A DNA stretch of 48,620 nucleotides from positions 1 through 48,620 of the forward strand of contig CALWTQ010000023.1 in assembly GCA_944384505.1 (NCBI GenBank), given 5' to 3'. Positions 1-48,620 of the stretch are shown here, one piece after another. Every line of letters begins with the position of its first letter. Position 1 is the stretch's first letter. Origin of the DNA: an uncultured Mediterraneibacter sp. Lineage in GTDB: Bacteria; Bacillota; Clostridia; Lachnospirales; Lachnospiraceae. The notes under the pieces were generated by a model. The model worked only from the letters and a program-made list of their open reading frames with translations. It did no database searches and had not been told where the DNA came from. A program made the position numbers and the translations under genes.

Positions 1-316
1 ATGCGCAGGAAGCGGAGGGGATGGTTGAAGCGTAAGTTCTTGGAGAGGGGCGTGTGGGGACTGTGACTTTGGAGGAACCTGATGGAAGATCTTAGAAGTC
101 GGAGAGCTGTTGTTAAGCGGCGCGCAGGGATTGTCTGAGCACAGCGAGTTGCCCGGAGCGCCGCTTTGCACTTAAACAGCTTTTCGACTTCTTAGATCCT
201 TCCCAGATTCCGGAACGGAGCAGTACACACACGTCCCCTTTACAAGAACACGTTTCAAACATCCACTCCGCTTCCGGACGTATTTTGGAGGAAAGCGGTA
301 TTGTGCTAAATAGCTG
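1..316 (+). repeat. Structured hairpin element, copy 1 (left part outside window)
   Basis: This is the right-hand domain of a three-copy element; the left part lies beyond the window. It ends with CTAAATAGCTG at 306-316, the same terminal sequence as in the other copies. The domain folds on itself: GGAAGCGGAG near 9-18 faces CTCCGCTTCC near 270-279, and GGGGCGTGTG at 47-56 faces CACACGTCCCC at 228-238. The apical part holds the shared GCGGCGC...GCGCCGC hairpin around 117-163. The end lies about ten bases from the terminator of the neighbouring tRNA-Gly gene. No protein is supported. Confidence 0.85.
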
Positions 317-325
317 ATAGTAGCG

Positions 326-356
326 AAAAAGGGAGCTCCTTTTACAGGGCTCCCTC
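326..356 (-). terminator. Rho-independent terminator of tRNA-Gly
   Basis: On the minus strand, downstream of the tRNA, AGGGAGC and GCTCCCT form a stem with a short A-rich loop and are followed by a run of T. It separates the tRNA transcript from the hairpin element. Confidence 0.8.
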
Positions 357-374
357 ACAAAAGCAAAAAAATAG

Positions 375-445
375 AGCGGGTGATGGGAATCGAACCCACG
401 TATCCAGCTTGGAAGGCTGGTGTTCTACCATTGAACTACACCCGC
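375..445 (-). tRNA. tRNA-Gly (anticodon TCC)
   Basis: Read on the minus strand, a 71-base cloverleaf begins with GCGGGTG and ends with CACCCGC plus discriminator T. The D arm (TTCAATGG type), the anticodon loop CTTCCAA with anticodon TCC, and the T arm GGGTTCGATTCCC are all present. No 3' CCA is encoded. It has a weak promoter-like sequence upstream and its own terminator downstream. Confidence 0.95.
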
Positions 446-466
446 GTCATCTCTGACACGAATGTT

Positions 467-495
467 ATACTATCATACTTTTTTATAAAATGCAA
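467..495 (-). promoter_or_regulatory. Possible sigma-A promoter of tRNA-Gly
   Basis: On the minus strand TTGCAT (490-495) and TAGTAT (467-472) are 17 bases apart, and the -10 box is about 20 bases upstream of the tRNA 5' end. Both hexamers are imperfect, so this is a weak call based on position and spacing. Confidence 0.4.
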
Positions 496-654
496 GCACT
501 TTTTTATCTTTTCTTTTTCTCTGCATTCTGATATATTATTTTACATATTGTTATATTGGGTATTCTTTTATGGGGACAGTGGGTATATCATCTATACGTC
601 CCTGAGAATTGTACTGCCATATATGCATCAAATATCAGAACAGGAGAACAGATT

Positions 655-900
655 ATGAATTTTTCACAGATTGCCAGACTTCAGCAACTCAAAAAGCAGC
701 TGGAGCTTTTCCAGCAGAATCATCCGAAATTTCCGGCTTTTTTAGGAGCTGTATACCGTGAGGCATTGACAGAGGGTACCGTTATAGAGATCAGCGCTAC
801 TTCCCCGGACGGGAAGAATTATGTGACTAATCTGAAATTGAAGAAAGAAGACCTGGAATTTTTCAGGGCCCTGCAGGAGCTCAATGACTCCCGCAGGTAA
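655..900 (+). CDS. Small hypothetical protein (81 aa)
   Basis: I do not recognise this family. The start ATG at 655 is chosen over an upstream in-frame start because an AGGAGA sequence lies just ahead of it and the upstream extension is AT-rich spacer. The product is soluble and charged: an N-terminal amphipathic helix with leucines at regular spacing (QLKKQLELFQQNHPKF), a short central part with beta-strand character (GTVIEISATSPDG), then a Lys/Glu-rich helix. No membrane segment, signal peptide or cysteine motif is seen. It stands alone between tRNA-Gly and the convergent flavodiiron gene, with only 35 bases to the latter's stop codon. Confidence 0.7.
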   Translation: MNFSQIARLQQLKKQLELFQQNHPKFPAFLGAVYREALTEGTVIEISATSPDGKNYVTNLKLKKEDLEFFRALQELNDSRR

Positions 901-935
901 TTCCCTGTTTTTCAAAGATATCCTGGTCAGAATTC

Positions 936-3494
936 TTATCCAATCACTTCTTTGTACGAAGCATGTTTGTTAAGCGCCTCTGTCATCTTTGCCATCTCAG
1001 ACAGATCACCAATCAGAATCACGCCGGAAAGCCTGTTATTCAGGAAGAAATATTTCCGGTACTGTCCTTTGCCCATATCCCGCAACTCAACTGTTTTATA
1101 CAGAAGATCCGGGTTCTTTCCGCAGTCTCCGGCAGCAAAGAGCGCTGTGTTCATTCCGTGGAAAGTGAGGGCTGACGCCACAGGCTCATACTCCAGTTCT
1201 TCACCGGCCGCATTTGCCCCGGCTGTCTTACCCTGTTCAACCGCCTCCGGCCAGATTGCATAATTCACTCCTTCATATTCCGCACAGTCGCCGCATGCAT
1301 AGACATCGGCGATCCCTGTCTCCATCCGGCTGTTTACTTTTACAGCGCGCCCAGTCTCAAGACCGATCTTTTCTGCCAGCGCTGTGTTTGCGCGCACGCC
1401 TGCGGACACAACAACGATCTGCGCCGGAATCACTTCTCCGTCCGCCAGACGGACGCCGCTTACGTGCTTTTCTTCACCTGGCGCTTCACCGGCTGCTCCC
1501 TCGACCGCCGTCACTGAAACTCCGGTGCGGATCTGTACCCCGTTCTTTTCCACGATCCCCTTGAGGATCCCTGCGGAGCCAGAATCAAGCTGGCGTCCCA
1601 TCAGTTCCGGAGCCGCCTCCAGCACCTGCACTTTAAGACCTGCCTTCTTCAATTCCCACGCTGCTTCCAGACCAAGCACTCCTCCTCCGATCACAACAGC
1701 CTCGTCAGCCTTCTTCATAAGCCCTTCCAGCTTCTCCACGTCAGATAGCCTGCGGATCGCCACGACTTCCGGCAGAGCACTGCCCTCTACCGGCGGGATA
1801 AAGCACTCGCTTCCAAGCGCATAGATCAGACGTGTAAAATGCACTTTTTCTCCGCCTGTCAGTACTACTTCTTTCGCTTTCATATCAATGTCGGTGATCT
1901 CTTTCCCGAGCATCTGGTATACTTTATTCTCCTCGTACCAGTCCGGCCCCTCAATCGCAATCTGATCCGCGCTCAGTCCCGCCACAATAGACTTGGTCAG
2001 CATGGGACGGTTATACGCGGGATAGGATTCATTGGAGATCATCACAACGGCTCCGGTCTTATCCCTCTCACGGATGGCCTTGGCCGCATTGAATCCCGCC
2101 GCGCCGTTTCCGAGGATCACATAATATTCCTGTGTATTGTTGACAAATCCTGTTTCTTCTGCCTCCACCGGAATGAAGTTCTCTTTCCCAACGCCGCACA
2201 CCGGACAGATCTCCAGGGATGAATCAAAGATTTCCCCGCACACAAGACATTTCACAAGACTTCTTGTGCCCTTCTTCTTTGGTTTTACAGGCTCCTTGTT
2301 CTGGACGACACAGCCGAACTGATAGCCGTATTCATAAGCGCTGACCAGATCTGCCTCCGAAGGCTTAAACCGGACGCGGAACCCTTCTGACACTTTCATT
2401 TTCAGCTGTTTCAGCCGCTGTGTAATATTGGGTACGCCCTCTCCGCTCCATCCGTAGCTTCCAAACGCTCCGGCGAACTTTCCGCCATGAGTTGCCGGGA
2501 ACATTCCCAGTGTCAGATCCCAGATCGGCTTAAGCGCTTCTCCTACTATCGTTGGTGTGCCAAGAAGAATGCCGTCGGCAAAGAGAAGCTCCTCATTTAC
2601 TTTCGCAGCGTCCGCCTCGACCATATCATAAGAACGCACGTCAATATCGCCGCTGTCCTTCACGCCTTCTGCAATCTTCTCCGCCAGAGACTTTGTATAG
2701 CCATAAGCGCTCACATACGGGATGATAACCGTTTTTCTCGGATTTGGATTTACAACAGTTGACCACTCCCGGTACTGCTTCATTACTGATTTAATCCGGT
2801 CTCCTACGAGCACGGGTCCATGGCCGGTGCAGACCATGGAGATATCCATGTCCTCCACCCGGTCCAGAGCCTTTAACATAAAAGGTTTAAAGGGGCCGAT
2901 GATGCAGTCGTAATAATATTTCAGAGCTTTCTGGTAATCTTCCTCATTTTTAATCTCTGAAGAAAGCACTTCCGGCAGACAGTAGTGAGATCCGAAAGAA
3001 TCACATGTCACCAGAATCTGCTCTTCCTCGATAAAGGTATACATAGTGTCCGGCCAGTGCAGATTCGGAACAAACATAAAATGAAGCGTTCTGTTTCCGA
3101 TTGTCATCTTCTCATTATCCCGGGCCGGAATCCCTACGAAATCCCGGTTCACGATCTCCTTTAAAAAGCCAAGGGCACATCCGGTCGCAATAACCTTCAT
3201 CTGAGGGCTGTAGTCCAGAAGACGCTCCACACTGCCTGCATGATCCGGCTCCGTATGGCTTACCACCAGATAATCAATGCTGTGCACATCTATGACTTCT
3301 TTAAGTTTTTCCAGATAATCATCAAAAAACTTTGCCTTGGCCGTTTCAAAAAGAACTGTTTTGTTCCCCGTCTTCATCACATAGGAGTTATAGGTTGTCC
3401 CAAACTCCGTATACATAATGATGTCAAAAACTCTGAGCTTGTCGTCAATAATCCCCGTCCAGTAAAAATTTTCTCTCAGCTTGATACTCTTCAT
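936..3494 (-). CDS. Flavodiiron protein - rubredoxin - NADH:rubredoxin reductase fusion
   Basis: The enzyme reduces O2 to water (or NO to N2O) and protects anaerobic metabolism; fused electron carriers should let it draw electrons from NAD(P)H directly. Three modules are visible in 852 residues. (1) A beta-lactamase-like diiron domain, about 1-245, with a complete ligand set: His80, Glu82, Asp84 (SHTEPDH), His146, Asp165 and His225. (2) A flavodoxin domain, about 254-395. (3) A rubredoxin with Cys416, Cys419, Cys430 and Cys433, followed from about 457 by an FAD/NAD-binding reductase (GNGAAG at 462-467; second nucleotide motif GGGVLGLE; CGDCAE near the end). Such triple-module forms are a known but minority class of flavodiiron proteins. 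AGGAGG precedes the ATG. It is the last gene of the rpiB operon, 19 bases after nth. Confidence 0.95.
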   Translation of the reverse strand: MKSIKLRENFYWTGIIDDKLRVFDIIMYTEFGTTYNSYVMKTGNKTVLFETAKAKFFDDYLEKLKEVIDVHSIDYLVVSHTEPDHAGSVERLLDYSPQMKVIATGCALGFLKEIVNRDFVGIPARDNEKMTIGNRTLHFMFVPNLHWPDTMYTFIEEEQILVTCDSFGSHYCLPEVLSSEIKNEEDYQKALKYYYDCIIGPFKPFMLKALDRVEDMDISMVCTGHGPVLVGDRIKSVMKQYREWSTVVNPNPRKTVIIPYVSAYGYTKSLAEKIAEGVKDSGDIDVRSYDMVEADAAKVNEELLFADGILLGTPTIVGEALKPIWDLTLGMFPATHGGKFAGAFGSYGWSGEGVPNITQRLKQLKMKVSEGFRVRFKPSEADLVSAYEYGYQFGCVVQNKEPVKPKKKGTRSLVKCLVCGEIFDSSLEICPVCGVGKENFIPVEAEETGFVNNTQEYYVILGNGAAGFNAAKAIRERDKTGAVVMISNESYPAYNRPMLTKSIVAGLSADQIAIEGPDWYEENKVYQMLGKEITDIDMKAKEVVLTGGEKVHFTRLIYALGSECFIPPVEGSALPEVVAIRRLSDVEKLEGLMKKADEAVVIGGGVLGLEAAWELKKAGLKVQVLEAAPELMGRQLDSGSAGILKGIVEKNGVQIRTGVSVTAVEGAAGEAPGEEKHVSGVRLADGEVIPAQIVVVSAGVRANTALAEKIGLETGRAVKVNSRMETGIADVYACGDCAEYEGVNYAIWPEAVEQGKTAGANAAGEELEYEPVASALTFHGMNTALFAAGDCGKNPDLLYKTVELRDMGKGQYRKYFFLNNRLSGVILIGDLSEMAKMTEALNKHASYKEVIG

Positions 3495-3513
3495 TTTCTG
3501 CCTCCTCTTTTCT

Positions 3514-4152
3514 TTATTTTACACCGTTTTTCTTACAGATATCCGCCAGGCAGCATTTCTCGCAGTGGGGCTTTGTCCTTGCCGTACAGACGTCCCTGCC
3601 ATGGTACACCAGTCTGTGGCAGAGATCGCTGCCCTCCTCTGGCGGAATGATTTTCCACAGAGCCATTTCTACTTTTTTCGGCTCTTTGATCCCGTCTACC
3701 AGCCCGATCCGGTTCACAAGCCGGATGCAGTGCGTATCTGTCACAATCGCCGGCTTTCCGAACACGTCTCCCATGATCAGGTTCGCGCTCTTTCTTCCCA
3801 CGCCGGGGAGCTTTAAAAGAGCGTCAAAATCATCCGGCACCTTTCCTCCGTATTCGTCCCGCAGGATTTTCATACATGCGCTGATATCCCGCGCCTTGCT
3901 CCTCCCCAGGCCGCAGGGCCTTACGATCTCTTCTATGTCATTTACATCAGCCCCCGCAAGCGCCTCTACAGACGGATATTTCTCATACAGCCCTTCCACG
4001 ACCACGTTGACACGGGCATCCGTACATTGCGCAGCAAGCCGGACACTGACCAGCAGTTTCCAGGCCTGGTCATAATCCAGTGTGCATCCCGCGTCCGGAT
4101 ACTCTTTCTTCAAACGTTCAATCACTTCTAAAGCCCGCTGTTTTTTTGTCAT
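3514..4152 (-). CDS. nth: Endonuclease III (DNA glycosylase/AP lyase)
   Basis: This base-excision repair enzyme removes oxidised pyrimidines and nicks abasic sites. The helix-hairpin-helix is LPGVGRKSAN, with the catalytic Lys in GRKSA, and the catalytic Asp is in VTDTHCIRL. The C terminus carries the 4Fe-4S cluster motif C-x6-C-x2-C-x5-C (in CTARTKPHCEKCCLADIC). At 212 residues the length is normal. It is co-directional between the CmpB-like gene (22 bases upstream) and the flavodiiron gene (19 bases downstream), so an oxidative-damage repair enzyme and an O2-reducing enzyme share a transcript. Confidence 0.97.
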   Translation of the reverse strand: MTKKQRALEVIERLKKEYPDAGCTLDYDQAWKLLVSVRLAAQCTDARVNVVVEGLYEKYPSVEALAGADVNDIEEIVRPCGLGRSKARDISACMKILRDEYGGKVPDDFDALLKLPGVGRKSANLIMGDVFGKPAIVTDTHCIRLVNRIGLVDGIKEPKKVEMALWKIIPPEEGSDLCHRLVYHGRDVCTARTKPHCEKCCLADICKKNGVK

Positions 4153-4174
4153 CTGTACGTTTCCTTTCTAACCT

Positions 4175-5176
4175 TTACTGATTGTCCATACTTCGGCGGA
4201 TCTCCTCCAGCGCCTCCTTAAACTTTCGGGATGCAGCCGTAGGATTTCTTCTCAGCTGCCTCGCAGCCCGCAGATAACTCCGGTCCGTGCGCTCCCCCAG
4301 TTTCTGGAGTTCAGAGAGAACATTCTGCCTGATAGACTCCAGGTCCCTCCTCCGCCGTTCTCTTCCTGTCAGTCCATCAGCCTTCTCCGGTAGTTCCTCC
4401 CGAAGCAGTTTCTCCGCCCGTTCTGCGAGAAGTGTAAGCTGATGGATATATTCCTCCCGGCGGATATGGATCTGCCCGAGATATGCTTTTTTCCGTGAGC
4501 TTCTTTCCTTTGCCTTCTCTCCTGCCCGCTTCCTGTACTCCTCCGCAAACGCGGCAGCGCGCTGACGGTATTCCTCTGCCAGTTCTTCAGAAGCAGATTT
4601 CAGTTTCTCCTGCATCTGGCGCATCTGTTCCCTGCTCTCTTCCAGCTGTACGAGGATCCTTTTCATATCCATCGCCTCGTTGAAGGACTGAGTCAGATCC
4701 ACAGCCGATGTCACAGAGAGGAGCAATGCTATCCACTCCTCCGCCAGTGCCGGAATCCGGAGCACCAGATCCTCCACAGGTACATGCACCACCCGCACAA
4801 GCAGGACGGAAAAACACCCCCAGCAGAGCGAAGATGACAGGCAAATATACCCGTTCAGGTTGAATTTCTGGGTACTATAGTCCCAATATCTCACATGAAA
4901 AAGTTTTTCCATCATCGCGCCTGTAATATACTCAAGAACTGTCGCCCCTGTCATACCCATTAAGAAAATCAATACCGGGTTTTCCCTGACTCCGATCGTG
5001 CTGACCAAAACCACAATCGCGCCCGAACCATAGATCGGAAGCATCGGCCCGTGCATGAATCCCCGGTTCACCCATCGCCGTTCTTTTACAGATACATAGC
5101 AGCTCTCCCAGATCCATCCGGCAAAACTATACAAAAAGAAAAACAAAATCCATTGTGACAAATGGTACGAATGCAT
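4175..5176 (-). CDS. CmpB-like (putative ABC-transporter type IV) membrane protein with coiled coil
   Basis: The N-terminal ~150 residues contain several hydrophobic segments and signatures of the family called putative ABC transporter type IV / CmpB: YSFAGWIWES, RGFMHGPMLPIYGSGA and WDYSTQKFNLNGYICL. The family name is historical; no ATPase is nearby and transport is not shown. The remaining ~180 residues are a highly charged Glu/Arg/Lys-rich helix, probably a cytoplasmic coiled coil. The start codon overlaps the rpiB stop (TAATG), which indicates translational coupling. The role is unknown. Confidence 0.8.
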   Translation of the reverse strand: MHSYHLSQWILFFFLYSFAGWIWESCYVSVKERRWVNRGFMHGPMLPIYGSGAIVVLVSTIGVRENPVLIFLMGMTGATVLEYITGAMMEKLFHVRYWDYSTQKFNLNGYICLSSSLCWGCFSVLLVRVVHVPVEDLVLRIPALAEEWIALLLSVTSAVDLTQSFNEAMDMKRILVQLEESREQMRQMQEKLKSASEELAEEYRQRAAAFAEEYRKRAGEKAKERSSRKKAYLGQIHIRREEYIHQLTLLAERAEKLLREELPEKADGLTGRERRRRDLESIRQNVLSELQKLGERTDRSYLRAARQLRRNPTAASRKFKEALEEIRRSMDNQ

Positions 5177-5622
5177 TACTGCTCCTTCTCTTCAATTGCC
5201 ATAATCATATCGACTCTTCTCTGATGGCGTCCCCCCTCGAACTCGGTATTCAGCCATGTCTCAACAATCATTTTCGCCAGCTCCGCACCCACAACACGCG
5301 CGCCGAACGCAAGAATATTGCAGTTATTATGCGCCCTGGCCATCCTTGCCGTATACGGTTCACTGCAGACTGCCGCACGGATCCCCTTAACTTTATTTGC
5401 CGCCAGAGATATCCCCAGGCCTGTACCGCAGATCAAAATCCCCTGCTCCACCTCGCCGGATGCCACCGCGCGTCCCACAATCTCTCCATATGCGGGATAG
5501 TCACAGCTCTCTGTTGAATTCGTGCCATAATCCACTACTTCATGGCCCTTCTCTTTTAGAAACTCAACAATTTCCGCTTTCAGCTCCAGCGCCGAATGGT
5601 CGTTTCCAATTCCGATTTTCAT
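5176..5622 (-). CDS. rpiB: Ribose-5-phosphate isomerase B
   Basis: It interconverts ribose 5-phosphate and ribulose 5-phosphate in the pentose phosphate pathway. The 148-residue length is typical. Family signatures are the N-terminal GNDHSALELK, the CGTGLGIS phosphate-binding loop with its cysteine, and the ARAHNNCNILAFGARV stretch. Some RpiB homologues act on allose or galactose phosphates, and nothing here excludes that. It is the first gene of a four-gene leftward operon with its own promoter at 5666-5694. Confidence 0.95.
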   Translation of the reverse strand: MKIGIGNDHSALELKAEIVEFLKEKGHEVVDYGTNSTESCDYPAYGEIVGRAVASGEVEQGILICGTGLGISLAANKVKGIRAAVCSEPYTARMARAHNNCNILAFGARVVGAELAKMIVETWLNTEFEGGRHQRRVDMIMAIEEKEQ

Positions 5623-5665
5623 ATCTCATTATTTCCTTTCTGCATATTTATCGTACACTGCCTCT

Positions 5666-5694
5666 ATCATAGCAAATTCATAATGTGAACGCAA
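5666..5694 (-). promoter_or_regulatory. Sigma-A promoter of the rpiB operon
   Basis: On the minus strand TTGCGT (5689-5694) and TATGAT (5666-5671) are separated by 17 bases, about 40 bases before the rpiB start. The -35 box is weak and the -10 box good. The hairpin element begins only 25 bases upstream. Confidence 0.6.
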
Positions 5695-5719
5695 CCAGCG
5701 GAAAGTCCAAAATCCAATT

Positions 5720-6320
5720 CAGCTATAAAGCTATAAAGTTCACTAACGTCCTTTGGCAAAACGTCCGAAAACAACTCCTTTGCCAAAACGTATTCTGCGG
5801 GGATGGAGGAGGGCGACGGGCGCCTCCATCCCCGCAGAATTTTTCTCGAAATGGGGCTGTTTTCTGGGCTTTTCAATCCGGAAGCCAGTGAATATATAGC
5901 TGCCAAAAAAAGCAGGCGCGGCCGGAAGACTTTCGTAATAGAAAGCCTCCAAGCCGCGCCAACTTCGCGTTTCAGCCTATTTAGGCAATGACACTTCCGA
6001 CAGGAAATGCGCAGGAAGCGGAGCGGATGTTGGAAGCGTGTTCTTGGAGAGAGGGGGTGTGGGGACTGTGACTTTGGAGGAATCTGATGGAAGGTCTTAG
6101 AAGTCGGAGAGCTGTTGTTAAGCGGCGCGCAGGGATTGTCTGAGCAGAGCGAGTTGCCCGGAGCGCCGCTTGTCCTTAAACAGCTCTTCGACTTCTTAGA
6201 TCCTTCCCGGATTCCGGAACGGAACAGTGCACACACGCCCCCTCTCCAAGAACACGTTTCAAACATCCGCTCCGCTTCCGGACGTATTTTGAAGGAAAGC
6301 GGTATTTGACTAAATAGCTG
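5720..6320 (+). repeat. Structured hairpin element, copy 2 (complete, ~601 bp)
   Basis: The element begins CAGCTATAAAG and ends CTAAATAGCTG, which are inverted forms of each other. Left domain: the 5' end pairs with AGTGAATATATAGCTG at 5887-5902 and carries a perfect 18-bp stem, 5792-5809 with 5823-5840. Middle hairpin: GGCGCGGC (5915-5922) with GCCGCGCC (5953-5960). Right domain: a perfect 18-bp stem (6014-6031 with 6262-6279), then a perfect 15-bp stem (6037-6051 with 6242-6256), then AGCGGCGC (6121-6128) with GCGCCGCT (6163-6170). It fills the gap between rpiB and the DnaJ-like gene, ending ten bases from the latter's stop codon. No target-site duplication is obvious. Confidence 0.9.
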
Positions 6321-6330
6321 CGCCTCCTTA

Positions 6331-7419
6331 TTATGCAGTCTGTGCCCTCCCGGCGCACAGTGCCTCATATTCTTTCAGTTTTTTCTGAGCTGCCGGGCTC
6401 AGCCTCTGCGGCACATCAATCTGCACAGTTACGTACTGGTCTCCGTGCACGGACGCATTTTTCATCGAAACAATTCCTTTTCCTTTCAGGCGGATTTTGG
6501 TTCCGGACTGTGTCCCTTCGTGTATCTTGCACAGGACGTCCCCGTACAGAGTATGCACGACTGCCTCGCCGCCAAACACTGCTGTGGTATAAGGAATGCG
6601 GACGGTGGTGTAAACATCTGTTCCTTTTCTTTCGTACCCGGGCTTTTCACCTACTGTAACTTTCAGCAGAAGATCTCCTGCTCCGCCGCCATTTACCCCC
6701 GGCATTCCCTTTCCTTTCAGCCGGACAGACTGGCCTGTATCAATTCCCGCGGGAATGTGCACCTGCAGGGTCTGTACTCCGCTTCCTGCACCGGACGGAT
6801 CCTGAAGCCTGATCACCTTGTCGCAGCCAAATGCAGCCTCATCAAATGATACTGTCACATCTGCCCGCACATCTGATCCTTTTTCCTGATAGTTTCCTCC
6901 TCTGCCTCCAAAGCCTCCGAAACTGTCAAATCCGCCAAAGCCTCCGCTGTATGTCTGTCTGCCGGAGCTTCCGGATTTTCCCGAAGCACTGCCGCTCCGT
7001 CCATGATGGAAGATATCTCCGAACATATCCTGGAACATGTCGTCCATATTGCCGCCTTCAAAATGATACTCCTGATAGCCGTCCGGTCCGCTGTAAGAAC
7101 GCCAGAAGCCCTGGCTTCCCGCTCCGCCGTAAGACTGTCCGGCGCCGCTGCCGAAGCCGCCGTAAGCCCCGTATCCGCCCGCGCCGCTCTCATCGAACGC
7201 GGCATGGCCAAACTGGTCATAAAGTTTCTTTTTCTCTGTATCGCTAAGTACATTATATGCTTCTGTAACTTCCTTAAAATTCTTCTCCGCCTGCGCGTCC
7301 CCCGGATTCGTATCCGGATGGTACTTCTTCGCGAGCCTGCGGTATGCTTTCTTTATCTGCGTGGCATCTGCGTCTTTGCCGACGCCAAGCACGTCATAAT
7401 AATCTCTTTTAACTGCCAT
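6331..7419 (-). CDS. DnaJ-type co-chaperone lacking the zinc-finger domain (type II / CbpA-like)
   Basis: It stimulates DnaK ATPase and delivers substrates. An N-terminal J domain (about residues 1-70) contains the invariant HPD in [11 protein letters not shown] very long Gly/Ser/Phe-rich linker follows (about 75-180), and then the C-terminal substrate-binding domain ([39 protein letters not shown]). The four CxxCxGxG zinc repeats of canonical DnaJ are absent. The start is placed at 7419 (MAVKRDYYD) because AGGAGGG lies just upstream; an in-frame start 33 bases earlier has no ribosome-binding site. It is monocistronic and not beside hrcA/grpE/dnaK here, so probably a second, housekeeping co-chaperone. 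Confidence 0.92.
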
Positions 7420-7513
7420 TATAATCACCCTCCTGCCATGAATCCCAGTCAATCCACTCGATCTATTTTAATCCGTATACGAACATAATATGTCATCATA
7501 TTGTTCTATCTGT

Positions 7514-7542
7514 AATATAACAACTATTTTCATCAAAGTCAA
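7514..7542 (-). promoter_or_regulatory. Sigma-A promoter of the DnaJ-like gene
   Basis: On the minus strand TTGACT (7537-7542) and TATATT (7514-7519) are spaced by 17 bases, giving a leader of about 90 bases. No CIRCE inverted repeat is seen in the leader, so HrcA control is not supported. Confidence 0.65.
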
Positions 7543-7614
7543 GTCCCGCCCCGGAAAGTTATAATTTTGCCTTAACAGTTCTATGAACTGAGCGCCCTTC
7601 TATCCTGATTTTCA

Positions 7615-7643
7615 TAGTCAAATCGCACATGATAAGTTATAAT
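7615..7643 (+). promoter_or_regulatory. Sigma-A promoter of the O-acetyltransferase gene
   Basis: A perfect TATAAT (7638-7643) is preceded after 17 bases by TAGTCA (7615-7620), which matches the -35 box at four of six positions. It lies about 70 bases ahead of the start codon. Confidence 0.55.
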
Positions 7644-7710
7644 AATTCAGAATATAAGCATACCCCGGCCATATCAGCCGGTATCTGCGGTTGTAAAAGG
7701 AGGAGTCTCG

Positions 7711-8340
7711 ATGACCGAATATGAAAAGCTGCACAGCGAAAAAATTTATTTCCCCGGAGATCCGGAAATCCTGAAGGAGCAGGCTGCCTGCCAGGAACGT
7801 CTCTACGACTATAACATGACCCGTCCTTCCGAAGGCGGGAAAAGATTTCAGCTGCTAAAAGAAATGTTTGCAGAATTAGGTGAGGGATGTTATATCGAGC
7901 CGCCTCTGCACTCGAATTTCGGCGGACATCATGTCCACTTCGGCAAAGGGATCTATGCGAACTACAACCTGACTCTGGTTGACGATACCCATATCTATGT
8001 GGGCGACTATACTATGATCGGCCCCAATGTAATCATCGCGACAGCCGGACACCCGATTCTGCCCGAACTGCGTGAGAAAGGGTATCAGTATAATATCCCC
8101 GTCCGGATCGGAAGAAACTGCTGGATCGGTGCGGGAGCCGTTCTCCTGCCCGGCGTAACCGTAGGGGACAATACCGTCATCGGCGCCGGAAGCATTGTGA
8201 CAAAGGATATCCCCGCCAATGTCGTTGCAGTCGGAAACCCGTGCCGGGTGCTCAGAGAGATCGGAGAGCACGACAGGAAATATTATTATAGAGACAGAGC
8301 AATAGAGCCTGAGATATTGCTGCAGGCTCAAAAAGACTGA
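7711..8340 (+). CDS. Sugar O-acetyltransferase (maltose/galactoside acetyltransferase family)
   Basis: It transfers acetyl from acetyl-CoA to a sugar hydroxyl, in the cytoplasm. The 209-residue protein has the N-terminal Mac domain (EKIYFPGDPEILKEQ), then left-handed beta-helix hexapeptide repeats (IGRNCWIGAGAVLLPGVTVG, DNTVIGAGSIVTKDIPANVV). The catalytic His is in IATAGHPI, and the C-terminal GNPCRVLREI is typical. LacA and Maa cannot be told apart by eye and no sugar operon adjoins, so no symbol is given. The ribosome-binding site is strong (AAAGGAGGAG). It converges on tex across a two-layer terminator. Confidence 0.93.
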   Translation: MTEYEKLHSEKIYFPGDPEILKEQAACQERLYDYNMTRPSEGGKRFQLLKEMFAELGEGCYIEPPLHSNFGGHHVHFGKGIYANYNLTLVDDTHIYVGDYTMIGPNVIIATAGHPILPELREKGYQYNIPVRIGRNCWIGAGAVLLPGVTVGDNTVIGAGSIVTKDIPANVVAVGNPCRVLREIGEHDRKYYYRDRAIEPEILLQAQKD

Positions 8341-8349
8341 AATTTATAA

Positions 8350-8432
8350 CAGTTCAGCCACAGGACTGTCCGTTAGAAAGAATCATGCCCGCATGATTTT
8401 TCAATCGGAGGATTAATCCTATGGCTGAACTG
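8350..8432. terminator. Bidirectional nested terminator between acetyltransferase gene and tex
   Basis: An inner hairpin, AATCATGC/GCATGATT followed by T-residues (8381-8402), is enclosed by a perfect 11-bp inverted repeat, CAGTTCAGCCA (8350-8360) and TGGCTGAACTG (8422-8432). The spacer between the convergent genes is almost wholly palindromic. Confidence 0.75.
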
Positions 8433-8438
8433 CTGCTT

Positions 8439-10595
8439 TTACTGAATCCCCCGCATTGTAAGCTGGATTCTCTTCTTCTTCAGGTCTACGCTCATGACTT
8501 TCACATCCACAATATCCCCCACGCTCACTGCCTCCAGCGGGTGCTTAATATACCGGTCCGTGATCTGGGAAATATGGACCAGTCCGTCCTGATGCACGCC
8601 AATATCCACAAACACGCCGAAGTCGATCACATTTCTCACGGTTCCTTTAAGAATCATTCCCTCTTTTAAGTCCTTCATCTCCAGAACATCTGTGCGCAGG
8701 ATCGGCTTAGGCATCTCATCCCTGGGGTCTCTTCCCGGTTTCTCCAGCTCTCCCACGATGTCTCTTAAAGTGATCTCTCCGGTTCCAAGTTCTTCTGAAA
8801 GCTTTTTATAATCCCTGATCGTAAGGGAAAGGCCGGTCAGGTTATGAGCCGCAACGTCTTCAGGAGTATACCCCTGCTTTTTCAACAGCTTTTCGGCAGC
8901 TTCGTAAGACTCAGGATGCACCCCGGTAGAATCCAGCGGATTTTTCCCTCCCTGGATCCTCATAAATCCCGCGCACTGCTCGAATGCCTTCGGCCCAAGC
9001 TTCGGCACCTTCAGAAGCTCTCTCCTGTCTGTGAAACGTCCGTTTTCCTCCCGATACGTAACGATATTTTTCGCAATCGTACTGCTGATCCCTGATATAT
9101 ACGACAGAAGCGGCGCTGAAGCCGTATTCAGGTCCACTCCCACCTTATTCACACAGTCTTCTACCACTCCGGTCAGGGATTCTCCCAGCTTCTTCTGGTT
9201 CATGTCGTGCTGGTACTGGCCAACACCGATAGATTTCGGATCGATCTTCACCAGCTCCGCCAGCGGATCCTGGAGACGCCTGGCAATGGACGCCGCGCTC
9301 CTCTGTCCCACATCAAACTTCGGAAATTCCTCGCTTGCCAGCTTGCTGGCAGAGTAGACAGACGCTCCGGCTTCATTTACAATCACATACTGTACCTTCT
9401 GATCCGGAATCTCTTTTAAAAGTTCAACAATAAACTGCTCAGACTCCCTGGAGGCCGTTCCGTTCCCCAGAGAGATCAGGGAGATGTTGTACTTTGGAAT
9501 AATCTTTTTCAACAAGTCTTTACTTGCCTTGATCTTCTGCGGGGTTGTGGGCGCTGTCGGGTAGATCACTGTAGTGCCGATTACCTTTCCTGTAGGATCC
9601 ACCACCGCCAGCTTACACCCGGTCCGGAACGCGGGGTCCCAGCCAAGCACCACCTTTCCCGCAATCGGCGGCTGCATGAGCAGCTGGTGCAGGTTCTTTC
9701 CAAACACTTCTATCGCTCCGTCTTCCGCCTTCTCCGTCAGTTCACTGCGGATCTCCCGCTCTATGGCCGGCTGGATCAGACGGTGATAGCTGTCTTCCAC
9801 TGTTTCTTTTAATACCGGATCTGTGAAAGGATTCTCCCCCCGGATCGTCTTCCGCTCCAGATAGCGGAGAATCTCATCCTCCGGCGCCTCGATCTTCACA
9901 GTCAGAAACTTCTCCTTCTCTCCCCGGTTCAGCGCGAGGATTCTGTGTCCCGCCAGCTTCTGTATCGGTTCCTCGAACTCATAATACATCTCATAGACCG
10001 ATTCCGCTTTCGGATCCTTCGCAGAAGAGATCAGAAGCCCTTTTCTCATGGTAGTCTTCCGGATCCATGTCCGGTAATCAGCATTGTCAGAAACCGACTC
10101 CGCAATGATGTCCTTCGCCCCCTGTATAGCTTCCTCCGCGGTCCTGACCTCTTTTTCCTCTGAAATATATTCAGCCGCAGTCTCCTCAAGCGGCGCCTCT
10201 GCCTTCTGCAGCATGATATATGCCGCCAGCGGCTCCAGCCCCTTCTCTTTGGCGATCGTCGCTCTTGTCCGGCGTTTCGGGCGGTAAGGGCGATACAGAT
10301 CCTCCACAGTTACCAGGGTCTCTGCTGCCATGATCTGATTTTTCAGCTCTTCTGTCAGTTTTCCCTGTTCCTCGATACTGGAGAGCACCTGTTCCTTCTT
10401 CTCCTCCAGATTCCTGAGATATGTCAGACGCTCATGCAGCTTTCTCAGCTGCTCATCGTTCAGAGAACCGGTTACTTCTTTCCTATAACGGGAAATAAAC
10501 GGAATCGTATTCCCCTCATCGATCAGTTTTACCGCCGCGTCAATCTGCCAGCGCTTCACATCAAGTTCTTCAGTTAGTTTCTGATTAATATCCAT
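8439..10595 (-). CDS. tex: Tex-family RNA-binding transcription accessory protein
   Basis: Tex proteins are nucleic-acid-binding homologues of eukaryotic Spt6, thought to act in transcription. The 718 residues show the expected order: an N-terminal helical domain (ISRYRKEVTGSLND), a YqgF/RNase H-like domain around 320-450 (GWDPAFRTGCKLAVVD), a helix-hairpin-helix region (TASAPLLSYISGIS, LLKVPKLGPKAFEQCAGF) and a C-terminal S1 domain (LKGTVRNVIDFGVFVDIG) ending at the stop. The length is normal and the gene complete. It is a single-gene transcript that converges on the acetyltransferase gene. Confidence 0.96.
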   Translation of the reverse strand: MDINQKLTEELDVKRWQIDAAVKLIDEGNTIPFISRYRKEVTGSLNDEQLRKLHERLTYLRNLEEKKEQVLSSIEEQGKLTEELKNQIMAAETLVTVEDLYRPYRPKRRTRATIAKEKGLEPLAAYIMLQKAEAPLEETAAEYISEEKEVRTAEEAIQGAKDIIAESVSDNADYRTWIRKTTMRKGLLISSAKDPKAESVYEMYYEFEEPIQKLAGHRILALNRGEKEKFLTVKIEAPEDEILRYLERKTIRGENPFTDPVLKETVEDSYHRLIQPAIEREIRSELTEKAEDGAIEVFGKNLHQLLMQPPIAGKVVLGWDPAFRTGCKLAVVDPTGKVIGTTVIYPTAPTTPQKIKASKDLLKKIIPKYNISLISLGNGTASRESEQFIVELLKEIPDQKVQYVIVNEAGASVYSASKLASEEFPKFDVGQRSAASIARRLQDPLAELVKIDPKSIGVGQYQHDMNQKKLGESLTGVVEDCVNKVGVDLNTASAPLLSYISGISSTIAKNIVTYREENGRFTDRRELLKVPKLGPKAFEQCAGFMRIQGGKNPLDSTGVHPESYEAAEKLLKKQGYTPEDVAAHNLTGLSLTIRDYKKLSEELGTGEITLRDIVGELEKPGRDPRDEMPKPILRTDVLEMKDLKEGMILKGTVRNVIDFGVFVDIGVHQDGLVHISQITDRYIKHPLEAVSVGDIVDVKVMSVDLKKKRIQLTMRGIQ

Positions 10596-10904
10596 GGTGT
10601 ATATTTCCTCTCATTTATTCTTGCAGTATAAATTTCACTGCCTCTTTTTCCCATTTATTTTCCTACCTATCTTACCACGTTCTTTCTGAGGAAAAAAGTA
10701 TATTTCGCGGTCTGATTCGCGACGGCTGTGAAATAGTAACGCTTCATATAAAAATCGGCCTGAAAATAACAGTTCAGCGCTTGACATCTTACCGCAGCCT
10801 GTTCAAAATATCAATAGCGCTGTCGAAACCTCATTCTAGCGCGAATGAAAATGACCGTCCCGCAGCAGATGTCTTTTGCGGGAATAAAATCACAGGAGCA
10901 TCCA
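10596..10904. other. Divergent intergenic region between tex and the pseudouridine synthase
   Basis: These 309 bases hold no convincing gene. A possible rightward promoter is TTGACA at 10781-10786 with a poor CAAAAT -10 box at 10804-10809. A small hairpin CCCGCA...TGCGGG lies at 10859-10882, just before the AGGAG of the pseudouridine synthase gene, and could affect its translation. A short in-frame extension (from 10845) overlaps this hairpin and is not favoured as the start. Confidence 0.5.
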
Positions 10905-11798
10905 ATGAACCGAACGATTACTTATCAGATCACTCCCACCGACGAAGGCCTTCGTATCGAGCAGTACCTGCGCCGGCGCGGCTACTCACATCAGAACCTC
11001 ACGCAGCTGAAAAAGATGCCGGAAAGCATTCTTCTGAACAGGAACTGGAGCTACATGCGGACTCCGCTCAAAAGCGGAGATATTCTCATTGTTCATATTC
11101 AGGAGAGGGACTCCTCCCCTAATATTCCGCCGGTTAAGCTTCCTCTGAATATCATATACGAAGACGAAGATATTCTCGTGGTCAATAAGCCCGCCGGAAT
11201 GCCGGTTCACCCTTCCCTTAACAATTACAGGAACTCCCTCGCGAATGCACTGATGTACTATTATGAGCAGCAGGGGAAACCGTTCGTCTTCCGCTGTACC
11301 AACCGGCTGGACCGTGACACCTCCGGCCTGACTGTAGTCGCGAAACATATGGTAAGTTCAGCGATCCTGTCCGCCATGACCGCCCGGCATGAGATCACCC
11401 GGGAATATCTGGCTGTTGTCCGCGGCTCCATTATTCCTCCGTCAGGGACCATCGACGTGCCCATCGGAAGGGCGGGAACATCCCTGATCGAAAGGAAAGC
11501 AGACTTTGAACACGGCGAACGAGCGGTTACTCATTATCAGGTGAGGGAAGAGAAAAACGGTTGCGCCCTTGTCTCCCTCATTTTGGAGACAGGGCGCACC
11601 CACCAGATCCGTGTGCATATGAAGCACATCGGTCATCCTCTGCTCGGAGATTATCTGTATAATCCGGATATGGAACTAATCCGCCGTCAGGCCCTCCACT
11701 CTCACCGGCTGAAATTTGCCCATCCTGTAACCGGCGCCCGGATGGAATTTACCGCCGGACTTCCAGAAGATTTTTCCGTCTTTGAATTTTCCGTTTAG
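10905..11798 (+). CDS. RluA-family pseudouridine synthase
   Basis: It isomerises uridine to pseudouridine in rRNA or tRNA. The N-terminal part resembles an S4-like RNA-binding segment (GLRIEQYLRRRGYSHQNLTQ). The catalytic motif NRLDRDTSGL contains the invariant Asp, and TGRTHQIRVHMKHIGHPLLGD is the usual C-terminal signature. The start is set at ATG 10905 because AGGAG stands eight bases upstream; this gives 297 residues, normal for the family. The exact target (RluC-, RluD- or TruC-like) cannot be decided from sequence. Confidence 0.93.
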   Translation: MNRTITYQITPTDEGLRIEQYLRRRGYSHQNLTQLKKMPESILLNRNWSYMRTPLKSGDILIVHIQERDSSPNIPPVKLPLNIIYEDEDILVVNKPAGMPVHPSLNNYRNSLANALMYYYEQQGKPFVFRCTNRLDRDTSGLTVVAKHMVSSAILSAMTARHEITREYLAVVRGSIIPPSGTIDVPIGRAGTSLIERKADFEHGERAVTHYQVREEKNGCALVSLILETGRTHQIRVHMKHIGHPLLGDYLYNPDMELIRRQALHSHRLKFAHPVTGARMEFTAGLPEDFSVFEFSV

Positions 11799-11835
11799 CC
11801 GCCCTCCTGACCTTCCGGCGGCTGAAAACGGCTTT
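11797..11835 (+). terminator. Terminator after the pseudouridine synthase gene
   Basis: AGCCGCC (11797-11803) and GGCGGCT (11817-11823) form a GC-rich stem that starts inside the stop codon. The T-stretch that follows is interrupted, so efficiency is uncertain. Confidence 0.5.
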
Positions 11836-11875
11836 TGCCTTATTTATATGTGCCGGGCAGAACGCCGAATTAATG

Positions 11876-12568
11876 CTACAGAGAATTCTTTTCCCGCATA
11901 CCCTGTGCCTGCAGCGAAAAAACATCGCGGCAGAGTATGTCTCTTTTCCTTTCATCCATATCAATAAACTTACATCCGTACCTGTAGCAGACACGCCCCT
12001 CTTCATCTGTGTCCGGCCTGTCTTTGCGGACGATCTCAGCCCTGAAAGAATGTGAGAATCCGTCTTTGACAATCTGAAATCCTGAAAAAATCAGGATCTC
12101 GCCTACATTATAGTCTTCTGTCAGTTGAATGCCCGCCCCTGTCAGACTGATATTGAACAGCCGGCACCAGACACCGGCCGGATTGCTTTCACGCTTTATC
12201 TGTCCTTCTATATCAACAGACAGCCGGAAATTCATCCGGTCTTCCGTAAAATAATCAATTTTTTCGGGCATTATGTCCCAGTAAGTTCTTTCACAGTGAA
12301 CCGCGGTACCATACAGCAGAACTATTTCCTGCTGTGAAGAGGATAATTTTATCTGGATCTTGATCCGGACGCCGGCGCCGGTTCCCGCTGGCGTCGTCTC
12401 TCCCCTGCGAAGATCAATCCTCAGAGTGTCGGAATCCGGATCGTACTGCCTTGTGATGCCAGGAAACAAAAATATATTGTCCAAAGTCATAACCTCACAC
12501 CTAAGATCCGAATGCTCTGAGAAAAAAGTCCGTACATCCTTTACAAATTCGTCTGTTTTACTGGTCAT
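11876..12568 (-). CDS. PilZ-domain c-di-GMP-binding protein (YcgR-like architecture)
   Basis: PilZ domains bind cyclic di-GMP and change motility, adhesion or polysaccharide output. Both binding motifs are intact: RxxxR in EDRMNFRLSV and (D/N)xSxxG in FNISLTGAGIQL, followed by beta strands ending near GCKFIDMDERKRDIL. The ~100-residue N-terminal region (VMTLDNIFLFPGITRQYDPD) is beta-rich like the YcgR N domain. The start is set at ATG 12568; a GTG 12 bases upstream would be embedded in the ribosome-binding site GGGAGTG. It is 230 residues and has no flagellar or cyclase gene beside it. Whether the cell swims cannot be judged here. Confidence 0.85.
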   Translation of the reverse strand: MTSKTDEFVKDVRTFFSEHSDLRCEVMTLDNIFLFPGITRQYDPDSDTLRIDLRRGETTPAGTGAGVRIKIQIKLSSSQQEIVLLYGTAVHCERTYWDIMPEKIDYFTEDRMNFRLSVDIEGQIKRESNPAGVWCRLFNISLTGAGIQLTEDYNVGEILIFSGFQIVKDGFSHSFRAEIVRKDRPDTDEEGRVCYRYGCKFIDMDERKRDILCRDVFSLQAQGMREKNSL

Positions 12569-12735
12569 TTTGAATATCACTCCCTCTCAATTATATAGAT
12601 TGACGTTCGGGCGGTCCGCCGGACTTGCCCCTGCAAACCTGCCATAATAAATAAATGCAGTTCATATTATATATCGTCAAAAACAGAACAAAATTTTAGG
12701 ATTCCGGTGATATAGCGCATCCCATGTGATGGTTA

Positions 12736-13495
12736 CAGCTATAAAGTTCACTAACTTCCGGATGCGAAACGTCCGAAAACAGAGTCGATTCTCAAAGCGT
12801 ATTCTGCGGGGATGGAGGACGGCTCAGGGCTTCGCTCCAGGGGATAAGGGAAACTAAGAAGTTCCGGCTGCGGATTAGATGCAAGGACAGGAGGGGAGCA
12901 ACTCACTTCGCTCAGACAATCTCCCCTCCTGCCCTAACATCCGCAGCCGCAATTTCAAGTTTCCCTAATCCCCTTCCGAAGGCGCCCGTCGCCATCCTCC
13001 ATCCCCGCAGAATTTTTCTCGAAATGGGGCTGTTTTCTGGGCTTTTCAAGCCGGGAGTCAGTGAATATATAGCTGCTACGAGAAGCAGGCGCGGCCGGAA
13101 GACTTTCGTAATGGAAAGCCTACAAGCCGCGCCGGTTGTGCGTTTCAGCCTGTTTAGGGCAGTAACACTTCCGTCTGGGAATGCGCAGGAAGCGGAGCGG
13201 ACGGTTTGAGTAAACTTTCTGGGGAAGGGGACAGCCGGGAGATGTGACTTTGGAGGAATCCGCTGAAAATCTTGAGGGCGGAGAGATGTTGTTAAGCGGC
13301 GCGCAGGGATTGTCTGAGCGAAGCGAGTTGCCCGGAGCGCCGATTTGCCCTTAAACATCTCTTCGGCCTGTTAGATTTTCCGGATTCTGGAACGGAACAT
13401 CGCACGGCTGTCCCCTTTCACAGAATACGTATCGCAAACCATCCGCTCCGCTTCCGGACGTGAGTCACAGGAAATATTAGTGCGCTAAATAGCTG
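12736..13495 (+). repeat. Structured hairpin element, copy 3 (complete, ~760 bp, with extra arm)
   Basis: It has the same ends as copy 2: CAGCTATAAAG at the left (12736) and CTAAATAGCTG at the right (13485-13495). The left basal stem is 12736-12752 with AGTGAATATATAGCTG at 13060-13075, and the 18-bp stem is 12801-12818 with 12996-13013. In the right domain GGGGACAGCCG (13227-13237) pairs exactly with CGGCTGTCCCC (13405-13415). The equivalent stem in copy 1 reads CGTGTG/CACACG, so pairing is kept while sequence differs. The loop that is 13 bases in copy 2 is 177 bases here and holds another hairpin. The element ends 27 bases before the -35 box of the tRNA-Arg promoter. Confidence 0.9.
12819..12995. 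repeat. Extra nested hairpin arm inside element copy 3
   Basis: It replaces a 13-base loop of copy 2. Its stems are 12840-12855 with 12958-12973 (15 of 16 paired), GGCTGCGGAT (12866-12875) with ATCCGCAGCC (12939-12948), and AGGAGGGGAG (12889-12898) with CTCCCCTCCT (12921-12930). Its apical loop (CAACTCACTTCGCTCAGACA) is the inverted counterpart of the apical loop of the element's right domain (around 13308-13332), so the arm looks like a duplicated, inverted hairpin of the same family. Confidence 0.75.
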
Positions 13496-13522
13496 AACTG
13501 CCAATATTTTTTGAAAAATTTC

Positions 13523-13551
13523 TTGACAGATCTTTGTTATAAGTGTATAAT
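13523..13551 (+). promoter_or_regulatory. Consensus sigma-A promoter of tRNA-Arg
   Basis: TTGACA (13523-13528) and TATAAT (13546-13551) are both perfect and separated by exactly 17 bases. The tRNA begins 35 bases after the -10 box. This is as expected for a strong constitutive stable-RNA promoter. Confidence 0.9.
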
Positions 13552-13585
13552 TATTTTTGCTGTTGGACGAGACAGTTTTTATTAT

Positions 13586-13659
13586 GTGCGATTAGCTCAG
13601 CTGGATAGAGCGTCTGGCTACGGACCAGAAGGTCGGGAGTTCGAATCTTCTATCGCACG
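13586..13659 (+). tRNA. tRNA-Arg (anticodon ACG)
   Basis: This 74-base cloverleaf has acceptor GTGCGAT/ATCGCAC with discriminator G, D arm TAGCTCAGCTGGATAGAG, anticodon stem TCTGG/CCAGA with loop CTACGGA (anticodon ACG, expected to be edited to ICG) and T arm TCGGGAGTTCGAATCTTCT. No CCA is encoded. Confidence 0.96.
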
Positions 13660-13667
13660 TAGAGAAA

Positions 13668-13702
13668 AGAGATGCCGAATAAGTATTCAGCATCTCTTTT
13701 TG
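13668..13702. terminator. Bidirectional terminator between tRNA-Arg and the DUF6282 operon
   Basis: AGAGATGC and GCATCTCT form a stem extended by AATA/TATT-type pairs, with T-runs on both strands. It serves the rightward tRNA and the leftward four-gene operon. Confidence 0.85.
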
Positions 13703-13723
13703 TTTTCAGCAGATCCGGTTTCT

Positions 13724-14563
13724 TTATGAAATTCCCAGTAGTTTTGCCGGATTCAGCTTTGTCATCAGATCAATCTCCTCTTTTGTAATCCCATGTTCCA
13801 GCATATAATTGATATACTCTGTAAATCCTTCACTCCATCCGCAGTTTCCGGGCTGTCCCAAATCGGTAGCCATTATTGAGGTATCTGCACCTAATGCTTT
13901 TATATCAGCGATGTTCCGGTCAAAATGCTTTTCAAACACTTTGCTTTCAGGCAGGCGGCTTCCCCCATAATTTCTCTCCAGATAAACGCCATATGAAAGC
14001 AGTTCCCGCTGCGCGTCCAGAGGCATGGAGATCCGATATAAAGTGGGATGATTTACCAGAATCCGGTTTACCCCCAGTTCTTTTGCCCGCTTTACGACAA
14101 TGATCTGCTCCTGCCACGCCAGATGTCCGGTCGCCATTACCATATCATTCTCGGCAATTACTGAAAGCACCTCATCCATGGCCGGCACCGTACGTCCGTC
14201 CTTTGTACATTCCACTCCGCCGGAACGCCCTGCCCCTTTACGTTCATGCACTGAATCCAGGGTTGGCAGCCAGACGATCTTTCCTCCAAGCGCCGCCACA
14301 GCACGGACTGCGTCAGGATTGAGCCCGCCAGTCTCCTTATTCAGGGCAATTCCACCCCAGATCTTCAGTCCCGGGAATTTTTTCTGTACCAGCTGAGCGC
14401 GCGAGGCAGTTTCAAAAATATGTGTCTTTATCACAATTCCTCCCGCGCCGCAGGCGGCCGCTTCTTCTGCCAGCTCATACTCGTCGAATTTACGCGTTTT
14501 ATATGCCTCCGGCCCTGTATGCACATGGATATCGATGACTCCCTTTAAAACTTCCTTATTCAC
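13724..14563 (-). CDS. DUF6282-type protein, amidohydrolase/PHP-like
   Basis: The function is not established. The protein starts with GVIDIHVHTGPEAY, an HxH metal-binding motif typical of TIM-barrel metal-dependent hydrolases. Other candidate ligands are IKTHIFET, ATGHLAW, VNHPTL and ATDLGQPGNCGW, in an order like that of amidohydrolases, so a hydrolase or lyase acting on a carboxylic acid or lactone is plausible. The start is GTG at 14563 with AGGGAGG seven bases upstream; the nearby ATG is out of frame and followed at once by TGA. It is 279 residues and the last gene of the LysR-linked operon. Confidence 0.8.
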   Translation of the reverse strand: MNKEVLKGVIDIHVHTGPEAYKTRKFDEYELAEEAAACGAGGIVIKTHIFETASRAQLVQKKFPGLKIWGGIALNKETGGLNPDAVRAVAALGGKIVWLPTLDSVHERKGAGRSGGVECTKDGRTVPAMDEVLSVIAENDMVMATGHLAWQEQIIVVKRAKELGVNRILVNHPTLYRISMPLDAQRELLSYGVYLERNYGGSRLPESKVFEKHFDRNIADIKALGADTSIMATDLGQPGNCGWSEGFTEYINYMLEHGITKEEIDLMTKLNPAKLLGIS

Positions 14564-14575
14564 ATGAACACCTCC

Positions 14576-15838
14576 CTAAAACGGCCATACCATCGGTACT
14601 AATATCAGTGCCAGCAGCGTATTAATAATTGTAATCGGAAGTCCGACCTTTGCGTAATCGAGGAATTTATATTTCCCCGGGCCATAGACAACTGTAAACG
14701 CCTGTGCTCCTACAGGAGTCATGAAGGAAGCATTTGCCGCGATAATGACAATGATTCCCATAGTCTTCGGGTTGCATCCAATGCCACCGGCAATCGCGAT
14801 CGCAATCGGCATCATAAGAGTTGCTGTTGATACATTGGAAAGGAAGTTCGTAACCAGAGTCACTACTACAACAATAACCAGAGTGATCAGATACGGGCTT
14901 GCACTTTCGCCAAGAATATTCACAACCCACTGGCCAATCAGGTCACTTCCGCCTGTACTGGAAACAGCGTTTCCTACCGCAAGCATGGCTCCGCAGATCA
15001 GAATAGTTGACCAGTCGATAGAGGCATATGCGTCTTTTTCTGAAATGCAGCCCGTCAGCACCAGGATCAGGGCTCCAAGTGACGATATAAAATAAAGCGG
15101 CAGCCCGAACGGCTGATACGCCATAAATATAATCACAAGCGCAAAGATGATTCCACAGATCCACTGCTTTACTATACTTGTCTCTGCTTCTTCTTTCTCA
15201 TAAATTTCCATATTGGAGAAGTCAAATCCATTATCAGGGATCAGCTTCTGCCCGAAGAAGGCAATATACAGGATAGAGAGTACGGACAGCGGAATTCCTA
15301 CCCACGCCAGTTCTATAAAGTTCACACCCTCTACGCCCGCCGCTTCCATAATACCGTTGGCGGTTACTGAACTTGCGGCTCCGACCAGTGTAATAATTCC
15401 GCCCACTCCCGCTCCATAGGCCAAAGGCATAAGGCCCCGGGATGGTGAGACTTTCGCGTCCTTGCACATTTTCAGAACAATAGGCATCAATGTGACAACC
15501 ACGCCCACATTATTCAGCACAGAAGAGATCAGCGCGGCAACAAGTGTTACAGCTACCATGATCCCCCTCTCAGAAGTCCCTGTAAACTTCAGGAAAAACC
15601 GCGCGATTTTCGCGGCGAGTCCTGTGTGAAACAGTGCACCCCCGACGATCATCATGCTCATCAGAAGTACGGCGGATGTGCCTCCCAGTTCAGAGAATAC
15701 ATCTCCATAGCCGATCATTCCCAACAGGGCGCAGATAATAGCGGCCGTTATCGCCACCACCGCCGGCGGAATTTTGTCTATTGCATAAACAATTGCCAAA
15801 ACAACAATTATAAGCAAAGAGCCTACTGCTGGTGTCAT
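14576..15838 (-). CDS. SLC13-type anion/dicarboxylate permease
   Basis: This 420-residue integral membrane protein has about ten to twelve hydrophobic segments. The paired re-entrant signatures of the divalent anion:Na+ symporter / ion-transporter superfamily are seen as SSVLNNVGVVVTLMPIVLK in the first half and TNFLSNVSTATLMMPIAIA in the second. Family members carry succinate, citrate, tartrate, sulfate and similar anions. The start codon overlaps the stop of the RraA-like gene (ATGA). Its place between acid-metabolising enzymes suggests that it imports the operon's substrate. Confidence 0.88.
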   Translation of the reverse strand: MTPAVGSLLIIVVLAIVYAIDKIPPAVVAITAAIICALLGMIGYGDVFSELGGTSAVLLMSMMIVGGALFHTGLAAKIARFFLKFTGTSERGIMVAVTLVAALISSVLNNVGVVVTLMPIVLKMCKDAKVSPSRGLMPLAYGAGVGGIITLVGAASSVTANGIMEAAGVEGVNFIELAWVGIPLSVLSILYIAFFGQKLIPDNGFDFSNMEIYEKEEAETSIVKQWICGIIFALVIIFMAYQPFGLPLYFISSLGALILVLTGCISEKDAYASIDWSTILICGAMLAVGNAVSSTGGSDLIGQWVVNILGESASPYLITLVIVVVVTLVTNFLSNVSTATLMMPIAIAIAGGIGCNPKTMGIIVIIAANASFMTPVGAQAFTVVYGPGKYKFLDYAKVGLPITIINTLLALILVPMVWPF

Positions 15839-16548
15839 ACACTCTTCCCTCCTTCCTGCAACATATCAAGCACCCACTGGGGTGCCAGCTGAGGCAGCTC
15901 GGCCCCTGTCTGCTTTGCGTACCGGTATCTTGCGATCGTTTCATTCCGCTTCTCTTCATAGGCCAGCTTTTCTTCCGCTTTATCCAGCACGATACCGATA
16001 TACTGTCTTGGTATTACACATACTCCATCAGAATCTCCCACTACGAGATCCCCCGGGCATACCGGCACTCCGCCGCATTGTATCTCTGTGTTAATATTCC
16101 CTTCCTTTTTCTTCACAGGACCGTTTGGCATAAATCCTCTGCTGTATACAGGGAATCCCAGCTCAATATTCCCGTCTCTGTCCCTTGTGTATCCGTCCAC
16201 TACCATGCCTCTGAATCCAACTGCCTGGCAGGCTCCCATAATCAGATCCCCGCAGTAGGCCTTCCCGGTATATCCTTTTCCGTCAATCACCATGACATAC
16301 CCCGCGCCCGGAGCGCTGTAGCTTGCCACATGGATAGGGAAATTGTCCCCGTCTGACGTCTCAACTGTCATAGCTGTCCCTGCCATGGCCATCCCCCTGT
16401 CAACAGGCATAATACCGGCCTCCATACACCCACAGTTTACCATATCAAGCTTCGCGGCTTTGGCTCCGTCGCAAAGAAGCGCCGCTCCCAGTTTTTCCGC
16501 CCTTAGAATATAAGATTCTTCAATTAATTCTGCACATGGATTAATCAT
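15835..16548 (-). CDS. RraA-like protein (4-hydroxy-4-methyl-2-oxoglutarate aldolase family)
   Basis: The family includes the pyruvate-releasing class II HMG/CHA aldolases and the RNase E inhibitor RraA. Here GDLIMGACQAVGFRG leads into VVDGYTRD, which keeps the Arg-Asp pair that in the aldolases binds substrate and the divalent metal. VCPGDLVVGDSDGVCVIP is the second family signature. It is 237 residues. A catabolic aldolase role is more likely than RNase regulation because it sits between a dehydrogenase and a permease with 4-base ATGA overlaps on both sides. The substrate is unknown. Confidence 0.87.
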   Translation of the reverse strand: MINPCAELIEESYILRAEKLGAALLCDGAKAAKLDMVNCGCMEAGIMPVDRGMAMAGTAMTVETSDGDNFPIHVASYSAPGAGYVMVIDGKGYTGKAYCGDLIMGACQAVGFRGMVVDGYTRDRDGNIELGFPVYSRGFMPNGPVKKKEGNINTEIQCGGVPVCPGDLVVGDSDGVCVIPRQYIGIVLDKAEEKLAYEEKRNETIARYRYAKQTGAELPQLAPQWVLDMLQEGGKSV

Positions 16549-17453
16549 TTTGTATCCGCCTCCTCGATGTCCTCTTTCGCCTCATTCAGTCCCCACTCTT
16601 TCAGCACGCCGCGCCATGATCTCGGAACCCCGTTCGTAAACCGGGCCGGCAGATCCAGTCTGGCAATGCCATCCAGCTTCTGTCTCGTTACTTCCGTCAT
16701 CTCACACGGCAGATCAGCCCCTCTGAGCATGTCCACCACATTCTGCATCTCATGTTCCCTTCTGGCCGCATGGATCACTGTGCCTGACACATACCCGTCG
16801 ATCACCTTTTCAAAAGCCGCTCCATACGATTCACACAGAGAATCCACAATCATATCTTCCACCCCAAAATGCTGCGCGGCCTGAAGCGCCTCAAAAAGGA
16901 TGCACGCGATCCCTTTAGCCGCGATACTACGGATAAATTTAATGCTGGTCGCGGTCCCCGCGCTGCCCTGAACTTCTGTCAGATTCATGTGATATGGTTC
17001 CATCCGTTCCGCAAACGCTCCGCTCCCCGATCCGCTCAAAAGCATCGGAACTTTGTGACGATACTGCAGAAGTGGCCCAAGCATCGCTCCGTCCACAAAT
17101 TTCGCTCCCTTGTCTTCTGCTCGTTTTGCGATCTCCTTCTTCTCATACGGAGCCGCTGTCGATACGTCCACGTATACGCAGTCCTTCTCCAGAAAGTCTA
17201 CCGCTTCTCCAACTGTCTCAACCGCATAGTTGGAAGGAACCGCCACAATTACCACAGCGCTGCCTTCTACAGCTTCTCTGGGAGAATACGCCGGCTTCAC
17301 ATGACATTCTTCCATACGTTTCAGACACATCTCTTTTTTTTCTGGTACATTCAGAAGAATGTCATAGGCCGCAAGCTCCTCCGCGCCTTCTTCCGCAAGG
17401 CCGCCTGCAATGCAGGAAGCCGCCTCTCCAAAACCAAGAAACCCGATCTTCAT
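16545..17453 (-). CDS. NAD(P)-dependent beta-hydroxyacid dehydrogenase-like protein with DUF1932 domain
   Basis: The Rossmann motif GFLGFGEAAS at the N terminus and the NAD-binding 6-phosphogluconate dehydrogenase fold cover about residues 1-165. The C-terminal helical part (IKFIRSIAAKGIACILFEAL, then VTRQKLDGIARL) matches the DUF1932 extension. The Lys in SIKFIRS corresponds in position to the catalytic Lys of beta-hydroxyacid dehydrogenases. It is 302 residues and the first gene of the operon, with GGAGGTG before the ATG. Oxidation of a hydroxy acid, or reduction of the keto form, is the likely reaction. Confidence 0.87.
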   Translation of the reverse strand: MKIGFLGFGEAASCIAGGLAEEGAEELAAYDILLNVPEKKEMCLKRMEECHVKPAYSPREAVEGSAVVIVAVPSNYAVETVGEAVDFLEKDCVYVDVSTAAPYEKKEIAKRAEDKGAKFVDGAMLGPLLQYRHKVPMLLSGSGSGAFAERMEPYHMNLTEVQGSAGTATSIKFIRSIAAKGIACILFEALQAAQHFGVEDMIVDSLCESYGAAFEKVIDGYVSGTVIHAARREHEMQNVVDMLRGADLPCEMTEVTRQKLDGIARLDLPARFTNGVPRSWRGVLKEWGLNEAKEDIEEADTK

Positions 17454-17572
17454 TGAAACACCTCCACTCTTTTTCTTTTGTTAGATTTATGATATGATAC
17501 ATATACCAAAAATTGAAACTGTAAATAATTGTATTTTCAACAAATATATTTTGTCGATAGGGGTGAACAATT
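17454..17572. promoter_or_regulatory. Divergent control region, LysR regulator and organic-acid operon
   Basis: This 119-base AT-rich spacer lies between divergent starts, the usual site for LysR-type control. It has partly palindromic sequences (TATGATATGATACATATA near 17489-17506) and AT-rich stretches that could hold -10 boxes for both directions. I cannot assign a specific T-N11-A operator with confidence. Confidence 0.5.
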
Positions 17573-18538
17573 ATGGATTTAACATCTTTACTTTATTTTC
17601 AGGAACTTGCGAAAGAGCTGAACTTCACGAAAGCCGCAGAAAATATGCATACAACTCAGCAATGCCTCAGCCAGAATATAAAACGGCTGGAGGATAAATA
17701 TGGCGTACAGTTTTTTGAACGAAAACCCCGGATCCGTCTGACCACAGCCGGTAAAGTCTTTCTTAAAACTGTGCAGCATATGTTAAATACAGAGGAAGAA
17801 CTCCGCGCAGAACTTAGTTATATTTCAGAAAATCAATGTGGAAATATTATTCTTGGCATTCCCGCCGGCCGCGCTCACGGCTTTTTGTCTATTATAATGC
17901 CTGCTTTTTCAGACCTTTATCCTAATGTCGCTCTCGTAGTAAAAGAAGCCAACTCTCAGACCTTGGAGGCATTTTTGTCTAATGGTGAAATTGATATTAT
18001 GATCGGCTCACGCCATTCAGAAAACGCTTTGTCAGACCCCCGATTCCGTTATGTCTCCCTGCTGCAGGAATCTTTATACTTTCTCGTGTCTGACAGTCTG
18101 CTCTCACGCTATTTCCCAGAGGATCTGACTTCGCAGAAGCAACACATGTCACAGGGGGTCCGGATGCGTGAACTGATGGATATGCCGCTTGTCATGGATC
18201 CTGACCGGAGCCGGGTCCACAAACGGGTGGAACAATTATTTACTCTGGAAAACAAAAAGCCTAATTACTATATCCGCTCCTATCACGGAAGTTCTCTGCT
18301 TACGCTCTGCCAGCAAGGCTATTGCGCCCTTTTTATTTTACAAATGATCTTACATACAACCGTGGATCAACAGCCGGATATCCGAAATAAAATCAATATT
18401 TTCCCGCTAACTGATCCATTTCTAAAAAATGAAGTAATTCTTGTCTATCGTAAAGACAGAACTCTTCCAAAATATCTGAATCATTTTATTAAACTTACTA
18501 TGGAAATTTTTGCGACTTATTTTTCCGCCAAAATATAG
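17573..18538 (+). CDS. LysR-family transcriptional regulator
   Basis: The N-terminal winged helix-turn-helix is clear (FQELAKELNFTKAAENMHTT, then LSQNIKRLEDKYGVQFFERK and LTTAGKVFL). It is followed by the inducer-binding domain from about residue 90 (GNIILGIPAGRAHGFLSIIM). The 321-residue length is normal. It is transcribed divergently from the DUF1932/RraA/SLC13/DUF6282 operon and almost certainly regulates it, with an organic acid as likely co-inducer (inference from arrangement). Confidence 0.95.
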   Translation: MDLTSLLYFQELAKELNFTKAAENMHTTQQCLSQNIKRLEDKYGVQFFERKPRIRLTTAGKVFLKTVQHMLNTEEELRAELSYISENQCGNIILGIPAGRAHGFLSIIMPAFSDLYPNVALVVKEANSQTLEAFLSNGEIDIMIGSRHSENALSDPRFRYVSLLQESLYFLVSDSLLSRYFPEDLTSQKQHMSQGVRMRELMDMPLVMDPDRSRVHKRVEQLFTLENKKPNYYIRSYHGSSLLTLCQQGYCALFILQMILHTTVDQQPDIRNKINIFPLTDPFLKNEVILVYRKDRTLPKYLNHFIKLTMEIFATYFSAKI

Positions 18539-18545
18539 AAACATC

Positions 18546-18574
18546 TTGCTATCAGCACACAATAGTGCTATATT
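18546..18574 (+). promoter_or_regulatory. Promoter and probable operator of the toxin-antitoxin pair
   Basis: TTGCTA (18546-18551) and TATATT (18569-18574) are 17 bases apart. The spacer contains an inverted repeat AGCAC...GTGCT (18554-18569), a good place for autorepression by the RelB/YoeB complex. Confidence 0.65.
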
Positions 18575-18606
18575 CAAATCAAACAGAACACGAAAGGAGG
18601 ATTTTT

Positions 18607-18876
18607 ATGGCATTAACAACCTTAACAGCAAGAGTCGATCCAAAAGATAAGGCTGATTTTGACGCTTTTTGCTCCAATGTAGGATTAAATACTTCAACTG
18701 CCATCAACCTTTTTGTGAAAGCGGTTTTACGCGAAAACCGTATTCCCTTTGAAATCACCCCGGCTCCTGATCCATTTTTTTCTGAAAGCAATATAGCGTA
18801 TGTTAAAAAATCTGTTCGCGAATTGCGTGACGGAAAAGGAACGGCACACGAATTGATTGAGGTGGATGATGAGTGA
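18607..18876 (+). CDS. relB: RelB/DinJ-family antitoxin
   Basis: This 89-residue antitoxin neutralises the RNase toxin encoded next to it and represses its own promoter. The ribbon-helix-helix N terminus is typical (LTARVDPKDKADFDAFC, then LNTSTAINLFVKAVL and RENRIPFEI). The acidic, flexible C terminus (ELIEVDDE) should bind the toxin. The start at 18607 has a strong AAGGAGG ahead of it. Its last codons overlap the toxin start by 8 bases. Confidence 0.93.
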   Translation: MALTTLTARVDPKDKADFDAFCSNVGLNTSTAINLFVKAVLRENRIPFEITPAPDPFFSESNIAYVKKSVRELRDGKGTAHELIEVDDE

Positions 18877-19138
18877 AAAAATCTGGTCTGACGATGCCTG
18901 GGAAGATTATCTCTACTGGCAGACTCAGGATAAAAAAACAATCAAGCGTATCAATCAGCTTATAAAAGACATTGAGCGTAATGGCTGTATGCAGGGAATT
19001 GGAAGGCCCGAGCCCCTCACAGGTGATCTCCAAGGAGAATACAGCCGCAGGATTAATGATAAAGACCGCCTGGTTTATCATATGGAAAATGGCCGCATTT
19101 ATATTGCGCATTGCAGGGGACATTATGACGATAAATAA
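18869..19138 (+). CDS. yoeB: YoeB-family mRNA interferase toxin
   Basis: YoeB toxins cleave mRNA in the ribosomal A site. The 89-residue product matches the family from WSDDAWEDYLYWQTQDKKT through RPEPLTGDLQG (Glu), SRRINDKDRLVY (Arg) to CRGHYDDK (His), so the Glu, Arg and His expected in the active site are all present. ATG 18869 is preferred over the adjacent ATG 18866 because GAGG then lies six bases upstream. Coupling by overlap with the antitoxin is typical. Confidence 0.94.
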   Translation: MSEKIWSDDAWEDYLYWQTQDKKTIKRINQLIKDIERNGCMQGIGRPEPLTGDLQGEYSRRINDKDRLVYHMENGRIYIAHCRGHYDDK

Positions 19139-19158
19139 TTTCAAAATTCACATCAGCC

Positions 19159-19206
19159 AAAGAGGCATAATCCATGCGTCCATCGCATCCTGATTATGCC
19201 TCTTTT
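19159..19206. terminator. Bidirectional terminator between yoeB and trpS
   Basis: AGAGGCATAATC and GATTATGCCTCT form a perfect 12-bp stem with a loop of about 19 bases, and T-rich sequence follows on both strands. Confidence 0.85.
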
Positions 19207-19240
19207 ATGCTTTTGATATTAGGAATTTTAGAATCTCGTT

Positions 19241-20332
19241 TTACTCACCTGACGCAAATTTCTCTGTCTGCTCTTTGATCAGGGCCTCATCGTCAAAGTA
19301 ATTGATCTTCATTGCCGCTTTTACTTCTTTTAATGTCTGCGCGGCCACCTTCTCGGCCTTCTCGCTTCCTTTGCGCAGGATCTCATAGACTGCCGGAATA
19401 TCCTTCTGCCACTCTTTTCTTCGGGTGCGGATCGGCTCAAGTTCTGCCTGCAGGACGTTGTTCAGGAACCGTTTCACCTTCATGTCCCCGAGGCCGCCCC
19501 TCTTATAATGTGCCTTCAGCTCATCGAGATCTTTATACTCCGGAAGGAACTCCGGGAAATACTCCGGCCTGCAGAACGCATCCAGGTATGTGAATACGGT
19601 ATTTCCTTCCAGTTTCCCCGGATCCTCAATCCGGATGTGGGTCGGATCCGTAAACATACTGAATACTTTCTTCTTGATATCCTCCGGCTCCTCAGACAGA
19701 TAGATGCAGTTGCCGAGGGACTTGCTCATCTTCGCCTTTCCGTCAATCCCCGGCAGGCGCAGACACGCCGCATTATCCGGAAGGAGGATCTTCGGGTCCA
19801 CAAGTGTCTCCCCGTACACGGAGTTAAATTTGTGAACGATCTCCTTTGTCTGCTCGATCATCGGCATCTGGTCCTCACCCACAGGAACAGTTGTTGCCTT
19901 GAACGCTGTGATATCAGCCGCCTGGCTGATCGGATACGTGAAGAACCCCACCGGAATACTCGCCTCGAAGTTTCTCATCTGGATCTCAGCTTTCACAGTA
20001 GGATTGCGCTGAAGCCTTGACACGGTCACAAGATTCATATAATAAAATGAAAGTTCGCACAGCTCCGGCACCTGGGACTGGATAAACAGCGTGGATTTCT
20101 CCGGATCCAGCCCGCACGCGAGATAATCCAGCGCGACCTCTATAATGTTCTGGCGTACTTTCTCCGGGTTATCCGCATTATCCGTCAAAGCCTGCGCGTC
20201 CGCAATCATAATAAAAATGTCGTCAAAATCACCCGTATTCTGAAGCTCTACCCTCCTCCTCAGAGATCCCACATAATGGCCCACATGAAGCCTCCCTGTC
20301 GGGCGGTCTCCGGTAAGCATAATCTTCTTCAT
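19241..20332 (-). CDS. trpS: Tryptophanyl-tRNA synthetase
   Basis: It charges tRNA-Trp. The class I signatures are both present: [12 protein letters not shown] (HIGH) near the N terminus and [10 protein letters not shown] (KMSKS). It is 363 residues, complete, of the longer bacterial type. Only 18 bases separate it from the PAP2 gene upstream and AGGAGG fills part of that gap, so the two are co-transcribed. There is no room for a T-box leader directly ahead of it. Confidence 0.97.
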
Positions 20333-20350
20333 CTCTCTATTTCCTCCTAA

Positions 20351-21037
20351 TCACTTATTCTGGAGCAGAGCGCCTTTCTGTTTGGCATACCCAGGCGCTT
20401 TCCGTTTTTCCGCCGCATATATAAACTGATACAGGATATACGCCATAAAAACCGCTCCAAATGCGTCCAGCACTGAATGCTGTTTTAAAAATACCGTAGC
20501 TAAAATAATAAGCCCGGCCAATATATAAGCTCCGAAGCATACGCCCGGATGCTTTTTCAGGTTTTCACTTTCATGAATTGCGATGCATACACTCAGTGAA
20601 TTAAATACATGAAGACTCGGGAACACATTCGTGCACGTATCCGCCCTGTACAGTATTCTCACCATATCGACGAACACATTGTCCCTCTCAAAAACTGCCG
20701 GTCTGAGATCCTGGCCGTTCGGAAAGAACGTACATATAATCAGGAAAATCGTCATCCCGGTGAACATAAATTTTGCCAGTTTATAAAATCCCGGTACATC
20801 CGTAAAGAAAAAGTATAAAAACGCAGCCGCGATAAACGCAAACCACATCAGATACGGGATGATAAAATACTCAACAAACGGGATCTGCTCATCCAGCCTT
20901 GTCTGAATCACGTAATAGTCTGTGGTCACATGGTGCTCCAGCAGAAGAAACCACGGCATATACAGAAAAATATATACAAAAACCCATGCATGCTTATATT
21001 TCCGTGCCAGTCCAGCAATCCTGTCTCTCCACTTCAT
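20351..21037 (-). CDS. PAP2-family membrane phosphatase
   Basis: This 228-residue protein has about six hydrophobic segments and the later motifs of the phosphatidic acid phosphatase 2 superfamily: FPSLHVFNS (catalytic His region) and KQHSVLDAFGA (second His and Asp). The first motif (KxxxxxxRP) is only suggested by NGQDLRPAVF. Members dephosphorylate lipid phosphates or undecaprenyl diphosphate; the substrate is not known. It leads the two-gene unit with trpS. The ribosome-binding site is weak (GGGGC). Confidence 0.85.
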   Translation of the reverse strand: MKWRDRIAGLARKYKHAWVFVYIFLYMPWFLLLEHHVTTDYYVIQTRLDEQIPFVEYFIIPYLMWFAFIAAAFLYFFFTDVPGFYKLAKFMFTGMTIFLIICTFFPNGQDLRPAVFERDNVFVDMVRILYRADTCTNVFPSLHVFNSLSVCIAIHESENLKKHPGVCFGAYILAGLIILATVFLKQHSVLDAFGAVFMAYILYQFIYAAEKRKAPGYAKQKGALLQNK

Positions 21038-21200
21038 ATTGTGATGCCCCTTTTCGATTCTGTTTCAACTGTCCTTTCACAGCAGCGGCAGTTGTATTCA
21101 TCAGGCGGCTGCCAGCGAAGTCAGCCTCTCTGCGGCTAGTATACCACGATTCAAAACGAACAACAACCTTGTTCACAAAACCTTTAATAAATCTCCGCTC

Positions 21201-22214
21201 TCATCCTACGATCACCCTCAGCTTTTCTTTCATAATCCACACTGACGCGCTGCGCCGGGGATATCCCGGCTCCCCGTCCATATGAAGCGGCATCGGCGTC
21301 TCCGTCTCCACTGTACAGCTGCGGCACCGCAGGACAACTGCTTTGCTGCGGAACTTCACATGTCTGCCCGGGATAGCGATTGTAAGCAAAAGGACCAGCT
21401 GCAGAGGGCACAGGCTATGCACGATAAGCACATCCAGAAGGCCGTCCTCACAAGACGCGTCCGGACAGAATTTAAAACCCCCGCCCTCATACCGCAGATT
21501 CATAAACACTGCGAAATACGCCCGTTCGAACACCTTACTGCTGCCGTCCGGCAGTGTAAGCGTCATGCGCGCAGGCCGGTCTTTTTTCAGCCGGTCCAGC
21601 GCCACCACTGCGTAGCTCAGTTTCCCAAGCCCGATCTTATTTAAAAAAACCTTCCACGGGGAAACGCACACCTCATGGCACACTGCCGCGTCAAATCCCA
21701 TCCCCGCGCTCACCGCGAAACGCCGCCCCCGGGGCTTTCTCTCCGGTTTTGCCCGGCTGCCGCCGGCGGAAGACCGCGCCTCCCGCTCATCCGTCTGTTC
21801 CGCCTCTCCTCCTGTGCATCCGGCCGCGATCGCCCCCACATCCATAGAGATTATCTTCTCTGGACAGAGCACGGCTTCAAGCGCTTTCTCCGGATCTTTG
21901 CTTATTCCAAGCCCTCTGGCGAAATCATTGCTGGATCCGATCGGAATATATCCAAGAGTAACTTTCTCCGGGTTCTTAATCCCGTTTATCACCTCATTGA
22001 CCGTCCCGTCTCCTCCGAGTACAACTATCGTATGTTCCTTGTCATCGCCGGTAATCCGGGCCGCGATCTTCTCTGCGTGCTTCCGCTTCGACGTCAGATA
22101 CACGTGGTGGACAACGCGGCGTTTTTTCAGTTCAGGGGCAAGCTTATTCCAGATCATTTCTCCCATACCTGACCGCGCCTTTGGATTTATAATAAAATCA
22201 TATTCTTTTCTCAT
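21201..22214 (-). CDS. Diacylglycerol kinase-like lipid kinase (YegS/BmrU family)
   Basis: It phosphorylates a lipid such as diacylglycerol at the membrane. The N terminus reads FIINPKARSGMG, and the catalytic GGDGTVNEVINGI and PIGSSNDFARGLGI are diagnostic. The C-terminal half (RYEGGGFKFCPDASCEDGLL, HMDGEP) completes the fold. Between the halves is a charged insertion of about 33 residues rich in Glu, Arg, Gly and Ala (GGEAEQTDEREARSSAGG) not usual in the family. The start is placed at ATG 22214 with AGGGG upstream, since a longer reading frame runs back into the TetR gene. It has 337 residues. Confidence 0.92.
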   Translation of the reverse strand: MRKEYDFIINPKARSGMGEMIWNKLAPELKKRRVVHHVYLTSKRKHAEKIAARITGDDKEHTIVVLGGDGTVNEVINGIKNPEKVTLGYIPIGSSNDFARGLGISKDPEKALEAVLCPEKIISMDVGAIAAGCTGGEAEQTDEREARSSAGGSRAKPERKPRGRRFAVSAGMGFDAAVCHEVCVSPWKVFLNKIGLGKLSYAVVALDRLKKDRPARMTLTLPDGSSKVFERAYFAVFMNLRYEGGGFKFCPDASCEDGLLDVLIVHSLCPLQLVLLLTIAIPGRHVKFRSKAVVLRCRSCTVETETPMPLHMDGEPGYPRRSASVWIMKEKLRVIVG

Positions 22215-22323
22215 GCGATTATCCCCCTGCACGCCCAGTTTTCTCTTTTGCAGGCATGAATCCGCCTCCTGATGGCAGACAGCTGAACTCCCGCCAAAGA
22301 TCTCCGGGATCCGCGCCGGATCA

Positions 22324-22932
22324 TCAGGGTCCACACAGCGCCGCGTCAAGATATTTTCCAAGCGACCGGCACATATTCCCCTCAAAATCCGCTTCGCCGT
22401 GCTTGACGCACCACTCAAATACATTTCCTATTACAATCATACGTATGTCTGTCGTAAACTCTTCAATCCCGACTCCAAGCTTTACAATTCCCGCCGCCAC
22501 AGCCTTCTCCACATAAGTCTGAACCGTAACGATCGGGTAGGGGCGTTCCGCCCGGATCGCTGCGTTGAGCGCCTGATTCTTTGTGTCATAATACTCCGCC
22601 ACAAAATCCACTCCCAGCTCACGGCAGTACTTTACATAGTTCATGTAAACCTGTATGATCCCGCGTTTTACCCCCTCTGCATTTTCCGGAAGTTCCAGAA
22701 GATCAGGATCGATCTGCGGCTGATCTTCTATGTAATAAGAGAGCAGATCATCCTTTGTCTTAAAATGGTGATAAAAGCTGCCATTCGAAACGCCTGCTTC
22801 CTCACAGATATTTTTTATGGACAGCGCCTCATATCCCTCTTTCCGGAGGATGCGTTTCGCCGCCTGGAATATCTTTTCTTTCGTTTCCTGTGACTTCTTC
22901 TGCTGTTTGGAAATCTGTACTTCTTCACTCAT
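22324..22932 (-). CDS. TetR-family transcriptional regulator
   Basis: The N-terminal helix-turn-helix is typical (IFQAAKRILRKEGYEALSIK, then GVSNGSFYHHFKTKDDLL). The C-terminal ligand domain of about 140 residues resembles no specific family I can name. The ATG at 22932 is chosen because AGGAG lies upstream and the longer frame extends into untranslated spacer. The product has 202 residues. The lipid kinase gene starts about 110 bases downstream on the same strand, so the two may be co-transcribed and linked in lipid stress control (inference). Confidence 0.92.
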   Translation of the reverse strand: MSEEVQISKQQKKSQETKEKIFQAAKRILRKEGYEALSIKNICEEAGVSNGSFYHHFKTKDDLLSYYIEDQPQIDPDLLELPENAEGVKRGIIQVYMNYVKYCRELGVDFVAEYYDTKNQALNAAIRAERPYPIVTVQTYVEKAVAAGIVKLGVGIEEFTTDIRMIVIGNVFEWCVKHGEADFEGNMCRSLGKYLDAALCGP

Positions 22933-23083
22933 AATCCGGCACACTCCTGTTACTTCTGTCGAGGTCAGTATACCACAGATGGCTGCGGGTTTCAAGAAAA
23001 CAGAGCGGACTCGGTTTGCGTCCTGTAACCTCCTGTAAACATTCCGCAGCAGTTCTGCCCGCATCATTGGCGGCAGATGAATG

Positions 23084-24874
23084 TTACTGCGGCATATATG
23101 CTTCAAAGGCAGACGGCATCGGATAATATTCTTTTAATTCATCCAGGCCTGCGAAGATAATCTTCCCGTCTCCATCCGTTTCCTCTCCCGGCTCATCGTC
23201 AGAGTGAAGCGTATTTTCCAGTTCATCCCGGCGCATGCTCCGCTCCAGTTCATCCACCAGAACCTCATATCCGATCATATGCCATTCCACGTGGCTGAAG
23301 ATGTGCTTATGGCTGCCAAGCTTCTTTACTCTGACAGGCATAAGGCCCAGTGATTTCCCATATTCCACGACTTCCGCCTGCTTCAGATGCCCTTCCACAT
23401 TCGGGAACTCATATAATCCCGCGAGCAGCCCCCTGTCCGGCCGTTTCCTCACGGCGGTCTTCTCCTGGTCGCGAAAGATCAGCACGGTTCTTTTCTCAAT
23501 TCTTCTGCGCTTTGCTTTTGTCTTTACGGGGAACTCTGTTTCCCGGTTCTGCCGGTGGGCAAGACAGAGATGGCTGACCGGACATACCTCACATTTCGGA
23601 GCTCCGTTTGGCAGGCAGACAATAGCCCCCAGCTCAATCAGGCTCTGGTTGAACTCCCCCGGAGCGTCCGCCGGAATCACCTCTTCCACCTCGGCTTCGA
23701 TCTTTGTCCGCACTCCCGCTTTCGCAATATCGTCTTCATCCGCCAGAATCCGCGTCACCACCCTCAGCACATTCCCGTCTACAGCCGGCTTCGGGATATG
23801 GTATACAAAGGAGCTGACCGCTCCCGCCGTATAATTTCCGATCCCTTTCAGTTTCCTGATTTCTTCATAAGTCTCCGGGAATTTCCCGCCGTATTCCTCC
23901 ATGATCTGACAGGCCGCTGCCTTCAGATTCCTCGCGCGGTTATAATACCCCAGTCCTTCCCACAACTTAAGCAGCCTTTCCTCGGAGACCTCCGACAGCG
24001 CGCGGATGTCCGGGAGTTCTTTTAAAAACCGCTCGTAATACGGTTTCACAGCCTCCACCCGTGTCTGCTGGAGCATGATCTCAGAGATCCATACCCGGTA
24101 TGCGTCCATTCTTCTGCGCCACGGCAGATCCCTCTGGCTGCCGCGGTACCATTCTGTCAGGAACGGCACACATTCCTTAAGCCTCGGGCTTTCCAGCACT
24201 ACGTCCACAGGCTGCCGCAGAACAATGCTCTCCGGCGTCACCTCGCAGTCATATGCCAGGATGTTCACCCCTGCCGCTTTCGCTTTTTTCAGCGCGTCCG
24301 CAAAAGCCGGGTGTGTATCCGTATTTGGCGTAAAATATCTGACCTCCCGCATCTGGATCACAAAAAACACATACGTCTCATATCCGGCTTTTTGGGCGTG
24401 TATCAGCTCTTCCATATGCTTTACCGCCCGCTCACTGGGGGCGTCGGGGAAGCGGCATACCCCGTTTTCCTCCAGTGTCACTCCCTTTACTTCGATAAAG
24501 ATTTTCCGCCCTCCGGCTTCCACATACAAGTCAAACCGGGAGTTTCCGTACGTTGTCTCAGGCCGGATCATCGTAACGTCCGGGAACAGATTCCCCTGGC
24601 TGATCCATTCCTGCACAACGCGGTTAGGGATCTGGGAGTCCATATTAATCAGCTTTTCTCCGTTTTTTTCTACCGCGATCAGATCCCACCTTGTCTTTCT
24701 CGACGGATTATCGCTTTCCTGAATATAAACTGTTGTCCCAGGCACAAGAAGCTCTGCGCACCGCCCGGTGTTTTTTACATGGACCGTCTCCTGCTGCCCC
24801 TCCGTCTCCACATATGCAGTGAAACGGTTCGGCCTCTCTCTGAACTCCGCTTTTCGGATTCGCTCATATTTCAT
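23084..24874 (-). CDS. SfsA - MutY fusion (PD-(D/E)xK-type protein plus A/G-specific adenine glycosylase)
   Basis: Two complete proteins form one 596-residue chain. Residues 1-~228 match SfsA (sugar fermentation stimulation protein): the N-terminal OB-like part (HVKNTGRCAELLVPGTTVYI) and a nuclease-like core with SRFDLYVE, then FIEVKGVTL and FPDAPSERAVKHMEEL. From ~235 the chain is MutY, which removes A paired with 8-oxoguanine: ISEIMLQQTRVEAV (catalytic Glu), LKGIGNYTAGAVSSF, AVDGNVLRVVTRI (catalytic Asp), the 4Fe-4S cysteines in CLPNGAPKCEVCPVSHLC, and a C-terminal NUDIX-like domain with FSHVEWHM. No stop or frameshift lies between them. The fusion suggests that SfsA works in nucleic-acid repair or processing. 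Confidence 0.93.
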   Translation of the reverse strand: MKYERIRKAEFRERPNRFTAYVETEGQQETVHVKNTGRCAELLVPGTTVYIQESDNPSRKTRWDLIAVEKNGEKLINMDSQIPNRVVQEWISQGNLFPDVTMIRPETTYGNSRFDLYVEAGGRKIFIEVKGVTLEENGVCRFPDAPSERAVKHMEELIHAQKAGYETYVFFVIQMREVRYFTPNTDTHPAFADALKKAKAAGVNILAYDCEVTPESIVLRQPVDVVLESPRLKECVPFLTEWYRGSQRDLPWRRRMDAYRVWISEIMLQQTRVEAVKPYYERFLKELPDIRALSEVSEERLLKLWEGLGYYNRARNLKAAACQIMEEYGGKFPETYEEIRKLKGIGNYTAGAVSSFVYHIPKPAVDGNVLRVVTRILADEDDIAKAGVRTKIEAEVEEVIPADAPGEFNQSLIELGAIVCLPNGAPKCEVCPVSHLCLAHRQNRETEFPVKTKAKRRRIEKRTVLIFRDQEKTAVRKRPDRGLLAGLYEFPNVEGHLKQAEVVEYGKSLGLMPVRVKKLGSHKHIFSHVEWHMIGYEVLVDELERSMRRDELENTLHSDDEPGEETDGDGKIIFAGLDELKEYYPMPSAFEAYMPQ

Positions 24875-25072
24875 TTATTCTCCTCTTTTCGCAAAGAAGG
24901 AAAATGCCTGCGCCACGCGTAAATCTACAGCATGACGCCTGTATTTTCCCTCTTCCTTCCATCTTACTTATTTTATTTCATTTTGTCTGTCCCGGTGAAA
25001 TTTCAAAATCCGCTCCGGCAGCATTCCCACACTATGTACCTGCCTACTGCTGTATCCTCATGCATCTGACAG

Positions 25073-25900
25073 TCAGCCTAGAAGAGCAACGATCCCGAAA
25101 TAAAGGAACACGATCACACCGAGTATGATCCGGTAATACCCAAACACCTTAAAATCATGATTCTGGATATATTTCAGCAGGAACCTGATCGCAAAAACAG
25201 ATACAACGAAGGATACTGCCATTCCCAGTATCAGGAGCCCCGCTTCCATCGCGGTAAATGAGAGGCCGAACTTAATCAGCTTCACAACGCTGGCCCCGAA
25301 CATAACCGGGATCGCCAGGAAGAATGTAAAGTCCGCAGCCACTCCTCTTGATACTCCGATCATGAGCGCTCCTACAATCGTAGCGCCGGAGCGTGACGTT
25401 CCGGGGATCAGAGCGAGCATCTGGAACACACCGATAATCAGCAGCATGGGAACCGTAAGCTGTGAGATCTTCTTTACCTGCGGCTCCCGCCCTTTCTGAT
25501 AATTCTCCACCACAATGAACAGGATACCATATATGATCAGCGTAGCCGCCACAACATACCAGTGATACAGCACCTTATCTATAAGGTCGTCAAACAAAAG
25601 CCCGATTACGCCTGCCGGCACACAGGCAATCGCTACTTTGATCCATATCTGCCAGGTCATCATCTTCTGTTTCTCTGTCTTCTTCGGCGAGAATGGATTC
25701 AGCCTGTGGAAATAGATCACAACCACCGCCATAATCGCGCCAAGCTGGATCACAACATTGAACATCTCAATGAATGAATCGCTCTGACCCAGTTTTAAGA
25801 ATTCGTCCAGCAGGATCAGGTGTCCTGTACTGCTGACAGGGAGCCACTCTGTAATTCCCTCCACAATTCCAAGTATGATTACCTTTAATACGTCCAGCAT
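25073..25900 (-). CDS. uppP: Undecaprenyl-diphosphatase UppP (BacA)
   Basis: It recycles the cell-wall lipid carrier by dephosphorylating undecaprenyl diphosphate at the membrane, and gives bacitracin tolerance. The signatures EGITEWLPVSSTGHLIL at the N terminus and IPGTSRSGATIVGALMIG in the middle are both intact. It has 275 residues and about eight membrane segments. It starts three bases after the HAD phosphatase stop codon with AGGAGG overlapping that gene's end, so the pair is one operon. Confidence 0.97.
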   Translation of the reverse strand: MLDVLKVIILGIVEGITEWLPVSSTGHLILLDEFLKLGQSDSFIEMFNVVIQLGAIMAVVVIYFHRLNPFSPKKTEKQKMMTWQIWIKVAIACVPAGVIGLLFDDLIDKVLYHWYVVAATLIIYGILFIVVENYQKGREPQVKKISQLTVPMLLIIGVFQMLALIPGTSRSGATIVGALMIGVSRGVAADFTFFLAIPVMFGASVVKLIKFGLSFTAMEAGLLILGMAVSFVVSVFAIRFLLKYIQNHDFKVFGYYRIILGVIVFLYFGIVALLG

Positions 25901-25903
25901 AAT

Positions 25904-26743
25904 TTATTTTCCTCCTCTGAGAACAAATTTCTCAATAGCGTCCGCCACGCCTTCCTCTTCATTCGACAGGGTGATGTAATCCGACGCTTTTTTCACCTGC
26001 TCCTCCGCGTTTGCCATGGCAACTCCGAACCCCACTTTCTGAAGCATAATTGTATCATTATCACCATCGCCGCAGGCCATGATCTCTTCCCTTCCGATCC
26101 CGAGCATGCGCCCCAGACTAACAAGCCCGTTCCCTTTGTTCACACCTTTTGCGTTAATTTCTATATTATATTTTAGTGATCCGACAAGCTCCAGATCCCC
26201 CTCAGCTTCCAGCTCTCTCCACGCTTCCCGCCGTTCATCCATGTCCGCAAACAGCGCCTGCGTCTTATCGAGCCCTCTGTTCTCACATTCTACCAGCGCT
26301 GTTATGTCATCCACCGGTATCCTGGTCTTCCGCATGTACTCCCACATATTCGGATTCTTGTGATATTTTTCGACATGCGCCATCTTATCCGCCTGGGCGT
26401 AGCCCTGCCCGTCAAAATACACCTCTTGTAGAGTATCATATTTTCCGCAGATTTCCAACGCTTTTTTCGCCGCTTCCGCGGAAAGAAGATGCTCCTCCAG
26501 CACCTTGCCGGTGGCTGTTTCAACAATTCTCGCCCCATTGGAAGTCAGAGCGTATCTCATCCCCGGAAATTCCCTGAGTTCTTCCGGGATCCCCATCCAG
26601 GGCCGGCCTGTCGCGACAAGGACGACAACGCCCTGGTCCAGAGCCTCCCTTATCGCCTGCCATGTCCGGGGAGTAATCTCCTTTTTATCAGTCAGAAGTG
26701 TACCGTCCAGATCCAGCCCGATCATCTTTATCCTGTGTCCCAT
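25904..26743 (-). CDS. Cof/YidA-type HAD phosphatase
   Basis: A sugar-phosphate or cofactor phosphatase of the HAD superfamily. Motif I is MIGLDLDGTLLTDKK, motif II VATGRPW, motif III a Lys in the NAKGVNKGNG region, and motif IV CGDGDNDTIML. The large C2 cap lies between. The start is taken at 26743 with AAAGGAGC ahead. It has 279 residues. Its promoter overlaps that of the divergent cell-wall hydrolase gene. Confidence 0.93.
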   Translation of the reverse strand: MGHRIKMIGLDLDGTLLTDKKEITPRTWQAIREALDQGVVVLVATGRPWMGIPEELREFPGMRYALTSNGARIVETATGKVLEEHLLSAEAAKKALEICGKYDTLQEVYFDGQGYAQADKMAHVEKYHKNPNMWEYMRKTRIPVDDITALVECENRGLDKTQALFADMDERREAWRELEAEGDLELVGSLKYNIEINAKGVNKGNGLVSLGRMLGIGREEIMACGDGDNDTIMLQKVGFGVAMANAEEQVKKASDYITLSNEEEGVADAIEKFVLRGGK

Positions 26744-26774
26744 GTCTGCTCCTTTCCCTGTTCTCAGCTTTTTT

Positions 26775-26816
26775 ATTTTATCAGAGTTTGCCAAAGAGTG
26801 CAATTTGTAGTATAAT
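26775..26816. promoter_or_regulatory. Overlapping divergent promoters (HAD-uppP and cell-wall hydrolase)
   Basis: Rightward: TTGCCA (26788-26793), 17 bases, TATAAT (26811-26816). Leftward on the minus strand: TTGCAC (26798-26803), 17 bases, TAAAAT (26775-26780). The two promoters interlock, so RNA polymerase should not be able to occupy both at once. Confidence 0.75.
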
Positions 26817-26872
26817 AATTAACCGATAGCAGCTAGCAAAATAAAACTGTACACAGAAAGGATTTAGAGATT

Positions 26873-28000
26873 ATGAAACCCTGCAAAAAACAGTGGATGC
26901 AGACCGGCGCTGCCTTAGCCTGCTCACTCGCAATTGTACTTTCAGCTTTCCCTACATTCGCAGATGACAGTATCGAAGAACTTGAAGGGCAGACTTCCGC
27001 CCTGGAACAAGAGCTTGCCGGGATCAACGAAGATATTCTTGATCTGACAAACCAGATTTCCACTACGGAAATGCAGGTTACGATTCTGAATGGTGAGATC
27101 GAACGTACATCTGACGCCCTGGCCGAGGCAGAAGCTAAGGAGGCCAAACAATATGCAGACATGAAAACCCGTATTAAGTATATGTACGAACATGGCAATG
27201 CAACACTTCTGGAAATGCTCTTTTCCGCAGAAAATATGGCGGATTTTCTCAACAAGGCGGATTTTATTGAAAATCTCAGTGAATACGACCGAAACGCGCT
27301 GGAAAACTTAAAAGAAGTTCATCAGCAGATTGAAAACGAGAAAAATACGCTGGAAACCCAGCAGTCCTCACTTACAGAACTGCAGGCCAGCCTGGAATCA
27401 CAGCAGGTGGAACTGCAGAAAAAGGCAGAGGCAACCTCAACCAATCTGGCGGATGTCCAGAACCGCCTGGAAGAGGCCAAAGCAGCTGAAGCAGCCCGCA
27501 TTGCCGCGGAAGAGGCGGCCCGGAAAGCCGCTCAGGAAGCAGCTGCAGCAGCCGCAGCCGCTGCAGCCGGAAGCAGTAATACAAACACTAACACCAGCAG
27601 CAGCGGCGGCTATGATAACACGGTTATCAACAGCGGCGGGACAACCGTTTCCGCTGACGACGTCACCCTCCTGGCAGCGATTATCCAGTGCGAAGCCTAT
27701 CAGCAGTATGATTCGCTTCTCGCCGTTGCCACAGTAATTATGAACCGTGTGGAAAGCCCGCGCTTCCCGAATTCAATCAGCGGAGTGGTCTATGCCAGCG
27801 GTCAGTTCGAACCGGTATGGACAGGCCGTCTGCAAAATGTATTGAACAGCGGACCCACCAGTCTTTCCCTGCAGGTTGCACAAGACGCGATCAACGGCGC
27901 AAGGCTTGCCGCGGTAGCCGACTGTTATTACTTCCTGTATGCCGGTACAGGACATGCCGGAATTAATATCGGAAACAATGTATTTTTCCAGACCTGGTAA
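26873..28000 (+). CDS. Secreted coiled-coil (PcsB-like) cell-wall hydrolase with SleB/CwlJ-type domain
   Basis: Residues 1-30 form a signal peptide (ALACSLAIVLSAFPTFA, cleavage likely after FADD or before). Residues ~35-215 are a long coiled coil like the N-terminal domain of PcsB and related division hydrolases (SIEELEGQTSALEQELAGIN, then MKTRIKYMYEHGNATLLEML). An Ala-rich and Ser/Thr/Asn-rich linker follows. The last ~115 residues match the SleB/CwlJ hydrolase fold: IIQCEAYQQYDSLLAVATVI (putative catalytic Glu), MNRVESPRFPNSISGV, and GQFEPVWTG. It probably cuts peptidoglycan under control of the coiled coil. It has 375 residues. Confidence 0.9.
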   Translation: MKPCKKQWMQTGAALACSLAIVLSAFPTFADDSIEELEGQTSALEQELAGINEDILDLTNQISTTEMQVTILNGEIERTSDALAEAEAKEAKQYADMKTRIKYMYEHGNATLLEMLFSAENMADFLNKADFIENLSEYDRNALENLKEVHQQIENEKNTLETQQSSLTELQASLESQQVELQKKAEATSTNLADVQNRLEEAKAAEAARIAAEEAARKAAQEAAAAAAAAAAGSSNTNTNTSSSGGYDNTVINSGGTTVSADDVTLLAAIIQCEAYQQYDSLLAVATVIMNRVESPRFPNSISGVVYASGQFEPVWTGRLQNVLNSGPTSLSLQVAQDAINGARLAAVADCYYFLYAGTGHAGINIGNNVFFQTW

Positions 28001-28007
28001 AAGCTGA

Positions 28008-28057
28008 TTTGCCGGAGAGATTCCTTTTGCGAAATCTCTCCGGCAAATTTATTTTTT
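28008..28057. terminator. Bidirectional terminator
   Basis: TTTGCCGGAGAGATT and AAATCTCTCCGGCAAA form a stem of about 15 bp followed by T-rich sequence. It serves both convergent genes; the leftward gene's stop codon abuts it. Confidence 0.88.
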
Positions 28058-28813
28058 CTATTGATAATCAATAACGTCAATCCACTTCATCAGGAAGTCT
28101 TTCTCTAATTCATTATCTTTTGTCAGCTGTGCCGCCGCGACGATCGGAAGCCACTGCTGTACGTACTGTCTTGCTGTATCGCTCTTCTTGCAGAACAGAT
28201 TCATATACAGGTCTGCCGTATCCTGATCTTTCAGCGCGAAGAGGAGGTATGTCATAGCCGCGTCGGCGCTTGCATTTCCCTGTGTCGCATGAGCCCAGTC
28301 AACTACTGTCATCTTTCCGTTCTTACCTACGATAACGTTGCTCGGGTTGAAATCTCCATGGCACACTTTGTTGTGTTTTGGCATACTTTCAAGGCGTGTC
28401 AGAAGCTCATATCTTGTTGTGGCGTCAACACTTCTCAGACTGTTTATCTGACGGGAGAATTTATCCTTCATGCCCTTGAGGAGAGGCGACGTCTTGCCAA
28501 GTACAGTAAGCTGCAGATCAACAAAGTCTTCCATGTATTTCTCTATATTCTTTTTGTCAGAGTTCATCATCTCTTCCAGAGTTTTTCCCTCTTTATACTC
28601 GATTTCGATCGCCCATTTGCCATCGATCTGAGTAACTCCCTTGACTTTGGGAATATCCAGCCCGGTCTCCTCTATCCTGGCTGTAATCAGAGCCTCATTA
28701 AAGACGTCTGACTTTGGATGAGTTTCTGCAAACACTTTTACGATACTGTCGTCGCATCTATAAACTGTTTTATATGGACGAGTTACAATGATATTTTTTT
28801 CTTCGAGTTTCAT
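28058..28813 (-). CDS. Phosphotransferase (aminoglycoside/choline kinase-like family)
   Basis: A protein-kinase-like fold enzyme expected to phosphorylate a small molecule. The catalytic loop is VCHGDFNPSNVIVG (HxDxxxxN), and the metal-binding Asp is in MTVVDWAHATQGN. The N-lobe (YRCDDSIVKVF) has a Lys in the ATP-binding strand. The start at 28813 has AGGAGGG upstream. It has 251 residues. The substrate is unknown; antibiotic inactivation is possible in principle but not suggested by context. Confidence 0.85.
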   Translation of the reverse strand: MKLEEKNIIVTRPYKTVYRCDDSIVKVFAETHPKSDVFNEALITARIEETGLDIPKVKGVTQIDGKWAIEIEYKEGKTLEEMMNSDKKNIEKYMEDFVDLQLTVLGKTSPLLKGMKDKFSRQINSLRSVDATTRYELLTRLESMPKHNKVCHGDFNPSNVIVGKNGKMTVVDWAHATQGNASADAAMTYLLFALKDQDTADLYMNLFCKKSDTARQYVQQWLPIVAAAQLTKDNELEKDFLMKWIDVIDYQ

Positions 28814-28858
28814 AAGTATGGCCCTCCTTAAAACATTTATTTTGTTTTCGATAGTGTC

Positions 28859-28887
28859 ATTATAGCTCATAATATACCAGAATGTAA
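28859..28887 (-). promoter_or_regulatory. Sigma-A promoter of the phosphotransferase gene
   Basis: On the minus strand TTACAT (28882-28887) and a perfect TATAAT (28859-28864) are 17 bases apart, about 45 bases from the start codon. Confidence 0.75.
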
Positions 28888-29074
28888 CCCCTCCGAAGCA
28901 TATTTGTGCAATTTTTAACTAACTTTTTTTATCTATTTTTATTGTTATATTTTTAACATATTCATCTTTAAAAGTCCACACTCCCACGCGGGCATCCGCC
29001 CTTCCAGCTTACGCAGTGCGCGATGCTCGATTCCGCTCCGCTCCATCTCGCACGCGGGCATCCGCCCTATGCCT

Positions 29075-29130
29075 AAAAGGAGAGAGCCTCCGGAATTCAT
29101 GCAAGCATGTTCCGGATGCTCTCTCCTTTT
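29075..29130 (-). terminator. Terminator of adhE
   Basis: AAAAGGAGAGAGC and GCTCTCTCCTTTT, extended by TCCGGA-type pairing, form a long stem ending in T-residues on the minus strand, 26 bases after the adhE stop codon. Confidence 0.88.
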
Positions 29131-29156
29131 ACGCGCACTGCTGATTGCTTACGCGA

Positions 29157-31775
29157 TTATTTTCCATAATAGCATTTGAGGTAGATTTCTTTGATTTCTT
29201 TTACGAGTGGGTATCTCGGGTTTGCGCCTGTACACTGGTCGTTGAATGCCTGCTCGCACATGTCATCCAGTGTATCGAGGAAGTATTTCTCATCGATGCC
29301 GTAATCTTTGATTGTCTTCTTGATTCCGATCTTCTCTTTGAGGTCTTCCAGTTTTGCGATGAAGTTTTCGAATACTTCTTCATCTGTGTTTCCTGTGCAG
29401 CCTGCGAAGCGTCCGAGTTCTGCGTATCTCTGCAGAGCGTGCGGATACTGATACTGGGAGAATGTTCCCATCTTTGTCGGTACTTCTGCTGCGTTGTATC
29501 TCATTACCTCTGTCAGGATCAGGGCGTTTGCAACACCGTGCGGCAGATGGTGGAATGCACCCAGCTTATGAGCCATGGAGTGGTTCACGCCAAGGAATGC
29601 GTTTGCGAATGCCATACCTGCCATACAGGAAGCGTTGTGCATCTCTTCACGAGCCTTCGGATCGTTTGCTCCGTTCTCGTATGCTGACGGAAGGTTGTCA
29701 AATACAAGCTTAACAGCTTTCATTGCAAGGCCGTCTGTGTAATCGGAAGCCATGATAGATACATAAGCCTCGATTGCGTGTGTCATAACGTCGATACCGG
29801 ACGCGCTTGTCAGTCCCTTCGGAGCTGTCATTGCGTTGTCAACATCTACGATTGCCATATTCGGAAGCAGCTCGTAGTCAGCGATCGGCCATTTTACGCC
29901 TGTTGTAGCGTCTGTGATGATCGCGAACGGAGTTACCTCGGAACCTGTTCCTGAAGATGTCGGGATTGCTACGAAGTAAGCTTTCTCTCCCATTTTCGGG
30001 AATGTAAATACTCTCTTACGGATATCCATGAAGTCCATAGCCATATCCTCGAAGTTTGCTTCCGGATGCTCGTACATCAGCCACATGATCTTAGCCGCGT
30101 CCATTGCGGAACCGCCGCCAAGAGCGATAATTGTATCCGGCTCGAAGGATCTCATCTGCTTTACGCCTTCCTCTGCGCACTGCAGTGTCGGGTCCGGAGC
30201 TACATCGTAGAAGCATGTATGCTGGATTCCAAGCTCATCCAGTTTTTCTTCGATCGGTTTTGCATTTCCGTTTTTGTAAAGGAATGTATCTGTTACAATG
30301 AATGCTTTCTTCTTGTGCATTACTGTTCCGAGCTCATCCAGAGCTACCGGCATACAGCCTTTCTTAAAGTATACCTTCTCAGGTGTTCTGAACCACAGCA
30401 TATTCTCTCTCCTCTCGGCAACTGTCTTCACATTCAGAAGATGTTTTACTCCAACGTTCTCTGATACAGAGTTTCCGCCCCATGAACCACATCCAAGTGT
30501 GAGTGACGGAGCCAGTTTGAAGTTGTAAAGGTCACCGATACCACCCTGCGAGGACGGTGTATTGATCAGAACACGGCATGTCTTCATTGCCTCATAGTGT
30601 TTCTGGATCTTCTCTTTCTCTGCCGGATGAACGTACAGAGAGGATGTATGGCCGTATCCGCCGTCAGCTACAAGCTGTGCAGCTTTCTCAAGGGCCTCGT
30701 CAAATGTTTTTGCTCTATACATAGCAAGTACAGGAGATAATTTTTCATGAGCAAACTCTTCGGAAATATCCACAGACTCTACTTCACCGATCAGAATCTT
30801 TGTATTCTCCGGAACTTTTACGCCGGCCATTTCAGCGATCTCACATGCAGATTTTCCGGGAATCTTGCTGTTCAGGGCGCCGTTGATGATGATTGTCTTG
30901 CGGACTTTGTCCAGCTCCTCGCCCGGTTTCAGGAAGTAGCATCCTCTGTACTGGAACTCTTTCTTCACTGCGTCATATACGCTGTCAAGCACTGTTACGG
31001 ACTGCTCGGACGCACAGATCATACCATTGTCAAATGTCTTTGAATGGATGATGGAGTTAACCGCCATTCTGATATCAGCTGTGTCGTCAATGATAACCGG
31101 TGTGTTGCCGGCGCCAACGCCGAGAGCCGGTTTTCCTGAAGAGTAAGCTGATTTTACCATTCCCGGGCCGCCTGTAGCCAGGATCAGGTCAGAATCTTTC
31201 ATAACGGTTGTTGTCAGCTCCAGTGACGGGGCGTCGATCCATCCAATGATTCCTTCCGGAGCGCCTGCCTTTACAGCCGCGTCAAGAACAACCTTTGCTG
31301 CTGCGATCGTACATTTCTTAGCAGCCGGATGAGGGCTGATGATGATCGCGTTTCTTGTCTTCAGACAGATCAGAGTCTTGAAGATAGCAGTTGATGTCGG
31401 GTTTGTCGTCGGGATAACCGCCGCGATCAGACCAATCGGCTCCGCAACTTTTTTAATTCCGTATGCCGGATCTTCCTCGATCACACCACATGTCTTTGTA
31501 TTTTTATATGCATTGTAGATGTACTCTGCCGCGTAGTGGTTCTTGATAACCTTATCTTCCATGACACCTCTCTGTGTCTCCTCAACGGCCATCTTTGCAA
31601 GCGGGATACGCTGCTTGTTGGCTGCCATGGCTGCCTCATAGAAAATCTTGTCTACCTGCTCCTGTGTAAATGTAGCGAAGATCTTCTGTGCCTCGCGCAT
31701 AGCTTTCATCTTTGCTTCCAACGCTTCTACGTTGTCGATGAACTCAGGCACTACTGCTTTTTCTTTCTCTGCCAT
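29157..31775 (-). CDS. adhE: Bifunctional acetaldehyde-CoA / alcohol dehydrogenase
   Basis: It reduces acetyl-CoA to acetaldehyde and then ethanol, regenerating NAD+ during fermentation. The N-terminal ALDH half (about 1-450) contains IPTTNPTSTAIFKTL and the catalytic Cys in NGMICASEQSV. The C-terminal iron-dependent ADH half has the nucleotide motif ALGGGSAMDAAKIMW and the metal-binding HSMAHKLGAFHHLPHG. It has 872 residues, the usual length, and is complete. ATG 31775 follows AGGAGG. A near-consensus promoter overlaps two Rex-like operators upstream, indicating NADH/NAD+ control. Confidence 0.98.
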   Translation of the reverse strand: MAEKEKAVVPEFIDNVEALEAKMKAMREAQKIFATFTQEQVDKIFYEAAMAANKQRIPLAKMAVEETQRGVMEDKVIKNHYAAEYIYNAYKNTKTCGVIEEDPAYGIKKVAEPIGLIAAVIPTTNPTSTAIFKTLICLKTRNAIIISPHPAAKKCTIAAAKVVLDAAVKAGAPEGIIGWIDAPSLELTTTVMKDSDLILATGGPGMVKSAYSSGKPALGVGAGNTPVIIDDTADIRMAVNSIIHSKTFDNGMICASEQSVTVLDSVYDAVKKEFQYRGCYFLKPGEELDKVRKTIIINGALNSKIPGKSACEIAEMAGVKVPENTKILIGEVESVDISEEFAHEKLSPVLAMYRAKTFDEALEKAAQLVADGGYGHTSSLYVHPAEKEKIQKHYEAMKTCRVLINTPSSQGGIGDLYNFKLAPSLTLGCGSWGGNSVSENVGVKHLLNVKTVAERRENMLWFRTPEKVYFKKGCMPVALDELGTVMHKKKAFIVTDTFLYKNGNAKPIEEKLDELGIQHTCFYDVAPDPTLQCAEEGVKQMRSFEPDTIIALGGGSAMDAAKIMWLMYEHPEANFEDMAMDFMDIRKRVFTFPKMGEKAYFVAIPTSSGTGSEVTPFAIITDATTGVKWPIADYELLPNMAIVDVDNAMTAPKGLTSASGIDVMTHAIEAYVSIMASDYTDGLAMKAVKLVFDNLPSAYENGANDPKAREEMHNASCMAGMAFANAFLGVNHSMAHKLGAFHHLPHGVANALILTEVMRYNAAEVPTKMGTFSQYQYPHALQRYAELGRFAGCTGNTDEEVFENFIAKLEDLKEKIGIKKTIKDYGIDEKYFLDTLDDMCEQAFNDQCTGANPRYPLVKEIKEIYLKCYYGK

Positions 31776-31827
31776 TTTGATAATTCCTCCTGTAGTTGAA
31801 TCAATCTGGTTTGTTCTCACATGTCTA

Positions 31828-31857
31828 AGTATACGCCAATCGTTAAATATTTGTCAA
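31828..31857 (-). promoter_or_regulatory. adhE promoter
   Basis: On the minus strand TTGACA (31852-31857) and TATACT (31828-31833) are 18 bases apart, giving a leader of about 45 bases before the adhE start. Confidence 0.8.
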
Positions 31858-31883
31858 CACGGCATTTGTTAATATTTTAACGT
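31840..31883. promoter_or_regulatory. Two Rex-like operators at the adhE promoter
   Basis: The Firmicutes Rex consensus is TTGTTAA-N4-TTAACAA. Site 1 (31866-31883) reads TTGTTAATATTTTAACGT, a match except for the last two bases. Site 2 (minus strand, 31840-31857) reads TTGACAAATATTTAACGA and lies on the -35 box and spacer. Rex bound at either would block RNA polymerase when NADH/NAD+ is low. Confidence 0.75.
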
Positions 31884-31943
31884 TATTGATTTAACAGCAT
31901 TTGTGCAATTTCTACAATTGCTTTAAAAGAACAGCATAACAAT

Positions 31944-31982
31944 GCCGGAGCCTGGATCTTTCCATCAATCCATACTCCGGCG
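31944..31982 (-). terminator. Hairpin after the transglutaminase-like gene
   Basis: GCCGGAG and CTCCGGC with an inner TGGA/TCCA stem form a good hairpin directly downstream of the stop codon. The T-stretch after it on the minus strand is broken, so it may be a weak terminator. Confidence 0.55.
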
Positions 31983-31989
31983 TCTTTTA

Positions 31990-34900
31990 TCAGATTTTAT
32001 TCTTTTTTTTGTATGTCAGGAGTATCAGAACCGCACTTCCGGCTATTCCGGCCATAACAATCAGAATTGAACTGTCGTCTCCCGTTTGAACCGATACAGA
32101 AGATGAGTCTGTTTCCGTATCACCTGCAGGATTCCTGACGTCCGCAGCAGTCTGACCGGACGCATCCCCCTGCCCGGATCCTCCTGTCGCTTCCGTCCCG
32201 GGCGCTGGTTCTAAATCCGGCACTGGTGTCGGGTCCGGCGCCGGCTCTGGTTCCGGCGTTGGCTCCGGTTCCGGGGTTGGCTCCGGTTCTGGCGTTGGCT
32301 CCGGTTCCGGCGTCGGTTCTGGTGTTGGCTCTGGTTCTGGTGTTGGCTCTGGTTCCGGGGTCGGCTCTGGCTCTGGCTCCGGGGTCGGCTCCGGTTCCGG
32401 CGTTGGCTCCGGCTCCGGTTCCGGGGTTGGCTCCGGCTCCGGCGTTGGCTCCGGCTCCGGTTCCGGGGTTGGCTCTGGTTCCGGCGTTGGCTCTGGCTCC
32501 GGTGTCGGCTCCGGTTCCGGGGTTGGCTCTGGCTCCGGCTCTGGTTCTCCTGCCTCATCAACCACGATCGTTGCTGTTCCCGTAAACGCAGCATAATTTC
32601 CGCTCGTCGGTGTAAAGCGATACCAGAATGTGTAGGATCCCGCAGACAAAGCCTGCTCTGCGTCAGCAGGACTGATGAGGTCAGCATCCGTATACCATTC
32701 GAACTTTCCTTCGATCTGTTTTCCCTGCTCATCTGTGACAACTGCTGTAGTAAGATCAGCAAGTCCTTTGCCCACTTCAAGGCTTAAGCTGGAAAAGCCT
32801 GCAACTGCCTTTGCCGGCACAATTCCTTCTGTCTGTGCCTGTGCACTTGTTGAAGCCAGCACGTAATATCCTCCCTCATTCCCCGTAAGGGAGAGCCCTG
32901 AGGCGATAACCGCAGTGGTACCCGCGTCAGGCGCCGCAAACATGATGGTTCCTGCCTGCACTCCCAACGCCGCCACATCACCAGGCAGTACGTCTGACTG
33001 CCGCAGGCCAAGGGATAACGCTGCATCATCGGGAATCTCCGCGGTGCCATCATAAGACTTCACCGCCTGTCCCTGCAGAACGGCTGTTACTGTGCGGGGC
33101 TGAAGGCTCATCTTTGCGCGCCCCTCTTCATAACTATAATTAGGATCGGCATTTTCTGTACTTCGCGCAACGAGCGTGTATTCTCCGATCGGTATCCGGC
33201 GGCTGGCAGTGTCAATATTAAAGATATACTCCCCGTTCCCGTCAGGGCCGGAGACGCTGTCCACCTGCGTCACAGAACCTTTGCTGTCCTCTATGTACAG
33301 CGCCATTTCCCCCATCAGAGCCCGGGCTGTCTGTACCGTAAACTGCACAGACACCTTGTCTCCGTAGACGAACGCATTATCTGCCCCGCCGCTGCCTCCA
33401 TACACTTTCATATTGGATACAGCCGCGTCGGCCGCTTTAACTTCTATTGAAACCGTGGCAGTTTCTTTTACTGTATCAGGGGAGTCCCCAAACTTTGCAG
33501 TCACTTCAATCACTGCCGTATATGTCCCCTTTGCCAGTCCGCTTTCAGGCCGCACCGTCCACGAGGTGCTGTTCTCACCGGGAGCCACGCTTCCAGGAGT
33601 CTGGTCAGCGCTCTGAACGGTAAACGCCTGCGAAGTTTCACCTTCCGCGTCTTTTGCCGTCACACTGATGACAGACATAGCCTCATTGCCTGTATTGGTT
33701 ATAATGAGCGCTTTGGCGTCCGGCTGTACATACCCGTACTCTACGGCTTCAAAAGCCGGCGCTGTCACCGTGAACTTGTGTACGGGCACTACCTTTTGAT
33801 TGACCGTTACATCAATATAGCGGTAAACATTATACCCATAAAACGACTCCGTTCCCTTCACAACAGCCTGCAAAGTATAGCGTCCGCTTTTCAGCAGACC
33901 AGCAGAGCTGAGTTCTTCCCCCTCCGGTCCTGTGACAGCTTTCCATTCAATGGCCGGCTGGGCACTCCCATCGGGAGTAGTCGGTTCCGACGTATCCCCG
34001 TAATAGCTCAGTCTGACCTCCGGCTGATAGCTGCCGGCAGCAGCATTGCTGAGTAATGTCTGTACCGTTGCCCCATCTTCCTCATCAAAAGTTTCCTTCG
34101 CCTCAGCACTTGGCGGCGCAACCACACGGTAAGCAGTCTGAGTCGAAGCTGTGCCCGCTGGCAGCAGCACAGCATAGGGCTCCACCTGAGCCGGATTGCC
34201 GGAGACGGCAGGGGACGTCCTTCCTCCCCTGATCGAAACGCCTCCGCCCAGCGTCAGCGTTCCTTGATTTTCGATTGCCGTTCCGGCCGCCCCAGACGGA
34301 ATAGCAATGGCAGAAATCCTTGTACCTGAATTAATTATGCTTACAGATGAGCCCTCTCCTATGGTGAAAATCGGATCCCCCCCTGTGCTTCCTTTGATGG
34401 CAGGATTGTAACTGTTATTACCGCCCTGTCCATTGAGGTCGATCGTCGTTTGATTCGGGATCGTGAGTGTTTCGCCAACCTCGTTGACCGTTTGCCACAG
34501 GCGTATCGTCGTACCTGGATCTTCTTCTGCTTTCTTCAGGGCATCAGCAAGCGTCTGCACTGACTCCATGCTGCCGTCCGGCAGAATCACCTGTATCGCG
34601 TCGTCAGAAAGATTGTATTGCTCTTTTGAAAGTTCCGGGTAAGACAGATTATAAATTCCGATTTCCTGCGCAACATGGTTTCCGCCAAACAGACGCATGC
34701 TCTCATCCATGCCGTCTGGAAGACTTTGGATAGTCTCAGTCTCAGAACCTACCAGAAAATAGCTCTCTGTGGCCGGGCGATTTAGAATACCCGGGTCGTC
34801 CCATGTGGGGTCGAGCGCATACCACTTTCCCTCAACCTGCACATAATTCCATGCGTGTCTTTCACCATAGGGCAGATTTTTGTCATTGTAAGCACTTCCC

Positions 34901-35649
34901 TCAACAAAGGCATTCGGTACTCCCGCCCTGTCCAGAAGAACCTTAAGGGCCGTTGCATATCCATAGCAGACAGGGCCGGTCTGAGAATCGTTCCTGCTGA
35001 GAATGCCGCTTGCCGCACAGCGGGAGAAGTTGTCGGCCCCCATCCCATTGACATTGTACGTGTTGTTGATTACAAGCCAGTTATTAAAATAACGGGCCAG
35101 CAGCACCGCCCCACCGCCCTGGGGCGCTTCTGCAACGATTTCATCAACAGCCTTTTCGAACTCTGAACGGTACTGCGCCAGGTTCTCTTTTGTAAAGCCA
35201 TCGTAGAAATAAGATTCGCCGCTCACAGCAGACAGATGCCACGACGGAGCAGCTTCCGTTGAGTTCTCGTCCTCCTCGAACGCGATACGACTGACATTTA
35301 TCCAGAAATACTCCGGATGATCGCGGAAAAACGCAAACTGCGCCCGGGCAATGCTCGTATCCTCTTTAAGCGGTGACGAAAGGGTCACTCTAAGATTACC
35401 CGGATCATATGGATCAGTCAATTCCTCCGCCTGCTCCTTGATCTGTTTATATACTTCCTTTTCCTGCTCCGTAAGCTGCGTATAATAATATTCCCCCTGA
35501 GAATCCTGGGCTTTTACTTCCATTACCGGCAAAAGCGGAAATGTCCCCGATGCCAGCAGCATACAGGCGCACACGAGGCATAGCGCCGTGCGCAGCATCC
35601 CCCTTCTTCTCCACCTGCTGAGTGGAAACATTCTTGGCTGTTTCTCCAT
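31990..35649 (-). CDS. Large secreted transglutaminase-like surface protein with Pro-Glu stalk
   Basis: The 1219-residue product has an N-terminal signal sequence ([19 protein letters not shown]). At about residues 195-300 lies a transglutaminase/protease-like core with a Cys-His-Asp triad: [32 protein letters not shown] and [11 protein letters not shown]. Ig-like or adhesin-type beta modules follow, including a repeat-type segment KTVTAVLQG-like and a YDGTAEIP module. A long (PEP)n/PEPTP stalk is encoded at about 32230-32550. The C terminus has [10 protein letters not shown], a hydrophobic helix and KKKNKI; this resembles a sortase tail but lacks LPxTG. It is probably a wall- or membrane-anchored enzyme. 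AGGAGG precedes ATG 35649. Confidence 0.88.
32230..32550 (-). repeat. Tandem Pro-Glu-(Pro-Thr) coding repeat
   Basis: About 320 bases of short imperfect repeats (GGCTCCGGTTCCGG and variants on the plus strand) encode alternating [11 protein letters not shown] blocks. Synonymous third-base variation shows that the array is under protein-level constraint and not a fresh slippage product. Length variation among strains is likely. Confidence 0.9.
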
Positions 35650-35722
35650 ATTTAAATACTCCTCCTTTGTATAACTTACAACGTCATAATAAAGCCCTTT
35701 CCATGGCTGAACCTTTGGCTGT

Positions 35723-36790
35723 CTACCGGAACATATCCGCAAGTGCCTTGTCATACGGCGGGCGCAGTATCCCTTTTTCTGTAATAATCGCAGTGATCAG
35801 GGAATGGTCTGTAATGTCAAACGCCGGGTTGTAACACTTCACTTCCTCCAGCGCCACAGGCTCCTTATAGAATCCTCTTTTGATCTCGTCAGGGCTGCGC
35901 AGTTCGATCTTAATTTCATTGCCGGTCGGGCAGTCCAGGTCAATGGTCGAGGACGGGCCCAGCACATAAAAGGGAATCCCATAGTATTTCGCCAGAATTG
36001 CAACTCCGCTCGTGCCGATTTTGTTCGCCGCATCCCCGTTGGCGGCGATCCGGTCGCATCCGACCAGACATGCCTGAATCCAGCCGTTTTTCATAACAAT
36101 TGAGGCCATATTATCACAGATGAGCGTTACGTCCACACCTGCTTTCTGCAGTTCATAGGCTGTAAGCCTTGCACCCTGCAGCAGGGGCCTTGTCTCATCA
36201 GCAAACACCTTAAACTGCATCCCTTTCTCCCTTCCCAGAAGAATCGGGCCAAGAGCAGTTCCGTATCTGGATGTAGCAAGCGGCCCTGCATTACAGTGAG
36301 TGATGATACCGTCACCATTTTTAAGAAGGCTCAGCCCATACTCAGAGATGGCACGGCACATGGCAATATCTTCCTGCTGTATCATCACGCACTCTTCCCG
36401 CAGCAGATCCAATATCTCCCCCACAGAAAGATGGGGATTGGACGTCACAACCCTCTCCATCCTGTTTAACGCCCAGCTCAGGTTTACAGCAGTGGGCCGT
36501 GAGGAATTCAGATGCTCCTTGTATTCGTGGAATTTCTTCCTGAATCCCTCATAATCATCTGAACGAATAGTCTGCGCCAGGCAGTAAATCCCATATCCCG
36601 CAAAGATCCCGATCGCCGGTGCGCCCCTGACTCTCAGCTTTTGTATCGCCTCATAGAGCTCCTCCGCGGTTCCCAGTGTTAAATATTCTGTCACGTTTGG
36701 GAGCTTCGTCTGATCGATAATCACAACTGATTTTTCATCCTCACTCAGTCTCACATTGTCCGCATCTGTTACACGCTTTATATTTTCCAT
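35723..36790 (-). CDS. mtnA: Methylthioribose-1-phosphate isomerase (eIF2B-like family)
   Basis: It converts 5-methylthioribose 1-phosphate to the ribulose form in methionine salvage. Signatures are [27 protein letters not shown], the catalytic Cys in [11 protein letters not shown], and the catalytic Asp in [11 protein letters not shown]. The 355-residue length fits MtnA. No mtnK, mtnN or later salvage gene is seen within the window. A related use on other ribose-phosphate-like substrates cannot be excluded. The transglutaminase-like gene starts 73 bases downstream. Confidence 0.92.
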
Positions 36791-36822
36791 ATGTTTTCTC
36801 CGGTTTCTCTCGCATTGATCTA

Positions 36823-36851
36823 AGTATATCCAATATTCATGTGCAATTCAA
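36823..36851 (-). promoter_or_regulatory. mtnA promoter
   Basis: On the minus strand TTGAAT (36846-36851) and TATACT (36823-36828) are exactly 17 bases apart, about 33 bases from the start codon. There is no room for a SAM riboswitch in the short leader. Confidence 0.75.
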
Positions 36852-36895
36852 CAATAATCCACTGTTTTTCTCATTAACGGGCGCTCACATGAAAA

Positions 36896-36976
36896 GCGCA
36901 GGCCGCATCCCCGGATTCATATAGTCTCCGGCCTGCAATATAAAATCCCCTCCTGCAAATGCTCTGCAAGAGGGGC
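36896..36976 (-). terminator. Double hairpin terminating the ribosomal operon
   Basis: Downstream of rplQ, CCCCTCCTGCA (36947-36957) with TGCAAGAGGGG (36965-36975) forms the first hairpin met by the transcript. GCAGGCCG (36898-36905) with CGGCCTGC (36929-36936) forms a second. Each is followed by T-rich sequence on the minus strand, a likely strong tandem terminator. Confidence 0.75.
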
Positions 36977-37006
36977 TCTTCTTATCAACTCTATTATTTT
37001 CGCTGA

Positions 37007-37543
37007 TTATACAAGCTCAATCAGAACTTCCATAGCAGCGTCACCTTTACGCTGGCCGATCTTCACGATTCTTGTGTATCCGCCGTTGCGGTCCGCATAC
37101 TTTGGAGCGATCTCTGAGAACAGCTTCTCCACCACGTCAACGTTCTTTGTAGCTGCTTTCTTTCCCGCAGCCTTTACCGGAACGTCTTTAACCGGGTAGA
37201 GAACTTTGAGCATCTCACGTCTTGCGTGAAGTCTGCTCGGCTGGTCTTTTTTGATCTTCTTCTCTACTTCGTCGTAGACAGTTACTTTCTTTCCGTCAAC
37301 TACTTCTTTTACTCTCTTGCCGTCTTTGTCCTTGCGGGCAACTTTAGCTGTGATTGTAACCTCATCGTAGTTGTCTTTCTCTCTAACTGCCATTGCAATA
37401 AGGCCTTCCGCGATCTTGCGGATCTCTTTTGCCTTAGCCTCTGTTGTAACGATCTTTCCGTTGTTTAACAGAGCTGTTACCTGGTTTCTAAGCAGAGCCT
37501 TTCTCTGGCTCGATGTTCTGCCGAGTTTTCTATACTTTGCCAT
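37007..37543 (-). CDS. rplQ: Ribosomal protein L17, extended form
   Basis: A 50S subunit protein lining the exit-tunnel side. It begins MAKYRKLGRTSSQRKALLRN as usual and ends with GGYTRIVKIGQRKGDAAMEV. It has 178 residues, compared with about 120 in most bacteria. The excess lies between the N-terminal core and the C terminus: a Lys-rich insertion (RKDKDGKRVKEVVDGKK, then AAGKKAATKNVD). It is the last gene of the cluster. Confidence 0.96.
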   Translation of the reverse strand: MAKYRKLGRTSSQRKALLRNQVTALLNNGKIVTTEAKAKEIRKIAEGLIAMAVREKDNYDEVTITAKVARKDKDGKRVKEVVDGKKVTVYDEVEKKIKKDQPSRLHARREMLKVLYPVKDVPVKAAGKKAATKNVDVVEKLFSEIAPKYADRNGGYTRIVKIGQRKGDAAMEVLIELV

Positions 37544-37654
37544 TTCTTAATTCCTCCACTTGGTTATGCATCTTCGGGCTTACTAATCAAATGCCCCCGC
37601 CGCGCTCATCGGGCTTACCGGCGGAGATTTTCTCAGTTTCCGGCAGGGCTTACA

Positions 37655-38614
37655 TTACTCGTCGCCCTGGTTCAGCTCAAGGTTGAGCTCTTTTAGCTTC
37701 GCAAGCACTTCTTCCAGAGATTTACGTCCGAGGTTACGGACTTTCATCATATCCTCCGGAGTCTTGTTTGTCAGCTCTTCTACTGTATTGATTCCGGCTC
37801 TCTTCAGACAATTGTATGAACGAACGGAAAGCTCCAGCTCGTCAATACTCATCTCGAGAACTTTTTCTTTCTCGTCATCCTCTTTCTCGATCATGACTTC
37901 CGCCGCCTGTGCAACTTCTGACAGATCAACAAAGAGCTTCAGATGCTCGCTTAACACTTTTGCCGCAAGGCTTACCGCCTCGTCAGGAAGCATAGTTCCC
38001 TTTGTCCAGACATCCAGTGTCAGCTTATCATAATCCATGCTCTGGCCTACACGCGCATTCTCGGTCGTAAGGTTCACACGCTCAACCGGTGTGTAGATAG
38101 AATCAATCGGAATCACGCCGATCGGCATGTCCTCTGTCTTATTCTTATCCGCGCCTACATATCCTCTGCCTTTTGTGATCGTCATTTCCATGTACAGCTT
38201 GCAGTCTTTTCCGCCGCTTAATGTAGCGATGACCTGCTCGGGATTCACAATCTCGATATCAGAATCCACCTGGATGTCAGCGCCTGTAACGACACCCTCA
38301 CCCTCAAATTCGATATACGCTGTCTTAACTTCATCTGACTCGGATGTGTTCTTGATTGCCAGAGATTTCAGGTTCATGATAATCTCTGTCACATCTTCCT
38401 TCACACCCGGAATGGAACTGAACTCATGAAGCACCCCGTCGATCTTTACGGAACTGATGGCAGCTCCCGGAAGAGAAGAAAGCATAATTCTTCTCAGGGA
38501 GTTTCCAAGAGTTGTCCCGTATCCTCTCTCGAGCGGCTCTACCACAAATCTTCCATACTTTTTATCATCTGAAACATCCGTAATTTCAATATTCGGTTTA
38601 TTAAAATCAAACAC
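37655..38614 (-). CDS. rpoA: RNA polymerase alpha subunit
   Basis: It forms the assembly scaffold of RNA polymerase and contacts promoters and activators. The N-terminal dimerisation domain includes [19 protein letters not shown], and the C-terminal domain includes [19 protein letters not shown] and [11 protein letters not shown]. It has 319 residues. The start is GTG at 38614, with AGGAGGG eight bases upstream. It lies between rpsD and rplQ, as in other Firmicutes. Confidence 0.98.
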
Positions 38615-38673
38615 TACACAGACCCTCCTTATGGGTTTTAAAATGTTGAGGGGATACGCTGTTGCAGCCGATA

Positions 38674-39267
38674 TTACTTAGAATATAACTCGACGATCAA
38701 CATTTCATCTACGGGCACATCGATTGCTTCTCTTGCCGGAAGCTCTTTCACTGTCCCTCTGAGGTTCTCAGCATCAACTTCAAGCCAGTCCGGAACCATA
38801 TTTCCGCCTGTTGCCTCGAGAATCTCTTTGTATCTCTGTGAGCCTTTCTTTTTCTCTTTGATCTCAATTGTATCTCCGGCTTTTACAAGGTAAGACGGGA
38901 TGTTTACCTGCTTGCCGTTTACAAGAACGTGCTTGTGATCAACGATCTGTCTGGCCTCTTTTCTTGTTCTTGCAAATCCCATACGGAACATAACATTGTC
39001 CAGTCTGGACTCCAGAAGTCTCATCAGGTTATCGCCTGTCATGCCTTCCATCCGTTTTGCCTTCTCGAAGTAGTTTCTGAACGGTTTCTCCAGTACGCCG
39101 TAGATGAATTTTGCTTTCTGCTTCTCACGGAGCTGAAGGCCATACTCGCTCATTTTTCTATTTGATCTTTTTAACTGTCTGTTAGATTTCTTACTGATTC
39201 CGAGGTAAATCGGATCCATGCCTAATGAACGGCATCTTTTAAGAACAGGAACTCTGTTTACTGCCAT
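38674..39267 (-). CDS. rpsD: Ribosomal protein S4
   Basis: A primary 16S rRNA-binding assembly protein. It has [20 protein letters not shown], and [20 protein letters not shown] is the S4 domain. It has 197 residues. The N terminus lacks the zinc-binding cysteines found in many S4 forms, apart from a single Cys in VLKRCRSLG, so it looks like a C-minus type. Confidence 0.97.
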
Positions 39268-39389
39268 GTCTATCCTCCTAATTTTATCTATGCCGACGCC
39301 CTTGGCCGGCGTCTTGATACACTACAGCGAAAACATATATCTTATGTTCCCGGCTGTCATCTTCCAATCTATAATGGTCTGACCTGCAA

Positions 39390-39785
39390 TTACACTCTTC
39401 TGCGCTTCGGCGGACGGCATCCGTTGTGTGGAACCGGTGTTACGTCCTTGATGCTTACTACATCAATGCCGCATGCCTGAAGTGCACGAATCGCTGCTTC
39501 TCTTCCTGATCCAGGTCCCTTTACGAATACATCTACTGACTTAAGGCCGTGTACTAATGCTGCCTTAGCTGCTGTCTCAGCCGCCATCTGCGCTGCGTAC
39601 GGAGTAGATTTCCTTGAACCTCTGAATCCCAGGCCGCCTGCACTTGCCCATGAAAGAGCATTTCCCTGTGTATCTGTTAATGTTACGATTGTATTATTAA
39701 AAGATGACTGGATATGTGCCTGTCCTCGTTCAACGTTTTTCTTGACACGTTTCTTTGTTACTTTTTTTGCAACCTTCTTTGCCAT
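39390..39785 (-). CDS. rpsK: Ribosomal protein S11
   Basis: A platform protein of the 30S subunit. [20 protein letters not shown] and [12 protein letters not shown] are characteristic. It has 131 residues with a Lys-rich N terminus. The region ahead of the start is the 105-bp tandem repeat array, and the ribosome-binding site (AGTAGG/AGGTT) is weaker than in neighbouring genes. Confidence 0.97.
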
Positions 39786-39833
39786 TTAAACTAACCTACT
39801 TTCTCTATTCTCTTCAAAAGGTGATTCGCTCAG

Positions 39834-40085
39834 CTAAGCTCAAGCTGCGCTTACCAGCTTGCTTTCGCTAAGTGTTTCTGGATGTTCGCTTCACTAGGCT
39901 CGAAAATACCTCGCCAAGTTCACCGAACAAAGTTCGCACTAAGCTCAAGCTGCGCTTACCAGCTTGCTTTCGCTAAGTGTTTCTGGATGTTCGCTTCACT
40001 AGGCTCGAAAATACCTCGCCAAGTTCACCGAACAAAGTTCGCACTAAGCTCAAGCTGCGCTTACCAGCTTGCTTTCGCTAAGTGC
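39834..40085 (-). repeat. 105-bp tandem repeat array between rpsM and rpsK
   Basis: The unit starts at 39834, 39939 and 40044 with a 105-base period: two full units and a partial third that runs up to the rpsM stop codon. The full units appear identical. Each contains AAGCTG/CAGCTT hairpin arms, and on the minus strand CACTTAGCG...CTTAGTG boundaries. A 25-base core at 39894-39918 and 39999-40023 is shared, with three changes, with spacers at 40878 and 46782. Confidence 0.95.
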
Positions 40086-40454
40086 TCACTTTTTCTTGTT
40101 TGCTACAGTTCTCTTAGGACCTTTGCATGTTCTTGCATTTGTCTTTGTTTTCTGACCACGTACCGGAAGTCCTTTTCTGTGACGGATTCCACGGTAGCAT
40201 CCGATCTCTTTCAGTCTCTTGATATTGAGCTGGATCTCTCTTCTGAGATCACCCTCTACAACCTGAGTCTCATCGATCACGGCACTGATCTTCTTAACCT
40301 CTTCACTTGTGAGATCTCTCACGCGAGTGTTCGGATCTACTCCTGCCTCTGCTAAAATACGGTTTGAACTTGTTCTTCCGATTCCATAGATATAAGTCAG
40401 ACCGATTTCTACGCGTTTGTCTCTTGGTAAGTCTACACCTGCAATACGAGCCAT
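40086..40454 (-). CDS. rpsM: Ribosomal protein S13
   Basis: A 30S head protein contacting tRNA and 50S. It has [20 protein letters not shown] at the start, the helix-hairpin-helix [19 protein letters not shown], and [20 protein letters not shown] near the end. The start is set at 40454 with GGAGG upstream, since the five codons before it contain that site. It has 122 residues. Confidence 0.97.
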
Positions 40455-40982
40455 GTGTCTTTCCTCCATTTTCTTTTTGATATCTACTTTAACTGAGGCT
40501 GCGGATGCCCGCAGACTTTGTCTGCCTTAACAGCATGCATCCTACCGGGCTTCTTCTCTGTGTTCTCTCCTGCCCGATATCCCAGCCCAGGCGTGAAAGT
40601 GATAGAATCACGCCCTTTCCCGGCACGGATTCACTTAAAAATCCGCCAATGCAAACGCCGGGTATTAGAAGCAATATACAATCGAACACGCGCCCTGCGG
40701 TACCTGTGTACAGGTGCGGTGTATCCTTACTGTATATTAAACAGCCCTACACACTGCCTTGTGTGTCGCGCTGTCAGCCGCCTAAATTAAAAATCCGAAT
40801 TCAACGTTGATTGATATATTTTCAACCAACCGCTGCTCGTCCGTGCGCCTAACACTGAATAATGAAACATCCCTCAACTAAGCTCGATAATACCTCGCTA
40901 AGTTTCCGGATGGGCTTTCTCACTAAATTCGAGCTTCGCTTTCATCTCGCTCTCATTAAGTGTGCAATGCCAGTGTTCAGTG
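40455..40982 (-). other. Long leader/spacer between rpmJ and rpsM
   Basis: These 528 bases hold no plausible gene. Several hairpins are visible: GGCGTGA/TCACGCC near 40590-40615, CCTGT/ACAGG near 40705, CACAC/GTGTG near 40750, and GCGGGCATCCGC near 40500. One of the ribosomal-spacer repeats fills 40878-40962. The stretch could contain a second promoter and an autoregulatory leader for rpsM-rpsK-rpsD-rpoA-rplQ. I cannot match it to a known r-protein leader by eye. Confidence 0.5.
40878..40962 (-). repeat. Ribosomal-spacer hairpin repeat (rpmJ-rpsM gap)
   Basis: Bases 40878-40902 are identical over 25 bases to 46782-46806, and differ by three bases from the core of the 105-bp array. The second half (40921-40962) begins CACTAAATTC and ends CATTAAGTG, inverted boundaries that can pair, and resembles 46225-46265. 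Confidence 0.85.
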
Positions 40983-41096
40983 TCAGCCCTGACGCTGTTT
41001 GTGCTTCGGATTTTCACAGATTACTCTGATGCTTCCTTTTCTTTTAATAATCTTGCATTTTTCACAAATTGGTTTTACTGATGATCTAACCTTCAT
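40983..41096 (-). CDS. rpmJ: Ribosomal protein L36
   Basis: A 37-residue zinc-binding 50S protein: [20 protein letters not shown], then [17 protein letters not shown]. The zinc ligands are the C-x2-C pair, a third Cys and a His. It is the expected gene between infA and rpsM. The start at 41096 is preceded on the minus strand by AAGGAGGATTTG. Confidence 0.95.
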
Positions 41097-41218
41097 GTCA
41101 AATCCTCCTTCCCTTCTTTGCTCTGCCTACATTACACGGCCAAAAATGGGCACACCTTCCCAATCGTGACCATTTGACAGTATAGCATCAAATGCACTTC
41201 AAAGTCAACTGTAAATTT

Positions 41219-41252
41219 ATTTTTCTCCGCTTCGCTTTCACTAAGTGCTTTC
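41219..41252 (-). repeat. Short ribosomal-spacer repeat remnant (infA-rpmJ gap)
   Basis: CTTCGCTTTCACTAAGTGCTTTCGG-like sequence next to the infA stop codon resembles the right edge of the other spacer repeats. It is a fragment without the full hairpin. Confidence 0.5.
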
Positions 41253-41254
41253 GG

Positions 41255-41473
41255 TCATTTATCTCGCCAGATGATTCTTCCTTTGCTGAGATCGTACGGA
41301 GACATCTCCAGCGTCACCTTATCTCCCGGAAGAATTTTGATAAAATTCATTCTCAGCTTCCCGCTGATATGCGCCAGGACAATGTGTCCATTCTCCAGCT
41401 CCACTTTAAACATCGCGTTCGGAAGCTTTTCTACAACAACACCCTCAATTTCAATTACGTCAGCTTTTGACAT
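41255..41473 (-). CDS. infA: Translation initiation factor IF-1
   Basis: This OB-fold protein binds the 30S A site during initiation. The 72-residue sequence has [20 protein letters not shown], then [20 protein letters not shown] and [18 protein letters not shown] 41473 follows GGAGGAAT. It lies between the KOW gene and rpmJ. Confidence 0.98.
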
Positions 41474-41499
41474 GTTATTCCTCCTGCATCCGGACACTC

Positions 41500-41751
41500 T
41501 TACGCCCGGCTCTGATCTGCTACGAATTTTCTAATTATTCCTCGGACCGCCGGATCATCCGGGATCCCGTCCAGCCTCACCCTCAAGACCGGCTGGATAT
41601 GCTTTCTGTTTTTCCGTTTCATATGACGGAGGGGTCTTAAATCCCCGTCCGCCACATATACATATTCCTCTTCGACATCGATTATGACATAGACATGACC
41701 CTTGTCATGCCCCGCCTTTGACACCGCCAGCATTCCCGGCTCCAGCTTCAT
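41500..41751 (-). CDS. KOW-domain RNA-binding protein (L14e-like)
   Basis: An 83-residue basic protein starting with a KOW motif, [20 protein letters not shown]. The rest ([20 protein letters not shown]) is basic. Such proteins are common in the adk-infA interval of clostridia and resemble archaeal/eukaryotic L14e/L6e. A ribosome-associated or RNA-binding role is inferred. It starts five bases after the adk stop codon, with its ribosome-binding site inside adk. Confidence 0.9.
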
Positions 41752-41756
41752 ACCGC

Positions 41757-42401
41757 CTACTCTCCAAGAATCTTCACGATTGCCGCAAAAACGTCATCGA
41801 TATCAACTGTTCCGTCAACCTCTTTTAAGATGCCTGCCTGGGTGTAATAATCAATCAGAGGCTGTGTCTGCTCATGGTATACGCCAAGTCTTTTCAGGAC
41901 CGTTTCCGGTTTGTCATCATCTCTCAGGATAAGACTTCCGCCGCATTTATCGCAGATGCCTTCTTCTTTTGTCGGAGCATACACGATATGGTATGTCGCG
42001 CCGCAGTCCACACATGCTCTTCTGCCTGACATACGGTTCACGATATTGTCGTCCGGCACTTCAACGTTGATGGCATAGTCCACTTTCTGGCCCATCTCTG
42101 AGAGTGCTTTGTCAAGCGCCTCAGCCTGCGGAATTGTACGGGGGAAACCATCAAGCACATAACCTGACGCACAGTCGTCCTGGTTTACTCTGTCAACAAC
42201 GAGGTCAACGACAAGCTCATCTGGCACAAGCAGGCCCTGATCCATATAAGTCTTTGCCTTTTTCCCGAGCTCAGTACCGTTCTTAATGTTGGCGCGGAAA
42301 ATATCGCCTGTAGAAATATGAGGAATTCCATATTTCTCCGCGATCTTCTTTGCCTGAGTTCCCTTTCCTGCACCAGGTGCTCCTAACATGATGATCTTCA
42401 T
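41757..42401 (-). CDS. adk: Adenylate kinase
   Basis: It catalyses AMP + ATP = 2 ADP. The P-loop is [17 protein letters not shown], the AMP-binding part [12 protein letters not shown], and the motif [13 protein letters not shown] follows. The lid carries a zinc site (CVDCG and CDKCG), as in other Gram-positive long-form enzymes. It has 214 residues. In most Firmicutes map follows; here the KOW gene comes next. Confidence 0.98.
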
Positions 42402-42553
42402 AACTTTTACCTCCGATCCTTTTTAATTTGTGTAACAGTCCGCCTGACAGGGGTGGGCGGACCTGTTACTGATTTATTATTACTTCTGTATAAGCCATGA
42501 GCCCGCATAGTTTTATCCCCGGAATGGATAAAACAGGGCGAGCTGAAAATGAC
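42402..42553 (-). other. secY-adk spacer with hairpins
   Basis: Two hairpins stand in 152 bases: GTAACAG-TCCGCC with GGCGGA-CCTGTTAC (42432-42469), and TTTTATCC (42511-42518) with GGATAAAA (42526-42533). Neither is followed by a clean T-run on the minus strand, so they look more like processing or attenuation structures than terminators. Confidence 0.5.
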
Positions 42554-43906
42554 TTAATATCCCAGGAAGCTGTTCTTCATATTACTTCCTTTATTATTTA
42601 AAAATCCTGTGTAATTTCTCACAAGCATCTGTGATTCGATCTTTTTAATCGTATCAAGCACAACTCCGACGATAATGATGATAGATGTTCCTCCAAAAGA
42701 TACATTGGCACCGAACACACCATTAAAGAAGAACGGAATTACCTGGACAATCACCAGGCCGCATGCTCCGATGAAGATGATATAATTCAGGATCTTCTGC
42801 AAATACTCCACTGTCGGCTTTCCAGGACGGATACCCGGAATAAATCCTCCGCTCTTTTTCATGTTATTTGCAATTTCCAGCGGATTAAATGTAATCGAAG
42901 TATAGAAATATGCAAAAAATATCGTGAGCAGAATGTAAACCACAAGACCAATGGAATATATCGGCTGCGATGGTTTGCACCAGTTGTTGGAGTTCATTGC
43001 CGCAAGAATCTGGCTTCCGATCCCTGTGCCATTTCCCTTTCCGAGGAAGCTGGCAATCACAATCGGCGTCTGCATCAGGGAAGACGCGAAAATAACCGGA
43101 ATCACACCTGCGGTATTAATACGGAGCGGAATATGTGTGGACTGTCCACCATATGTTTTTCTTCCCTGAACCTTCTTGGAATACTGAACAGCAATCCTTC
43201 TCTCTGCGCTCTGCAGCACCACTACAAAGATCACAACTGCAAGGATCACTACCAGGATAACTGCGCCTGCAAGCCCCGCCTGCGCAAGCTTCTTTCCACT
43301 CATGAACTGCGTGTATAAAGTAACAAAATCATTCGGAACACGTGAAAGGATATTGATCAGAAGAACGATGGAAATACCATTTCCGACACCGTTTTCTGTA
43401 ATACGCTCACCGATCCACATAAGGAATGCACTTCCCGCAGTAAGAGTACACACTACGATAGCACAGCTTACGAAGTTGTAGTCTTCCAGAAGCCCCTGAC
43501 GCCCGAATCCAACTGCAAGCGCGGTAGACTCAATCAGTGCCAGCGCCACTGTCACATACCTCGTGATCGCCGCAATCTTCTTCCTTCCTTCCTCTCCTTC
43601 TTTCTGCATTTCCTCAAGTTTGGGAATCGCAATTGTAAGGAGCTGCATGATAATGGAAGATGTAATGTACGGCGTAATGCTCAGGGCAAAAACAGAAAAA
43701 TTTGTAAATGAGCCGCCGGTGAACGCTTCAAAAAAGTTAAAAGCGTCACCGGTCTGGCTTTCAAAAAATTCCTGAATAATAGTTGGATCTACGCCCGGTG
43801 TAGGCAGCTGCGATCCAAGCCTTACAACGATGAGCATTACAAATGTATAAAGAATTCTCTTGCGGATATCCTCTATCTGAAATGCCCTGCGTACTGTTTT
43901 AAGCAT
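42554..43906 (-). CDS. secY: Protein translocase subunit SecY
   Basis: The central channel of the Sec translocon, with about ten membrane segments in 450 residues. RLGSQLPTPGVDP near the N terminus, ALSITPYITSSIIMQLLTIA, and NPLEIANNMKKSGGFIPGIR in the second half are diagnostic. The start codon overlaps the rplO stop (TAATG). Confidence 0.98.
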   Translation of the reverse strand: MLKTVRRAFQIEDIRKRILYTFVMLIVVRLGSQLPTPGVDPTIIQEFFESQTGDAFNFFEAFTGGSFTNFSVFALSITPYITSSIIMQLLTIAIPKLEEMQKEGEEGRKKIAAITRYVTVALALIESTALAVGFGRQGLLEDYNFVSCAIVVCTLTAGSAFLMWIGERITENGVGNGISIVLLINILSRVPNDFVTLYTQFMSGKKLAQAGLAGAVILVVILAVVIFVVVLQSAERRIAVQYSKKVQGRKTYGGQSTHIPLRINTAGVIPVIFASSLMQTPIVIASFLGKGNGTGIGSQILAAMNSNNWCKPSQPIYSIGLVVYILLTIFFAYFYTSITFNPLEIANNMKKSGGFIPGIRPGKPTVEYLQKILNYIIFIGACGLVIVQVIPFFFNGVFGANVSFGGTSIIIIVGVVLDTIKKIESQMLVRNYTGFLNNKGSNMKNSFLGY

Positions 43907-44346
43907 TAGATCACCTCTGCTTTTCCACCAAGTGCTTCAATCTTTTCTGCAGCCTTTGCGCTGAATGCATTGGCCTGAACAGTAAGCTTCTTAGTTAACT
44001 CTCCATTTCCAAGAATTTTAACTCCGTCTCTCGGGTTCTTCACGATACCTGCCTCGATCAGTGTCTCGACAGATACTGTAGCGCCGTCCTCGAATCTCTC
44101 AAGCGCGCCTAAATTAATTCCAATAATTGTCTTGGAATTTCTGTTTGTGAATCCTCTCTTCGGGATTCTTCTGTATAAAGGCATCTGACCACCTTCGAAG
44201 CCAGGTCTTGTAGCACCTGAACGCGCCTTCTGTCCTTTGTGGCCTTTGCCGGCTGTCTTGCCGTTTCCTGAACCATGTCCGCGGCCTCTTCTGAAATTAT
44301 CACTCTGTTTCGAACCGTCTGCCGGTCTTAAGTTTGATAAGTCCAT
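43906..44346 (-). CDS. rplO: Ribosomal protein L15
   Basis: A late-assembly 50S protein. [20 protein letters not shown], the Gly-rich [20 protein letters not shown], and [17 protein letters not shown] identify it. It has 146 residues and is coupled to secY by a one-base overlap. Confidence 0.98.
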
Positions 44347-44366
44347 GACATTACCTCCTTATCTTT

Positions 44367-44549
44367 TTATGCCTCTTCTTCAACCTTAACCAGGTGTTTC
44401 ACCTGCTGTACCATACCTCTGGTAGCTGCATTGTCCGGCAGTACAACTGTTCTGCCCGTTTTTCTGAGACCAAGGGCCTCAACAGTTTTCTTATGCTTTG
44501 GTATGGCTCCGATTGTAGACTTTACTAATGTAACTTTTAAGTTTGCCAT
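44367..44549 (-). CDS. rpmD: Ribosomal protein L30
   Basis: A 60-residue 50S protein: MANLKVTLVKSTIGAIPKHK, then VEALGLRKTGRTVVLPDNAA. The start at 44549 follows GGAGGTAAG; a longer reading frame upstream is spacer. Confidence 0.97.
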   Translation of the reverse strand: MANLKVTLVKSTIGAIPKHKKTVEALGLRKTGRTVVLPDNAATRGMVQQVKHLVKVEEEA

Positions 44550-44606
44550 TTCAATCTTACCTCCTTGTTTGATAGAACAAGTTAACACTGTAACATCTTC
44601 TATCTA

Positions 44607-45116
44607 TTAGCCCATGATCTCCTCAATTGACTTGCCGCGAAGTCTCGCAACGTCTTCCGGTGACTTTGTGCTCTTAAGTCCTTCGATTGTAGCAAGCACA
44701 ACGTTCTGCTTATTATTAGATCCCAGTGATTTTGTACGGATATTCTTAATTCCCGCCATCTCGATCACGGCACGAGCCGGACCTCCGGCGATCACACCGG
44801 TACCATCCGGAGCGTTCTTAAGAAGTACGGAAGAGCTTCCGAATTTTCCGATCACATCATGGATCACACTTGCATTATCATCAAGTGATACTGCGATCAT
44901 CTTCTTCATAGCATCTTCTTTTCCCTTGCGGATCGCTTCCGGGATCTCAGTAGCTTTTCCCAAACCTGCACCAACATGGCCATTTCCATCGCCGACAACA
45001 ACTAAAGCTGTGAATTTGAAGTTACGACCACCTTTAACAACCTTGGTAACACGTTTGATTGATACCACTTTTTCTAATAATTCCATCTGACTAGCATCAA
45101 TACGTTCCTGTCTCAT
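44607..45116 (-). CDS. rpsE: Ribosomal protein S5
   Basis: A 30S protein important for fidelity. It has [40 protein letters not shown] and the C-terminal [18 protein letters not shown]. It has 169 residues and is complete. Confidence 0.98.
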
Positions 45117-45132
45117 CTGTGTTCTCCCTTCC

Positions 45133-45501
45133 CTAGAAATTCAGCCCAGCTTCTCTTGCTGCGTCTGCCAGTGCTTTGATTTTTCCCTGGTATATAAAGC
45201 CGCCTCTGTCAAAGACAACTTCAGTGATACCTTTTTCTTTTGCTCTCTCAGCGATCACTTTGCCGAGGTATGCAGCTGCCTCAACGTTGTTGGTCTTCTC
45301 GAGCTCTGCCTTCACATCTTTCTGAAGAGTGGAAGCGGAAACCAGAGTATTTCCAACAGTGTCATCGATGATCTGAGCGTACATATGATTATTGCTTCTG
45401 AACACAGCTAAACGCGGTCTCTCTGCAGTGCCGCTGAAACGGTTGCGTAATTTCATGTGTTTTTTTCTACGAATTTCGCTTCTTGATTTCTTACTAACCA
45501 T
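45133..45501 (-). CDS. rplR: Ribosomal protein L18
   Basis: It binds 5S r[43 protein letters not shown] and the end [20 protein letters not shown] are typical. ATG 45501 is preferred to a GTG six bases upstream, which is too close to the AGGAG site. It has 122 residues. Confidence 0.97.
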
Positions 45502-45518
45502 TTTCACACTCTCCTTAC

Positions 45519-46061
45519 TTATTTCTTACCAGTCTTACCGACTTTACGTCTGATCACTTCATCAGCGTACTTGATTCCTTTGCCCTTATAAGGCTCCGGT
45601 CTTCTCTTGTCTCTGATCTCTGCAGCGTACTGGCCGACTTTCTCTTTGTCAATACCTTTTACAGTGATCTTGTTCTGACCGTCCAGAACAGTTTCAACGC
45701 CTTCCGGATCGATCATCTCGACTGGATGAGAGTATCCAAGGTTCAGTGTCAGCTTATTTCCAGATTTAGCAGCTCTGTATCCTACGCCGTTTACTTCAAG
45801 AACTTTCTCATATCCCTGAGTAACACCAACAACCATGTTGTTGATCAGTGTTCTTGTCAGGCCGTGAAGAGATTTCATCTTCTTGAGATCATTCGGTCTT
45901 GTTACAGTTACCGCTTCACCTTCAACTTTGATTTCCATTTCAACCGGAAGCTCTTTTGTAAGAGTTCCCTTCGGACCTTTTACGGTCACTACATTCTTCT
46001 CAGCAACCTCTACAGTCACTCCTGCAGGGATTGCAACCGGCAGTCTTCCGATACGTGACAT
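45519..46061 (-). CDS. rplF: Ribosomal protein L6
   Basis: A 50S protein near the factor-binding site. [20 protein letters not shown] begins the first of two similar domains; the end contains [20 protein letters not shown]. It has 180 residues and is complete. Confidence 0.98.
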
Positions 46062-46124
46062 ACCTGTTTTCCTCCTTAACTTAGATTTTCGGAGCAGCGG
46101 CTTTAGGCTGCTCTGTTTTCAGTT

Positions 46125-46272
46125 GCATGCGCCTGTCGGCGCGAGGTTTTACAAGGAAGTTCTTTTCGCTAAGCTCGGGCTGCGCCTGTTGGCTTGCCCT
46201 TGCCAATCTCAAAGAACGACCTCGCACTAAATTCACCGTTCGCTTTCAGCTCCGGTTCATTAAGTTGCTTTC
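46125..46272 (-). repeat. Ribosomal-spacer hairpin repeat (rplF-rpsH gap)
   Basis: This is a diverged copy. It has a CTAAGCTCGGGCTGCGCC-like first half and a second half, CACTAAATTC...TTCATTAAGT (46225-46265), matching 40921-40960 in layout and much of the sequence. It fills most of a 214-base gap in which no gene is seen. Confidence 0.75.
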
Positions 46273-46275
46273 GGC

Positions 46276-46677
46276 CTACCAAACGAAACAAAGAACCTCT
46301 CCGCCTACGCCGAGTTTTCTTGCCTCTTTGTCTGTTACGACACCTTTGTTTGTAGAGATGATGGCTGTTCCAAGTCCGCCGAGTACTCTCGGAAGATCCT
46401 CTGTGTTCGCGTAAACACGCAGTCCCGGTTTGGAGATTCTCTTAAGTCCGGAGATAACCTTCTCATTCTTGTCAGCACCGTATTTCAGTGTGATATGAAT
46501 TGTCTGGAAATGTCCATCTTCTACAAGGTCATATTTTGCGATATATCCTTCATCGAGCAGGATGTTTGCGATAGCAATTTTCATCTTGGATGCCGGTACA
46601 TCTACTGTATCATGTTTTGCAGTATTCGCGTTACGAATTCTTGTAAGCATATCTGCAATCGGATCGCTCATAGTCAT
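46276..46677 (-). CDS. rpsH: Ribosomal protein S8
   Basis: A 16S rRNA-binding 30S protein. [20 protein letters not shown] at the start and [20 protein letters not shown] near the end are diagnostic. The first ATG (46677), two codons before MSDP, is taken because AGGAGG lies ten bases upstream. It has 133 residues. Confidence 0.97.
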
Positions 46678-46774
46678 TGATAAATTTCCTCCTATTTTTT
46701 CTAATCCGGTTGACGTCCGTGCGCCTGTATTTACATTAAGGATGATACCCTCTCATTTCATTCGGGGTATCTGC

Positions 46775-46885
46775 TTTCGCACTAAGCTCGATAATACCTC
46801 GCTAAGTGCTCAATGCAAACGCTTGGGACGGGCCTTCTCACTAGACTCAGCCTGCGCTGACGCTTGGCTTCGCCAAGTGTTCAGT
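46775..46885 (-). repeat. Ribosomal-spacer hairpin repeat (rpsH-rpsZ gap)
   Basis: Bases 46782-46806 equal 40878-40902 exactly over 25 bases. A second hairpin follows, bounded by CACTAGACTC and CGCCAAGTG (about 46840-46880). The repeat runs up to the rpsZ stop codon at 46888. Confidence 0.85.
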
Positions 46886-46887
46886 GC

Positions 46888-47073
46888 CTACCAACTTGCT
46901 TTTTTAACGCCGGGGATCTGTCCTTTGTATGCCAGTTCGCGGAAGCAGATACGGCAGATTCCATATTTTCTCAAATACGCGTGCGGACGTCCGCAGATTC
47001 TGCAGCGGCTGTACTCTCTTGTGGAGAATTTCGGCTTACGCTGCTGTTTGATTTTCATTGATGTCTTTGCCAT
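46888..47073 (-). CDS. rpsZ: Ribosomal protein S14, zinc-binding type Z
   Basis: A 61-residue 30S protein. [20 protein letters not shown] is followed by the zinc motif [20 protein letters not shown]. The short, zinc-binding form is the normal operon-encoded one in Firmicutes. Confidence 0.97.
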
Positions 47074-47085
47074 GAATTTCCCTCC

Positions 47086-47625
47086 TTACTTTGCAAACGG
47101 CATATTGAACTGTGTCAATAATTCACGTGCTTCCTCGTCAGTCTTAGCTGTTGTAACGAAAATTACATCCATACCTCTGACTTTATCGATCTTATCGTAC
47201 TCGATCTCCGGGAAAATCAGCTGCTCCTTGATCCCAAGCGCATAGTTTCCTCTTCCGTCGAATGCGTTCGGGTTTACACCTCTAAAGTCACGCACGCGGG
47301 GAAGCGCAAGGTTGATCAGACGGTCAACGAACTCGTACATCTTCTCGCCTCTAAGTGTCACCTTGCATCCGATCGGCATTCCCTCTCTGATCTTGAAGTT
47401 AGCCACGGAGTTCTTTGCTCTTGTCACAACGGCTTTCTGTCCTGCGATCTTCTCCATATCAGCAATCGCAGACTCTAAAACCTTTGCGTTTTCTTTCGCT
47501 TCGCCAACGCCCATGTTGATTACAACTTTGTCGAGCTTCGGCACTTCCATAATATTTTTATATCCGAATTTTTTGATCATTGCATCAACGATCTCATTCT
47601 GGTACTGTTCTTTCAGTCTACTCAA
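47086..47625 (-). CDS. rplE: Ribosomal protein L5
   Basis: It binds 5S rRNA and contacts P-site t[43 protein letters not shown] and [20 protein letters not shown] are diagnostic. The start is TTG at 47625, nine bases after AGGAGG; no ATG fits. It has 179 residues. Confidence 0.97.
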
Positions 47626-47648
47626 AGTCCTGGACCTCCTTCCTCGAA

Positions 47649-47960
47649 TTAATCAATCACTTCGCCTGTTTTCTTAGCAAAACGGACTTTCTTGTCGCCA
47701 TCCATCTTGAATCCTACTCTTGTTGCCTGTCCTTTGTGTACGTACATAACGTTGGACGCATCAATGTAGCCTTCCTGATGAATGATCCCGCCATTCTGAT
47801 TTGCTGCGCTCGGCTTTGTGTGCTTTGTCAGCATGTTGACGCCTTCAACCAGGACTTTACCGTCTTTTTTATTTACGGCAATTACTTTGCCTTCTTTGTC
47901 TTTATCTTTTCCGGCGATAACCTTAACAGTGTCGCCTTTTTTAATCTTCATTGTTGACAT
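47649..47960 (-). CDS. rplX: Ribosomal protein L24
   Basis: A 50S assembly-initiator protein with an N-terminal KOW motif ([20 protein letters not shown]) and the typical [23 protein letters not shown] 47960 follows AGGAGG by seven bases; a second ATG three codons later is less well placed. It has 103 residues. Confidence 0.97.
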
Positions 47961-47971
47961 CTTGGCACCTC

Positions 47972-48340
47972 CTACAGTACTTCCGGAGCCAGGGAAACGA
48001 TCTTCATAAAGTGTTTCTCTCTAAGCTCACGGGCTACTGGTCCAAAAATACGTGTTCCACGCGGGTTCAAATCGTCTTTTATAATAACAGCAGCATTCTC
48101 ATCAAATTTGATATAGGAACCGTCTTTACGGCGTGCGCCCTTTACAGAACGTACAACTACAGCCTTAACGACATCTCCTTTTTTAACAACGCCGCCTGGT
48201 GTTGCATCTTTAACAGTCGCAACGATCACATCACCGATGCTCGCATATCTTCTTGTAGAACCGCCGAGCACACGGATACACAGTAATTCTTTCGCACCTG
48301 TGTTATCTGCTACTCTCAGTCTGCTCTCTTGCTGTATCAT
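47972..48340 (-). CDS. rplN: Ribosomal protein L14
   Basis: A 50S protein at the subunit interface. [20 protein letters not shown] and [20 protein letters not shown] are diagnostic. It has 122 residues. AAGGAGG precedes the ATG. Confidence 0.98.
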
Positions 48341-48362
48341 GCAGGTAAACCTCCTTCAATAA

Positions 48363-48620
48363 TTATTTCGCTTTCTCCATGATTTCCACAAGTCTCCATC
48401 TCTTGTCTTTTGACAGCGGCCTTGTTTCCATTACTTTTACTGTATCGCCGATTCTGCACTCGTTGTTCTCATCGTGTGCTTTCAGCTTGTAAGTTCTCTT
48501 AACAATCTTCTTATAAAGCGGGTGTCTTACATGGTCCTCAACAGCAACAACGATCGTTTTGTCCATCTTGTCGCTGACAACCTTGCCCACACGGGTTTTT
48601 CTAAGATTTCTCTCTTCCAC
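48363..48620 (-). CDS. rpsQ: Ribosomal protein S17 (5' end at window edge)
   Basis: A primary 16S rRNA-binding protein. [20 protein letters not shown] and [20 protein letters not shown] are diagnostic. The reading frame touches the window edge, where the last codon is GTG. It may be the true start, since the N terminus has the expected length, but an upstream ATG just outside cannot be excluded. Confidence 0.93.

Follow-up and report, generated by a model that had tools for sequence, protein, structure and literature searches.

The window analysed here, a stretch of 48,620 nucleotides from an uncultured Mediterraneibacter sp. (genome G000, hereafter the host), carries three copies of a long palindromic element. 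As an earlier sequence-only reading had described, they lie at 1-316, 5720-6320 and 12736-13495, all on the plus strand, and the motifs reported as common to them match exactly. Copy 1 (1-316) is partial, being cut by the contig start: it comprises most of the right-hand hairpin (H3) and the right terminal repeat (right terminus 306-316), the remainder falling off the contig, and it aligns by blastn with consensus positions 447-763 at 80% identity. Copy 2 (5720-6320) is complete with a shortened left-hand hairpin (H1), and its inner part (5729-6286) consists of two consensus pieces at 85-90% identity (blastn). Its H1 (5720-5902, plus strand), delimited by sequence, fold and motif positions, is a shortened palindrome closed by the inner motif AGTGAATATATAGCTG at 5887-5902. 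The conserved small hairpin H2 (GGCGCGGC...GCCGCGCC) follows at 5915-5960 on the plus strand, within a match to the H2 covariance model at 5909-5988, and the right palindrome H3 occupies 5973-6320 (plus strand), with the apex TTGTCTGAGC.GAGCGAGTTG and the right terminal repeat closing at 6320. The left terminal repeat of this copy (5720-5735) has 8 bp added to it, an extra partial repeat stacked outside. Copy 3 (12736-13495) is complete and of full length (760 bp), giving a single match to consensus positions 1-763 at 92%. It is made up of a full-length palindromic H1 (12736-13075, plus strand; self reverse-complement match, 70%) with its apex motif on the minus strand, H2 (13088-13133, plus strand; covariance model match 13082-13161), and H3 (13146-13495, plus strand; self reverse-complement match 13188-13497, 70%) with its apex motif on the plus strand.

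That the element is built of long hairpins was confirmed. Inverted repeats within 5720-6320 measure 18 nt at 100% identity (5792-5809/5823-5840), 56 nt at 89% (the arms of H3, 6014-6069/6224-6279), 22 nt at 91% and 15 nt at 87%. The fold energies of copy 2 (-316.6 kcal/mol, z -13.7) and copy 3 (-397.4 kcal/mol, z -18.0) were each reached by none of 20 shuffled sequences. Two genes, which we take from their sequences to be RpiB-like and DnaJ-like, flank copy 2; the DnaJ-like frame (6331-7452, minus strand) has its stop codon 10 bp from the right end of the element. Downstream of copy 3, and outside it, lies the promoter (13523-13551, plus strand; 12/12 sigma-70 consensus positions) of a tRNA-Arg gene at 13585-13660, and copy 1 is followed by a tRNA-Gly gene at 374-445. 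The earlier claim that all ends lie within about 30 bases of a gene boundary or promoter thus stands for the right ends of copy 2 (10 bp from the stop at 6331) and copy 3 (27 bp from the -35 box at 13523). It fails for the left ends of copies 2 and 3, 97 and 155 bp from the nearest gene start, and for the right end of copy 1, 57 bp from the tRNA-Gly gene.

The host genome holds far more than three copies. The inner motif occurs at 138 sites (at most one mismatch, both strands; reversed control, 0) and the 20-bp terminal repeat at 358 sites (at most two mismatches; control, 0), a true copy number being uncertain because many of the listed sites lie at contig ends. With 71 inner motifs in forward and 67 in reverse orientation, the uniform orientation noted in the window does not extend to the genome. 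Stretches cut around these sites yielded 59 complete copies of 422-771 bp, 40 of them 740-779 bp long. The 20-bp inverted repeats at their ends have a sharp outer boundary, beyond which the sequence has background composition, and across 137 left and 156 right matches conservation of the first seven end bases is 96-100%; since the terminal patterns tolerated two mismatches, conservation within the repeat is partly by construction, and the drop outside it is not.

Consensus and structure were derived from the 40 of the 59 complete copies that measure 735-785 bp. The body consists of two palindromes of about 340 bp, H1 (1-342) and H3 (~412-763), on either side of the small hairpin H2 (~343-408), with a fold of -415 kcal/mol. 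These full copies are 75-94% identical in pairs (median 83%), and with the closest pair among them only 94% identical, no recent jump was seen. Modules occur as H1 alone, H1-H2 and H1-H2-H3, and in some copies H1 or H3 has lost sequence around the apex. The element measures about 340 to 770 bases; in the smallest solo unit (L154) H1 is reduced to about 180 bp, a full H1 measuring about 340 bp. In one case (locus L202, positions 1389-4156, host contig C43) two H1-H2 units stand inverted around a cargo of about 1.9 kb with an 83-aa ORF, presumably XRE-like, and a 442-aa ORF, a pair of half-elements that is possibly a composite transposon. Extra partial terminal repeats of about 16 bp were also seen outside the left end (L027, L028, L032, L117, L165) or the right end (L018, L037) of some copies.

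A coding element was rejected, as no ORF is conserved among copies: the longest ATG-initiated ORF per copy ranges from 28 to 160 aa at varying positions, and only 12 of 979 alignment gap runs are divisible by three. ORFs of 233 and 148 aa that overlap the window copies are for this reason taken as chance.

The structure itself is maintained. Across the 40 full copies, pairing is kept in 93.0% of 11265 cells, against 89.8% in shuffles. Changes on both sides of a pair affect 67 pairs and 423 cells, compared with 50.1 and 161.6 in shuffles (0 of 500 as high), while structures slid by one to three columns give 35-65 double-change cells. The covariation test proposed in the earlier reading therefore finds pairing changes compensated well beyond shuffles, in copies that are related and apparently recombining, so that double changes are not independent events; further pair types are about as numerous as in shuffles (194 compared with 189.5; 68 of 500 as high). 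Wobble variants, counted at consensus Watson-Crick pairs that the folds of both strands share, are distributed unequally: distinct G-U/A-C variants number 17/35 in H1, 7/6 in H2 and 36/18 in H3, and by cells 34/127, 10/50 and 152/61. Tolerated G-U wobble thus falls on opposite strands in the two large hairpins, minus in H1 and plus in H3 (Fisher p 0.0009 for the difference, about 0.02 for each hairpin alone, all drawn from related copies), with an asymmetry in H2 that is absent by distinct variants and present by cells. A C-to-T mutation bias on the favoured strand could give part of this pattern. When reverse-complemented, H1 aligns with H3 at the apex (GGnATTGTCTGAGC-GAAGCGAGTTGnCC) with a score of 41, mirrored shuffles reaching at most 28; in direct orientation the score is 19, no match. 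From the wobble asymmetry and the inverted apex match we infer that H1 and H3 are probably the same kind of hairpin in inverted orientation, the 3' end of the relevant strand being in each case the end of the element.

These observations bear on the proposal of a structured RNA spread by mobility, for which the maintained structure speaks and the opposite strands favoured by H1 and H3, unexpected for one RNA, do not. A family of large structured RNA genes is very improbable: the strongly compensated pairing and the conservation of H2 across species would suit it, but copy number and frequent truncation, the opposite favoured strands, the lack of any promoter-like site common to the window copies and the lack of an Rfam match all argue against it. 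A search of the window against Rfam at the gathering threshold gave only two tRNAs, and six loci searched with E up to 1 gave one chance-level, unrelated match outside the element; the Rfam check proposed in the earlier reading thus gave no match of the element to a described family. Pattern searches of plasmid, phage and IMG/VR sequences gave no match, the exact inner motif is missing from 60 relatives (36 of the same genus), the element is not among at least 70 contig stretches matched by a 16-mer (best match 19-24 bp), and no description of it was found in the open-licence papers searched.

Gene context was assessed for 55 of the 59 complete copies, the other four being short of flank or neighbouring ORF, with gene ends taken from script ORF calls of at least 80 codons; of 10 flanking ORFs searched against Pfam, nine matched at E 0.001, eight of them above the curated cut-off. 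Both neighbours are transcribed leftwards at 20 copies and rightwards at 17, and they diverge at nine and converge at nine. Placement relative to these genes is far from uniform. The 55 gene 3' ends that face an element lie at a median distance of 5 bp, compared with 100 bp for the gene starts that do so. The distance to the 3' end is 0-10 bp in 33 cases and more than 10 bp in 13, and it is negative in the remaining nine, where the frame finishes within the terminal repeat of the element. Uniform insertion into element-free gaps within the stretches examined predicts 0-10 bp in 11% (tandem) to 14% (convergent) of cases, and the excess is significant (binomial p below 1e-14). Both gaps are at most 8 bp in five of the nine convergent copies; the nine copies between divergent genes have no adjoining gene 3' end.

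Comparison of filled and empty orthologous sites, as the earlier reading had proposed, identified relatives free of the element at two loci. The RpiB-like and DnaJ-like genes flanking copy 2 lie about 115-230 bp apart in the eight relatives in which both could be aligned, and about 700 bp apart here. The second locus, a convergent PRPP synthetase/DUF1653 pair (Pfam), was compared in 30 genomes, the host and 29 of 57 other members of the genus. The pair is kept in 24 of the 29 relatives, with stops 7-158 bp apart in 23 of the 24, and the gap measures 770 bp in the host; in G457 it is filled by a 355-bp palindrome with other ends, and in four of the five relatives without the convergent pair (G030, G014, G473, G474) a similar palindrome directly follows the PRPP synthetase stop. 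Relatives with almost no spacer occur at this site, so absence could reflect loss as well as non-insertion. In G010 and G463 (L296, L297) the two stops are separated by 18 bp resembling one terminal repeat of the second family described below, perhaps the scar of a lost copy.

No target duplication was detected. At lengths of 1-15 bp, the flanks of the 59 complete copies match no better than shuffled pairs: exact matches at lengths 1-4 number 16, 5, 1 and 1 (expected 17.8, 7.0, 0.9 and 0.2), none is longer, and the largest z (2.6) falls at 6 bp, without an exact match. A duplication hidden in the terminal repeat (a CAGCTG target with AGCT duplicated) was considered and rejected, as left ends in G476 (TGGCTGTTTAG) lack such a repeat. 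A palindromic target was likewise discarded: stop codons lying about 5 bp away would produce the faint logo of the flanks (A at -7, A/G at -6). IS200/IS605 derivatives have a fixed short target sequence adjoining the left end; here no single base rises above 0.54 at any position of the flanks.

The sequence-only reading had favoured a MITE-like non-autonomous element. More than 100 dispersed copies, sharp inverted ends, element-free relatives, deletion derivatives and the pair of half-copies around a cargo agree with this; the absence of a target duplication in the 59 complete copies and of any transposase gene with these ends in the stretches read does not. The mobile-element reading is thus supported in outline, and its conventional MITE form is weakened. 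A deletion derivative of an insertion sequence, its autonomous copy lost, unassembled or not found here, would explain the inverted ends, the missing coding capacity, the high copy number and the half-copies that surround other genes in L202, and the many copies at contig ends mean that an autonomous copy may be unassembled. Such a derivative is nevertheless rather unlikely, as no duplication of any length from 1 to 15 occurs, the element terminates in the feet of two distinct palindromes, and the termini vary between species while H2 and the apex are retained.

No mobiliser was found in the stretches read around the copies. A candidate autonomous element with a Y1 transposase (L115, 1809-2480) was rejected, its ORF belonging to an insertion, which we take to be IS200-like, nested between H2 and H3. 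At L135 (~1980-2450) a truncated Y1 insertion, presumably also IS200-like, is nested inside H3. The host does encode a RAYT-like protein (L346, 1465-2232, host contig C50; 255 aa, with HFH and YIHMNP motifs), next to ORFs that are presumably glycyl-tRNA-synthetase-like and aminopeptidase-like. Movement by this Y1 protein, in the manner of a REP system, would be in keeping with a palindromic, extragenic repeat at gene 3' ends without target duplication, but we regard it as improbable. The gene carries its own small GGGACGTAGT...ACTACGTCCC hairpins on its flanks rather than the element, an arrangement shared by several members of the genus. Moreover, long-frame RAYT-like matches are listed for four of the nine genomes that carry the element (G000, G026, G029, G020) and for many element-free genomes; none is listed for G476, G012, G021, G017 and G005, some of which are incomplete assemblies.

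In overall character the element nonetheless resembles REPs and BIMEs or REPINs: it is palindromic and extragenic, has more than 100 copies, forms mosaics of units in opposite orientation and often lies near gene 3' ends. In E. coli a sizeable share of REPs is found at 1-20 nt from the end of an ORF, and REPs located less than 16 nt from a stop codon reduce translation (PMC12306157). REPs measure 20-40 bp (PMC3733652), so that on this figure the units found here, at 340-770 bp, are more than 10 times larger. No GTAG-type foot, as in REPs, was seen at the element ends, and the RAYT gene of REP/BIME systems is flanked by the repeat, unlike the host gene with its GGGACGTAGT hairpins. In unit size and RAYT linkage the element thus falls outside the REP/BIME class by the tests made. 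CGTC-tagged REPs of other phyla are described as palindromic repeats with stems of 8-9 bp and no dedicated transposase (PMC3733652). They parallel the missing enzyme here and differ in their short stems. The small bacterial RUP, Correia/NEMIS, ERIC, CIR and YPAL repeats, which are MITE-like, are non-coding and about 100-200 bp long, mostly with terminal inverted repeats and target duplications, and give long-stem transcripts (PMC2229807). Both this size range and the target duplications set them apart from the present element, in which, of the classical MITE features, terminal inverted repeats and lack of coding capacity are found and target-site duplication is not. Pneumococcal BOX elements are structured and combine modules in varied ways; compared by description, they are alike in being modular and structured and differ in that their modules are far smaller. 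Group IIC introns insert at gene 3' ends (terminators) without target duplication; they possess a ribozyme core and in most cases encode a protein. The element is like them in its 3'-end insertion without duplication, and neither the window nor the six loci gave an Rfam intron match.

A covariance model of H2 matched nine of 58 genomes of the genus (G000, G026, G005, G476, G029, G012, G020, G021, G017) and gave no match in the other 49; among the other 396 genomes of the family sample it weakly matched two (E ~4e-5). Matches were scored at no more than 80 sites in the host; in the family sample 11 candidates were scored per genome (two for the self-palindrome scan), so weak relatives may be missed there. 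As H2 matches on both strands, some of the matches in relatives represent one site counted two times, and G020 and G021 each carry a single copy. Between species the termini and long hairpins vary, while H2 and the apex are retained. In L249, L258 and L272 (G029), in L259, L267 and L273 (G476) and, by eye, in L252 (G020), the position of H3 is occupied by another right-hand hairpin (GTCACGAAGGCCCGTAGCAGAGCG...), about 200 bp long. This hairpin is unrelated to H3 and well conserved among these three genomes.

The palindromes first met at the PRPP site define a second family (B, the element described so far being A), with ends (T)RAAATCTGNATTTGTC. Family B matches eight genomes of the genus (G457, G473, G030, G474, G014, G463, G010, G004) and weakly matches G000 and G460, so that the carriers of the two families do not overlap, save for the weak B matches of G000. 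At the PRPP site itself, A occurs in the host and B-like palindromes in five relatives. Family B is placed in the same manner as A: in a first set, restricted to repeats with a gene end at -40 to +200 bp and with five of 18 rows from the PRPP site, 17 of the 18 ends are found at -1 to +3 bp from the stop codon. A second set, which overlaps the first in part, contains 23 ends that face a gene 3' end, and 16 of these fall within the same range. Among the seven exceptions, four look like internal look-alikes of the repeat; at the two lying 17 and 23 bp away, TAA or TA|A in another frame immediately precedes the end; and one (L393, 803 bp) is a good repeat without an adjoining gene end. Seven further ends of this set faced gene starts and two had no ORF. 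At some convergent gene pairs the close placement of family B holds on both sides. A hot spot common to both families was rejected: of 38 genes flanking B and 87 flanking A, only the already chosen PRPP site overlapped, other overlaps being matches of 24-44% identity. Another genus (L170, L174; G174) also has palindromes about 200 bp long in which the apex motif is the same and the stems differ. The apex and short stem stretches are common to A, B and the G174 hairpin, above mirrored shuffles, which suggests that the three may form a wider superfamily.

What is most surprising about the system is that two families whose ends differ are both placed at stop codons. Such placement could in principle reflect domestication, the palindromes being giant terminators or mRNA-stabilising hairpins that are selected at gene ends and homogenised within each genome. 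Apart from the tight placement, two observations favour this: in G020 an ordinary terminator-like hairpin follows, by eye, the DnaJ-like stop where copy 2 ends in the host, and by crude criteria ordinary terminators occur at only 10 of 232 element-free gene ends. However, the consensus has no T-run, hence no U-rich tract, after H1 or H3, terminator-like sites in 1-14000 number 15 against 13.4 by chance, the wobble favours strands not used by messages reading in, and 49 of the 58 genomes of the genus gave no match to the H2 model. We therefore consider domestication improbable. A weak terminator-like site does recur on the minus strand between H1 and H2 of copies 2 and 3.

The reading we prefer, with a probability of roughly 0.6, is that these non-coding palindromes form a family of non-autonomous mobile elements, much larger counterparts of REPs and BIMEs, seen so far in part of one genus. 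Under this reading an enzyme supplied in trans would recognise each end of the element in single-stranded form, presumably folded into a hairpin on whichever strand has its 3' terminus at the element end, and the same enzyme would insert the element without target duplication. The sites chosen, or the copies surviving, would be those at gene 3' ends, where the palindrome would become a very large hairpin just past the stop and may affect message stability or termination. The apex motif GATTGTCTGAGCGAAGCGAGTTG, common to H1 and H3 (inverted) and to the other families, would be the likeliest recognition feature. A stronger version, that the elements represent a new class of mobile DNA aiming its insertion at stop codons and leaving a giant palindrome exactly where the reading frame ends, in several species whose elements differ in their termini, is tentative and on balance doubtful.

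The placement at stop codons, the H1-H2-H3 modules and the second family are additions to what the first reading had described. By our estimate, family A would make up something like 2-3% of the host genome (138-179 copies of about 0.7 kb in 3.95 Mb), a sizeable share for an element without a match in the catalogues searched. It is found at many assembly breaks, and it places a giant hairpin immediately behind the stop codons of many genes. Having two families with different ends in one genus provides natural material for separating the recognition features (apex, H2, termini) from the rest. If insertion is aimed at stop codons, it would need a signal from translation or from the 3' end of the message, or else a reaction replacing everything between two stop codons; we know of neither in bacterial transposons. 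How a mobile element reaches stop codons without target duplication is a testable question, and if targeting rather than selection causes the placement, these palindromes would represent a new mode of insertion-site choice.
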